Source of the DNA: Candidatus Aegiribacteria sp.
GTDB lineage: Bacteria; Fermentibacterota; Fermentibacteria; Fermentibacterales; JCC-6
Assembly (NCBI GenBank): GCA_023138735.1
Contig: JAGLOY010000081.1
Coordinates: 1-49,590 of the forward strand
Direction: 5' to 3'
Length of the DNA stretch: 49,590 nucleotides
Part shown: positions 1 through 49,590 of the stretch, in pieces
Position numbering within the stretch: position 1 is the first letter of the stretch
How the letters are laid out: each line of letters opens with the position of its first letter
Position numbers and translations under genes: made by a program
The notes under the pieces: model-generated
Told to the model about the DNA's origin: nothing
Seen by the model: only the letters and a program-made list of their open reading frames with translations
Database searches by the model: none

Positions 1-2
1 AG

Positions 3-356
3 GCGATGAAGATCGCACTCGAATCAGTTGGTTATGAGATCGAATCTGCAGGAGACAGTGACGAAGGATTTGCTAAAATGTTCGAATTCAAACCCGATCT
101 CCTGATCCTTGATGTAATGATGACCACCATTACGGAGGGTTTTAACGCCGCCTGGGAACTCAGAAGCCCCGACCCGAACAGTCGATTCAAGGATTTCAGA
201 GACCTTCCGATACTGATGATCTCAGCGGTGTCATCCGAGCAGAAAATGCTCTTTGATCCCAAGAAGGACGAAGATTTCCTGCCGGTTAACGATTTTGTTG
301 AAAAGCCGATATCTCCACGGGCTCTCATCGAAAAGGTACAAGGACTCATCGGCTGA
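3..356 (+). CDS. Response regulator receiver domain, 5' end cut by window edge
   Basis: This is the C-terminal part of a two-component receiver (CheY-like) domain. The phosphoacceptor Asp lies in the hydrophobic strand LLILDVMM, followed by the switch Ser in LMISAVSS and the conserved Lys-Pro of VEKPIS. The helix after the Lys ends at the stop codon, so no output domain follows. The reading frame stays open to the window edge, and the usual N-terminal acidic pair (VVDDD type) is absent. The first visible ATG (position 6) corresponds to a point inside helix 1, so the true start lies outside the window. The extended loop after the Asp (MMTTITEGFNAAWELR, then a DPNSRFKDFRD insertion) is longer than in CheY and suggests the subgroup of stand-alone receivers with a modified loop. 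The partner kinase is not visible. Confidence 0.85.
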   Translation, partial: AMKIALESVGYEIESAGDSDEGFAKMFEFKPDLLILDVMMTTITEGFNAAWELRSPDPNSRFKDFRDLPILMISAVSSEQKMLFDPKKDEDFLPVNDFVEKPISPRALIEKVQGLIG

Positions 357-370
357 TAACTCCCGAACTC

Positions 371-394
371 ATGGGGTCGTATCTTGAATTTTGG
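371..394 (+). repeat. Left arm of 24-bp inverted repeat
   Basis: This arm is an exact reverse complement of 1286-1309. Identity stops abruptly at both edges. It lies 12 bp beyond the transposase stop codon. Its first bases after AT, GGGGTCGTATCT, match the end consensus of the palindrome at 28980-29051 (GGGGYCGKATCT apart from one base in one arm). Confidence 0.9.
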
Positions 395-406
395 TGTTTG
401 TTCTCT

Positions 407-1261
407 TTAGTTGTTATTCTCAAGATTCTTTATGATTTTGCTGATAGTACTGTAGTGCATACCAGAATGTTTAGCAATCTCCTGCTGGCTATAACCATGT
501 TCTGTATGAGCAGTATAGATAGCTTCATTACGGCTGACTCTATCTGAAGCACATGCAAATAGATGCTCAAGTGAGGGGCGATTTAAGAATCTTTGATTGC
601 GGGGAACTTCAGGAAGGTCATGGTATTGATCTCTTCCGACAAGAGATTCCACAAACCGTTCTCCACCTAGAATCAATTGACCCTTGATCTTTTCAAAAGG
701 GGATACAGCATTCTGAAAATTGTTCACAAACAGAATATACTCCCGCTCAGCTGTAAACTTATCAAACCCGAATTGAGATAGTATCCACTCTGTACTAAGA
801 AGACAGTCTTCTTGTTGATAGAGACCAGCGGTCTGTCTGTAACTGCTCCACGTATAGTCGCTTGGAGTCTCGACAATACCGGAGCGAACAGGATTCAGTA
901 CGATATATCTGCACAACTCCAGAAGGTAGCTATCCTTCTCTACAACGATTGCTTTAAAACGTCCCTGGAATAAATGTCCGGTACGATCATGCGAATGATT
1001 GAAGTATTGAGCATATACACTGTTAAGCAGTTTCATTCCCGCTGACAAATTTCCATCGGATGTCTCAAGCAGCAAATGGTAGTGATTTGACATCAGACAA
1101 TACGCATGGCAAAGCCAGTTATATCGGCTTACTGTCATAAGCAATCGATCAAGAAATTTGGTTCTATCAGAGTCATTCAGGAAAATGTTCTGTCGGCCGG
1201 TACCACGAGCAGTAACATGATACACAGCACCTGGATATTCTATTCGGAGTGATCTTGTCAT
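407..1261 (-). CDS. REP-associated / IS200-like Y1 transposase
   Basis: This is a HUH-type single-strand transposase. The N-terminus (RIEYPGAVYHVTARG) and the nucleotide-handling core are typical of the TnpA_REP branch. The metal-binding His-hydrophobic-His is in NHYHLLLE, and the catalytic Tyr candidate lies in the helix around LELCRYIVLNPVR. The last 50 residues form a helix-turn-helix (YSQQEIAKHSGMHYSTISKI), an addition seen in many RAYT proteins. I chose the ATG at 1261, which opens the conserved MTRSLRIEYPG block. An upstream in-frame ATG at 1309 lies inside the inverted repeat and adds 16 residues with no family resemblance. Neither start has a clear Shine-Dalgarno site. The gene looks intact at 284 residues. 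Confidence 0.88.
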   Translation of the reverse strand: MTRSLRIEYPGAVYHVTARGTGRQNIFLNDSDRTKFLDRLLMTVSRYNWLCHAYCLMSNHYHLLLETSDGNLSAGMKLLNSVYAQYFNHSHDRTGHLFQGRFKAIVVEKDSYLLELCRYIVLNPVRSGIVETPSDYTWSSYRQTAGLYQQEDCLLSTEWILSQFGFDKFTAEREYILFVNNFQNAVSPFEKIKGQLILGGERFVESLVGRDQYHDLPEVPRNQRFLNRPSLEHLFACASDRVSRNEAIYTAHTEHGYSQQEIAKHSGMHYSTISKIIKNLENNN

Positions 1262-1285
1262 AGGAGAAGTATAATAGCAACTATG

Positions 1286-1309
1286 CCAAAATTCAAGATA
1301 CGACCCCAT
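1286..1309 (-). repeat. Right arm of 24-bp inverted repeat
   Basis: This is the exact inverted partner of 371-394, located 24 bp upstream of the chosen transposase start. It may serve both as a transposition end and as part of the transposase leader. Confidence 0.9.
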
Positions 1310-1352
1310 TTGCAGGAGGATTGAACGGAAACCGATTCTCCATGTTTGATAC

Positions 1353-2618
1353 TCATTTTCGAATGTAGCGGGTTGTAACCAGCACTATCCAGGCGGCACC
1401 GAATACCACTGCAGCAGTAGTTGCAATAGCGGCGCCGAAGCCTCCGTATCTTGGTATGAGATAGATGTTCAGACTTACATTGACAACGGATGAAATAATA
1501 ACGCTGTACAGGGAGTACTGGGGTTTACCGATGGCAGATGCTGCGGTGGCAAAGAAACTGCCAAGGGGCCTCACAATCGCCAGAGCGCCCAGTATAAGAA
1601 GGATGTTCCAGTTATGCGAGTATTTTCCACTGTAAACGAAATCAAGTACCTGCTGCGGGAAAAACACATAAAGAATAACAGCGGGAAGAATGAGAATCTC
1701 CGCCAGCAGGACCGTACTCCATACCCGTGACTGTATCTCCTTTTTATTACCTTGCTTCCATATTCTGGAAATGTAGGGAAGAAGAACCATATTGGCGGCG
1801 CTGATGACCATCAGGGTCAATCCTGAAAGTGACCTGGAAGCGCCGTAGGCTGCAACATCATCCGGAGCGATCTTACCAAGCATCAGGATGTCTGTTCTGG
1901 TGTATATGAAATTAGCCATGGAGGCTCCCAGAGTGATAACCGCGAAGCGCATGACACTTCGAATCCGTTCAATTCTGACACCGGCAGAAGGAAAGAAAAG
2001 ACGCCTGGCAAACAGGAAGTTAACGAAGAAAGCAACTATGTTCGCAGCTATCATGGCAGTGAAGATCTGGTGGGCGGTTCTGAGCGCGCCGGTGAGCAGA
2101 AGGACTCCTATTATTACGCTTTTTACGATGAACTGAACGATATCAGATATCATTACATCTCTGGTGCGATGTTTCGTGAGCAGAAGCAGCCTGGGCAATC
2201 CGCTCAGTGTGCCTGTGATCACAACTCCTGCAAGCAGCAGGGGAATACCTGACAGATCAAGCGGTTCGTAGAAAGAACCGATGATTCCGCCCCCCGCAAT
2301 AAGCAGGATAGCAGAGAAAAGCGCGAAGCAGACGGCCATAAGAATGCCGGAATTGGCCAGCTGCTTTTCTCTCAACCCCTCGCCCTCTGAAGCAAGTTTC
2401 AGTATCGCCTGCTGAATAAATCCTCCGCCCAGGAGGACTCCGAACATCTCCAGGCTTTTCGCTACGGCATATATGGCGTAGGCCTCCGGGGGAAGTGACC
2501 TTATTATGAAGATGGTAATTATACCCCAGATGGCCAGGGTTCCGCGGCTGATCAGGGCGGGAAGCCCGATTTTCAGTATTTTGTGACGAAGGTCATATAG
2601 ATTACTGAAGTGAGACAT
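1353..2618 (-). CDS. Wzx-like polysaccharide flippase (MATE/MOP superfamily)
   Basis: This is a polytopic membrane protein of 421 residues with about 12 hydrophobic segments spread over its full length, typical of the oligosaccharide flippase branch of the MOP superfamily. The family moves undecaprenyl-linked glycan repeat units from the inner to the outer face of the cytoplasmic membrane. The N-terminus (KILKIGLPALISRGTLAIWG) and the mid-protein FIYTRTDILMLGK are characteristic. It is the last gene of a minus-strand run, 18 bp after a GT4 glycosyltransferase, so it probably exports that glycan. A GGAGG lies only 3 bp before the start. The substrate cannot be read from the sequence. Confidence 0.82.
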   Translation of the reverse strand: MSHFSNLYDLRHKILKIGLPALISRGTLAIWGIITIFIIRSLPPEAYAIYAVAKSLEMFGVLLGGGFIQQAILKLASEGEGLREKQLANSGILMAVCFALFSAILLIAGGGIIGSFYEPLDLSGIPLLLAGVVITGTLSGLPRLLLLTKHRTRDVMISDIVQFIVKSVIIGVLLLTGALRTAHQIFTAMIAANIVAFFVNFLFARRLFFPSAGVRIERIRSVMRFAVITLGASMANFIYTRTDILMLGKIAPDDVAAYGASRSLSGLTLMVISAANMVLLPYISRIWKQGNKKEIQSRVWSTVLLAEILILPAVILYVFFPQQVLDFVYSGKYSHNWNILLILGALAIVRPLGSFFATAASAIGKPQYSLYSVIISSVVNVSLNIYLIPRYGGFGAAIATTAAVVFGAAWIVLVTTRYIRK

Positions 2619-2636
2619 CAGCCTCCATAGTTATGA

Positions 2637-3875
2637 TCAAAGATACTCGGCCCACTTCTTCAGTAGAACACCGACATATCCTGTAACGTTGAACTGGTTT
2701 CTTACCTTAGCTGAACCCTGTCTTCCAAGTTCCTTAGCGAAATCGGCGTTCATCAGCAGTTTTTCAATGGCGTTCGCCAGTTCCTCTGAGTTCCCAGGTG
2801 GGACAAGTATACCGTCCTTCCAATTCTCAATCAGCTCCGGGATTCCTGACAGTGACGTTGAAACTGTGGGAACACCGACTGCCATCGACTCCATGAGTGA
2901 GACAGGGATTCCGTCCATATCTCCGTTCTGGGCGCATACTGAGGGAAGAACAAAAATGTCAGCTTCAGCAAGTCGATCCATTACTTCATCGGATTTAAGA
3001 AGTCCCTCGAATCGCAGAAGATCTCCCAAACCCAGCTTCTCCACCTGCTTCCTGAACCCATCGAGAAGCAGTCCGGATGTATCGGATCCGATGACACGGC
3101 AGCTGAATTGAAGGTTCCTTTCCTTGAGGATCCGGCAGGCCTCCAGAAGGACAGGTACACCCTTTTTCTCGCCCAGACCGCTGGCTGTGCAGATGATATT
3201 CGGTATTGTACCGGGACTGCCTGCCCTTTCGGGAAGTGAACTGAAATCAAGGCCCAGATATGTAACGTCGATTTTGTCTACAAGATGTTCTCCATAGCGA
3301 TGTGAAATGTATTTCCTGTTGAATTCGGAAATGGTGAAGATTCGATCGGCCTCTTCAAGAAGGAACCTGATCATATCCTCTCTGGGTGGTACGAAGATAT
3401 CCACAGCATGCGTTGTGAGAGTGAAGGGTTTTCGAAGAATTCTTCCCGCCCACATGGCAGCGAATGCCGAAGTTTCGGCGAAATGGGAATGAATGAACAG
3501 TGTTCTTCTGTCTATATGTCCTGCCAGTGATGCACCAAGCAGAAAGTACCTGAAAGATCGCTTCCTGATTGATAGAAACGCATTGCTGCAAAACTTTGCG
3601 GGATGCCTGAGGAAAACAGGGATGCACTCCTTCATAAACAGAAGCGCAAGTGATGGTATGGAACAGGTAATAAACTTACTCGTCAGAGTCTGTTTTATGG
3701 TAATATCATCTGCAAGCTTGTGCCGGGGAACAATATCCAGCCAGAATTTCGAAGTCGAAGTGGAACGTGGAAGGAAAATATCTATTTCAAAACCTTCCGA
3801 ATTCAACTGAACGATTTCTCTGAAAACGTATGTAGGCAGAAACCCCAGACTGTAGGTGATTTTTCCTGAACTCAT
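2637..3875 (-). CDS. GT4-family glycosyltransferase
   Basis: This is a GT-B fold, retaining glycosyltransferase of about 412 residues. The N-terminal acceptor domain opens with SLGFLPTYVFREI, similar to the colanic-acid WcaL type. The C-terminal nucleotide-sugar domain has the GT4 pattern, with E-x7-E in SLMESMAVGVPTVSTSLSGIPELIE and the preceding FVLPSVCAQNGDMDGIPV. It should add a sugar to a lipid-linked glycan at the inner face of the membrane. It lies 16 bp after the class II aldolase gene and 18 bp before the flippase, so all are likely one transcript. An AAGGAA about 8 bp ahead supports the ATG start. Donor and linkage are unknown. Confidence 0.85.
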   Translation of the reverse strand: MSSGKITYSLGFLPTYVFREIVQLNSEGFEIDIFLPRSTSTSKFWLDIVPRHKLADDITIKQTLTSKFITCSIPSLALLFMKECIPVFLRHPAKFCSNAFLSIRKRSFRYFLLGASLAGHIDRRTLFIHSHFAETSAFAAMWAGRILRKPFTLTTHAVDIFVPPREDMIRFLLEEADRIFTISEFNRKYISHRYGEHLVDKIDVTYLGLDFSSLPERAGSPGTIPNIICTASGLGEKKGVPVLLEACRILKERNLQFSCRVIGSDTSGLLLDGFRKQVEKLGLGDLLRFEGLLKSDEVMDRLAEADIFVLPSVCAQNGDMDGIPVSLMESMAVGVPTVSTSLSGIPELIENWKDGILVPPGNSEELANAIEKLLMNADFAKELGRQGSAKVRNQFNVTGYVGVLLKKWAEYL

Positions 3876-3891
3876 GCGCTGAATTCCTTAA

Positions 3892-4725
3892 TCAGGTTTC
3901 GATAACGGGGGGTACCGGGGAGAGAGAATCATCCTGTTCACCGGATTCGAGATCTGATTGATCCTCAAGTGTATCCCGGGAAAGCATCAGATCTTTGTTT
4001 TTGAGACCTACGAATTTACCGAAGGCTGATTTTTCAAGAAGGAGAAGCCTTGCGGCTTTCTCCACAACCTCAACGGCATCACATGCCGAATCGATATCTT
4101 TTCCCAGACCGAGGATTCCATGCTTTCTCCAGATAACGCAGTCACTCTCGCGGAAAGCTCTGGCGGTTTCCTCTCCCAGTTCCCAGGTTCCCGGGGTCAT
4201 GTAATCCATGAAACGGACACCTCTGCTCATCAGAAGTGAGACTTCCGGATGGGATCTGTTTACGGCATCCTCCAGCATTTCCGCCGGCAGATCACTTGAG
4301 GAGAGCGCAAGCATATGAGTGGAGTGGGTATGGACCAGAGAGGCGGTTTCCCACCCCCGGTTAGTGGCTTCCGCCAGCACCAGGAGATGTGAACTGAACT
4401 CGGTCGTTGGCTCCTTCCCTGACGCAAGCCGTATTACTTTCATTCCATCAGCCGAAACCCTTACCGGAATGATTTCAGTATCCAGTTCGAGCAGGAGCTT
4501 TCTGAACCTGCTTCCTGCGCAGGTAACAAGAAAAGTTCGACCTGCCAGTTCGGGTATCGGGGAGGGGAGGATGTCTGTGACGACATCCTCATCCCATAAC
4601 GAGCTGTCGGATCCTTCAGGCAGAAGTACGGAGATATTACCCGCGTTGGCTTCCGCCCAGCCTGTTCTTGCAAGCTCGGCGGCGATACGGCCTATATCCT
4701 CTTTCGTCGACCTGATAAGATCCAT
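3892..4725 (-). CDS. Class II aldolase/adducin family protein (rhamnulose-phosphate aldolase-like)
   Basis: This zinc-dependent aldolase-fold protein has the family landmarks AEANAGNISVLLPEG near the N-terminus (phosphate and glycine-rich loop), the metal-binding HTHSTHMLAL, and a third His in WRKHGILGLGKDIDSACDAVE, with a C-terminal helix like that of RhaD. Members cleave sugar phosphates to dihydroxyacetone phosphate and an aldehyde. The closest match by eye is L-rhamnulose-1-phosphate aldolase, but no rhamnose isomerase or kinase is nearby, so the substrate is open. The acidic tail of about 30 residues (DLESGEQDDSLSP) is an extension. It lies 10 bp after the lysine aminotransferase gene, with a GAGGAA ahead of the start. 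Confidence 0.75.
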   Translation of the reverse strand: MDLIRSTKEDIGRIAAELARTGWAEANAGNISVLLPEGSDSSLWDEDVVTDILPSPIPELAGRTFLVTCAGSRFRKLLLELDTEIIPVRVSADGMKVIRLASGKEPTTEFSSHLLVLAEATNRGWETASLVHTHSTHMLALSSSDLPAEMLEDAVNRSHPEVSLLMSRGVRFMDYMTPGTWELGEETARAFRESDCVIWRKHGILGLGKDIDSACDAVEVVEKAARLLLLEKSAFGKFVGLKNKDLMLSRDTLEDQSDLESGEQDDSLSPVPPVIET

Positions 4726-4735
4726 TCAATTCCTC

Positions 4736-6055
4736 TTAGATTAGCTTTCCAAGAGCCTTCGATATGATATCCAGTCCCATCTGAATTTCTTCGTCGGTGA
4801 TATTCAGCGGGGGCCTGAACCTGATGCTTCTGTCACCGCATGGAAGAATGATGGCTCCGTTTTTCAGTATTTCAGAAATCATATTGTTCCTGACCTCACT
4901 GTCTGGAAGATCAAATGCGCACATGAGGCCCTTGCCCCTGATATTGGAAATAACCTCGGGGTGTTTCTCCTTTAGATTCTGGAGACCGGCCAGAAGGGTT
5001 TCACTCCGGGAACGAACATTCTCAAGTATGTTCTCATTCACCATTACATCAAGGTATTTGCCGCATCTTACCATATCCACGAGATTGCCGCCCCAGGTGG
5101 AGTTCAGTCTGCTGGATTCATGGAACACGTTGTTCTCGATACTGTCAACACGCCTGTTGGAGGCAATACCGCAGACCTGTGATTTTTTGCCGAAACAGAA
5201 AATGTCAGGTTCTACACCTAATGACTGCCATGCCCACCATTCACCGGTGAGTCCCATACCTGTCTGGACCTCATCGAATATCAGGAGGAATTCATGCTTA
5301 TCGGCCCTGTCGCGCAGCTGTTGCAGGTACTCGGGTCTGAAGTGGTTGTCGCCTCCTTCTCCCTGGATAGGCTCGATACACATGCATGCGATATCATGGC
5401 CATACTTGCTTATTGCATCGTCTATCTGTGCAAGTGATATTTTTTCAGCTTCCAAAACCGCATCAAGATTATCCTCGAGAGGGAATACAATGGCTGGCGG
5501 GTCTACTCTTGGCCAGTCGAACAGAGGGAAGTACATGTACTTCCTGGGGTCGGCGGTATTTGTAAGGGAAAGCGTATATCCTGTTCTTCCGTGAAAGGAA
5601 TGTCTGAAATGGATAACTTTCTTGCCGATCTCGCCTCTTCCAGCCTTGAGATTCTGCCTGACCTTCCAGTCGAACGCTGTCTTCAGAGCATTTTCGACCG
5701 CGAGGGCACCGCCTGAAACGAAGAAGAGGTAAGGGTGGCTATCGGGGATGACCGTATCAGCGAAAGCTTCAACAAATGAGGCAAGTTCTTCCGTATAGAA
5801 ATCTGAGTTGGAAGGCTTGTTAATAGCCACATCAGCAAGATGGCTTCTGAACTCATCCGTGCAGAGAGCAGGATGGTTCATTCCAAGAGGAGCCGATGCG
5901 AAAAAGCTGAAAAGATCGAGATAATCCTTATTCTCAGCCGCATCGTGTATGGTGCTCCCTCTGCTTTTTTTCAGATCCAGAACCATATTGAACCCGTCGG
6001 CCAGCATATGGTTTGCAATCGTAGACCTGACTTCTGATGCTGGTATGTGTTTCAT
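4736..6055 (-). CDS. lat: L-lysine 6-transaminase (lysine epsilon-aminotransferase)
   Basis: This class III PLP aminotransferase of 439 residues matches the lysine epsilon-aminotransferase group, which converts L-lysine and 2-oxoglutarate to allysine (then piperideine-6-carboxylate) and glutamate. Distinctive signs are the N-terminal DLKKSRGSTIHDA with FSFFASAPLGMNHP, the cofactor region FVSGGALAVENALKTAFDWK, the Asp of LLIFDEVQTGMG, and the PLP-lysine motif FGKKSQVCG (Lys 290/291). FGKKxQVCG is typical of this enzyme rather than of ornithine or acetylornithine aminotransferases. It is first in a minus-strand operon with an aldolase, a glycosyltransferase and a flippase, an unusual setting for a lysine-degradation enzyme. 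An AGGGG stands about 9 bp before the start. Confidence 0.88.
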   Translation of the reverse strand: MKHIPASEVRSTIANHMLADGFNMVLDLKKSRGSTIHDAAENKDYLDLFSFFASAPLGMNHPALCTDEFRSHLADVAINKPSNSDFYTEELASFVEAFADTVIPDSHPYLFFVSGGALAVENALKTAFDWKVRQNLKAGRGEIGKKVIHFRHSFHGRTGYTLSLTNTADPRKYMYFPLFDWPRVDPPAIVFPLEDNLDAVLEAEKISLAQIDDAISKYGHDIACMCIEPIQGEGGDNHFRPEYLQQLRDRADKHEFLLIFDEVQTGMGLTGEWWAWQSLGVEPDIFCFGKKSQVCGIASNRRVDSIENNVFHESSRLNSTWGGNLVDMVRCGKYLDVMVNENILENVRSRSETLLAGLQNLKEKHPEVISNIRGKGLMCAFDLPDSEVRNNMISEILKNGAIILPCGDRSIRFRPPLNITDEEIQMGLDIISKALGKLI

Positions 6056-6112
6056 TTACATCACCCCTTTCCAGAGATTGAAAGTACTGTTCAGCGCTAC
6101 TTTTGAACACAG

Positions 6113-6140
6113 GTACCCGGTTTTCTGGTAACTCGGGTAC
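6113..6140. promoter_or_regulatory. Inverted repeat in a divergent intergenic region
   Basis: GTACCCG (6113-6119) and CGGGTAC (6134-6140) form a 7-bp dyad with a 14-nt centre, between the divergent starts of the lysine aminotransferase and the ptb-like gene. It could be an operator or a leader hairpin. No run of T follows, so a terminator is unlikely. Confidence 0.35.
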
Positions 6141-6185
6141 ACTGCATTGTGAGAGTGTCTCCAAATCTCATTTCTACAATGCTTT

Positions 6186-6214
6186 TTGTCAACACTTCTT
6201 GCAGGAGATATTGT
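6186..6214 (+). promoter_or_regulatory. Sigma-70-like promoter for the ten-gene ptb/rib operon
   Basis: TTGTCA (6186-6191) is followed after exactly 17 bp by TATTGT (6209-6214). This would start transcription near 6221, about 70 bp before the ptb-like start codon. It is the only good candidate ahead of the operon and was found by eye. Confidence 0.4.
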
Positions 6215-6289
6215 ACAGGCGGTATATTCATTCTGTATGTTTAAAACGTGACAATCCTGAACCGTGAATCATTCTTACAGGGGGCATCA

Positions 6290-7216
6290 ATGGAACCTAT
6301 CAGAACTCTCGAGGAAATGAAAAAGATCGCCAGAGAACTCCCATCAAAACGGGTAGCCGTTGTCCGTGCCGATGAAGTCGAAACCATGAGCGCAATAGGC
6401 ACCGCAGTTAAAGATGATATGGCGGACGCAGTGCTTATTGGTCCGGAAAAGGGAATCAGGGAAGCCGCTGAGAAGGCGGGTTTCGACCTCAACGGTGTTG
6501 AGATCATCCACGCGGAGGATGACAAGACTGCATCCATCAAGGGTGTGGAAGTTATCCGTTCGGGCAACGCAGATCTTATAATGAAGGGCTTTGTAGCTTC
6601 AAGTACTTTCCTCAAAGCCATTCTGGACAGAGAAAATGGGATCAGGGGCCCTGGAGTCCTGAGCCATGTTGCCGCATTTGATGTTCCCGGATACCATAAA
6701 CTTCTGATAATTACAGATGCGGCCATGAACATTGCTCCTGATTTCGATCAGAAAGTCGCAATGCTCAAAAATGCCATTATTGTGGCCAGAGCCCTTGGAA
6801 TCGAACATCCCAAATCAACTTATGTATGCGCCAAGGAAGTTCCCTACGAGAAAATGCCTTGTACTATGGAAGCCGCAAAGATGAAGGAAATGGCTGATGC
6901 AGGTGAGTTCGGTGACATTATCTTTGACGCCCCGCTCGCCATGGATCTCGCTGTATCGTCCGAAGCCTGCAGGATCAAAAAGATCGACTCCCCTGTCGGA
7001 GGTGATGCAGATATCCTCGTCCTTCCTGATATAGAGGCTGCCAATATTCTTTACAAATCACTGATCTTCATTTCAGGTGGAGAGCTGGGAGCTGTTATCA
7101 TGGGGGCCAATAACCCGGTAGTTCTTACATCAAGAGCCGATTCTGCTGAATCAAAGCTTTGTTCCATCGTCCTTTCAACTGTTGTTGCCAGTTATCGGGC
7201 GAGGGGTCTGGAGTGA
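6290..7216 (+). CDS. Phosphate butyryltransferase / phosphate acetyltransferase family enzyme
   Basis: This enzyme of the PTA/PTB family exchanges CoA for phosphate on a short acyl group, the first step of ATP gain from acyl-CoA when paired with an acyl kinase. The length (308 residues from the ATG at 6290) and the pattern LIMKGFVASSTFLKAIL and LSHVAAFDVPGYHKLLIITDAAMN fit Ptb better than Pta. The motif GGDADILVLPDIEAANILYKSL is the conserved C-terminal active-site block. The start at 6290 is preceded by AGGGGG; an in-frame ATG at 6248 lacks a good site. The stop overlaps the next ATG. No butyrate or acetate kinase is in the window. Confidence 0.85.
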   Translation: MEPIRTLEEMKKIARELPSKRVAVVRADEVETMSAIGTAVKDDMADAVLIGPEKGIREAAEKAGFDLNGVEIIHAEDDKTASIKGVEVIRSGNADLIMKGFVASSTFLKAILDRENGIRGPGVLSHVAAFDVPGYHKLLIITDAAMNIAPDFDQKVAMLKNAIIVARALGIEHPKSTYVCAKEVPYEKMPCTMEAAKMKEMADAGEFGDIIFDAPLAMDLAVSSEACRIKKIDSPVGGDADILVLPDIEAANILYKSLIFISGGELGAVIMGANNPVVLTSRADSAESKLCSIVLSTVVASYRARGLE

Positions 7217-7668
7217 TGAACCTGGTCATTGCCAGCGATCATGCCGGCTTCCCGCTGAAGTGCGATCTTATCCCCTGGCTTTTTGAGAAACTTGGCATGA
7301 CAGCTACTGATCTGGGTCCTTCATCGCCCGATTCGGTCGATTATCCTGATTTCGCCGGATATCTGTGCAAACATCTTCTGGAGGGAAACGCTGAGCGCGG
7401 CATCCTTATATGCAATTCGGGAATAGGCATGAGCATAAGTGCCAACAGGTATCAAGGAATCAGGGCTGCCCTCTGTCTATTTCCGGAAATGGCCTACTAT
7501 GCAAGGCATCATAACAACGCGAATGTACTGATTCTTGCGGGCGGGTTAACCGCTCCATTTCTTGCCAGGGAGGTTGTAGAGATCTTCCTTAGTGAGAAAT
7601 TCGATGGTGGTCGGCACAGTCGAAGGACCGGAAAAGTTGAATCAGTATTACAGGCTGATTCTCACTGA
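7216..7668 (+). CDS. rpiB: Ribose-5-phosphate isomerase B
   Basis: This is a RpiB/LacA-LacB fold enzyme of 150 residues that interconverts ribose 5-phosphate and ribulose 5-phosphate. The start IASDHAGFPLK and the catalytic-loop motif CNSGIGMSISANRYQGIRAALC, with the active-site Cys, are intact. YARHHNNANVLILAGG is the conserved C-terminal substrate region. The start codon overlaps the stop of the ptb-like gene (ATG at 7216 inside TGATG). Ribulose 5-phosphate is also the precursor used by RibBA six genes further on, so the pairing in one operon makes metabolic sense, although this is inference. Confidence 0.93.
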   Translation: MNLVIASDHAGFPLKCDLIPWLFEKLGMTATDLGPSSPDSVDYPDFAGYLCKHLLEGNAERGILICNSGIGMSISANRYQGIRAALCLFPEMAYYARHHNNANVLILAGGLTAPFLAREVVEIFLSEKFDGGRHSRRTGKVESVLQADSH

Positions 7669-7688
7669 ATCAGCGGGGGAATAAGGAA

Positions 7689-8753
7689 ATGATTGATATT
7701 GTCTGCGGAGCAAGACCAAACTTCATGAAGGTTGATCCGATTATCAGGAACATCGATCCCGCTTTCGAGATAAGGATCATTCATACCGGGCAGCACTATG
7801 ACCACATAATGTCCCAGAGTTTTTTCGATGAGCTGGAACTGCCGAGACCCGATATCAACCTTGAAGTAGGTTCAGCAAGCATAACCATACAGACCGCAAC
7901 TATTATGAAACGTTACGAAGAAGTTATTCTCAGACGGATGCCCGATGCGGTGGTAGTTGTAGGGGATGTCAATTCGACATTAGCATGCTCGCTTGTCGCC
8001 GTCAGGTACGGTATACCTGTAATACATGTCGAGGCGGGCCTTCGGAGTTTTGACCGCGACATGCCGGAGGAAATCAACAGAATACTCACCGACCAGCTTG
8101 CCGGCCTGCTCCTTATTACCAGTTCCGAAGCGCGTGATAATCTGCTTGCTGAAGGGAAGAGCAGTGAGATGATCAGGCTCGTTGGAAATCCCATGATCGA
8201 TACTCTGCTGAGGCTTCTACCCGCGGCGATGGCAGGCGGAGAGCAGTTGTCAGAAGAACCCTTTGCGCTTGTTACACTTCACAGACCCTCGAATGTCGAT
8301 GACCCTGACAGGCTGTCCGCTGTACTGGAAGCATTGGGTGGTTTGAGTGACCTGCAAGTCTTTTTTCCCGCGCATCCGAGAACTCTCGGGCACATTTTCG
8401 ACTGGGGCATCACTATCCCGGACAGGATTACGATTGGAAAACCTCTGACATACCTTAACTTCATCAGGGCGCAGGCAGAGGCTTCTGTTGTGATAACCGA
8501 TTCCGGAGGTGTTCAGGAGGAAACGAGTGTACTCGGAGTGCCATGTGTTACCGTTAGAACGAGCACTGAAAGACCGATAACTCTGGAGCTTGGAACAAAT
8601 GTTCTCTGTCCTGATGTATCTGGAATAGAGGAAGCAGTAACAAAGCAGATCAGAAACCGTCCCGAATTACCTCCGGAGATCCCGCTCTGGGATGGAAAAG
8701 CCGGGATAAGGATTGCTGCATCCATAGAAAATTATATTGGAGCGAAGAGATGA
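7689..8753 (+). CDS. wecB: UDP-N-acetylglucosamine 2-epimerase (non-hydrolysing)
   Basis: This GT-B fold epimerase makes UDP-N-acetylmannosamine for surface glycans. The family motifs are all present: GARPNFMKVDPIIR at the N-terminus, HTGQHYD, VVVGDVNSTLAC, HVEAGLRSFDRDMPEEINR, and the UDP-binding TDSGGVQEE with the following LGVPCVTVRTSTERP. The length of 354 residues is slightly shorter than the usual 370-380. AAGGAA lies just ahead of the ATG. The last codons overlap the start of the next gene by 4 bp. No ManNAc dehydrogenase is nearby. Confidence 0.93.
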   Translation: MIDIVCGARPNFMKVDPIIRNIDPAFEIRIIHTGQHYDHIMSQSFFDELELPRPDINLEVGSASITIQTATIMKRYEEVILRRMPDAVVVVGDVNSTLACSLVAVRYGIPVIHVEAGLRSFDRDMPEEINRILTDQLAGLLLITSSEARDNLLAEGKSSEMIRLVGNPMIDTLLRLLPAAMAGGEQLSEEPFALVTLHRPSNVDDPDRLSAVLEALGGLSDLQVFFPAHPRTLGHIFDWGITIPDRITIGKPLTYLNFIRAQAEASVVITDSGGVQEETSVLGVPCVTVRTSTERPITLELGTNVLCPDVSGIEEAVTKQIRNRPELPPEIPLWDGKAGIRIAASIENYIGAKR

Positions 8754-10195
8754 AACCTGTTTTAATAGCATTATGGATCTTTGTATTACTTGTGCCTGTT
8801 GTTGCCTGCGGATCCAATAATGATTCGAGCGAAAGCGGGAACACAGATTCCGATCTTTCCGTTACCGCTGCCGACGCGGGTACTCAGAAGTTCGCGGTTT
8901 CGATTCAGGGCGACGATGTGGGATACATGCAGCTGGACATTGATGATTATGGAACCGATTCGCTCCTTATTACACAGACCATCAGCTGGAACATGATCCT
9001 GATGGGCAACCGGAGAGACATCGAAATGACCATGATCGCTGTTTCGGACAGGGAGTACAATCTGGGGCACATGGAGATGCAAATGTCCGACGGTTCTGCA
9101 ACTATTACAATAAGGGCCTGGAGACAGGATTCTCTTCTGATCTCGGAAATAGGCACCGCTGGAAGAGTAATTGAAAATTCAACCGTCCTGGAGGAAGATT
9201 ACCTCCCGGTTCTGGCCGATCTTGCGTGCGCCTCGATGGAATGGACGGAAGGACAGGAGAGGACTTTCAAATCCTTTGACCCGGCCAGCGGCATGATACT
9301 TTCATCCGCAGCCGTATGCGAAGGATTCGAGGAAGTATCCCTTCTTGGAGATACCGTAAATGCGGCCAGGTTGAGACTATCACAGATGGGAACAAGGAAC
9401 ACTGTCTGGGTATTCGAGGGTCAGATCATCAGGGAATACGAAGAAGGTCTCGGTATGGATATGACCCGCGTCCCCCCGGAGCAGGGTGGCGATATTGTGG
9501 CGACCAGAGATCTCTACGAAGTGTTTGCCGTTTCCTCAACTCCAATCTCGAACCCCAGAAATACAGAATCCAGAACCTTCGTCCTTCAGGGAGATATAGA
9601 CTGGAACCTGTTCCATCTGAACATTCCACCCATCCAGACAGCAATCGGCTGTACTGTAACGGTTTCAAATATCGTGCCCGGCCAGATCGCTCAATTTCCA
9701 CCCTCAATACCCGAGGAACTCATAGAATACACTCTTCCCGAGTCTATGATACAAAGTGATGATTCGGTAATTGTTTCGATGGCCCAGAGCCTGACTGACG
9801 GTTCAGCCGATTCGTGGGAAGCAGCAAGGCGAATTGCTTCATTCGTTGACACAAGTGTTGAGAACAGCCCTACGGTTTCCCTGCCTTCAGCAGTGGATGT
9901 GATGGAAAACCTGAGGGGAGACTGTAACGAGCATACAATACTAACTGTGGCTCTTGCTCGCGCAGCGGGCCTGCCAGCCAGGATCTGTGCCGGTATTGTA
10001 TATCTGAACGGTTCGTTCGGATACCATGCCTGGCCGATGATCTGGACAGGGGAATGGGTAGCGATGGATCCGACATTCAGCCAGTACATTGCAGATGGAA
10101 CCCATATTATTCTGGCTACGGGAGATCTCGAATCGCAATACGTGGTCAACTCTGCTATCGGCAGGTTAAGCATTATCGAGCTGAAAAAGGACTGA
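8750..10195 (+). CDS. Transglutaminase-like domain lipoprotein
   Basis: The protein begins with a lipoprotein signal peptide (hydrophobic stretch, then lipobox VVAC with the Cys at about residue 20), so it is probably anchored in a membrane facing the periplasm. A middle region of mostly beta character has no family I can name. The C-terminal part is a transglutaminase-like cysteine-protease fold with an intact triad: Cys392 (RGDCNEHT), His426 (GYHAWP) and Asp440 (MDPTF). Such bacterial domains act as peptidases or amide-modifying enzymes in the envelope; the substrate is unknown. The gene overlaps wecB by 4 bp and ribD by 1 bp, an odd place for an envelope enzyme. Confidence 0.82.
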   Translation: MKPVLIALWIFVLLVPVVACGSNNDSSESGNTDSDLSVTAADAGTQKFAVSIQGDDVGYMQLDIDDYGTDSLLITQTISWNMILMGNRRDIEMTMIAVSDREYNLGHMEMQMSDGSATITIRAWRQDSLLISEIGTAGRVIENSTVLEEDYLPVLADLACASMEWTEGQERTFKSFDPASGMILSSAAVCEGFEEVSLLGDTVNAARLRLSQMGTRNTVWVFEGQIIREYEEGLGMDMTRVPPEQGGDIVATRDLYEVFAVSSTPISNPRNTESRTFVLQGDIDWNLFHLNIPPIQTAIGCTVTVSNIVPGQIAQFPPSIPEELIEYTLPESMIQSDDSVIVSMAQSLTDGSADSWEAARRIASFVDTSVENSPTVSLPSAVDVMENLRGDCNEHTILTVALARAAGLPARICAGIVYLNGSFGYHAWPMIWTGEWVAMDPTFSQYIADGTHIILATGDLESQYVVNSAIGRLSIIELKKD

Positions 10196-11313
10196 TGGTT
10201 TCCAAGGCTGAAACCCATGCAATGAAAATGGCTCTGAAACTGGCGAAGAGCGGCAGGGGCATGACCTTTCCCAATCCTATGGTTGGCGCAGTCATCCTTG
10301 ACCGTGATGGCAACCATGTGGGAGATGGCTTCCACAGAAAATGCGGAGCGCCCCATGCTGAAGTGATCGCTTTAGCATCTGCAGGTGACGCTGCATCGGG
10401 CGGCACCATGATTGTAACCCTGGAGCCATGCTGTCATCATGGCCGTACCGGACCCTGCACCGATGAGATCATCAGGGCGGGGATCTCAAGGTTAGTTATT
10501 TCCATGACCGATCCCGACCCCAGGATGAGCGGTGAGGGAATTGAGCAGCTCGAATCAGCTGGAATAGTGGTAGAAACCGGTCTTCTCTCGGAAAAAGCTC
10601 GCGAGCTCAACAGGGTGTACCTTCACTACCTTGAAACAGCAAGGAGCTGGGTCACTCTAAAGATAGCGCTTAGTCTTGACGGCAGAACAGCTGCGGCCGA
10701 TGGAAGCAGCAAGTGGATATCGTGTGACAGATCCCGCAGGCATGTTCAGAAGATGCGGGCTTCCGCCGGGGCTGTACTGACAGGAGCGGGAACGGTACGA
10801 GCGGACGATCCGGAACTGACCGTCCGTCTTCCTGATATCCTGCCCCGAAGACAGCCTGTACGCATAGTTGTTTCAGCCACTGGTGATTTCGGAGAATCAC
10901 GGAAGATCTTCAGGAGTCAGGGAAGAGTTATTATCGCTGTCCCGGAAGGTGTGGTGACCAACCTGACTGAATACAAAGATATGCCCGGAGTTGAAGTGTG
11001 GGAATTTCCCGCTGATTCACGAATCCGGGGAATCGATCTTACCTTGCTGTTTGAAAGGACAGCCCTGGAAGGTATCGGTTCCGTTCTCTGCGAAGCGGGA
11101 AGTGATCTATCTACACGGTTACTGAAGGATGAACTGGTTGATTCTGTCAGTATTTTCACTGCACCGGTGATACTTGGAGGTGGGGGAAGACCCGCTTTTG
11201 AATTACTTGGAATAAACAGTATTGGGAACGCGATAAGGTTGGAAAATGTTTCATCCCGTCGCTCCGGATCCGATTTCCTTACGGAGGGTCGCATTGTTTA
11301 CCGGACTGATTGA
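10195..11313 (+). CDS. ribD: Bifunctional riboflavin deaminase-reductase
   Basis: This enzyme deaminates the pyrimidine intermediate and then reduces its ribosyl side chain. The N-terminal cytidine-deaminase-type domain (residues 1-145) has PNPMVGAV, the zinc ligands and catalytic Glu of PHAEVIAL, and PCCHHGRTGPC. The C-terminal reductase domain starts near residue 150 with WVTLKIALSLDGRTA, then GAGTVRADDPELTVR and the late GGGGRPAFE. The start at 10195 is chosen because it opens the deaminase fold and overlaps the upstream stop (TGATG). The length is normal at 372 residues. It shares 20 bp with ribE. No FMN riboswitch is possible immediately ahead of it, because the upstream coding sequence runs into its start. 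Confidence 0.95.
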   Translation: MVSKAETHAMKMALKLAKSGRGMTFPNPMVGAVILDRDGNHVGDGFHRKCGAPHAEVIALASAGDAASGGTMIVTLEPCCHHGRTGPCTDEIIRAGISRLVISMTDPDPRMSGEGIEQLESAGIVVETGLLSEKARELNRVYLHYLETARSWVTLKIALSLDGRTAAADGSSKWISCDRSRRHVQKMRASAGAVLTGAGTVRADDPELTVRLPDILPRRQPVRIVVSATGDFGESRKIFRSQGRVIIAVPEGVVTNLTEYKDMPGVEVWEFPADSRIRGIDLTLLFERTALEGIGSVLCEAGSDLSTRLLKDELVDSVSIFTAPVILGGGGRPAFELLGINSIGNAIRLENVSSRRSGSDFLTEGRIVYRTD

Positions 11314-11905
11314 GGACAGGGGAAAAGTGAAGTCGCGGTCAGGCGGCAGCCTTACCGTTGAAACAAAGCTTTCCGAATCAGCATCCCCCGGAGACAGCAT
11401 CGCTGTTGATGGCTCCTGCCTGACGGTGAACGGCATAGGTAACCGGAGCATCTCGTTTCACTGCTCTTCGGAAACCGTTTCAAGAACTATCATCTCCGGA
11501 TACTATCCGGGCACTGAAGTGAATCTGGAACGGCCTCTCAGATTTTCGGACGGACTGCATGGCCATATTGTTACCGGCCATGTGGACTCCACTGCGGAGG
11601 TTCTCAAAGTAAAGAGGAGTAAAGAGGATATGACTGTGTGGATATCCTGTTCCGGAAAGAACTTCCAGCTGCTGGTGGAGAAGGGATCAATAGCGGTCAA
11701 CGGAATAAGCCTTACCGTTGCCTCACTGGCACCGGACAGATTCTCAGTTGTTCTCATTCCGGAAACTCTTGAAAGAACAACTGCGGGGAACTGGAAACCG
11801 GGTTCACATGTGAACCTTGAATACGATATTATTGGTAAGTACGTTTTGAAGCAGACTAATGCAGTTATTGGAAACAGACGGTTGAGGGATTACCTTGAGC
11901 AGTAG
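11294..11905 (+). CDS. ribE: Riboflavin synthase alpha chain, TTG start
   Basis: This enzyme dismutates two 6,7-dimethyl-8-ribityllumazine molecules to riboflavin. It consists of two tandem lumazine-binding barrels, each beginning with a FTGLIED-like or HIVTGHVD-like block; [16 protein letters not shown] opens the second. I place the start at the TTG at 11294, since the family begins MFTGLIE and a GGAGG sits 6 bp ahead. An ATG at 11246 would add 16 unrelated residues. The length of 203 is typical. The start lies within ribD and the end overlaps ribBA by 11 bp, which suggests coupled translation. Confidence 0.94.
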
Positions 11906-13124
11906 CAGAATATCCGGAGCAGAAGAAGCTATAGATGCCATCCGCAGCGGGAAAATGGTTGTTGTGGTGGACGATGAGAACAGAGAGAACGAGGGAGACC
12001 TGATAATTGCAGCCGAAAAATGCAATGCTGAGGCTGTGAATTTCATGGCTACCGAAGGAAGAGGTCTTATATGCCTTTCTATGGAGGAGGAGACCCTCGA
12101 TAAGCTGGACATTCATGAGATGGTTCCCAGAAACACTTCCCTCCATGAAACAGCATTCAGGGTAAGCATCGATGCGATTGAAGGAGTGTCCACAGGTATA
12201 TCCGCCCATGACAGGGCAAGAACGATTGCAGTTACGATTGATCCCTTTTCACAGGCTTCCGACCTTGCCAGACCCGGCCATATCTTCCCGCTGGCTGCCA
12301 GACCCGGGGGAGTTCTTTCAAGAACCGGTCACACGGAAGCGGCGGTTGACCTCGCCAGACTGGCAGGACTTAAACCTGCGGGTGTTATCTGCGAGATTAT
12401 GAGCCGGGACGGTTCCATGGCAAGGCTTCCTCAGCTCATTGAATTTGCCGCGAAACACGGCCTTGTCCTTACATCGGTCGAGGAACTGGTTCGATACCGC
12501 AGGAAAACAGAAAAGCTGGTCAGAGAGATAGCCAGATCAACACTGCCCACAGATTATGGTTCGTTTGATCTTCATGTATTCGACAGTATAGCCGAGGATG
12601 AAGTGCATGTAGCACTGGTGAAGGGTGATGTAAGCGGCAGGGATAACGTACTTGTTAGGGTACATTCACAATGCCTTACAGGAGACGTCTTCGCCTCCCG
12701 CAGATGTGATTGCGGAAGCCAGCTCCACGCGGCGATGAAGAAAGTTGATCTCGAGGGGCTGGGAGTAATTCTGTATATGGCGCAGGAAGGGCGCGGAATA
12801 GGCCTTGCAAACAAGATAAAAGCTTATCACCTGCAGGATCATGGGCTGGATACAGTCGAGGCCAACGAAGAACTGGGTTTCCCCGCGGACCTCAGAGATT
12901 ACGGAACCGGCGCACAGATCCTGGCTGAACTGGGTCTCACGTCGATAAAGTTAATGACAAACAACCCCAAGAAGATCGTAGGGCTGAAGGGCTACGGCCT
13001 GGAGATAACGGAGAGAGTCAGAATAGAGATTCCCCCTACCGAGGAGAATCTCGATTACCTCAGAACGAAAAAGACAAAGCTCGGACATATGCTGGAGGGA
13101 GTAGATAATGACCTGGATTCATGA
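11895..13124 (+). CDS. ribBA: Bifunctional DHBP synthase / GTP cyclohydrolase II, TTG start
   Basis: This fusion supplies both precursors of riboflavin: 3,4-dihydroxy-2-butanone 4-phosphate from ribulose 5-phosphate and the pyrimidine from GTP. The N-terminal RibB domain (about 1-205) has the acidic metal site [19 protein letters not shown] and [14 protein letters not shown]. The C-terminal RibA domain (about 210-405) has [21 protein letters not shown] with the three zinc Cys, followed by [19 protein letters not shown] and the Tyr/Arg region [11 protein letters not shown]. The start is TTG with GAGGGA ahead; no ATG fits the conserved start. It overlaps ribE and ribH. Confidence 0.95.
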
Positions 13125-13629
13125 GGGCCAGCTTGACGGCACCGGGATCAAACCTGCTGTTGTCGTATCAAGGTTCAACAATTTCATTACTAAAAAGCTT
13201 CTTGACGGGGCTCTTGACTGCCTGGAAAGACACGGTGTAAATACCGATGATATCAACGTTTTCTGGGTTCCGGGAGCATGGGAGATTGCCCCCGTTGCAG
13301 TAAGAATCGCCGATACCGGGTTATTCGACTGTGTTATATGCCTCGGTGCCGTAATACGCGGAGAGACCCCCCATTTCGAATACGTATCCGCTGAAAGTGC
13401 AAAGGGTGTATCCCAGGCAGCCATGCTTGCAGATGTTCCTGTTATTTACGGAATCATTACCGCTGATACAGTTGACCAGGCTGTTGACAGGGCAGGGACC
13501 AAATCCGGCAACAAGGGGTTCGATGCAGCAATGACAGCTATAGAGATGACAGCGCTTTACGAGTTTGTAGAGGATATGGAGGAGCCCATAGACTCCCCGA
13601 ATGCTGAAAAGGAGTCGACACAGGAGTAA
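13108..13629 (+). CDS. ribH: 6,7-dimethyl-8-ribityllumazine synthase
   Basis: Lumazine synthase condenses the RibA/RibD pyrimidine with dihydroxybutanone phosphate. Motifs include [29 protein letters not shown] and [14 protein letters not shown], with the catalytic His in the segment HFEY. The usual [23 protein letters not shown] follows, which forms the phosphate and late substrate site. The C-terminal 20 residues are an acidic extension. The first 17 bp lie inside ribBA and the stop overlaps the nusB start (TAATG), so this order ribD-ribE-ribBA-ribH-nusB is translationally coupled throughout. Confidence 0.95.
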
Positions 13630-14087
13630 TGGGTATAAGAAGCAGAGGACGCAAAGCCCTTCTTCAGGCCAGGTATGCCATGGAAGTAAACAGTGGATCT
13701 CTTTCGGCGAACCTGGAGGATATCAGACTGCTTCTGGCAGATCCTGACCTGGGACTGGGCGTTCCAATGGATTCGGAGGATTGGAACTGGGTATCCGATC
13801 TTGCAAGGGCGGTGCATTACAACAAAACGGAAATTGACGCGAAGATCGAAGATGCACTGAAGAACTGGACGCTGGACAGGCTCAGCCTTGTAACACGACT
13901 GATACTTGAGCAGGCAGTAGGGGAAATGTACTATTCCGATCCACCGACTTCGCCTCCCATTGTTATTGACGAATCGATCAACCTGGCAAAGGCCTTCGAT
14001 ACGGATGAAACCGCAGGTTTTGTGAACGGAGTTCTGGATACTATCGTTAAAACCTGCAATGCAGGTGCTTCTCCCCCCGGTGGATAA
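13629..14087 (+). CDS. nusB: Transcription antitermination factor NusB
   Basis: This all-helical RNA-binding protein pairs with NusE (S10) on boxA to support rRNA antitermination. The N-terminal RSRGRKALLQARYAME (family RR.ARE.ALQ.LY) and the late VIDESINLAKAFDTDETAGFVNGVLD are diagnostic. The length (152) is normal. Linkage with ribH is a common conserved arrangement in bacteria. It is followed after 3 bp by a phosphoesterase gene. Confidence 0.94.
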   Translation: MGIRSRGRKALLQARYAMEVNSGSLSANLEDIRLLLADPDLGLGVPMDSEDWNWVSDLARAVHYNKTEIDAKIEDALKNWTLDRLSLVTRLILEQAVGEMYYSDPPTSPPIVIDESINLAKAFDTDETAGFVNGVLDTIVKTCNAGASPPGG

Positions 14088-14090
14088 CAC

Positions 14091-14801
14091 ATGTTAATCA
14101 GACTCATTTCTGATATTCACAGTAATTTTCAGGCTCTTGAGGCGGTTCTGACCGATCCTCCGGGGAAAGAGGCGGATAGAACATTCTGCCTTGGTGATAT
14201 CGTTGGTTACGGGGCAGACCCTTCCCTCTGCATCGAGAGGGTACGAAGAGAATGCGATCTTGTGGTTGCCGGTAACCATGATGCTGGAGCGGCAAAGAGG
14301 GTATCCCTCGACAGGTTCAACTGGGAGGGAGTCACAGCGATAAGGTGGACCAGATCGGTCCTGTCGAAGGATGAAATGGACTGGATTTCCCTGCTCCCTT
14401 ATCACTCTGAACACAAGAATTTTTTTCTCTGCCACAGCTATCCTGCAGATCCTGAAAGCTGGACATACCTGCTTCGCCGGAATCATGCCCTTGAATCCAT
14501 AAGCGTAAGGCAGGGGTTTATCTCGCTGATAGGTCATACTCACTTGCCAGGCTGCTGGACGGAGGACGGCAATTACATCGAGTCTTCAAAGGGAGATTTT
14601 TCAAACGTAAGAATTGTCAATGTAGGCAGCGTTGGACAGCCCAGAGACAGAGATCCCAGGGCAGCTTACGTTCTTATCGATACCGAAGCCCGGACCTGGG
14701 AACACTTCAGGGTGGAATACAGCATCGATGACACCGCCGCAAGAATAAAGGACGCAGGGCTGCCCTCCGTTCTATGGGAGCGGCTTTACAGAGGACACTG
14801 A
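14091..14801 (+). CDS. Metallophosphoesterase family protein
   Basis: This calcineurin-like phosphoesterase of the YfcE/MJ0936 type has all metal-ligand blocks: ISDIHSNFQALEAVL, GDIVGYGADP, AGNHDAG, CHSYP and GHTHLPG. It ends with the usual NVGSVGQPRDRDPRAAYVLID. The family acts on phosphodiesters or as a protein phosphatase; the substrate is not predictable. It is the last gene of the ptb/rib operon, 3 bp after nusB. Confidence 0.88.
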   Translation: MLIRLISDIHSNFQALEAVLTDPPGKEADRTFCLGDIVGYGADPSLCIERVRRECDLVVAGNHDAGAAKRVSLDRFNWEGVTAIRWTRSVLSKDEMDWISLLPYHSEHKNFFLCHSYPADPESWTYLLRRNHALESISVRQGFISLIGHTHLPGCWTEDGNYIESSKGDFSNVRIVNVGSVGQPRDRDPRAAYVLIDTEARTWEHFRVEYSIDDTAARIKDAGLPSVLWERLYRGH

Positions 14802-14825
14802 TTGAATTCTGCCTCATCGTGTCCT
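14792..14825. terminator. Possible bidirectional terminator hairpin
   Basis: AGGACAC (14792-14798) and GTGTCCT (14819-14825) form a 7-bp perfect stem with a 20-nt loop between two convergent genes, followed by TCTTATCT on the plus side. The loop is long and the T-run poor, so this is weak support. Confidence 0.3.
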
Positions 14826-14827
14826 TC

Positions 14828-16918
14828 TTATCTGAGAATCACAAGACTTTCGGTGAATTCCGGACAGTCTCCCCATACGCGGACGGTATAAAGACCTGAT
14901 GGCAGCCCATCGATTCCCACTGTTCTGCTTGTTCCTCCTGTCTGAACAGGGATCTGACCTGTTGAAAAAACCATTCTTCCCGTGATGTCGAAGATTTCAA
15001 TTTCTATACTGCCGTTCCCCGTGGGACTTATTAACAGGTTCACTACGCTCATGCCAGGATTCGGGTAAAGAGAAACAAATGGTATACCGGTATCGTTTCC
15101 GGAGCTGATCCCGGTCCAGTCAACTAATACCGAATCGATGTTGGAAAGCCCCGTTTCCACCTGGTTTGAATCAAGGGCACTCACAGCAAAGTAATTCCAG
15201 CCGAGGGGAAGTTCCCAGATACTCACCTGGCGTTCAGCGGTAAGGAACAGAGGATCCAGCTGGGATGAAGAGGTGCCCTGCCATATTCTGTAAAGATCGA
15301 ACTGATCGCTGCCAAAAACGTTATAAGTGAGTACAGCGGCGCTGTTGACGGTGTCGACTTCTGCTATAAGATAGGGAACGAGAGCCTGACCCTCCCAGTC
15401 GAACTTGTACGTCCTGTAGCTCTCGAAAACAGGATCCTGGAATCGCATTGAATGTTCCTCTGTTCCATCCGGATTAACTTCCGTAACATCGGAGAAGGTC
15501 GTGATGCCCTGTATATCTCCCCAGCCGACAACGTAATTCCCCCCGGGTAATCGCTGCATAGACCCCAGATGGGTTCCGTAAAGACCAGTTTCCTGGTAAC
15601 TCCAGACGAGGGTGGCCGTCATCGTGTTTGTATCCAGCAGGTATTCCAGACCTCTTGAGACCTGTGGACTATGGAACCTGCCGTTGTCAAAGACAGTATA
15701 CAGACCGGATTCATAGGAGTTAAAATCATGCTGCGCGCTGAAGCCCCCAAGAGGATCACCTACCATTGTGAACCAGCTTGTATCCGCGTCCAGGCCTCCG
15801 AACCTCCAGATTATATCTCCCGTAGTCTGGTCGATCTTAGTGCATTCACCCAATGCCAGGCAGGAAAGCAGAATGTTGCCGTCCAGGTCTTCTGCAATGG
15901 AATTGCAATGTACATAATCCACCACCGCAGCTGTCAGGTCAACAAAGTGGGCAGCGTCAGTTATTTCGAAATGATCAAAACTGCTCCATTGAAAAATTGG
16001 CACATGATTCTCATCCTGCTCCTGTACCAGAAGCCCCAGGACCAGTGCGTTCGGATTTCCGCCCGGGACGACCAGGGACATGTCGATGTACCGCGCGTCA
16101 ACACCTATCAGCAATGTATTCCCATTCTCCCGCATGCTTATGTCATGAATGTCCGTGGGGTATCCAATTACCCTGAATGAATCCTGCAACGTATATGTAT
16201 CATCCATGACAAGCCAGGTTATCGTATTACCTGCCAATCTGGTACCCAGGGTCAGAAGATTCCCTGGCTGTACTTCCACGCAGAATATCCCCTTGTTCCA
16301 ATGCCAGTAGAACAGAGGCTCGCCATCATTATCCGCGATTATGAGATAGGAGCTGGTGGTAACGTCCACTGCAGTTAGAGTTCCAAAGAAGAAATTGCCG
16401 AAAGCGGGCTGTCCCGAAACATTCAGAACCAGCTCAGGAAAGTCCTGGGGAACAGATACGCCGTAGGTGATATCTTCAGAAATGCTTCGTCTGATTCCTT
16501 CGGTCCCATGATTGCCGCCGGTGAATAGATTCTCTTCCTGGCAGGAGAAGGGTATTTCCGGAGGATTCTCCGGACGCACAGTAAAAGACCATTCGGTGGA
16601 GCTGGATGACCATTGAAGGGTAACGTCAACTCTTTCGCCCGGTGCAAAATCCCGCGAAGGTGTAAGTACCAGTCTTTTCCCGTCTGAAGAGATATAACAA
16701 TGGCAGTCAAGCTCTCCTGAGATACTTCCGTTTACCCGAACATCCAGTATTTCAGGAACGGGTCCATCAAATCCGATTATCAGCCTGCTTTCAGCACTTT
16801 GCCAGTCGGATCCGTCCAGAGGGGATATGTAGGTAATTCCGTTACCGGTCACCATGGATGAGATTGTAACCAGAGAGGTAAAGATCATGCACAGTATAAC
16901 ATTCATATCCACAACCAA
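14828..16918 (-). CDS. Secreted arylsulfotransferase-like protein with C-terminal sorting domain
   Basis: The first 26 or so residues form a signal peptide; a second in-frame ATG 4 codons in (16906) is an equally good start. An Ig-like domain follows (about 30-120). The middle (about 180-510) looks like the arylsulfotransferase beta-propeller family, with HDISMRENGNTLLIG, VHCNSIAEDLDGNILLS, TGDIIWRFGG and SAQHDFNSYESGLYTVFDNG. After an FN3-like segment the last 85 residues are a type IX-like sorting domain (VSLYPNPGMSVVNLLISPT, FDITGRMVFSTG, LPSGLYTVRVWG). This predicts surface delivery. Enzyme activity is uncertain; many family members are structural or uncharacterised. Confidence 0.8.
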   Translation of the reverse strand: MVVDMNVILCMIFTSLVTISSMVTGNGITYISPLDGSDWQSAESRLIIGFDGPVPEILDVRVNGSISGELDCHCYISSDGKRLVLTPSRDFAPGERVDVTLQWSSSSTEWSFTVRPENPPEIPFSCQEENLFTGGNHGTEGIRRSISEDITYGVSVPQDFPELVLNVSGQPAFGNFFFGTLTAVDVTTSSYLIIADNDGEPLFYWHWNKGIFCVEVQPGNLLTLGTRLAGNTITWLVMDDTYTLQDSFRVIGYPTDIHDISMRENGNTLLIGVDARYIDMSLVVPGGNPNALVLGLLVQEQDENHVPIFQWSSFDHFEITDAAHFVDLTAAVVDYVHCNSIAEDLDGNILLSCLALGECTKIDQTTGDIIWRFGGLDADTSWFTMVGDPLGGFSAQHDFNSYESGLYTVFDNGRFHSPQVSRGLEYLLDTNTMTATLVWSYQETGLYGTHLGSMQRLPGGNYVVGWGDIQGITTFSDVTEVNPDGTEEHSMRFQDPVFESYRTYKFDWEGQALVPYLIAEVDTVNSAAVLTYNVFGSDQFDLYRIWQGTSSSQLDPLFLTAERQVSIWELPLGWNYFAVSALDSNQVETGLSNIDSVLVDWTGISSGNDTGIPFVSLYPNPGMSVVNLLISPTGNGSIEIEIFDITGRMVFSTGQIPVQTGGTSRTVGIDGLPSGLYTVRVWGDCPEFTESLVILR

Positions 16919-16964
16919 TCGTCATGGGTGCAGGAATACGGTTTTTTCGAGCATCCTACTCAAA

Positions 16965-16997
16965 TTGACAATACCGCCTCTAATCATATTTTGTCAA
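16965..16997. promoter_or_regulatory. Dyad of TTGACAA sites in a divergent promoter region
   Basis: TTGACAA (16965-16971) and its inverse TTGTCAA (16991-16997) are 19 bp apart between divergent genes. Each could be a -35 box for one direction. On the plus strand TATTTT lies 16 bp after the first. On the minus strand TATTGT lies 18 bp after the second. It could equally be an operator. Confidence 0.35.
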
Positions 16998-17143
16998 TGT
17001 TATGCGCGGCTGATGAGTACTCAGAACAGGTGCCCACCCGAATTTCCGCTTTCTTGTTTGACATTGTTTTTACGTAACTCTCAAACTGTGTATAGTACTG
17101 CAGATGACAGATTACCATAGCCAGCAGTAGGAGCCGGGAATAG

Positions 17144-17284
17144 ATGAAGATAGACATTCGAAGATGCACTAGGTGTATCCTGCCGGAGAGCTATCCAGAT
17201 ATTGATTTTGACAGCAAAGGTGTATGCCGGATGTGCCGTGAGTTCGATCACAGGTACCAGAACATCGACTGGGCTTTTCTGTAG
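17144..17284 (+). CDS. N-terminal zinc-ribbon part of an amber-split PP-loop amidotransferase-like gene
   Basis: A 46-codon stretch starts at ATG 17144, with AGGAG 10 bp ahead, and ends at TAG 17282-17284. It encodes the zinc ribbon that normally opens sugar amidotransferases of the WbpG type: RRCTRCILPESYPDIDF then GVCRMCREFD, with four Cys in two CxxC pairs. It is in the same frame as the PP-loop gene that follows, and the sequence runs on across the TAG without any gap or shift. It is either the 5' half of a gene with a nonsense mutation or read-through codon, or a separate small protein. Confidence 0.6.
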   Translation: MKIDIRRCTRCILPESYPDIDFDSKGVCRMCREFDHRYQNIDWAFL

Positions 17285-17299
17285 AAGAAGCTGATCCGT

Positions 17300-17920
17300 A
17301 TGCTGGGCCGATACAGTGGTAAAGGAAGAAGCAAGTACGACTGTCTTGTTCCCTTCAGCGGTGGAAAAGATTCAACTTACACTCTCTGGCTCCTGAAGAA
17401 TAAATATGGGATGAATCCGCTTGCGTTCAATGTGGACAACGGATTCGCTGAGGAAGGTGCTCAGCAGTTCATCAGAGAATGCACCGGAAAACTGGGTGTT
17501 GATCTGTATACCTACAGCCCTTCAAAGGAGTTCATTAAAAGAGTCTACTCACATGCAATGCACAGAACAGGTGAGTTCTGTACCGCCTGCGTTGTGCTTA
17601 TTCCCACGGCAATTTTCAGGGCTGCCGACATTCATGGAATAAGACTTATCGCCGGAGGTTTCTGTGAAGCAACTGAGGCTCCACCTCCTGAATATGCCAA
17701 CATGGTCAGGGCAGGATTTCTCAGTCGGCGAGAAGCTATGGATTTGCTGGAGGAGCGGGAAGCCGGCCACCCTCCGGAAGGCTTCTTTGATTTTATGGAC
17801 TCAATCGGCTGCAAGCACTCCATCCTTGAAGAAACTGAAGGCAGGAGTACCTTTGATTTTCCCGCGAGGAGGAATAGGATCAGAAAAACTGCCATCAGAA
17901 TACGGGAAATGCTGCCGTGA
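17300..17920 (+). CDS. PP-loop ATPase domain, N-acetyl-sugar amidotransferase-like (3' part of the split gene)
   Basis: This is an adenylating PP-loop enzyme domain. LVPFSGGKDSTYTLWLL is the ATP-pyrophosphatase loop, followed by NVDNGF and the CTAC motif in GEFCTACVVLIP. In the WbpG/PseA family this domain transfers ammonia to a carboxyl or acetamido group of a nucleotide sugar, usually with a HisH/HisF-like partner, which I do not see here. The ATG at 17300 is the first after the in-frame TAG but has no Shine-Dalgarno site, so independent translation would be weak. Together with the upstream part the product would be 258 residues with one unknown residue at position 47. The domain itself shows no further defects. 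Confidence 0.6.
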   Translation: MLGRYSGKGRSKYDCLVPFSGGKDSTYTLWLLKNKYGMNPLAFNVDNGFAEEGAQQFIRECTGKLGVDLYTYSPSKEFIKRVYSHAMHRTGEFCTACVVLIPTAIFRAADIHGIRLIAGGFCEATEAPPPEYANMVRAGFLSRREAMDLLEEREAGHPPEGFFDFMDSIGCKHSILEETEGRSTFDFPARRNRIRKTAIRIREMLP

Positions 17921-17937
17921 TCAAATTACTTCTGAAA

Positions 17938-20580
17938 TCAGATTTCTCCGGTCTCAAAGGCGGTTTTTAGTTGACGGGCGATTAAGACAGCATCAGGGCA
18001 ATAGTTTTCCAGATAGTCAATCTCACTGTTGAGTACCCGGGCTATTATCCATCGCGCCTCTTCTTCCCCATGTGTTTCTGCAAGTTCAGTATACTGATTG
18101 TGCAGCTGGAGAAGGGCAGCGGTAGCGATGAAATCAGTGTTTGCCCCCCGCGAAGTCATGGCCAGACTGTTCAGAATAAAATAAGCCGCTATCTGAAATT
18201 CAGGTGATTCTGCACCGGATACCTGGAGCAGCCGCGCAGTCTCACCCTCAGGTGCGAGCTGGCCGGTTGCAGATACAAACGCTGTGGAGGCAAGGGGCCC
18301 GCCGTTGCGCAACCAGAAATTCATCACGTTCGGGGAAGGCTGGTTCGCATAACAATTGCCGAAACAGTTCATAACCTTCATACCGTAGAGATCAATATCG
18401 CAAGTGAACTTGAAGTATTCCTGAAGCCTTGGAACATGCTCCGGGCCGCCTTCAGCAGCTGAGATACTGGCTGCTGCAAGAAAGATCTCTCCCGCTCCGG
18501 GGTAATGAGCGACCAGTGGTGAACATGGTTCGGCGAGGACAATGGCGTACTCGTAAGCCATTTCCTCAAATTCGGTGTTCCCGTTCCGCGCCGCCATCAG
18601 AGATAGTACCGCCCTGTGATATGCGGCATACGCTTCCCCGGATGAGAGCACTTCCAGACAATTCTGCTCAAGTCCGTCGAAATCACCTCTACTGTACCTT
18701 TCAAGGAGCTGATATCCTTCCACTGCCAGTTCCAGTTCGTTCTCTATGGAGCTCATTATACTGTTTCTCAGAGGATCACCGCACGGAGTCAGTATTGAAT
18801 CCGTTGCATGTCTCATACAGTCCACCATGTCGGGAGCATGATTGGCAGCCAGAGCAAATGTGGTGAGAATGCTGGATTCCATGCGGCCAATGCGCATAGG
18901 TACATTTTCAGCATCTGAATCGCACTGATGAAGCTCAACAAGAACTTCGGAAAAGACGATGTTCATGAATTCAAATGACTTCCCCGGTGATACAAGAGGA
19001 GTGATGCTGTATCCGGCATCCAGACAGAAATCCTCCATGTCGTGCCGGTGTCTGTACAGATATATCACGTCGTCCATTGCACTGTCGAACATACCCAGGC
19101 TGATGAAGGCGTTAACTCTATTCACACGCATCCATGCAAAATCTTCAGCTCTGACTGAGAGGGAATCGTAAGCTGCAAGCTGTTTTTCCACCAGGTCAGC
19201 CACAATCTGACGATCTTCTGCAGCTGCAGCTTCCTGTCCATAAGTATTCCCGAGGGTATACCAGCTGCCCAGTTCCCAGGAATTGAATCGGAGGGATTCC
19301 AGGCAGAATTCCCGGGCAGTTTCTGCGGATTCACCATTTGCCAGAGCTGTCATGGCGGAATCCAGGTAAATGGATGAACGTGTCATTCTGTACGCTTTGT
19401 AAACTCCCGGCAGGAGAAGCAGGAGTCCTGCAGCCAGGGGCAGAATAGCTGTCCAGCGGGGAAGCTTTTTCGAACCGCCATGCTGCCCCTCTGGGAGCAT
19501 GGACATGAGGATCGTAAGAAAGTAGACCGAGGTGGTCCATCTGAGGGCCACCGATGTAAATCCTTCCAGCAGAAGTACGGAGACGCCTGTTATCACGCCC
19601 CATTCGGTAAGAGAGACTTTTCTGCTTTTCAGGGCTCTGGTAAGCAGGAGAGTGATCAATACAGACCAGAGCAGAAATCCGATCAGTCCATTTTCTGCAA
19701 GTATTTCAAGAGGCTCACTGTGAGCGTGGGCGGTGTTGACTGAAACTCCTCGGAGTGCGAAGTCAGAAGGCCTGAACCGGGGGAACAGAAGCTGGAATGA
19801 GCCGTTACCCCAGCCGAAGACAGGCTTCCCAAAGAACATGTCGGACGAGCCTTCCCAGATAACCTGCCTGACTCCGGCTGTGTCACCGAAGGCGGGTGCT
19901 GGAAGTTCCTGCAGGAACACCATTACCAGCACAACTGCGAAGAAAAGAATCAGAATCAGCTTCAGGAGCTCTGGTTTCCAACGGATGAAAAGCACTGCGG
20001 CAGTTGCCCCGACGAGTGCAAGAATGTTGCTTCGTGTTCCGCTCATTATAAGTGCTGACGTGCATAAGAGAAGGAACAGAACAAGCAGTGATACTCTTTT
20101 CCAGCCTTTTCCCAGCAGGAATGCAAAGCCCACAGGAAGAAGCCCGGCGGCAAAACTCCCCAGAAGATTCGCATTGCCGAAGACACCTGCCAGCCTGCGC
20201 CCGGATGCAGGCATGAGGATCGATACAAGGATGGCGAGGCTTCCTCCTGCAATGAGGGGGATCAGAATTTTCTCTCTGCTTATACGGAAGACTCGGAGAG
20301 AGATGAATATTCCGATTGCTGAGGAAACGAGTAAAATCCGTGTTATACCTGAATTAGAGGGAGCGTATTGATGAAGAAGGGTCATTGCAGGAATAAGCAA
20401 AAGCAGTGTAATGGGGAGGCTGCCTGGAAGAGCAGTATCCTTTATCATTTTAAGACCAAGAAGAACAAGAAGCAGCCCTGCGGACAGTGTGAACACAAGA
20501 AGTTTGATCAGTGTGGAATTATGACTGTCCGGGATGACTGCCAGAGGAACTGCAATGGCCATCAACCAGATGACGGCCAT
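17938..20580 (-). CDS. O-antigen ligase-like membrane protein with a large C-terminal helical region
   Basis: The first 390 residues or so hold about 11-12 membrane segments and the Wzy/WaaL-type signature loop with GWGNGSFQLLFPRFRP and TAHAHSEPLEILAENG. Such enzymes join or polymerise lipid-linked glycans at the outer face of the inner membrane. The remaining 490 residues are soluble and helix-rich, resembling TPR-type repeats (NGESAETAREFCLESLRFN is one unit). They probably sit in the periplasm and may bind a partner or glycan. The full length of 880 is about double a plain ligase. It lies 32 bp after the Asp-box gene, on the same strand. The substrate is unknown. Confidence 0.78.
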   Translation of the reverse strand: MAVIWLMAIAVPLAVIPDSHNSTLIKLLVFTLSAGLLLVLLGLKMIKDTALPGSLPITLLLLIPAMTLLHQYAPSNSGITRILLVSSAIGIFISLRVFRISREKILIPLIAGGSLAILVSILMPASGRRLAGVFGNANLLGSFAAGLLPVGFAFLLGKGWKRVSLLVLFLLLCTSALIMSGTRSNILALVGATAAVLFIRWKPELLKLILILFFAVVLVMVFLQELPAPAFGDTAGVRQVIWEGSSDMFFGKPVFGWGNGSFQLLFPRFRPSDFALRGVSVNTAHAHSEPLEILAENGLIGFLLWSVLITLLLTRALKSRKVSLTEWGVITGVSVLLLEGFTSVALRWTTSVYFLTILMSMLPEGQHGGSKKLPRWTAILPLAAGLLLLLPGVYKAYRMTRSSIYLDSAMTALANGESAETAREFCLESLRFNSWELGSWYTLGNTYGQEAAAAEDRQIVADLVEKQLAAYDSLSVRAEDFAWMRVNRVNAFISLGMFDSAMDDVIYLYRHRHDMEDFCLDAGYSITPLVSPGKSFEFMNIVFSEVLVELHQCDSDAENVPMRIGRMESSILTTFALAANHAPDMVDCMRHATDSILTPCGDPLRNSIMSSIENELELAVEGYQLLERYSRGDFDGLEQNCLEVLSSGEAYAAYHRAVLSLMAARNGNTEFEEMAYEYAIVLAEPCSPLVAHYPGAGEIFLAAASISAAEGGPEHVPRLQEYFKFTCDIDLYGMKVMNCFGNCYANQPSPNVMNFWLRNGGPLASTAFVSATGQLAPEGETARLLQVSGAESPEFQIAAYFILNSLAMTSRGANTDFIATAALLQLHNQYTELAETHGEEEARWIIARVLNSEIDYLENYCPDAVLIARQLKTAFETGEI

Positions 20581-20612
20581 CGGCAGTTTTTCAGTAATAC
20601 TTCTGCTCTGTA

Positions 20613-22736
20613 TCAGGGTATCCTGATCAGGGGCTTCATCTCCGTAATACCTCCGGCATTCAGTCTCAGATAGTAAATACCAGGAGGAAGAACGGTACCG
20701 TTAACATTGAAACTATGATCTCCTCCGGAAAGGTTCCCTGTATATAGAGTCTGAACTTTGCGTCCGGCCAGGTCGTACATATCCAGAGCAACATGACATT
20801 CCGCAGGTAGAGTGAAGGAGACAGTTGAATATGTGGTGAAGGGGTTCGGACTGCTGAAAATCATATTTCCGGGAGTTGTGGGAATCGAATGGTCGGGCTC
20901 CGTAATACCTGTGGTATTGTCTGCGAAACTGAGTATTCTGCCTGCCCAGCCGCATCCCCAGCCGTTATTCACATCGATGAACGAGAAATGTTGAACGAAT
21001 GGGCCCAGGGGATCCGTCAAGCTGTATATGGTTTCTCCACCATCGGTAGTTACATCGATACCATTCCCGGCGAAATAACCGTGAAGACCGTCATCAGCAA
21101 ACCATACATCGCTGTAATCATTACCTGTTTCAGATATTATCTCCCAGGTGTTGCCAGTATCGAAAGTGCGACACACCCTGCCGTTCCACCCCGTTGCCCA
21201 TACGGTATCGGAATTCAAGGGGAAGAGCGCATAAAAGGTGTTAGGCATCGGACTGGGCTGCTCCGACCAGGAATCGCTGGCGAAGTCGAAACATACTATC
21301 TTCCCGTTGTGACCCACAATCCAGCCCCGGTCATCATCCCCGAAACGTACCCGCGTAAAGTTATAGGAAAAACCGGTCTTCTCCGTCCAGCTGTCTCCTC
21401 CGTCAGTTGTGCAGAGTATCTGACCACCATTACCTGCAGCTACACCACAATCCGTGCTGGCGAAATCAAGAGAATTCATACCTTCAATAGATTCACTCGA
21501 GGGTGTTATATCCTGCCAGCTGAAACCTCCGTCGGTGGTTCTGAATATCACGCCCGTTGAATCCCAACCACATACATATCCAATCGAGTTATCAGGGAAG
21601 CAGATATCCTTGAAGTTGTAATTATTACCAAGGCTCTGATTTGTCCAGCTTCCTCCACCATCAGAGGAGTTCATTATCACCCCATCATCTCCACAGGCCC
21701 ATATAATGTACTCATTGCAGTGAAAAATACTGTTTAGAGTACTGAGAGTTATATGGGATGAAAGCTGTTCCCATTCCCCTGAGACACTTCTGCCGAAAAT
21801 GAGACCGAAATAGGTTCCAGTAAAGGTTTTCAAGGCTCCTGTAACGGAAACGGAGGTATGGAAAACATTATAGAGACACGGAAATTCCAGGGGAGTGTAT
21901 TCGTATTGCCAGTCAGTTCCACCATTCTCGGTTATGACAATGCCAAGTTCAGCTGCTGCAGCTCCAAAGCTGCTTCCGGAAAAATCCACTTCACGGAAAT
22001 GATCGTTGTTAAGGTAGAATTGCTCCTGCCAGGAAGATCCTCCATCGGCTGTTCCTATTATGCGATCCTTACCGGCTGTCCAGCCGGTAAGGTAATCGCT
22101 GAAATGGACGGTCTTAAAATCTGTGGTAAAACCCGTGCTAACTTCAATCCAGAAGGCTCCGCCTGTCTCTGTGTACAGCATCGAACCATAGTCATCTGTG
22201 GTCCAGCCGACGGAAGAATCGATAAATGACACATCCCAGATTTGAGCACCGGTACCGCTCCCCTGAGGATACCACGAAGCGCCACCATCAGGAGTTCTCA
22301 TTATTGTTCCACCGTCTCCTGTGACAGTACCGTAGTTTTCATTCGAAAATTCAATTGAATGGAGAATGTATGTGGTGGGGAACGACTCCATCCATGTCTC
22401 ACCGCCGTTTAGAGTCCTGATTATCAGCCCGTCTTCTCCACATGCCCAGCCTAGATCTTCATTGAGAAAGAAAACGCAATTGAGAGATCCCCCAGCCATA
22501 TAACAGAGTTCCCATCCAGAGCCGCCATCCTCGGTTCTGAAAACTTCACCAAGATCGGTGGATATCCATCCCCTATTATCATCAATGAAATGAATACTAC
22601 TTATTGTAGCTCCTGTTGGGGTTGGATGCTGCCAGAGCCAGGATGATTCCGCCATGGCAGGAACCGAACAAAAAAGCGCTGCAGAAAACAGCGCAGCACA
22701 TCTGGCTGAATATTTAATAAACACAGAAATCTCCAT
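20613..22736 (-). CDS. Secreted Asp-box (YCF48/BNR-like) propeller protein with sorting domain
   Basis: A signal peptide (cleavage probably after AMAE) is followed by about eleven Asp-box turns such as TEDGGSGW, TLNGGETW, TPDGGASW, TADGGSSW, SSDGGGSW, TTDGGFSW and TTDGGDSW, spaced about 40-50 residues apart. This pattern builds beta-propellers like photosystem II assembly factor YCF48 and sialidases; there are no catalytic sialidase residues that I can recognise. The last 80 residues are a type IX-like sorting domain (FSSPNPFTTYSTVSFTLP, YDLAGRKVQTLYTG, LPPGIYYLRLNAG). It is therefore predicted to be exported to the cell surface. Its role is unknown. Confidence 0.85.
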   Translation of the reverse strand: MEISVFIKYSARCAALFSAALFCSVPAMAESSWLWQHPTPTGATISSIHFIDDNRGWISTDLGEVFRTEDGGSGWELCYMAGGSLNCVFFLNEDLGWACGEDGLIIRTLNGGETWMESFPTTYILHSIEFSNENYGTVTGDGGTIMRTPDGGASWYPQGSGTGAQIWDVSFIDSSVGWTTDDYGSMLYTETGGAFWIEVSTGFTTDFKTVHFSDYLTGWTAGKDRIIGTADGGSSWQEQFYLNNDHFREVDFSGSSFGAAAAELGIVITENGGTDWQYEYTPLEFPCLYNVFHTSVSVTGALKTFTGTYFGLIFGRSVSGEWEQLSSHITLSTLNSIFHCNEYIIWACGDDGVIMNSSDGGGSWTNQSLGNNYNFKDICFPDNSIGYVCGWDSTGVIFRTTDGGFSWQDITPSSESIEGMNSLDFASTDCGVAAGNGGQILCTTDGGDSWTEKTGFSYNFTRVRFGDDDRGWIVGHNGKIVCFDFASDSWSEQPSPMPNTFYALFPLNSDTVWATGWNGRVCRTFDTGNTWEIISETGNDYSDVWFADDGLHGYFAGNGIDVTTDGGETIYSLTDPLGPFVQHFSFIDVNNGWGCGWAGRILSFADNTTGITEPDHSIPTTPGNMIFSSPNPFTTYSTVSFTLPAECHVALDMYDLAGRKVQTLYTGNLSGGDHSFNVNGTVLPPGIYYLRLNAGGITEMKPLIRIP

Positions 22737-22750
22737 TTCGTAAATCCCAA

Positions 22751-22766
22751 TACGGTAAAAACCGTA
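22751..22766. promoter_or_regulatory. Short perfect inverted repeat between divergent genes
   Basis: TACGGT-AAAA-ACCGTA is a perfect 6-bp dyad, 15 bp from the start of the Asp-box gene and about 100 bp ahead of the radical SAM gene. The region after it is AT-rich (AAGATAATTAGATTAAT) and is a likely promoter zone. It is a possible operator. Confidence 0.35.
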
Positions 22767-22862
22767 AAATTAAGATAATTAGATTAATAACGGAGTGCAA
22801 TGATGGTGAATGTACTACGGACATGTATATTTTGTTGTAACTCGAGGAAGGAACAAGGATTA

Positions 22863-24293
22863 ATGAAAATTGCTCTCGTATACCCGCGGTGGAACTGGAT
22901 CGAGTACAATGGCCTGGCAGAACCACTCGGGCTTCTGCAGCTGGTTAGTGCTCTGCGTAGCGGGGGACACGATGTTACCTTCCTTGATTACTCCTTCTGT
23001 CGATCTCTTGATGAACTGGATGAAATGGTAAAGGGTGCCGGGATGATCGGGGTTGCCGTCTCTTCAGCAGCAACACTCGGAAGCGCTGCCACAGTCACTG
23101 CTCATCTCCATACAGTCAATCCTGATGCTGTGTTCCTGGCAGGTGGTGCTTACCCCAGTATTTTTCCCGAGCACACCTTGAACGAAATCCCTGTGGATTA
23201 TGTGCTGGTGGGTGAGGCGGAGGAATCAATCCTTGAACTGGCAGACTCTTTGGAAACCGGAGCCGACACCTCTTCCATCCTGAACCTGGTTTTCAGAGAT
23301 AGAAGCGGTGATGTTGTTGCGAATTCACGAAGACCGGTTCCATCAAACCTGGATGAACTCTCTTTTCCGGCAAGGGATGTTGTTGACTACGATGCATATC
23401 TGCAGAACGGCATGTACGAGTTCGGAGTTATCACATCACGCGGATGTCCCTTCAATTGCCTTTACTGTAAACCCAGTACCGACAGGATATTCGGAGGAGG
23501 AATACGCTTCAGGAGTCCACAAAACGTTGTTGAAGAGCTGACAGAACTTGCTCGACTTCGCGGAACGAACAGTCTTCCCGTGTTCTTTAAAGACGATACA
23601 ATCACACTTCATCCGACAGAGTGGTTTGAGGAGTTCCGGGACAGATTGAGCAGTAACGATTTGAAACTGAAGTGGCATTGTGCCACCAGAGTGGATACCG
23701 TTTCGCGGAGTAAGCTGAAGGTCATGGCATGCAGCGGGTGCCATTGCATTTCTTACGGAGTTGAAAGTGGAAGTCAGAGGATTCTGGACTTCTACAGAAA
23801 AGGTACTACTCCTGCACAGGCGGCGCTGGCTTTCCAGTGGAGCCGCGAGTTCGGCATTGAAGCAACGGCGATGCTGATGATAGGATGCCCCATGGAGAAA
23901 GAGGAAGATCTTGAAGCCACTTATTCTCTTCTGAGGAAATTGAAGCCGGATGATATAGTGGTTTACTTTTCCACAGCGATTCCAGGTAGAGATATTCATG
24001 ATTGGGCCGAGAAGAAGGGTTACCTTATAAATGACGCAAACCCGGAACTCTTCGACCCGGCAAGAAATAGAGCTTTGGAGGTAATGAATATGCGTCTGCC
24101 TTATCTTCAGATTGAAGATGTTGTTCATTGGAAGCACAGGATCGAGAGATACAGAAGCTGGAGAAAAGTCACAAGCATAGATAATATTCGCAAATGGTTA
24201 ACGGACCTTGTACATGACCCGGCTACCGGAGCCAGGAATGCGAGGCTGGTCCTGAAGGGATTCAGCGGCAGCAGAGACAGGCCGAATGAGTGA
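22863..24293 (+). CDS. B12-binding-domain radical SAM protein
   Basis: The N-terminal 130 residues are a cobalamin-binding Rossmann domain (ALVYPRWNWIEYNGLAEPLGLLQLVSALR, then FLDYSF and VFLAGGAYPSIFPE). The radical SAM core follows, with the [4Fe-4S] Cys triad in SRGCPFNCLYCKP. Later blocks SYGVESGSQRILDFYRKGT and AMLMIGCPMEKEEDLEAT are typical. Members do methylations and C-C bond reactions in natural-product, lipid and glycan pathways. The ATG at 22863 with AAGGA a few bases ahead is preferred; an ATG at 22800 would add 21 residues without family support. It overlaps the next gene by 8 bp and heads a four-gene sugar module. Confidence 0.87.
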   Translation: MKIALVYPRWNWIEYNGLAEPLGLLQLVSALRSGGHDVTFLDYSFCRSLDELDEMVKGAGMIGVAVSSAATLGSAATVTAHLHTVNPDAVFLAGGAYPSIFPEHTLNEIPVDYVLVGEAEESILELADSLETGADTSSILNLVFRDRSGDVVANSRRPVPSNLDELSFPARDVVDYDAYLQNGMYEFGVITSRGCPFNCLYCKPSTDRIFGGGIRFRSPQNVVEELTELARLRGTNSLPVFFKDDTITLHPTEWFEEFRDRLSSNDLKLKWHCATRVDTVSRSKLKVMACSGCHCISYGVESGSQRILDFYRKGTTPAQAALAFQWSREFGIEATAMLMIGCPMEKEEDLEATYSLLRKLKPDDIVVYFSTAIPGRDIHDWAEKKGYLINDANPELFDPARNRALEVMNMRLPYLQIEDVVHWKHRIERYRSWRKVTSIDNIRKWLTDLVHDPATGARNARLVLKGFSGSRDRPNE

Positions 24294-25212
24294 TAGAGCC
24301 CTAATTGCAGCCATAAACTGGAACGGCAGAGATTTCATAACCGGGATGATTGACTCCCTTCTTCCGCAGATGAAAGAAACAGGCACCCGGCTGCTGGTCT
24401 TTGACAACGGGTCTTCCGATGGTTCTGCAGATCTTGTCGAGGATAAATACAGCGGCACTGGAATGGTCAGCGTTTTCCGAAATGCTGAAAATATCGGTTT
24501 CGGCAGAGCCGCCAACAGAATCATTGAAGATGCAGAATGTGCTGCGGTTGTTCTTGTAAACACAGATACTATTCTGCGACCCGTCTGCCTTGAGAATCTT
24601 CTGGTATCGCTGGAATCACGGTCTGATGTGGCTTTCGCCGGTCCGAGGCTGCTCTGGCCAGATGGGTGTCTGCAGTCTTCAATGCGTGATTTCCCCTTTC
24701 CCGGTAGACTTCTTCTTGAACACATTCCGGTGCTCCGGAGAAGTACAGCGAAATACTCTGCTCACGATAAAGGCAGATACGCAGACTGGCTTGTAGGTGC
24801 AATGATGGCGATAAGGGTTAAGGCTTTCAATGAAGTCGGTGGATTCGCCGAAGAATTCCTCTTCTTCCACGAAGAAACAGATCTGCTGTACCGTCTTGCA
24901 AAGACCGGATGGAAGGTCTGGTTCGAACCATCCGCAGAGGTATTCCATCTTGAGGGGGCTTCTTCTAGAATGAAGTATGGGAATCGTATTTATCTTCGTC
25001 ATATACCGGGAAAGCTACTGTTTCTTAGAAGACACGGAACGCGTCTTGATATCTTTCTGTTCAAAATTATGATGACACTCCTTCAAGCCGGGCGTATGAT
25101 CACAGGCAGGCTTTTCGGGAAACTCGCTGTGTCCGATGTCCGTTACACTGCATGCTATTGCCGGGAGGCAATTCGAATACTCTGGAGCAGCAGACAAGAG
25201 GTATCTTCATGA
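24286..25212 (+). CDS. GT2-family glycosyltransferase (rhamnosyltransferase-like)
   Basis: This is a GT-A fold inverting transferase of 308 residues. The start IAAINWNGRDFITGMIDSL is followed by DNGSSDGSADLVE, the donor-site NIGFGRAANRI, and the metal motif region LVNTDTIL. WLVGAMMAIRVKAFNEVGGFAEEFLFFHEETDLLYRLAKTGWKVWFEP is the classic WbbL-type acceptor block. It overlaps both neighbours by a few bases (8 bp before, 4 bp after), so the four genes form one translational unit. The sugar is not readable. Confidence 0.88.
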   Translation: MSDRALIAAINWNGRDFITGMIDSLLPQMKETGTRLLVFDNGSSDGSADLVEDKYSGTGMVSVFRNAENIGFGRAANRIIEDAECAAVVLVNTDTILRPVCLENLLVSLESRSDVAFAGPRLLWPDGCLQSSMRDFPFPGRLLLEHIPVLRRSTAKYSAHDKGRYADWLVGAMMAIRVKAFNEVGGFAEEFLFFHEETDLLYRLAKTGWKVWFEPSAEVFHLEGASSRMKYGNRIYLRHIPGKLLFLRRHGTRLDIFLFKIMMTLLQAGRMITGRLFGKLAVSDVRYTACYCREAIRILWSSRQEVSS

Positions 25213-26321
25213 TTCGCGTATTCAAACCTTCCTATGACAACCTTGAGCTTGAAGCTGTAGCTGAGATTCTGAAGTCGGGCTGGGTGGGTCTTGGCCCGAA
25301 AACTGCTGAATTTGAACGGGCTTTCGCCTCATTCTGCAATGTGGATCACTGCATCGGTCTGAACTCTGGAACTGCCGCTATCAGCATGGCTCTCAGACTG
25401 CTCGATATCGGAGCCGGTGACGAAGTTATCATACCAACGATGACTTTTGTTTCCGGTGCACACTGCGTGATCAACCGTGGAGCCACTCCGGTTTTCGTGG
25501 ATATTGACAGAGATACTCTGAATCTTGATCTGAATGATGTGAGAAACAAGATATCCTCAAGAACCCGGGCAATAATGCCTGTTCACTTCGGCGGCCGGCC
25601 GGTCAGGATGGATGAGCTTAAGGCTATCGCAGAAGACATCCCGATTATCGAGGATTGTGCGCATGCCGCCGGATCAAAGTACAGGGGACAGTCGGTGGGA
25701 AGTATCGGTGCAATCGGCTGCTTCAGCTTTCATGCGGTAAAGAACCTTGCCATGGGTGAAGGCGGCGCCATTGTCCTGAATGACGGAGAAATGGCGAAGC
25801 GGGCAAAAAAATTACGCTGGCTGGGCATCAACAGGGAAACCTGGGATCGAACCAACCTGGACAGATCCTACTGGTGGGAGTACTCAATTGATGAGATAGG
25901 TGTGAAGTCGCATATGGACGACATTCATGCGGCCATCGGTCTTGTACAGCTCCGGAAACTTGAGGAAGCAAATCAGCGAAGACGGGAGATAACACTCATC
26001 TACCGAAATGGACTTGGATCGATTGAACAGTTAGAGATGCCCCTGGAGGAAACCGATGATTTTGTGTCATCCTGGCATATTTTTGAGATAAAGGCTCAGC
26101 GGAGAGATGAACTTAATCTATTCCTCGACAGGAACGGGATCAGTACAGGTGTTCATTACAAACCCCTGCACCTCTACACATGTTACGGTTCTCAACCGGC
26201 TTTGCCGGTGGCAGAGGATGTGTTCAGAAGCATTCTGACACTTCCTCTTTACCCTGATCTCACAGATGAAGAAGTTGTGTATGTGATTAATACAATCCGA
26301 AAGTTCTACAATGACAGATAA
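25209..26321 (+). CDS. DegT/DnrJ/EryC1/StrS-type sugar aminotransferase
   Basis: This PLP enzyme aminates a nucleotide-bound keto sugar using glutamate. Features are SGWVGLGPKTAEFERAFA, NSGTAAISMALRLL, the cofactor Asp region PIIEDCAHAAGSKYRGQSVGSIG, and the PLP lysine in FSFHAVKNLAMGEGG. HMDDIHAAIGLVQLRKL and GISTGVHYKPLHLY complete the set. The ATG at 25209 overlaps the upstream stop (ATGA), and the conserved MIRVFKPSYD begins there. It is followed at once by a formyltransferase gene, which suggests that the amino group made here is then formylated. The product could be a 3- or 4-amino-deoxysugar such as Qui4N or Fuc3N types. Confidence 0.9.
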   Translation: MIRVFKPSYDNLELEAVAEILKSGWVGLGPKTAEFERAFASFCNVDHCIGLNSGTAAISMALRLLDIGAGDEVIIPTMTFVSGAHCVINRGATPVFVDIDRDTLNLDLNDVRNKISSRTRAIMPVHFGGRPVRMDELKAIAEDIPIIEDCAHAAGSKYRGQSVGSIGAIGCFSFHAVKNLAMGEGGAIVLNDGEMAKRAKKLRWLGINRETWDRTNLDRSYWWEYSIDEIGVKSHMDDIHAAIGLVQLRKLEEANQRRREITLIYRNGLGSIEQLEMPLEETDDFVSSWHIFEIKAQRRDELNLFLDRNGISTGVHYKPLHLYTCYGSQPALPVAEDVFRSILTLPLYPDLTDEEVVYVINTIRKFYNDR

Positions 26322-27036
26322 TAGTATTGAATACCCGAAAATTGTCTGCATGTGCGGCAGGGAAATAGGATATCGGATAGCTGAATTCCTTCTGAGCCGG
26401 ACTGAGGAAGTAAGATTTGTAGTAAACGAACATGAAACAACGGGAGAGTGGTTCAGAACACCCCGGGAACTGGATATCATCGAAATAACTGAAGGTGAGA
26501 TCGCAGATTACAGCCCGGATCTGATAGTTGTGGCTTTTTATGACAGAATTCTCCCCGAAAGCATTTTTTCCATCCCTGCTCTCGGCTCCTGGAACCTGCA
26601 TCTTGGCGACACAGAGAAGTACAGGGGAGCCTATCCGAACATCCGGGCACTACGCAACGGAGATACGACCTACGCCGTTACATTGCACAGAATCGATGCG
26701 GGAATTGATTCAGGTGACTTGCTGGCCAGGAATTCTTTCCCGATCTCACCGGCAATGACCGGCAAAGAGCTGTATTACATGATGATCGACCAGGGAATGA
26801 AACTGTTTCTGGAGTGTTACAGGGATCTGCTCCGCGGTGAAGCGCTGCTGCAAACCCGCACCCAGAATGACACCGAAGCGGTCACCCGGTACAGAAGAGA
26901 ACTCTCCCATGAAGTACACCCGTCAATGGAATTCATCAACTCCGTACGGGCATTAACTTTCCCTCCCTTTCCTCCGCCCTATTTCATAGTGGGAGATCGG
27001 CGTTTCATTGTGGTGGAAGACCAGCCTGAAGAGTAG
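26311..27036 (+). CDS. Formyltransferase-fold protein, probable sugar N-formyltransferase
   Basis: The 241-residue protein has the formyltransferase core, with the catalytic Asn in GSWNLHLGD, a His in VTLHRIDAGIDSGDLL, and the Asp of the same block. The tetrahydrofolate-site neighbour YRGAYPNIRAL is also present. It is shorter than methionyl-tRNA formyltransferase and lacks the tRNA-binding C-terminal domain, so a small-molecule or sugar role is likely. It overlaps the aminotransferase gene by 11 bp. The inferred reaction is N10-formyl-THF-dependent formylation of the amino sugar. Confidence 0.82.
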   Translation: MTDNSIEYPKIVCMCGREIGYRIAEFLLSRTEEVRFVVNEHETTGEWFRTPRELDIIEITEGEIADYSPDLIVVAFYDRILPESIFSIPALGSWNLHLGDTEKYRGAYPNIRALRNGDTTYAVTLHRIDAGIDSGDLLARNSFPISPAMTGKELYYMMIDQGMKLFLECYRDLLRGEALLQTRTQNDTEAVTRYRRELSHEVHPSMEFINSVRALTFPPFPPPYFIVGDRRFIVVEDQPEE

Positions 27037-27048
27037 TGAGGCTGGACG

Positions 27049-28161
27049 TCACTTGCGATACTTACCTGGAGTATCCTTCATTACACTTATCACCCTGTCC
27101 GCAGTAGCATCCCAGTTGAAGCCGGCTGCCCATTCAAGGCCGTTCTTTCCAAGGCCGGACCGGAGAACAGGATCCGTAGCCAGCCTGTCCATTTGAGATG
27201 CGAGATCCTCCACATTACCATGAGGAACCAGAATGCCTGTTCTGCCGTCCTGTACCGAATCCCGCAGGCCGTCGCTGTTGCTGGCGATAACAGGTGTTCC
27301 GCAGGCGTTTGCTTCGATTACCGTCAGGCCCCACCCCTCCTTCTCCGATGCGAATACCGCTGCCCAGGCTTTTCGGAGCCAGTAAAGCTTGCGTTCCTGG
27401 GGAACGAAACCTTCGAAAGTGACGACCCGGTCAAGACCAAGGCGCAAGGCGGTCTTTTTCAGCTCTTCCTCGTAATCACCGGATCCCAGTACTGCAAGCC
27501 TGTAGTCTTTTCCAGCATCCCTGAGCACGGCAAGTGCGGCGATAATGAACTGTACGCCCTTGTACTTCTTGAGCCTGCCTACGTAAAGGAATGTACCAGG
27601 TTCCGGATCAGGTTTTCCCGGATGGTAGAAATCGGTGTCTATCCCGCATGGGATAACCGAAATATTCTCCGCTGGAATCCCTCTTCTTATAAGATCATCT
27701 TTCGTGGAGTCGGAAATTGCTACAAAGGTACATTTTCTGTAAACTCTTGGAATGAAGGATTCCATGAAATTCACGTACCATGCAAGAGGCAGGGCGACTT
27801 CCCTGTACGCTGTTGTGCCGAAAAGATGGGGAACGATGGTGAGAACAGGGACAGGAGACCATTGCGGACTGTAGAAGGGTATCTTGCAGAGGTCTTCGAT
27901 CACAAGGTCAAAGCTGGATGCTATATCAAGGGAGAGGGCGAATTTCTTCAGTGTAAAATTGAAAGTGTTTCGTTTCCCATGGCGGAGAATACGCACTCCG
28001 TCTAATATCTCTTCAGGAGGGAGATCGGTTACCGCCTGTGAGATCTGCGTAACCGTATGACCTCCTGCCACAGCTCTCTTGAGTATTTCATGGAGGTGGA
28101 TTTCGGCACCACCGGTTTCGGGATTTTTCGGATCTCTCCAGTTAAGAGCCAGAATACGCAT
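27049..28161 (-). CDS. GT4-family glycosyltransferase
   Basis: This is a GT-B enzyme of 370 residues. RILALNWRDPKNPETGGAEIHLHE opens the N-terminal domain. The C-terminal domain has FLYVGRLKKYKGVQFIIAAL and the retaining E-x7-E block: the Glu of KEGWGLTVIEANACGTPVIAS, followed by DGRTGILV. It is convergent with the formyltransferase gene (gap 12 bp) and 1 bp after the methyltransferase gene, so it is cotranscribed with that. Donor and acceptor are unknown. Confidence 0.88.
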   Translation of the reverse strand: MRILALNWRDPKNPETGGAEIHLHEILKRAVAGGHTVTQISQAVTDLPPEEILDGVRILRHGKRNTFNFTLKKFALSLDIASSFDLVIEDLCKIPFYSPQWSPVPVLTIVPHLFGTTAYREVALPLAWYVNFMESFIPRVYRKCTFVAISDSTKDDLIRRGIPAENISVIPCGIDTDFYHPGKPDPEPGTFLYVGRLKKYKGVQFIIAALAVLRDAGKDYRLAVLGSGDYEEELKKTALRLGLDRVVTFEGFVPQERKLYWLRKAWAAVFASEKEGWGLTVIEANACGTPVIASNSDGLRDSVQDGRTGILVPHGNVEDLASQMDRLATDPVLRSGLGKNGLEWAAGFNWDATADRVISVMKDTPGKYRK

Positions 28162-28162
28162 T

Positions 28163-28945
28163 TCAACAGCTCCGCTTCTTTACTGCGATGATTCCAACGA
28201 TGTAGCCGAATCTCGGTCCCAGAAAAGATGCTTCTATCCTTCTTCTGAGCCTGGTGCGAAACCTGTGAACCGGAGGCAGGATAACCGGTCTCAGAGGCAT
28301 CCGGATACCCAGTTTCATCAGCAGTTCCCGGAGTATTCTGTAGGCGAGGGAGGGGGAAAAGAACCTTCCGTAAGTGGTTTCAGGCCCCAGATCTACTTCT
28401 CTTAATAGATCGGCAAGCTGCTGCGGGGTGAACTGGGTCTCCCAACCCGCGAACCACACATTCATAGCGATGAGAATTTTCTTTATCAGTGTGTAGATGT
28501 GAACCGTCTGGGGGACGTCAACAAGAACTTTTCCATCCTCCTTCAGCACCCTTACGTTTTCACGCAGAAGAGGCATTGGATCGCGAAAATGCTCCAGAAC
28601 ACCCTGATGAAAAACAAGATCGATGGAGTTATTTCTGAAGGGCAGGGCAAGTGCGTCTCCGCAGACGAGGAAAAGCTGAACCCCCGCTCTCGCAGCCGCC
28701 ACCCTTGCAAGCCTCAGGGCTTCGTGGGAGTAATCAAGCGCCACCGAAACGGCTCCGTTTTCCGCCAGAATGACGCTGTCTCTAGCGGTTGCGGCACCTA
28801 CCTCCATTATGACGGAGCCCCCGATATCCATCCGTTTGAGGATTTCTTCAGGAATACGGCCATCATTGTCGTAGATCTCGTCAAGGTCACGATCCCTTTT
28901 CCAGAAATCGTCCCAGTGTTTCCGTCCTGATGTTCTTTCAGCCAT
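28163..28945 (-). CDS. Class I SAM-dependent methyltransferase
   Basis: The SAM-binding fold is seen in IMEVGAATARDSVILAE (motif I), VALDYSHEAL (acidic ribose-binding residue), CGDALALPFRNNSIDLVFHQGVLEHF (motifs II/III) and LKEDGKVLVDVPQ. The length is 260 residues. The C-terminal tail, rich in Arg (RFRTRLRRRIEAS), is basic. It is next to glycosyltransferases, so it may methylate a glycan or lipid carrier, which is inference. Confidence 0.85.
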   Translation of the reverse strand: MAERTSGRKHWDDFWKRDRDLDEIYDNDGRIPEEILKRMDIGGSVIMEVGAATARDSVILAENGAVSVALDYSHEALRLARVAAARAGVQLFLVCGDALALPFRNNSIDLVFHQGVLEHFRDPMPLLRENVRVLKEDGKVLVDVPQTVHIYTLIKKILIAMNVWFAGWETQFTPQQLADLLREVDLGPETTYGRFFSPSLAYRILRELLMKLGIRMPLRPVILPPVHRFRTRLRRRIEASFLGPRFGYIVGIIAVKKRSC

Positions 28946-28956
28946 GGATGTAATCT

Positions 28957-28986
28957 AAGCAAAAGGGACCGAAGCAAAAGGGGCCG
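28957..28986 (+). repeat. 15-bp tandem duplication
   Basis: Two adjacent copies, 28957-28971 and 28972-28986, read AAGCAAAAGGGACCG and AAGCAAAAGGGGCCG, differing at one base. The second copy runs into the left arm of the palindrome at 28980. Confidence 0.85.
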
Positions 28987-29051
28987 AATCTAACATCTAA
29001 ACATTTTGATTGATTTGCAGTAACGAATGTTTAGATGTTAGATCCGGCCCC
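28980..29051. repeat. 72-bp palindromic element, RAYT/MITE-like
   Basis: Arms 28980-29005 and 29026-29051 are 26 bp each and complementary at 25 of 26 positions around a 20-nt centre. The outer end reads GGGGCCGGATCT (GGGGCCGAATCT in the other arm), which resembles the ends of the element at 371-1309. It has no coding content and no T-run, so a mobile-repeat origin is preferred over a terminator. It lies between two minus-strand genes, downstream of the secreted protein and just upstream of the methyltransferase. Confidence 0.7.
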
Positions 29052-29071
29052 GCAGCTGAAATCCGGGCTGA

Positions 29072-30373
29072 TCAGTTTATCAGATCTCTTCTTCCTGTCC
29101 AGCCTAGGTAATTGTTGCTTACCATCCTCCAGTACCGGTTCAATCTTCTGGGTACAGATGCCCTGTCCCAGTCGGTAGGTCTGTATGATCCCGGGTCCGG
29201 AACCACGAGAGAACCGACGTATGTGCCCTGATCGTATACCTTCTGGATCTCTTCGGCTATCTCGTCGATATCCTGCTGAGAAGCCACTCCGTTTGAAGTT
29301 GCCTTGTAGAACTGAACGGTCACTCTTATGGGGAATTCCGGATCCCTCCGAATCTCAAGACCGTCTATCTCTGTAAAGGGGCCTTCCAGCTCCCCGTGTC
29401 CTATAACAGCCGCTTCAACATTTGAGGCTCTGCTGTAGTCAGCTGATGCGCCCATCGGCGCGGAAGAAGATTCGCAGTAGACAACATCATCGAAGTATGT
29501 ACCCTGAGGGTTACTCTGCTTCAACGGTATCTGTATCAACAGGACCATGTTGAGATTACTCTCCTCGGAGATATCCGAGGGGTCTCCTCCGCTGTTCGCA
29601 TAGTCAACCCTGAAATCCGAAATTCTCTGTCCGGTGAAGCTGGCCCGCTGCCCATCCTCGTTGAAGAACAGCCTCTGTCCCCAGCTCCAGGATCCCGGAA
29701 CAGCGTCCCTGACATTATCTATTACGGTTACGCTTGTTCCCTCTCTGGTAACCAGAATGGTGAGTACGGCAGGTTCGCCTTCGTATGACTGATAATTGAA
29801 AAGCACAGGATTGAAGGTTGCATCACCCGAGGACTGAATCGGCAGGAACACCGCCTGGGCGCTTACAAGAACGGAGCTGTCCCGCTCTGCGAGAAGGCTG
29901 TGTTCATCACCGTCCCATGATTGGGGATCGTGAAGGTAATATCTGATATTATCAACAAAATCCGTAAGAGAAACAGGCGCAAGATCCTCTCCTATCTCGT
30001 TCCCTACAAGCAGATAGAAGTTGTCCGGGTCCAGGTCCGCAGAGATATCATGGAAATTTGGAAACCTTATCACCGGCATGCATGTAAGAGTGGGCTGTTC
30101 CGCTCCATTTTCATAACTGTGAACCTGTATGGTCATATCGGAGATATTGGGCCCCCAGCATGAGCCTGAGTATCTCCCTGTATCCTCCCAGGTTACATTT
30201 ACCACATCTAGCCCGTACCCGCTTGCCATTTTTGTGACACTCTGGTCCCAGACCATCGCCGATACCATTTGAACTACTTCCTGATAATTGTCATCTGCCG
30301 ATCTGCCCGGACAGAAATATCCGGCTACCGAGACGGAGAGAATCATCAGGGATGTCATCGTATTAAGAAACAT
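29072..30373 (-). CDS. Secreted protein of unknown function
   Basis: I do not recognise this 433-residue protein. It starts with a signal peptide (hydrophobic residues about 6-20, then GYFCPGRSADD). The Cys there is not in a good lipobox. The rest is mostly beta strand, acidic, low in Cys, and has no repeats. The late segment FPIRVTVQFYKATSNGVASQQDIDEIAEEIQKVYDQG has one helix. It lies alone between a palindromic repeat and the divergent CotH-type gene. It lacks the sorting domain of its neighbours. Confidence 0.65.
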   Translation of the reverse strand: MFLNTMTSLMILSVSVAGYFCPGRSADDNYQEVVQMVSAMVWDQSVTKMASGYGLDVVNVTWEDTGRYSGSCWGPNISDMTIQVHSYENGAEQPTLTCMPVIRFPNFHDISADLDPDNFYLLVGNEIGEDLAPVSLTDFVDNIRYYLHDPQSWDGDEHSLLAERDSSVLVSAQAVFLPIQSSGDATFNPVLFNYQSYEGEPAVLTILVTREGTSVTVIDNVRDAVPGSWSWGQRLFFNEDGQRASFTGQRISDFRVDYANSGGDPSDISEESNLNMVLLIQIPLKQSNPQGTYFDDVVYCESSSAPMGASADYSRASNVEAAVIGHGELEGPFTEIDGLEIRRDPEFPIRVTVQFYKATSNGVASQQDIDEIAEEIQKVYDQGTYVGSLVVPDPGSYRPTDWDRASVPRRLNRYWRMVSNNYLGWTGRRDLIN

Positions 30374-30401
30374 TTAAAACCTCCCGTGTTGTTTTCAATG
30401 C

Positions 30402-30450
30402 TGTTACAGGATCGGGGGGCAGAATATTCCATTTGTTACAATCTGTTACA
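30402..30450. promoter_or_regulatory. Three TGTTACA direct repeats
   Basis: TGTTACA occurs at 30402-30408, 30434-30440 and 30444-30450, with spacings of 32 and 10 bp, close to whole helical turns. They sit between the divergent genes for a secreted protein and the CotH-type protein. The last two copies include TACAATCTGTTACA (30437-30450), which recurs at 47735-47748. This suggests a regulator binding array. Confidence 0.5.
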
Positions 30451-30513
30451 GTAGATTAATCCTCCGATTACCTTTCCCGTTTAACTTCAGATAACAATTG
30501 GGAGGTTGTAATT

Positions 30514-32514
30514 ATGAAAAGTCATCGTTCATATCTTGCCATTCTGGTTCTAATCATTTCCGGTTCAGCCGCCGCAGCGCTGGAACCGCCGGTCCATCCT
30601 CTTTTTGATGGAGACCAGGTTCATGAGTTCCATCTGACCTTCGAGCAGAGTGACTGGTGGGAGCAGCTGGAAAACAACTACGCAAGCCAGATCTACATCG
30701 AAGCTTCTTTTGACTGGGAGAGTATACATCTGGATTCCATAGGGGTTCGTTTCAAGGGGGGCAGCAGTTACTTCTCCAACATGACCATGAAAAAGTCGTT
30801 CAAGCTGGACATAGACGCCTTTATTGAGGGGCAGGAGATCTACGGTCTGGATAAACTCAACCTGAACTGCAACTTCAACGATCCCAGCTTCGTAAGGGAG
30901 ATGTGCGGTTACGAACTATGCAGGGCGATCGGGTTGCCAACCGAGCGTACCAACTTTGTTGCCCTTTACATCAATAACACATACTGGGGCCTGTACACAC
31001 TTGTAGAACAGTATGACCAGGAGTTCATTGACTCCCGATTCGGGGATGGGGAGAACGGAAATCTCTGGAAAGGAGACGAACACGGAAGCCTGGAGTACCT
31101 CGGTTCCTCACAGGCAGCCTATTACAGTCAGTACGAGCTGAAGACGAACGAAGAGGAGAATGACTGGACAGCCCTGATCGACCTGGTATACGGCATTAAC
31201 AATACTCCCTCTCCCTATCTTCTGGACTCACTGTCCGGTCTTGTGGATATCAACAGCGCATTGGTTCTGCTTGCAGTAGATAACCTGGTTGTCAATCTGG
31301 ACAGCTACGCAGGCAGATGCTGCAATTACTACCTTTACAACCGGGAACGGGATGACCGATTCGTCTTCGCGGACTGGGATATGAACGAATCGTGGGGTGT
31401 ATTCAATTCCTGGGGATTGAGCATCCCAGAGCTCCGGGAGCTGAATATTGAGTGGGTTTCTCCTGATTACGGAGAGGAACGACCCCTGGCTGAAAAGCTC
31501 TGGTCTATCGACGAGATGCTGGAAGTGTACAAGGGGCATCTGCGGAGGATGCTGGCAGGTGAGGCGCATCCTGACGAGATACTGCCCAGGATGGAAGAAC
31601 TTCGGGAGTTCATCGCTCCCTGGGTTTACATGGAAACCCCCCCGCGGATGCTATTCACCGCAGACGAGTTCGACGCTGCCATGACCACTGATATTGAGAT
31701 TGGAGGGGGCCCCGGACCGGCCAGATACGCACCCGGTCTTCAACCTTTCATAGAGGGCAGGTATACGTACCTCACCAGCATACTGGGCACATGGAATCCG
31801 GTGGATGACCTTGTATTGAACGAGCTTATGGCGAAGAACGATACCACTGTGCAGGACAATTACGGTGAGTACGATGACTGGCTGGAAATAACAAACCGCG
31901 GAACCGAAGCGTGGAATCTTGAAGGATTCTACCTCACCGATGACATGGCTTATCCCCATAAGTTTGCATTCCCGGATACTGCAATCGGTGCCGGTGAATA
32001 TCTGGTTGTCTGGGCTGACAACGACCCCGGGCAGGGTTCTATGCATGCGGAGTTCAAACTGGATGCGGACGGGGAGGATCTATTCCTTCTTCAGGACTAT
32101 GTAATCGTTGACTTTCTCACATTCCCGGAGATGGAGGCGGACGAGGCTTACGGCAGGTATCCCGATGCCATCGGCTCCTGGCAGTTTCTTCAGTGGGCCT
32201 CGCCCGGCGGAGTCAATGGCGAGCCTACCGGGGTTGCTGATCTGGTAACACCTGCAATAGAAATCCTGAGCGTATATCCTAATCCAGCTTGGTCATCCTG
32301 CTCGGTGGTATTCGAGCTGCCCCAGGCCGGTTGTGTGGATGTTTCGCTGTACGATGCGAGTGGAAAACTCATGCTGACCGAGAACCTGAGTTCCATACCG
32401 GCCGGCAATAGCAGCCTGGAGCTGAATGTTTCCGAGTTACCTTCGGGCATGTACTTCGTGAATCTGCGGTCTGGATTGGAGATGGACACCGTCTCACTGG
32501 TCGTACTCCGCTGA
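30514..32514 (+). CDS. Secreted CotH-kinase-like protein with lamin-tail and sorting domains
   Basis: After a signal peptide (to about residue 24), residues 30-410 match the CotH family: FHLTFEQSDWWEQLENNY, RFKGGSSYFSNMTMKKSFKLDID, YGLDKLNLNCNFNDPSFVREM, GLYTLVEQYDQEF and the presumed active-site block FVFADWDMNESWGVFN. CotH proteins are atypical protein kinases found on spore coats and cell surfaces. A lamin-tail-like domain (about 430-560: LVLNELMAKNDTTVQDNYG, DDWLEITNRGT) follows, then an 80-residue type IX-like sorting domain (LSVYPNPAWSSCSVVFELP, LPSGMYFVNLRSG). It is predicted to be displayed on the surface. Confidence 0.85.
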   Translation: MKSHRSYLAILVLIISGSAAAALEPPVHPLFDGDQVHEFHLTFEQSDWWEQLENNYASQIYIEASFDWESIHLDSIGVRFKGGSSYFSNMTMKKSFKLDIDAFIEGQEIYGLDKLNLNCNFNDPSFVREMCGYELCRAIGLPTERTNFVALYINNTYWGLYTLVEQYDQEFIDSRFGDGENGNLWKGDEHGSLEYLGSSQAAYYSQYELKTNEEENDWTALIDLVYGINNTPSPYLLDSLSGLVDINSALVLLAVDNLVVNLDSYAGRCCNYYLYNRERDDRFVFADWDMNESWGVFNSWGLSIPELRELNIEWVSPDYGEERPLAEKLWSIDEMLEVYKGHLRRMLAGEAHPDEILPRMEELREFIAPWVYMETPPRMLFTADEFDAAMTTDIEIGGGPGPARYAPGLQPFIEGRYTYLTSILGTWNPVDDLVLNELMAKNDTTVQDNYGEYDDWLEITNRGTEAWNLEGFYLTDDMAYPHKFAFPDTAIGAGEYLVVWADNDPGQGSMHAEFKLDADGEDLFLLQDYVIVDFLTFPEMEADEAYGRYPDAIGSWQFLQWASPGGVNGEPTGVADLVTPAIEILSVYPNPAWSSCSVVFELPQAGCVDVSLYDASGKLMLTENLSSIPAGNSSLELNVSELPSGMYFVNLRSGLEMDTVSLVVLR

Positions 32515-32559
32515 GCGCTTCGCAAGGTCGGGCTAGAAAGGTGTTCCAGTAGTCAAAGG

Positions 32560-32587
32560 TTGACAGGAGCCCCGGGTAGAGTTTAAT
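32560..32587 (+). promoter_or_regulatory. Sigma-70-like promoter ahead of the cNMP-binding protein
   Basis: TTGACA (32560-32565), 16 bp, TTTAAT (32582-32587), a near-consensus pair. Transcription would start about 38 bp before the ATG at 32632. Confidence 0.55.
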
Positions 32588-32631
32588 TGTTAAAGTAATT
32601 GCAGTTATTGAAATCACCGGGGGAGGGAAAA

Positions 32632-33144
32632 ATGGAGAAAAACAAACTCTTCAACCAGGGCCGAAATCTTCTTGAACCTGAGATGCTGCTTTTCTACGAA
32701 GTGGTGGAACTCAGCGGCGGTGACGCGATGATGTTTCAGGGAGAATTAACAACAGATTTTTTCATCGTTAAATCGGGAAAGATGCAGGTAATCGAAAGCA
32801 GCGGCGGCAAGGCGGTCGTTCTTGACACTCTGGGAGCGGGAGATTCATTCGGTGAAATGTCATTCTTCGATGAGGGGGGGCGGTCTGCTACTGTCCGGTC
32901 ATCGGGGAAATCAGTCCTCTACAGGCTATCTCGTGAGCATCTTGCCGATATGGCCCGAACGCAGCCGCAGCTTACTTTGGAGTATCTGGTTATTCTTGGA
33001 AAACTGGTTTCGGCAAAACTCCGTCGGATCGATAAAATGATAGCCGGTATCACAGGGGATCAGAAGGTTAAGAAAGATCCTGACCTGAGGAAACTGGTTT
33101 TCAATATCAGAAGAGCAATGAAGTGCAGGAAGGATATATTCTGA
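32632..33144 (+). CDS. Cyclic-nucleotide-binding domain protein
   Basis: This is a 170-residue CNMP-fold protein, similar to the N-terminal half of CRP/FNR regulators. The beta-roll includes DFFIVKSGKMQVIES and the phosphate-binding cassette GDSFGEMSFFDEGGRSATVRS (family form G-E-x-x-L/F, R-S-A-T). The Arg and Glu typical for cAMP contact are present by pattern. After the C-helix (LTLEYLVILGKLVSAKLRRID) there is no room for a helix-turn-helix, so it probably signals by protein contact rather than by DNA binding. The start at 32632 has GGAGGG just ahead; an ATG at 32599 does not. Confidence 0.85.
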   Translation: MEKNKLFNQGRNLLEPEMLLFYEVVELSGGDAMMFQGELTTDFFIVKSGKMQVIESSGGKAVVLDTLGAGDSFGEMSFFDEGGRSATVRSSGKSVLYRLSREHLADMARTQPQLTLEYLVILGKLVSAKLRRIDKMIAGITGDQKVKKDPDLRKLVFNIRRAMKCRKDIF

Positions 33145-33152
33145 TTGAATAA

Positions 33153-33175
33153 GCGGCGGAGTGAAACTCCGCCGC
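33153..33175. terminator. GC-rich hairpin between convergent genes
   Basis: GCGGCGGAGT (33153-33162) and ACTCCGCCGC (33166-33175) form a perfect 10-bp stem with loop GAA. It lies 9 bp after the cNMP-protein stop and 20 bp from the end of the opposing lipoprotein gene. No clear T-run follows on the plus side. On the minus side TTATTC follows. It probably serves both genes. Confidence 0.6.
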
Positions 33176-33194
33176 CCTTCGGAAATGGACTTCC

Positions 33195-33968
33195 CTAGAA
33201 CACGTTGAACAGCCTGAGATAATCGATAAGCTGATACTCAAAGGAGAAAAGGTCGGCGCCGTTTGTGAAGACGCTGTCAACGTAGAATTCGGCGTAATGA
33301 TTGTTATCAAGCTGCAGGAATACCCAGTTAAAATCGGTTACCTGTACGGAATCTACCCACTCTAAGGAACTGTGTTCAGGAGCAACATTACCGTGGCACC
33401 CGAGGGGGCAGAGTTTTGTATCGTTACCGCCGGGAAATTGTACTGGATTATGATTGCCAGAGTAGATGTAAACCTTACTGTCAGCTATTCCTATATAGAT
33501 ATCCTGAGCAAAATCGGCGGAATCGGCGCAGCCGAGTTCCCAACCTGTACCATTAGCGCTGAAGAGAAGCCCGTTTGTAGTTGAATCAGTCCTGAGTTCC
33601 CGTTCGAGAATGGTTTCTTCCGCCCTGGAGTTCACTCTGTTCGAAAAACCGGAGGAAGTATTCACCCCCTTGAAGGCTGCCAGTTCGTAATATCCAGTTG
33701 ATAACGCTATATGTGTCCAGGTTGTATCTGACGTTACACCGGGTTGAACCCAATTGCCGGGTACAGTAGTGGCGAAGTAGATGCGATACCCATCCACGTC
33801 TTCGTCCAGAGCGTCCCATATCAGGAATACTGAATCACCCTTCGATGCTGTTTCATCTATTCTGAGATTACTTACATTGGGAAGAGATCCCGATGGTGCT
33901 ACTGGATCATTCGAGCACCCGACTATGGCTAAAGCAAGAATAGCAGCAGCAGCGAGATACTTTTTCAT
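33195..33968 (-). CDS. FN3-like lipoprotein, paralog of the one at 44630
   Basis: This 257-residue lipoprotein has a signal peptide with lipobox VGCS and then an FN3-like domain (about 30-120: LPNVSNLRID, SKGDSVFLIWDAL, GYYELAAFKGVN). A C-terminal beta region follows, with YIYSGNHNP and FLQLDNNHYAEFYVD. The start at 33968 (MKKYLAAAAIL) is used; another ATG 4 codons upstream exists. Length, order and about a dozen conserved blocks match the gene at 44630-45424 (THIA, TSS, YSGN, PGG, WxDS). I know no family for it. Membrane-anchored location is likely. Confidence 0.75.
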   Translation of the reverse strand: MKKYLAAAAILALAIVGCSNDPVAPSGSLPNVSNLRIDETASKGDSVFLIWDALDEDVDGYRIYFATTVPGNWVQPGVTSDTTWTHIALSTGYYELAAFKGVNTSSGFSNRVNSRAEETILERELRTDSTTNGLLFSANGTGWELGCADSADFAQDIYIGIADSKVYIYSGNHNPVQFPGGNDTKLCPLGCHGNVAPEHSSLEWVDSVQVTDFNWVFLQLDNNHYAEFYVDSVFTNGADLFSFEYQLIDYLRLFNVF

Positions 33969-33996
33969 AACAGTCTCCATTCAGTTGCTGAATTCA

Positions 33997-34011
33997 ATTC
34001 TTATTAAGAAT
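33997..34011. promoter_or_regulatory. Near-perfect 15-bp palindrome upstream of the lipoprotein
   Basis: ATTCTTA-T-TAAGAAT is a 7-bp inverted repeat with a 1-bp centre, 29 bp upstream of the lipoprotein start (minus strand). It is a candidate operator. Confidence 0.35.
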
Positions 34012-34050
34012 ATCTATAAACAATCCGGGAAACAATCCCCTTGCGAAATA

Positions 34051-34066
34051 GTGAACATTTGTTTAC
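34051..34066. promoter_or_regulatory. LexA-like dyad ahead of the DnaE-like polymerase
   Basis: GTGAAC-ATTT-GTTTAC is an inverted repeat with one mismatch. The core GAACATTTGTTT resembles the Gram-positive-type LexA box (GAAC, 4 bp, GTTC/T). It ends 9 bp before the ATG and overlaps a possible weak promoter (TTGCGA at 34041, TACATA at 34064, spacing 17). Confidence 0.5.
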
Positions 34067-34075
34067 ATATGTATC

Positions 34076-36955
34076 ATGAAATATGTCATCGCACCCATTC
34101 GAAGCTGGTACTCGTTCAGGTACGGTGTTGAATCCCCTGCATCGCTGGCAGCGGGAATTGCCCGATGCGGATATGCCGGAGGGATCCTTGCGGACTCCGC
34201 TGTTGTAACCGGTCAGCTGGAATTCGTTGCGGCATGCAGAGAGAACGGAATCATCGGGGCTGCGGGAGCTTTCCTGACGATCAGAGGAAAAACAGTAGTA
34301 TTTGCAGCTCTGCAAGGCGGATGGAGCGACCTCTGCAGCCTTATAACCTCCACGACGGTTCCGGAGCGGGTTTCAACAGAGGAATCACTGGCAGCATGCA
34401 AAAAACTGGCAGCGATAGTTGATAAGCCTTTCGGAGCAAGGGTGCTGAAGAATGAAATGGGGTTCAATGGTCCGGTATTCGTCTCTCTTTTACCCGAGTT
34501 CATGACCGGCAGAAAAGTAAGCTCGGGAGAGCGTGAGATCCTTGATCAGGGATGCCGCCCTCTGGCATCCTGGCCGGTTGTGTTTAAAGATTCGGGCAGC
34601 ATCGAAACCCACAGGATCCTTCGAAGAGGATATCTGGCTATCGAGAAAAGGAACCCGGATCCAGGTGAATCCGCCGGAGAGAATAATGTGTTGCCGGATA
34701 TTGAGACGTTCGAAGAAAGCTTCAGCGGTGCGGAACATTCACTGGCGGAAAACATGCGGCTCTCAGAACTGATTTCAACAGAACCCTCCGAGACAGGTAA
34801 AGTGAGGAATAGAATCTTATCGGAGGAAAGGATGCTTAGCGGGATTGTGAAGAAAAGACTAAGATCCCTCTACAATGAAAGCCCTTCCGCCCGACGCAGG
34901 CTGGAAATGGAACTGAAAGTCATATGCGAAAACGGGCTGGCCGGCTATTTCCTCCGATTTTATGAAATTATCGAGTACTGCAGAGAAAAAAGCATTGCAG
35001 TATCAGCCAGAGGTTCCGCCGGGGGCAGCATTATCGCATACCTCCTGGGCATATCCATAATCTGCCCCATTCAGCATGGGCTCTCCTTCTCACGTTTTTT
35101 CAATGTTCTCCGTTCGAGACCTCCCGACATAGACCTTGATATTGACAGTTCGAGGAGGGATGAAGTCATAAAATGGTTCCTCAGAAAGGCAGGAAAGTGC
35201 GGGGCGGCTGTTTCGCAGATAGTAACACACCGCGCAAGGTCTGCCTTCAGGGTTGCGGCATCAGGCCTGGGTATAAGCAGCAGGGAGACCGACGATCTTA
35301 CTAAACTTCTTCGCTTCCATGATAATGCTGCCTGGAGCAGATTGGCTGCTTCTGCAGCACTGCGGGATTCGAAACTCATCAGGAATATTCCTTCCCACCT
35401 GGCGCCACATCCGTGCGGGCTTGTCTGCACGAGCGAGGCGGTGGACACACTTGTACCCCTTCAACCGAGTCCCAGCGGGTACGATATAACCCATTTCGAC
35501 AAGGATGGGATTGAGGAGATAGGGCTTCTGAAAATGGATCTGCTGGGCCAGAGAGGGCTCACAACAATATCCCTTGCGTGCTCGACACTTGGAAAAACCC
35601 CGATGAGTATTTTTCGCAGAGGGGGAGGCATCCCGGATGCTGCCGGGAGCCTCCTGGATTCCGGCAGGACCATAGGAGTGGTTCATGTTGAATCACCAGC
35701 TATGAGGGGTCTGCTGAAGGAGATGAAGATACGTACAATGGAAGATGTGGCAAGAGCTCTCGCGCTGGTAAGGCCCGGAGCATCAGCAGGAGGAGGAAGA
35801 AAGACTTACCTTGACTGTGTTCATTCTGAATCGATTCATAATTCCTCACTGCCTGAACTGCGATCGATTCTGAAGGAGAACCTTGGAGTAATGCTCTACC
35901 AGGAAGACGTATCCAAAGCCGCTGAAGTACTTCTGGGAAGTGATGAAGCTTCTTCCGATCTTTTAAGGAGAAGGCTCAAGAAGAAACTGGTTGATAAGGA
36001 AGAAATTATCTCAATCTGCAGACGCAGAGGGATGAAGCCTGCGAAGGCGGAAAGCATCTGGGAAGTGCTCTCCAGCTATGCCGGCTACGGTTTCTGCAAG
36101 GCTCATGCGTTTACATATGGTGCCGTCTCCTGCGCGGCAGCACTTCTGAAGGCGAAGCACCCCGCCCTTTACATGGCATCTGTGATGGCGGCCGGGGGCG
36201 GATTTTACAGCTCGAGAGTTTATCTTGAAGAGGCCAGAAGACTTGGTATTTCGTTCATGCCTCCTGGAGTGAACACTGGAAAATGGCTCACTCGCGCGAA
36301 TGAAGAGGGAAAAATAATGCCGGGATTTCATCATCTCAAGGGAATGGGAAGTACGGAATACGAGAAATTGAGAAACGGCAGACCGTATAAATATCCTTCT
36401 GAAGTACTCGAAGCAGGCTGCGGGATGTCTCTGTGCAGAAACATGGCTGCAGCGGGTTGCTTCCGGGAAGCAGGTTTTCCGCCACCGGCCGCACTTCTGC
36501 AGCTGGAGGCAGGTGATGGCGGTTTTTTTCATGGTATGCCGCCGGGTATCCCTGATCTTCCCGACTATTCCATCAGTAACAGGGTCGCCATGGAACTCGG
36601 TCTGCTTAACCTCCCGCTTTCAGCGTCACCCCTGGAGCTGATCACCCGCCCGGAGGGAACGATCCCTCTGGGACGAATCGGATCATTGATCAAAATAAAG
36701 GTCTGGGGAAGGTTCGTTACAGGGAGAAGGCTTGCCGCTGGCGCAGGTTTCCTTATGCTTGAGGACAATACTGGAGTTGCGGATGTTTTTCTGCCATCAC
36801 CGCTCTTCAGGAGGGCCGAGTCTATTCTTGTTCGTTCTGAAGCTACCGTTATAGTAAGGGGCAGGGTAGAAAGAGGGGGCAGGATACGGGGACTTTCAGT
36901 AGAAGCCGGTCCCCTTTCAGCAGCCCCGCTGGAGCCTGAACCGTCAGAGAAATAG
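34076..36955 (+). CDS. DnaE-type DNA polymerase III alpha subunit-like, short form (DnaE2/ImuC-like)
   Basis: This is a C-family polymerase of 959 residues, shorter than replicative DnaE (about 1150). The palm catalytic Asp residues are present: RPPDIDLDID (Asp351, 353, 355) and KMDLLGQRGLTT (Asp488). SARGSAGGSIIAYLLGI, APHPCGLV and GYGFCKAHAFTYGAVSC are the usual PolIII motifs. An OB fold (VWGRFVTGRRLAAGAGFLMLEDNTG) lies at the C-terminus; the tau-binding end is missing. The PHP domain has lost its metal His residues (PIRSWYS instead of the HVHSxYS type). It lacks a Shine-Dalgarno site. These traits fit an error-prone DnaE2-like enzyme in translesion synthesis. I see no imuA or imuB nearby. 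Confidence 0.82.
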   Translation: MKYVIAPIRSWYSFRYGVESPASLAAGIARCGYAGGILADSAVVTGQLEFVAACRENGIIGAAGAFLTIRGKTVVFAALQGGWSDLCSLITSTTVPERVSTEESLAACKKLAAIVDKPFGARVLKNEMGFNGPVFVSLLPEFMTGRKVSSGEREILDQGCRPLASWPVVFKDSGSIETHRILRRGYLAIEKRNPDPGESAGENNVLPDIETFEESFSGAEHSLAENMRLSELISTEPSETGKVRNRILSEERMLSGIVKKRLRSLYNESPSARRRLEMELKVICENGLAGYFLRFYEIIEYCREKSIAVSARGSAGGSIIAYLLGISIICPIQHGLSFSRFFNVLRSRPPDIDLDIDSSRRDEVIKWFLRKAGKCGAAVSQIVTHRARSAFRVAASGLGISSRETDDLTKLLRFHDNAAWSRLAASAALRDSKLIRNIPSHLAPHPCGLVCTSEAVDTLVPLQPSPSGYDITHFDKDGIEEIGLLKMDLLGQRGLTTISLACSTLGKTPMSIFRRGGGIPDAAGSLLDSGRTIGVVHVESPAMRGLLKEMKIRTMEDVARALALVRPGASAGGGRKTYLDCVHSESIHNSSLPELRSILKENLGVMLYQEDVSKAAEVLLGSDEASSDLLRRRLKKKLVDKEEIISICRRRGMKPAKAESIWEVLSSYAGYGFCKAHAFTYGAVSCAAALLKAKHPALYMASVMAAGGGFYSSRVYLEEARRLGISFMPPGVNTGKWLTRANEEGKIMPGFHHLKGMGSTEYEKLRNGRPYKYPSEVLEAGCGMSLCRNMAAAGCFREAGFPPPAALLQLEAGDGGFFHGMPPGIPDLPDYSISNRVAMELGLLNLPLSASPLELITRPEGTIPLGRIGSLIKIKVWGRFVTGRRLAAGAGFLMLEDNTGVADVFLPSPLFRRAESILVRSEATVIVRGRVERGGRIRGLSVEAGPLSAAPLEPEPSEK

Positions 36956-36986
36956 ATTTCGAAAATTATGCGGGAAGGATACGCAG

Positions 36987-39365
36987 ATGTCTATCAATCC
37001 AATCAGACCAGAAGAACTCAAATGGACATGTCCATTGGAAGCTCTTGATTTCAAAACCACAGCGGACATAAAACCTACAGGAGAGATAGTCGGCCAGGAA
37101 AGGGCTATAAAGGCTCTCAAACTCGGTCTCGAAATTCATTCTATAGGGTACAACATGTTCGTAACAGGAATATCCGGAACAGGGCGTGAAACAACCATTA
37201 AGAAAATTCTGGAAAGCATCGATACTACCACAGATAAACTGAGAGACATCATGTACGTTCGAAACATGGAAGATCCCAGAAACCCGATAGCACTAACTTT
37301 TCCTGCGGGAGACGGTGTCAGATTCGTTACAGCTGTGGAAGAATGTGTACAGCTCCTCAAAAGCAACATTCCCGCTGTCCTGGGCAGCGAAAAGGCCGAA
37401 ATGGAAAGCAGGGCAATAAGGGCAATCTACCAGGACAGAAAAAAGACTATTATGGATGCCATCAAGAAGGAAGCTGACGAAGCCAGCTTCTCCATAGTTA
37501 ATTTACCCATCGCGCCTGGGGAATTCAGACCGGATGTTCTTCCCGTGATTAACGACGAAACGGTTACCTTCGATACTCTTCAGAAAATGATGGACGAAGG
37601 GAAGCTTAAAGAGGAAGATCTGAAGAAGTACATGGAACTGCATGAAGAACTTTTCAAGAAGCTCACAGACGTCTTCAGAAAAACCCACGATATGGAAATA
37701 GAGATCCAGATAAAGCTCGAGAAAATGTACCGCAGACTTGTGAAACCTACAATATCCGGAATTGTCTCCATTCTTAAGGAAATTGGTAACGATAAGGCGG
37801 ATAAATGGGCTGATTCGATAGTGGAGATTATTCTTGAAAATCTCAAGGATTTCGCGGAGAGTTCGGAGGGCAAAGATCCATACGTTCTTTTTACACCCAA
37901 CCTGATACTTGATAACGCAGGGAAAACCAAGCGGCCGGTTGTGATCGAGGAATTTCCCGATTCAATAAGCCTCTTCGGAAACATCAATCGAGTTGTGGTT
38001 GATGGGAAACCCTACAGTGATCATACGATGATCAGACCAGGTGCCCTGCATAAGGCTGATGAGGGCTACCTTATCATGAACGCCCTGGATCTGGTCAGAT
38101 CACCGGATCTATGGCAGAGACTTATTCAGACCCTCAGGAACCAGACGACTGTAATCAGGAGCCATGATCCTATGGGTCTGTATCCGGTTCATCTTCATCC
38201 CGAGCCGATTGATACCAATGCCAAGATCATTCTTATCGGTTCTTCGAAGCTCTATTATCTTCTTGCTTCCTACGAGCCGGAGTTCGGTCTTCTCTTCCGG
38301 GTCAGGGCTGCTTTCGATTTTACAATGGACTCCACAGTTGAGAATATCCGTGATTTCACCAATGTTATTGCATGGATCATTAAAGCTGAGGACCTGCTCC
38401 CTATGGATGCAAATGCTGTTGCAGCGGTTGTGGAAGAGAGTGTCAGGCTGGCCGGCCTGCAGGACAGACTTTCCCTGGAATTCAACAGAGTCACCGATTA
38501 TCTTCGCCAGTCAAACTACTTCGCCAGACAGAGGAATGATTCAATCGTTACCGCTGACCATGTCAGGGAAGCAATACAGGAAAAAATTAACCGATTGAAT
38601 CTCAGTGAGTCTTACGCGACCCGGCGTATTATCGATGACACAGTAATGGTCGATACTCAAGGAGAAAAAATTGGACAGGTAAACGGTCTTGCCGTGTACC
38701 AGGGAGTTGATTACTCCTTTGGGCTGCCTGCAAGAATATCAACAAGGGTTTCCGTCGGGAGAAAAGGGTTGATCAATGTTGAGCGTGAGTCAGATATGTC
38801 TGGAACTACGCATACAAAGGGAATGCTTATAATATCTGGCTTCATACAGGGTAAATTTGCAAGGGAATACCCTCTCTCCCTCTCCGCCAGTGTCGTGTTC
38901 GAGCAGAGTTACGGTGGAGTGGACGGGGACAGCGCATCTTCAACGGAGCTTTACGTTCTGCTCAGTGCACTCTCGGAGATTCCAATAAGGCAGGACATTG
39001 CCGTCACCGGTTCGGTTAACCAGTTTGGAGAAATACAGGCTATAGGCGGGGTTAACGAAAAGGTGGAGGGTTTCTTCCGCATATGCAGCGGCAAGGGATT
39101 AACTGGAACCCAGGGTGTAATGATCCCGAAAGCGAACGTAAAAGACCTGCAGCTTCGCGAAAACGTCATTGATGCTGTCATGGATGGCATGTTCCACATA
39201 TATCCTATAGAGTTCATTGAGCAGGGCATCGAACTTCTCATGAAAACAGAAGCTGGGGAGATACTGGGTGATGGAACGTATCCTTCCGATACGATTTACG
39301 GAAAGGTTGACCGCAGGCTCAGGCAGATGGCAGCAACACTGAGAAAATTCTCCTACCACAGCTGA
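36987..39365 (+). CDS. Lon-family AAA (AAA_32) protease with Lon C-terminal domain
   Basis: The 792-residue protein is a LonB/LonC-like protease. The N-terminal ATPase region opens with VGQERAIKALKLGLEI and has a P-loop GISGTGRET, in which Arg replaces the usual Lys. A long helical insert (about 120-260) follows. The second AAA part includes EEFPDSISLFGNIN, ALHKADEGYLIMNALDL and IILIGSSKLYYLL. The C-terminal protease domain has the Ser-Lys dyad, Ser649 in GDSASST and Lys692 in GVNEKVEGF. Their separation of 43 residues equals that of E. coli Lon. It follows the polymerase gene after 31 bp, with GGAAGGA about 8 bp before the ATG, so they may be cotranscribed. Confidence 0.88.
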   Translation: MSINPIRPEELKWTCPLEALDFKTTADIKPTGEIVGQERAIKALKLGLEIHSIGYNMFVTGISGTGRETTIKKILESIDTTTDKLRDIMYVRNMEDPRNPIALTFPAGDGVRFVTAVEECVQLLKSNIPAVLGSEKAEMESRAIRAIYQDRKKTIMDAIKKEADEASFSIVNLPIAPGEFRPDVLPVINDETVTFDTLQKMMDEGKLKEEDLKKYMELHEELFKKLTDVFRKTHDMEIEIQIKLEKMYRRLVKPTISGIVSILKEIGNDKADKWADSIVEIILENLKDFAESSEGKDPYVLFTPNLILDNAGKTKRPVVIEEFPDSISLFGNINRVVVDGKPYSDHTMIRPGALHKADEGYLIMNALDLVRSPDLWQRLIQTLRNQTTVIRSHDPMGLYPVHLHPEPIDTNAKIILIGSSKLYYLLASYEPEFGLLFRVRAAFDFTMDSTVENIRDFTNVIAWIIKAEDLLPMDANAVAAVVEESVRLAGLQDRLSLEFNRVTDYLRQSNYFARQRNDSIVTADHVREAIQEKINRLNLSESYATRRIIDDTVMVDTQGEKIGQVNGLAVYQGVDYSFGLPARISTRVSVGRKGLINVERESDMSGTTHTKGMLIISGFIQGKFAREYPLSLSASVVFEQSYGGVDGDSASSTELYVLLSALSEIPIRQDIAVTGSVNQFGEIQAIGGVNEKVEGFFRICSGKGLTGTQGVMIPKANVKDLQLRENVIDAVMDGMFHIYPIEFIEQGIELLMKTEAGEILGDGTYPSDTIYGKVDRRLRQMAATLRKFSYHS

Positions 39366-39436
39366 GGTCGTTTTGATGAAGGCTTCAGGTAAAATACTCC
39401 GGCGGTGTGCACGGTCACGCTTGACCTGCCCACCTG

Positions 39437-40618
39437 CTAGTTGAGCTTCTGCAGAGCCTGTTCCATATCGGCAATAATGTCAGCTTCATCTTCCAGGCCG
39501 ACCGATACGCGAATGAGTACGGGTGAGATACCTGCCTTGAGCAGTTCCTCCTCACCCATCGCAGAGTGGGTCGTGGATGCAGGATGGGTCACGATTGTCA
39601 TGCATGTTCCCAGATGCGTTGCGTGAACAAGCAGCTTGAATGCATCAATGACTCTGACGGCATCTTCGTAAGAACCTTTAACTTCAAACGACATCAGCGA
39701 GCTGCACCCCTTCATCTGTTTCTGATAGACCTTATGGTAGGGATTTGAAGCAAGTCCAGGGTAGTTCACAGAGCTGACACTGGGATGCTCGTCAAGGTAT
39801 CTGGCCAGAATCATGGCGTTGTGACAATGTCTCTCCATACGGAGGGAGAGGTGTTCGAGACCGATCAGGTTCAGCCAGGCATTGAACGGTGAGAGCGAAG
39901 CGCCTATATAGCGAATGCATCCCTGACGGATACCTTCCACCAGCTCGCGTGGTCCGCAGATTATCCCCCCGAGGGCAGAGGCGTTTCCGCAGATGTACTT
40001 GGTCGTAGAGTGCACGACGATGTCCGCTCCGAGGTCTACAGGATTCTGCAGTGCAGGTGTACATATCGTGTTATCGACAATGAGCGGGAGCCCATGTTTC
40101 TTTGCCAGCTTCGCCAACTCGGGTAAGTCAGCTATGAACAGATTTGGATTGCTCGGACTCTCCACAAAAAGGAACTTCGTACGAGGTGTGATATTCGATT
40201 CCCAGGCTTCGATATTCTGGGGAGAGGTTATCCAGTTAACATTCGCGCCCATCCGATCGAGTCCCTTCTGGAATAGCCCGAAAGTTCCCCCATAAACCAG
40301 ATTGGAGGACAGAAATTCATCACCCTTGTCAAGTAGATGATGGGCCAGCATAAAGATCGCCGACATTCCGGAGGAAGTGGCGATGGCAGATTCCGTGTGT
40401 TCAAGAACAGCCATTCGCTGTTCAAAGGATTGCACCGTTGGGTTGTCCCATCGTCCATACGTGAAACCCGGCTTCTCACCACGGAATATCTGTGCAGCTT
40501 CTCTGGCGTCTTCGTAGGGGTAAGCCACCGTCTGATAGATGGGAATCGTCATGCTGTCAGGCTGATAGCCCGATCGTCCTGCATGAATAGCATTGGTATT
40601 GAAACGGCGCTCATCCAT
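39437..40618 (-). CDS. Cys/Met-metabolism PLP enzyme (O-acetylhomoserine sulfhydrylase-like)
   Basis: This is a gamma-family PLP enzyme of 393 residues. YGRWDNPTVQSFEQRMAVLE, SSGMSAIFMLAHHLL, VDNTICTPALQNPVDLGADIVVHSTTKYICGN (PLP Lys in STTKY) and YIGASLSPFNAWLNLIGLEHLSLRMERH fit the group of O-acetylhomoserine sulfhydrylase, cystathionine gamma-synthase and methionine gamma-lyase. By eye the sulfhydrylase/lyase branch is closer, but the reaction cannot be fixed without a tree. It would make or break the gamma C-S bond of homocysteine or methionine. The gene is alone and divergent from the pyruvyltransferase gene. Confidence 0.85.
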   Translation of the reverse strand: MDERRFNTNAIHAGRSGYQPDSMTIPIYQTVAYPYEDAREAAQIFRGEKPGFTYGRWDNPTVQSFEQRMAVLEHTESAIATSSGMSAIFMLAHHLLDKGDEFLSSNLVYGGTFGLFQKGLDRMGANVNWITSPQNIEAWESNITPRTKFLFVESPSNPNLFIADLPELAKLAKKHGLPLIVDNTICTPALQNPVDLGADIVVHSTTKYICGNASALGGIICGPRELVEGIRQGCIRYIGASLSPFNAWLNLIGLEHLSLRMERHCHNAMILARYLDEHPSVSSVNYPGLASNPYHKVYQKQMKGCSSLMSFEVKGSYEDAVRVIDAFKLLVHATHLGTCMTIVTHPASTTHSAMGEEELLKAGISPVLIRVSVGLEDEADIIADMEQALQKLN

Positions 40619-40699
40619 GAAACCATCTCCATTCTCTCGGTCTAACTGTAGCTGATCGGTTGCATTTAACAGAAAATAACCAGTAAAATAATAGGAGTC

Positions 40700-40861
40700 T
40701 TAATTTAACAATTTCTGCAGTTCTCGCAAGTCTGCACATCTGCCACAATAAACCTCTGATTCCTGCCTGAAATTCAGCATGCCACCTGAGGAAGCACGTA
40801 AACATCGCTGTAGCCAGTCCCCGCGAAACTGCAGGGAACAATTGTCTGACTCACCGAACAA
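40700..40861 (-). CDS. Possible 53-residue Cys-containing small ORF
   Basis: An open frame on the minus strand runs from TTG 40861 to TAA at 40700. It predicts a peptide with SLQFRGDWLQRCL, SGGMLNFRQES and EVYCGRCADLRELQKLLN. There are four Cys, two of them as CGRC. The composition looks protein-like, but there is no clear ribosome site. It overlaps the divergent promoter region, and I know no homolog. It may be a remnant or a chance frame. Treat it as a candidate only. Confidence 0.2.
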   Translation of the reverse strand: MFGESDNCSLQFRGDWLQRCLRASSGGMLNFRQESEVYCGRCADLRELQKLLN

Positions 40862-40864
40862 TTG
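40836..40864. promoter_or_regulatory. Two GAACAATTG direct repeats, 20 bp apart
   Basis: GAACAATTG occurs at 40836-40844 and 40856-40864, two helical turns apart and just ahead of the pyruvyltransferase start at 40879. Each contains the palindrome CAATTG. It is a likely binding site for a dimeric regulator. Confidence 0.4.
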
Positions 40865-40878
40865 AGTATATTCTCGTT

Positions 40879-42048
40879 ATGAAAAAAGTATTTTCTGCTT
40901 CATGGGGACAGCTGGAAAAAGGCGGTTCAAACGTTGGCGATGAGGCTATATTTGCCTCACAGGTAAGAGACCTCTCCTCTCTTGAGGATATCCGCATTGG
41001 AGTGATGTCCGGCGTTCCTGAGAAAACTGAAGAAGTTTACGATGTAAAATCCTTCGATGTGGCAAAGGGAAAGCTCCGCGCAATGACCCGTGGTGTCAGG
41101 TGGTGTGATGTAGTGATTGTCGGCGGAGGTGAACTGGCTCAGGATAGATCATCACTTCTTTATACGCCTTTCAACCTGCACCCCATCAGACTTGCAAAGC
41201 GTTTTGGAAAACCTGCTTTTGCGTGGTCAGTTGGGATCGGGCAGGGAAATGAACTTGCGAGGTGGACCCCTGGTCAGCTTCGTAAATGGCTTGGTTACTG
41301 TAATGGTATTACTGTCCGGGACAGGCCTTCCCTCGAAATCCTTCTTGACCTGGGACTGAATCCTGAAAAAGTTAAACTTGCCTCAGACTCCACCTTCACT
41401 CTGGCAGGCGACTACGCGCAGCCCCACACTACATCTGAAATTCTTGGCGTCGCCTTGAGGAACGTATCCAACAGACAGGGTAACATTCTACCCCTTGAGA
41501 TAAGGAGAAAGCTCGGATTATACCGGGAACCGGATGTCACCGGTATCAGAAGAAAATGGGCGGATCTCCTTGACAGACACATCGATATCCATGGTGGAGA
41601 GATACGTTTCTTTCCCTTCCATACCGGAAGCCTCTCGAATTCTGACGATTCTGAATGTGAAGCTGTAATGGCAATGATGAAGCACAGTGATCGTGTTACA
41701 GTAATCATGCCCACCGGCATAAGAAATTTTCTGACAAAGATTTCCGAATGCAGGATAATTCTCACAGTACCTCTTCACGGGTCTATCCTTGCTTTGGTTA
41801 CCGGCACGATTCCGATCGCCGTACCGTACGCCTCCAAGGGTTACAGATTCATGGAGGAAGCAGGTATCGCAGATCTTACTGTCGACTCTTCTTCAGACAA
41901 TTGGAGTGAGGAATTGAGCGTTCTTCTCGATAGAACCTGGGACACTTCCCAGAATATCCTGCAGGTTCTTTCTGAAAAGAGAAGTGAACTGGCTGAAAAA
42001 TGTACACTGAACCTTGAACTATTCCGACAGACATGCCTGCAGCCATAA
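40879..42048 (+). CDS. Polysaccharide pyruvyl transferase family protein
   Basis: This family transfers a pyruvate ketal from phosphoenolpyruvate to glycans (CsaB, WcaK). The 389-residue protein has the expected GGSNVGDEAIFASQVRDL, VVIVGGGELAQDRSS, SVGIGQGNELARWTPG, GITVRDRPSLEILLDLGL and the late TVPLHGSILALVTGTIPIAVPYASKG. It is a stand-alone gene next to endonuclease IV, which overlaps the operon space only by closeness (13 bp gap to nfo). The acceptor is unknown, but it fits the glycan theme of the window. Confidence 0.85.
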   Translation: MKKVFSASWGQLEKGGSNVGDEAIFASQVRDLSSLEDIRIGVMSGVPEKTEEVYDVKSFDVAKGKLRAMTRGVRWCDVVIVGGGELAQDRSSLLYTPFNLHPIRLAKRFGKPAFAWSVGIGQGNELARWTPGQLRKWLGYCNGITVRDRPSLEILLDLGLNPEKVKLASDSTFTLAGDYAQPHTTSEILGVALRNVSNRQGNILPLEIRRKLGLYREPDVTGIRRKWADLLDRHIDIHGGEIRFFPFHTGSLSNSDDSECEAVMAMMKHSDRVTVIMPTGIRNFLTKISECRIILTVPLHGSILALVTGTIPIAVPYASKGYRFMEEAGIADLTVDSSSDNWSEELSVLLDRTWDTSQNILQVLSEKRSELAEKCTLNLELFRQTCLQP

Positions 42049-42061
42049 CGGGATTTCAAGC

Positions 42062-42880
42062 ATGATACCGGGAATCCACGTTTCCGTTAATGGAGGGCTG
42101 GAAAAGGCGCTCGATACACTTACCGAGTTGGGGCTGCCCTGCGGTCAGATATTCACATCAAACCAGCAGCAGTGGAAGGCTCGTACTGTCAAGGAAGTAG
42201 AGGTCGAAAGATACAAAAGCAGAACGGCTACGATTATCTCCCACACCTCATACCTCATCAACCTTGCTTCTTCGAACAAGAGGGTTGTGAAGTTATCCGT
42301 TCCAGCTCTGGAAGCCGAGTTGGAGAGAATCCATATACTTGGAATTAAATGGTGTGTTCTTCACCCTGGAGCCCATCTCGGCGCAGGGGAAGATGAAGGA
42401 ATTAAAAAGATATCATCGCTGACCCGAAAGATACTTCTTAACTCACCTTCGGATACGGGGATCCTTTACGAGAATACTGCCGGACAGGGAACCACTTTAG
42501 GGTATACGTTCGGGCAGCTCGCACAATTGCTTGAACAAACCTCCATAGCTGACCGGACCGGGATCTGCTTTGACACGTGCCACGCCTTCGCCGCCGGTTA
42601 CGATCTTTCCTCCGAACAGGCTGTGCGGGAAGCCCTGATTAAGTTCAACAGTACCGTTGGAATTGAAAGGATTAAAGCCTTTCATATCAATGATTCAAAG
42701 AATGAATGTGGAAGTCGCAAAGATCGTCATGCCACTATTGGAGAAGGACTGATAGGCCTCGAGCCCCTCCGGTACCTTGCTTCAATGCCCGAATTCAAGG
42801 AAATTCCCGGAATTGCGGAAACACCGGGAACTGACAGTGACAGGGCACAGGATATTGAGAAAGTAGTCTCTCCATATTGA
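42062..42880 (+). CDS. nfo: Endonuclease IV (AP endonuclease)
   Basis: This zinc-dependent endonuclease cuts DNA at abasic sites. The TIM-barrel ligands appear in order: IPGIHVSVNGGLEKAL, ISHTSYLINLAS, CVLHPGAHLGAG, ILYENTAGQGTTLG, GICFDTCHAFAAGYDL, FHINDSKNECGSRKDRHATIGEG and the late GIAETPGTD. The start at ATG 42062 begins the conserved block; an in-frame ATG at 42014 adds 16 residues that overlap the preceding gene. The length is 272 residues. It lies 13 bp after the pyruvyltransferase stop. Confidence 0.93.
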   Translation: MIPGIHVSVNGGLEKALDTLTELGLPCGQIFTSNQQQWKARTVKEVEVERYKSRTATIISHTSYLINLASSNKRVVKLSVPALEAELERIHILGIKWCVLHPGAHLGAGEDEGIKKISSLTRKILLNSPSDTGILYENTAGQGTTLGYTFGQLAQLLEQTSIADRTGICFDTCHAFAAGYDLSSEQAVREALIKFNSTVGIERIKAFHINDSKNECGSRKDRHATIGEGLIGLEPLRYLASMPEFKEIPGIAETPGTDSDRAQDIEKVVSPY

Positions 42881-42934
42881 CCTGAGCTACCTCCCGCCAG
42901 ATTATTCATATGTGAGCGTATCAGAGGAGGGGTT

Positions 42935-43144
42935 TTGGAGAATCAGGGATACAGACCATACGGGCGGTGGGTGATAATCCTTACTTTGCTCGTATGTACC
43001 TTAAAGTCATTTTCAGGCAGCAGCACATATACCGATTGCCGCATAATCATGCTAGTATTGAATGAAGTATTATCTGATCAATCAATTGAGCTACTTGAGA
43101 TTGGCTCTTTTAATACTGAAACGAAGGCTCCGGATCATATATAA
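42935..43144 (+). CDS. Possible small membrane protein, TTG start
   Basis: A 69-residue frame begins at TTG 42935, with an AGGAGG 4 bp before it (spacing short). It has one hydrophobic stretch (WVIILTLLVCTLKSF, about residues 12-26) and then a polar tail with a Cys. No family is recognised. The rest of 42881-43187 has no feature I can name. It could be a chance frame; the strong Shine-Dalgarno-like run is its main support. Confidence 0.35.
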   Translation: MENQGYRPYGRWVIILTLLVCTLKSFSGSSTYTDCRIIMLVLNEVLSDQSIELLEIGSFNTETKAPDHI

Positions 43145-43187
43145 GTAGCTCTACATTAAAGGGTCGTCTAAACAGAGGGGGATTTTC

Positions 43188-44561
43188 ATGAAACACAATC
43201 GCAGGGGAGTTATCAGCCTTTCTCTATTGATCGTTCTCGGTCTGGTTGCTGTGGCGCAATCATCTGATGAAGGGCCTGCAATCCTCATTTCCAATTTCGA
43301 TGATATTGATGCTGCGGAACTGCCGATCGAGGAAGTTCTTGTTTACTGGCTGGAGAGCGTGTTTTCTGCTAACGATGATATTACTGTGGAATACCTGGAC
43401 AGATATTTCCCCATAACTGACCAGAGCATCAATGTAGCCGTTTCAGCCGGGCAGGAGGCAGGTGGGGATATAGTACTCTTCGGCTCCTATCAGGATAAAG
43501 GCGATAGAATTGATGTCAACTTGATTAGCGTAATAACTACCGACTGTCCAAGTGCCTCCGATTTTATGCAGATTTTATTCGAGGATGAAGAAGGCTTCAG
43601 TGTTACCGATTTGCATCCGGGATCACCAGTCCCTCCTCAATTGAGTTTCTATGCCAACATGATTGTATCTGACTGGATGTCAGAGCAGAACAGACAGAGT
43701 GAAGCACTTCTTTTTCTGGAATCATCACTTCTGTATGCTGATGCAGTATCCGAGGATTATCTCCCCGAATTATACAGCCTCATAGCGAACACCTACCGTA
43801 TTATGGGGATGTACCAGGCTGCAATTGATGGCTTTAGCGAAGCATTGAATCTGGATCCTACTGATTTCAATAGTCTCTGCCTCAGGGCGGTATGCTACGA
43901 TGCGATTGACTCTCTGGATCTGGCAATTGATGACCTGATGATAGCAGTTGTGCTCGATCCTGATAACGCTACCACCAATGCTCAGCTTGGAGCCCAGTTG
44001 ACCCAGGCTGGGAGGCAAGAGGAGGGGCAGCAATATCTTGACCGCTCGATAGAGCTGGATCCTTTCTGTGCAATGACGTTCCGTGACCGTTCGCGTTCGT
44101 TCTATTTGCTGGGGCAGTACGAGCCTGCACTAACCTATATAAACATGGCTTTGGCTCAAGAACCAGAGAGCGCCCAGGGGCATGCGTTCAAGGGAATTCT
44201 TCTCCAATTCACCGGAGAGCAGGCGGAGGCAATCGAAGAGCTTACAATTGCAATCGAACTCGAGACAGATCTCGAAGTGATGGCCTGGTCGTACTACGCA
44301 AGAGCCAGTTGTTACATGGATCTTGGGGATTATCAGATCGCCCTGGCGGATCTGACTGCTTCTGCGGACTGCTCTCCATCATCGTATACCGTCCTGTATC
44401 TGACAGGTGTATGTCATATGCAGCTGGGCAGCAACGAACTGGCGGAGTTGTACTTGTCGGAATATCTGTCGTATCCTCTGGAACTTACACCTGTGGATCC
44501 GTGGACGACGCCTGATCTGCCAGAGAAGGCGGAGGCATTTCTGGAGGATTTACGCAGGTAA
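43188..44561 (+). CDS. Secreted TPR-repeat protein
   Basis: An N-terminal signal peptide (cleavage near AQSSD) is followed by a 150-residue domain that resembles a FlgO/TolB-N-like fold for surface proteins (AILISNFDDIDAAELPIEEVLVYWLESVFS, GGDIVLFGSYQDKGDRIDVNLISV). From about residue 190 on, at least seven TPR units repeat every 34 residues (ALNLDPTDFNSLCLRAVCYDA, YEPALTYINMALAQEPESAQ and others). It is predicted to be periplasmic and to bind partners. It is convergent with the second FN3-like lipoprotein. Confidence 0.8.
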   Translation: MKHNRRGVISLSLLIVLGLVAVAQSSDEGPAILISNFDDIDAAELPIEEVLVYWLESVFSANDDITVEYLDRYFPITDQSINVAVSAGQEAGGDIVLFGSYQDKGDRIDVNLISVITTDCPSASDFMQILFEDEEGFSVTDLHPGSPVPPQLSFYANMIVSDWMSEQNRQSEALLFLESSLLYADAVSEDYLPELYSLIANTYRIMGMYQAAIDGFSEALNLDPTDFNSLCLRAVCYDAIDSLDLAIDDLMIAVVLDPDNATTNAQLGAQLTQAGRQEEGQQYLDRSIELDPFCAMTFRDRSRSFYLLGQYEPALTYINMALAQEPESAQGHAFKGILLQFTGEQAEAIEELTIAIELETDLEVMAWSYYARASCYMDLGDYQIALADLTASADCSPSSYTVLYLTGVCHMQLGSNELAELYLSEYLSYPLELTPVDPWTTPDLPEKAEAFLEDLRR

Positions 44562-44592
44562 ATCCCATAATTTTGATCACTGGACTACATAA

Positions 44593-44614
44593 GTCCCGGC
44601 AGGGACGGGCTTTT
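44593..44614 (+). terminator. Short hairpin with T-run between convergent genes
   Basis: GTCCC (44593-44597) pairs with GGGAC (44602-44606) around GGCA, followed by GGGC and TTTT (44611-44614). It lies 32 bp after the TPR gene. The stem is short, so it is a moderate candidate. Confidence 0.4.
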
Positions 44615-44629
44615 AGTACTCGACCGGGA

Positions 44630-45424
44630 TCACCAGCTTTGATCAAACACTCTGACATTCCTGATTGGCTGTAATTCACCATCAATGATAAGTGTGTCAG
44701 TCATGGTTAATGTATCTGGATCGGTGTTTGAAGCGTTGAGCTTGCAGTAGTATCCATTATCGAGTTCAAGGAAGAAGTTTCCACCATAGAAAATACTGTC
44801 CCGCCATTGAGTACTGTCATTGGGGGCCGGGGCTACAAAGCCACCACTTAACGATACACTCGTTTCTACTCCACCGGGCCATAACAGACGGTTAGCGTTC
44901 CCTGAGTAGACGTATCTGCTCCCGCCAAGTGTATCAAACGCAACTATGAATTGCTGCTGAAAATCCGGAGAAGATGGATCACCGTAAATAAGAGAATCTC
45001 CCTCAAGGTCAATTCGGAAACCCACTGATATCGTAGAGAAATACTGCCTTATCTCCGACAGCTTATCTGTTCTGGTATTAGCTGATATACCCGTATCGGA
45101 GGAAGTATCATCCCCGTTGAATGCCATGACGGTGTAGAATGCAGAGCGATCAGCAATGTGAGTTCCAGTATTCTGATCAACAACCTCAAGTAGCACCCAG
45201 GGATCTCCGGGCTTGATTCTGCTCCAGAGTAGATACCCCTCGATCTGTGTGCCGTTCAATGCTGCCCAGGTAACTACAATGGTGTCACCTTTACTTGAAA
45301 CTGAATCGATTGCAATTCCGGTTACTATCGGTAGGGTACCGGATATTTCAGTGGCAGAATCACCACAGGCTGAGTATAAAGTAATAAAGATCAACGATAT
45401 AATAGATACTGCCCATATTCTCAT
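44630..45424 (-). CDS. FN3-like lipoprotein, paralog of the one at 33195
   Basis: This 264-residue lipoprotein has a lipobox YSACG, then an FN3-like domain (LPIVTGIAID, SKGDTIVVTWAAL, THIADRSAFYTVMAF) and a C-terminal beta domain with YVYSGNANR, WPGGVET and FLELDNGYYCKLN. Both the order and the spacing of these blocks follow the lipoprotein at 33195-33968. No family is known to me. It is probably a membrane-bound envelope component. Upstream (45425-45661) I see no strong promoter. Confidence 0.78.
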   Translation of the reverse strand: MRIWAVSIISLIFITLYSACGDSATEISGTLPIVTGIAIDSVSSKGDTIVVTWAALNGTQIEGYLLWSRIKPGDPWVLLEVVDQNTGTHIADRSAFYTVMAFNGDDTSSDTGISANTRTDKLSEIRQYFSTISVGFRIDLEGDSLIYGDPSSPDFQQQFIVAFDTLGGSRYVYSGNANRLLWPGGVETSVSLSGGFVAPAPNDSTQWRDSIFYGGNFFLELDNGYYCKLNASNTDPDTLTMTDTLIIDGELQPIRNVRVFDQSW

Positions 45425-45661
45425 TCTAATCCTCCAGTGAACATATTTCTTGTCTTATACCGTTGGATACTCTTGCTTCTGTACCGTTATGTCAATCCTT
45501 CCATTTCATGATAGAGGTCTTGAAGTAATTTGAATAGCAATTAGATAGAGCAGTGATATCGATCGAGGAAAGTGAGTTGCTTGACTGCACCCGGTAATAT
45601 GAACATTCTTCATCTAACTGTATATTGAGTTCTTTTACCGAAAAGTTTGCGGAGGAAGAAA

Positions 45662-47647
45662 TTGAAAATAAGTTTACTCTCAATCCTGTTTGTATTAGTT
45701 ACCCTGTCATTCGCGGCTCCGTCAATCCATGGAATTCCCGGCCTTTACCGCGTGAATAGTGCCATGCCGCTGGGCTTTAATAAAATGTCATTTGCTCTTG
45801 GTCTGTCTTACTGGACCGCAGCGAATGAGTACAAGAATTTCATTTACCACAATCATTTCCAGCCTGGTACATATCTATTTCCTGAAGTCACAAATATAGA
45901 GCACACCGGACAGGGTAGATTCAGCATTACATATGGAGTGTGGGACTATATCGATTTAGCAATGAACGCAGCCTATTCCAGCACCTTTTTTGAAAGAGGT
46001 CTGTACGAAGAGCGTTCGACAGGACACTGGGAGGAGATTTATGGATTCGAGGGTTTTAACCTTCTTCTGCATGGAGGATATAATCCAATCGAAAGCCTGA
46101 AGGATGTTGTCTGGTTTGGTGGAGACATCCGTCTAGGACTTTCTTCAGCGGATACTGCCTTCATTCGTAACGATGATGACCCTGATGGAATATGGCACTC
46201 CGGACAGCTGATAAGCACAATTCGCAGACCGTTCACAACAACAGGTAATAACAGCTTTGGCATGGATCTTCTTATTACAGGTGATTTCAGCCGCTGGATT
46301 CCAATGGCGCCAGTCAAGGCGCATCTGAATTTCGGCTATGCAAAGTATACACAGGATTACCATTTAACCGATTTCAGGGTTACACCGGAAGTTGCGGGAT
46401 GGTCATATTCCGATTCCACCGTTGTAGATATTGAAGTATCGGATGGTATTTTCAACTTTGGCTTCGGGGTTGAGGTTGCAACCCCGCACGTTGACGTTTT
46501 CGTGGAATACACAAACCAGAATCTTACGGACAGGGACAATGCTTCGGTATCCTATTTCACACCGGGACTGAGGTTCAAAAACACTTCAGGTACATTCATG
46601 GATATTACTTTTGACCTTAGTACAAGCAAGTTTGACCCTGCTTACTATGATCTCGGTCACGGCCTGTACCAGACGGATAGCGTAGTTACGGAGGCTCAGA
46701 GAGCGCAGAGAGCTCCTCTGCCGATCGGTGGAGTATTCGATTGGGGTGTGAGCCTTACGTTGGGATTCTCATCGGATATGGTAACCGATGAAGGTCAGGC
46801 AGATATGGCAACCTTGAGTGGAACCGTGACGGATTCCCTTACCGGTGAAGCTGTCTTTTCAACGATCACCTTCCCGGGTGTGCCAATTCCCAATGTCACA
46901 AGTGATTATATCAGCGGTTTCTATACACATATAATCCCAGCTGGAGAAGTTCCGGTAACAGTTGTCGCCCCCGGCTACAGAAATGCAAGTGCTACCGTTG
47001 TTCTTGGGCGCAATGAAGATGTCATCCTTGATTTCGCTTTGCTTCCGAACCTTGGCTCGATAACAGGTTCCCTCAGAGATGGGGAGGGTAGACCCATCGC
47101 TGGTGCTACAGTAACAATTGGAAGCACTACCCCGGTTATGGTAACAACCGATGAAACGGGAGTATTCACTGCAGATGTCGAACCGGGAACCTGGCCAGTA
47201 ACAGTACAGGCAGATGGTTACATTTCCGATAACCGGTCTGTATCCCTATTCGCCAACGAAACTGTGGATGTTTCCTTTGATCTTCGGGATGCACTCCGTG
47301 AGGGTGCTGTTTTGAGCTTTGATAACATCTATTTCGCCTCCGGGAGTGCCACTCTGAAACCCGAGAGCTACAGCATATTGGATAGTGTTGCAATTCTTCT
47401 GAGAAATAATCCAACTTCCAGAATACAGATATCAGGGCACACGGACAGTGATGGCAGTGAGGCATCAAACCAGACCCTCAGTGAGAATCGTGCTCAATCG
47501 GTTTATCAGTATCTGGTGAGTACAGGTATCGCAGGTAACAGGCTTACTACAGTAGGTTATGGTGAATCCATACCTGTTGTTCCTAATAATTCTGCGGCCA
47601 ACAAAGCCAAAAACCGAAGAATCGAGTTCCTGGTCCTCAGCATTTAA
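45662..47647 (+). CDS. OmpA-family outer-membrane protein with carboxypeptidase-regulatory-like domains, TTG start
   Basis: A signal peptide (KISLLSILFVLVTLSFAAPS) leads into an outer-membrane beta-barrel region (about 25-380) with alternating strands. Two carboxypeptidase-regulatory-like (beta-sandwich) domains follow (about 385-545: SGTVTDSLTGEAVFSTITF and GSLRDGEGRPIAGATVTIG). The last 110 residues are an OmpA C-terminal peptidoglycan-binding domain (VLSFDNIYFASGSATLKPESY, ISGHTDSDGSEASNQTLSENRA, GYGESIPVVPN, NRRIEFLVL). I chose TTG 45662, with GGAGG 6 bp ahead; a TTG at 45647 adds MRRKK. It links the outer membrane to peptidoglycan. Confidence 0.88.
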   Translation: MKISLLSILFVLVTLSFAAPSIHGIPGLYRVNSAMPLGFNKMSFALGLSYWTAANEYKNFIYHNHFQPGTYLFPEVTNIEHTGQGRFSITYGVWDYIDLAMNAAYSSTFFERGLYEERSTGHWEEIYGFEGFNLLLHGGYNPIESLKDVVWFGGDIRLGLSSADTAFIRNDDDPDGIWHSGQLISTIRRPFTTTGNNSFGMDLLITGDFSRWIPMAPVKAHLNFGYAKYTQDYHLTDFRVTPEVAGWSYSDSTVVDIEVSDGIFNFGFGVEVATPHVDVFVEYTNQNLTDRDNASVSYFTPGLRFKNTSGTFMDITFDLSTSKFDPAYYDLGHGLYQTDSVVTEAQRAQRAPLPIGGVFDWGVSLTLGFSSDMVTDEGQADMATLSGTVTDSLTGEAVFSTITFPGVPIPNVTSDYISGFYTHIIPAGEVPVTVVAPGYRNASATVVLGRNEDVILDFALLPNLGSITGSLRDGEGRPIAGATVTIGSTTPVMVTTDETGVFTADVEPGTWPVTVQADGYISDNRSVSLFANETVDVSFDLRDALREGAVLSFDNIYFASGSATLKPESYSILDSVAILLRNNPTSRIQISGHTDSDGSEASNQTLSENRAQSVYQYLVSTGIAGNRLTTVGYGESIPVVPNNSAANKAKNRRIEFLVLSI

Positions 47648-47734
47648 CGTACCCGCGAGGTTCGTTGCGACTAAATAAGCGCGCTGGTCTCTTCCTCCAG
47701 TCGCATTCGGGGCAATTCATAAAATGAAGATTTA

Positions 47735-47748
47735 TACAATCTGTTACA
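47735..47748 (+). promoter_or_regulatory. TACAATCTGTTACA motif, second copy
   Basis: This 14-bp motif is identical to 30437-30450. It is 84 bp before the DUF1566 gene. Both motif copies lie ahead of genes for secreted proteins with sorting domains. Confidence 0.45.
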
Positions 47749-47817
47749 AAGAGTTCATTCCTCATTGACATTCCGGTCAGATGTACTGATCGAAGCGTTC
47801 CTGGATCAGCACTCACA

Positions 47818-49368
47818 ATGAACGGATGTGCAATGAAACCAAAAAGAAAACAGTGGTTTGGTGTTTCACCCTGCCTGATTCTCCTGGCTATACTCACTAT
47901 TGCAGGGGATTCACCGGGATATTCCTATGTGATACCGGACACAGATCAGTCTCTTTGCTACGACACCCTTGATACTATCTCTGCCCCGGCAGCAGGTGAC
48001 CCCTTCTTCGGGCAGGATGCCCAGTATGAAAGTCCTGCACCCTCATACGCGGACAACGGTGATGGTACCGTTACCGATCTGAATACCGGCTTGATGTGGC
48101 AGCAGGGGCTGCCTTCTGAAAAGATGAGCTGGGATGAAGCTGTTGCAGGGGCCGACACCTGCAGTATCGGAGGGTATGACGACTGGCGACTGCCTACAAT
48201 AAAGGAACTCTATTCTCTGATTCTCTTCAGCGGAACAGATCCCAGTGGACCTGATCCTGTGAACCTAGTTCCCTTCATTGACATTGAATACTTTGAATTT
48301 GAGTACGGTGATACACTATCAGGAGAGAGGCTTATCGATGCCCAGTACTGGTCATCCACCAAGTATTTGGGGCTTACAATGGGAGGGGATTCAACGGCCT
48401 TCGGAGTGAACTTTGCCGATGGCAGGATAAAAGGATATCCCTCGCAGGAGGTTGGCCCTCCAGGTCGGGACTTTCTGATGACCTCTTTTGTAAGGTATGT
48501 GCGGGGAAACGACTACGGCGAAAACCAGTATGTGAACAACGGCAATGGTACTGTAACAGACCTTGCCACAGGACTGATGTGGCAGCAGTCAGATGACGGC
48601 ACAGGAAGGAACTGGGAAGATGCCCTCGCTTGCGCAGAGGATTTAATCCTTGCGGGTTACGACGACTGGCGACTACCCGATGTGCATGAATTACAGAGCA
48701 TTGTAGATTATACCAGGTCTCTTCAGGAGACCAATTCTCCAGCCATAGATCCAATCTTTTCCTGTACTCAGATAACAGATGAGGGTGGAAATATCAACTA
48801 CGGCTTCTACTGGACGGGAACAACCCATGCCGGTGCCGTGCCATACAACACCGGCACCTATGCTGCTTATGTTGCATTTGGAGAGGCACTTGGCTGGCTT
48901 ATGACTCCTGATTCTACCTATGTGCTTACTGATGTTCACGGAGCCGGAGCGCAGCGCAGTGATCCCAAATGCGGAGATCCTGACGAATATCCATACGGAC
49001 ACGGTCCCCAGGGTGATGTTATCAGAATCTACAATCTTGTCCGCTGCTGCAGGAATGTGGACGGAACTGGAATTGAGGATACCACCGATAACGAAGGTCC
49101 TGGCCTGCACATAATAGGTAATAACCCCTTCACAAGTACAGTTACTTTTGTCTGCACAGTTCCGGTGTCAGGCCTGGTTGACCTTACCGTTTACGATTCC
49201 GTTGGCAGAGCTGTTCACACCGTCATCAGGTCAAACCTGAATTCCGGGGACCATTGCTTCAGCTGGGATCCGCAGAACGATCAAGTAAATGCAGGAGTCT
49301 ATCTGCTCCGGCTGATAACCACCTCTGGAGCCACTACGATAAAAGCTGTCTATACAGGTTCTTTATGA
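47818..49368 (+). CDS. Secreted protein with two DUF1566 domains and a sorting domain
   Basis: A signal peptide (residues about 14-33) is followed by two DUF1566 (Lcl-type) domains with matching cores: NGDGTVTDLNTGLMWQQ at about residue 80 and NGNGTVTDLATGLMWQQ at about 242, each followed by YDDWRLP. These domains are found on bacterial cell surfaces and in adhesin-like proteins. The last 75 residues are a type IX-like sorting domain (IIGNNPFTSTVTFVCTVP, YDSVGRAVHTVIRS, NAGVYLLRLITT). An ATG at 47833 is an alternative start; neither has a clear Shine-Dalgarno site. Its function is unknown beyond surface location. Confidence 0.82.
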   Translation: MNGCAMKPKRKQWFGVSPCLILLAILTIAGDSPGYSYVIPDTDQSLCYDTLDTISAPAAGDPFFGQDAQYESPAPSYADNGDGTVTDLNTGLMWQQGLPSEKMSWDEAVAGADTCSIGGYDDWRLPTIKELYSLILFSGTDPSGPDPVNLVPFIDIEYFEFEYGDTLSGERLIDAQYWSSTKYLGLTMGGDSTAFGVNFADGRIKGYPSQEVGPPGRDFLMTSFVRYVRGNDYGENQYVNNGNGTVTDLATGLMWQQSDDGTGRNWEDALACAEDLILAGYDDWRLPDVHELQSIVDYTRSLQETNSPAIDPIFSCTQITDEGGNINYGFYWTGTTHAGAVPYNTGTYAAYVAFGEALGWLMTPDSTYVLTDVHGAGAQRSDPKCGDPDEYPYGHGPQGDVIRIYNLVRCCRNVDGTGIEDTTDNEGPGLHIIGNNPFTSTVTFVCTVPVSGLVDLTVYDSVGRAVHTVIRSNLNSGDHCFSWDPQNDQVNAGVYLLRLITTSGATTIKAVYTGSL

Positions 49369-49393
49369 ACTCAGCACCAATAGGGGGGATATC

Positions 49394-49590
49394 ATGTCTG
49401 TTTCAGGATTGTACTTCTGCTCGCTGGTTACATTAGCCTCAGTTGCGTTCAGTGGTGATCCCTGCGCGGGGCTGACACTTCTTTCACCAATGAATTCTCA
49501 GGTCACATGCACTATTGATCTTGAAGGGACCGTGACAAACACATGGCACGGAGCAGCAAATCCCTCAAGTATAGCCTACTTCTTTTCAGA
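49394..49590 (+). CDS. Secreted protein, 5' part, possible arylsulfotransferase-like
   Basis: The window ends 65 codons into this gene. The ATG at 49394 has GGGGGG ahead and a signal peptide (SLVTLASVAFSGD). The next residues (GLTLLSPMNSQVTCTIDLEGTVTNTW) resemble the start of arylsulfotransferase-type propellers, where a tLid-x-x-G-x-vhtW pattern occurs. If so it is a relative of the protein at 14828-16918. The visible part is too short for certainty. Confidence 0.55.
   Translation, partial: MSVSGLYFCSLVTLASVAFSGDPCAGLTLLSPMNSQVTCTIDLEGTVTNTWHGAANPSSIAYFFS

Follow-up and report, generated by a model that had tools for sequence, protein, structure and literature searches.

A second DnaE gene and its neighbourhood

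The window, that is, the whole 49,590-bp stretch of DNA analysed here, is contig C173 of a metagenome-assembled genome of Fermentibacterota (G000; 3.22 Mb, 91% complete). Among public sequences it stands closest to Candidatus Aegiribacteria and further Candidatus Fermentibacteria. Its forward strand carries a gene for a C-family DNA polymerase, preceded by a LexA-like dyad and followed by a gene for a Lon-like protease. The features considered below are as follows:

34041..34069, + strand: weak promoter-like pair, TTGCGA (34041-34046) and TACATA (34064-34069) with a 17 bp spacer; putative, read from the sequence
34051..34066, no strand: LexA box GTGAAC-ATTT-GTTTAC, between and over the promoter elements; the same box precedes lexA and the DUF6504-dinB operon and is kept in orthologs
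34076..36955, + strand: accessory C-family DNA polymerase (DnaE paralog, 959 aa) with a degenerate PHP domain and without the C-terminal domain (CTD); Pfam, structure matches and ortholog alignment
35126..35134, + strand: catalytic Asp 351 and Asp 353 (PPDIDLDID), invariant in 20 orthologs
35537..35539, + strand: catalytic Asp 488 (GLLKMDLLG), invariant in 20 orthologs
36515..36529, + strand: DGGFF at the position of the DnaE beta-clamp motif; assigned by position in the ortholog alignment
36987..39365, + strand: Lon-like (AAA_32/LonB-type) protease gene, 31 bp downstream of the polymerase gene; Pfam, ortholog loci, GDSAS and NEK motifs

The polymerase open reading frame, for which an earlier sequence-only reading had given the correct coordinates, matches the Pfam families DNA_pol3_alpha (2.2e-51) and the finger domain (1.6e-24), while no PHP family is called in it. 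Residues about 268-767 match solved structures of DnaE of the E. coli, Thermus and mycobacterial type. The catalytic aspartates are retained, as that reading had claimed: D351, D353, D355 and D488 correspond to E. coli D401, D403, D405 and D555 and do not vary in the alignment. Its further claims, namely that the metal-binding histidines of the PHP domain, the tau-binding tail and about 200 residues are missing, are borne out as well. The ligand motif HLHxHSxYS has become I-x-P-x-R-S-W-Y-S, TDH has become ADS and DxH is gone, whereas all ligands are kept in the five DnaE1s of the same phylum that were examined. The protein ends at residue 959, behind the OB-type region and without the tau-binding CTD, compared with about 1155 aa for Fermentibacterota DnaE1s. 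The clamp-motif position reads xx[FL]F across the family, only the last F being invariant, and none of the 20 aligned members ends in the SRDF[H/R] tail.

The same genome encodes a separate DnaE1 on a short contig (C33). Because of this, the polymerase is not the sole replicative enzyme, and that reading was dropped. The accessory DnaE shares with Fermentibacterota DnaE1 the palm and finger core (30-36% identity) and the catalytic aspartates, but differs in its shorter length, the missing CTD, the lost PHP ligands and the LexA box before its gene. Judged from its sequence, the product of 34076-36955 is very probably an active accessory polymerase.

Across three families of the phylum, almost every genome has the Lon-like gene next to the polymerase gene, and in some of them the gap between the two becomes an overlap. 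With its GDSAS and NEK motifs the protein is of the LonB type, and its gene is likely co-transcribed with the polymerase gene. Lon-type proteolysis is known to take part in SOS control in E. coli, a point also made in PMC3765255. As a separate observation, the Lon-like gene persists in G005, G011 and G023, three genomes whose polymerase gene has decayed.

The LexA box and the LexA regulon

The dyad at 34051-34066 is exact and ends 9 bp upstream of the polymerase ATG. To avoid circularity, only boxes that precede lexA or the dinB operon in related genomes went into the training of the box matrix. Scored with this matrix, the dyad outranks every other site in the window, at 22.67 bits against 6.71 for the runner-up, and none of 60 Markov-simulated windows reached its score. 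Every ortholog of the genera g1, g2 and g5 with readable upstream sequence has the box before the polymerase gene. Among orthologs of 44-89% identity the distance to the ATG is 9 bp (once 8), and box and spacing are kept even between g1 and g5, whose polymerases share only about 45% identity. In one g5 ortholog (L029) the box is weak, it is degenerate in family f3, and in one genus (G021) it was not found before the polymerase gene. The sequence-only reading had proposed SOS control, and the possibility that the dyad is missing in relatives that keep the gene can be set aside. Given the box common to lexA and the dinB operon and its conserved spacing, the polymerase gene is very likely under LexA control, with LexA expected to bind at the dyad.

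The same reading had suggested a leaderless message, partly from the lack of a Shine-Dalgarno site. This argument was abandoned because, by a simple motif test, such a site is also missing at about half of the 29 assumed gene starts in the window, so its absence proves nothing. The invariant 9 bp spacing makes the stronger case. Transcription starting 7 bp past TACATA would coincide with the A of the ATG, and the geometry of the promoter pair is kept in orthologs; the pair itself is weak, and a consensus promoter scan did not call it. A leaderless polymerase message thus appears plausible, and we lean towards it.

The genome was scanned for pattern matches with 0-1 mismatches to the box, and the neighbouring genes were then read out. 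This located lexA on contig C165, where the box follows TTGACA and precedes a good Shine-Dalgarno site and a GTG start; in this and in related genomes the same box stands before both lexA and DUF6504-dinB. Other boxed genes encode a radical SAM protein related to the PA0069/Rv2578c families (L119, C134:63830), a DUF3276 protein (C181), a GyrI/SbmC-like protein (C79) and two integron integrases over the TIGR02249 cut-off (L131, C169:12578, and L128, C127:16175). A C5 cytosine DNA methyltransferase gene has a LexA-like box 23 bp before it (L122, C31:7561), and there are a few other regulon candidates. No box was found before recA. The radical SAM, GyrI/SbmC-like and integron integrase genes fit what would be expected of an SOS regulon. 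For the uncultured phylum Fermentibacterota, on which the literature searched contained no SOS study, these data describe a LexA box and an initial SOS regulon, and the boxed integrases extend the known link between SOS and integrons to this phylum.

Several further sites were noted in the scan. The box of the radical SAM gene is a perfect palindrome, GTAAACATATGTTTAC, behind TTGACA. As at L131 and L128, a box lies directly before an apparent partial relative of integron integrases (L127, C101:13259), and this one genome has several SOS-linked integron integrases. Two near-identical glyoxalase/VOC-like genes, perhaps gene cassettes, each have a LexA-like box (L124, C79:14091, and L125, C79:20340). 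One more LexA-like box is flanked by the mutS 3′ end on one side and, on the other, by a gene for a 117-residue protein without a Pfam match (L121, C189:7270).

Lineage of the polymerase

Phylogenetic analysis was performed on the polymerase core only (530 columns). The Fermentibacterota accessory polymerases form one clade (100/100), which lies outside DnaE1 (100/100) and outside the clade of DnaE2s linked to ImuA/ImuB (100/100), and which groups with short DnaEs encoded beside Y-family genes (99/90). A wider tree keeps the family among polY-linked DnaEs: DnaE1, DnaE2 and three polY-linked rows fall on one side of a branch supported at 96/90, and all other rows on the other. The stem of the family is long, and support for its exact sister is low (52/22). 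When whole-protein profiles are compared, every member of the family scores best with the polY-linked DnaE set. A profile search of 385 bacterial genomes retrieved orthologs only in Fermentibacterota, followed by polY-linked DnaEs at <=534 bits.

A CTD, a strong clamp motif and a position in the DnaE1 clade, which mark DnaE1, are all absent, and a common clade with DnaE1 is weakly rejected by the AU test (p=0.034). DnaE3 was dropped as a candidate because there is no PolC, with which DnaE3 occurs: a PF07733 search of the genome returned only the accessory DnaE and DnaE1. DnaE3-type NCBIfam models also score lower; DnaE3 was left out of the tree, as a reference search with NF005377 gave none over the cut-off. 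A phage origin was likewise rejected, since phage DnaE-like matches are <30% identical and the locus is inherited vertically within the phylum.

The sequence-only reading had called the protein DnaE2-like. This is supported in the sense of an accessory, mutasome-type polymerase, but not in the strict sense of a member of the ImuA-ImuB-DnaE2 clade. DnaE2s of the ImuA-ImuB-DnaE2 type are devoid of the CTD and keep the catalytic aspartates while usually losing the PHP metal site, and about 77% of them carry the C-terminal SRDF[H/R] motif (PMC3919608). The Fermentibacterota enzyme shares the former features, but neither the tail nor ImuA and ImuB were found. The family could belong to the ImuA-ImuB-DnaE2 clade after all, as a fast-evolving true DnaE2 whose ImuA/ImuB partners were lost: the AU test does not reject a clade with DnaE2 (p=0.12), the degenerate PHP part alone scores best with the DnaE2 profile, and NCBIfam models for DnaE2 and DnaE1 score the 959-aa protein alike (325 vs 333). 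We regard this as unlikely, because the best trees exclude the family from DnaE2, the whole proteins prefer the polY-linked profile without exception, and SRDF[H/R], ImuA and ImuB were not found.

Probable partners of the polymerase and relation to known mutasomes

As had been claimed from sequence, no imuA, imuB or dinB was found within the window, and the partner, which was expected to be elsewhere or different, is probably encoded on contig C114. There, a LexA box is followed by a gene for an 84-residue DUF6504 protein and, directly behind it, by dinB, a pair kept across the phylum. This dinB is the only Y-family gene of the 91% complete assembly and encodes an active-type DinB with DMD and SIDE motifs, the clamp motif QLEIF and a tail that, judged by eye, resembles the RecA N-terminus (RecA-NT-like motif). 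The DUF6504 protein matches its Pfam model at 25.0 bits (cut-off 24.2). Since a true Agrobacterium ImuB gives a weak match to the same model in its C-terminal domain, and since standalone ImuB-C proteins have been published (PMC3765255, PMC6511836), we infer that the DUF6504 protein is a standalone ImuB-C-like protein. A search of the genome with the ImuA model gave only RecA matches, below the cut-off, and there is no ImuB among the matches.

In Fermentibacterota polY and dnaE do not form one operon but occupy separate loci, each with a LexA box. Among the next relatives the same parts are contiguous: lexA-DUF6504-polY-dnaE (L288), DUF6504-polY-dnaE (L272, L276) and lexA-polY-dnaE (L235, L270, L275, L279, L282). 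Joint action of DinB, the DUF6504 protein and DnaE, which we think rather probable, finds its strongest support in this contiguity. More broadly, ImuA-less [lexA]-[DUF6504]-polY-dnaE operons form a wide set in unrelated phyla, and their DnaEs lie outside DnaE1 and classical DnaE2.

The pattern of losses was followed by searching 32 Fermentibacterota genomes for lexA, dinB and the accessory polymerase, whose gene is full-length in most genomes of the phylum. G005 (98% complete) has none of the three; G011 lacks dinB, and its polymerase gene is a C-terminal remnant before the Lon-like gene; G013 has lost dinB and the polymerase jointly. In G023 dinB is kept and the polymerase gene is a small remnant, while G009 (66% complete) and G019 (88% complete) keep the polymerase with no dinB detected. 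With kinship ignored, p is about 0.008 for the joint absence of dinB and the polymerase, and 0.016 when only genomes >=90% complete are counted. The two are not strictly tied, since they sit in separate operons and G023 keeps dinB without the polymerase.

These exceptions, together with the lack of linkage and a remnant clamp motif that may suffice, would suit a LexA-induced polymerase that acts alone in gap filling or lesion bypass, with DinB and ImuB-C forming a separate pathway. We find this rather improbable in view of the contiguous polY-dnaE and DUF6504-polY-dnaE operons of other phyla, the shared LexA box and the joint losses in G005, G011 and G013; moreover, the two genomes apparently without dinB are those of 66% and 88% completeness. 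A degrading duplicate of a replicative-type DnaE without present function, to which the long branch, the lost PHP site and the absence or remnants in G005, G011 and G023 might point, is hardly credible for a gene that is full-length in most of the phylum, with invariant catalytic aspartates and with box and spacing conserved across genera.

The preferred reading is that DnaE, DinB, ImuB-C and RecA constitute a split, ImuA-less, LexA-controlled mutasome, in which the accessory DnaE would be a damage-induced translesion, mutagenic polymerase; we consider this probable. The earlier proposal of a mutasome-type accessory polymerase is thereby supported. As it shares the LexA switch with the separate dinB/ImuB-C operon, this second DnaE probably copies damaged DNA. 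In the undamaged cell, LexA bound at 34051-34066, over the promoter, would block transcription. RecA filaments would then trigger LexA self-cleavage and release three LexA-boxed units: lexA, DUF6504 (ImuB-C-like)-dinB, and the polymerase with the Lon-like protease. The polymerase has no CTD for the clamp-loader, a dead PHP domain and a weak clamp motif; for this reason its recruitment to the stalled fork probably depends on DinB, with its canonical clamp motif QLEIF and RecA-NT-like tail, and/or on the ImuB-C-like protein, with RecA presumably substituting for ImuA. The Lon-like protease might limit the lifetime of the mutagenic enzymes. Taken one step further, and only tentatively, the family may represent a third accessory DnaE lineage, apart from DnaE1 and ImuB-linked DnaE2, that works with active Y-family polymerases, here in split LexA-controlled units and with a co-expressed Lon-like protease ending the mutagenic phase.

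Compared with the ImuA-ImuB-DnaE2 cassette of M. tuberculosis, Caulobacter and Pseudomonas, the Fermentibacterota system likewise has a second DnaE under LexA control that lacks the CTD and has a weak clamp motif, and the PHP metal site is lost here as in most such cassettes. It differs in having no ImuA, no inactive ImuB and no SRDF[H/R] tail, and the best tree keeps its DnaE apart from the DnaE2 clade. Variants without ImuA, which combine a Y-family polymerase with DnaE2, a standalone ImuB-C or both, have been described (Timinskas and Venclovas 2019, PMC6511836; Aravind et al. 2013, PMC3765255); examples are active PolY with DnaE2 in Bacteroidetes and lexA-imuB-C-polY in Geobacter (PMC6511836). 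The Fermentibacterota system resembles these variants in the absence of ImuA and a typical ImuB and in its RecA-NT-like Y-family polymerase, standalone ImuB-C-like protein and extra DnaE under LexA. Unlike in those variants, the modules are distributed among separate LexA-boxed loci, and the DnaE represents a divergent lineage of its own with a dead PHP domain; its gene is coupled to that of a Lon-like protease. ImuA-less mutasomes as such are thus already published; new here are the split form, the phylum and the divergent polymerase tied to a Lon-like protease. This suggests that a mutasome lacking ImuA and ImuB can be put together from unlinked parts, each under separate LexA control, and the contiguous lexA-ImuB-C-polY-dnaE operons and the split form together offer a testable series for the origin of the ImuA-ImuB-DnaE2 cassette.
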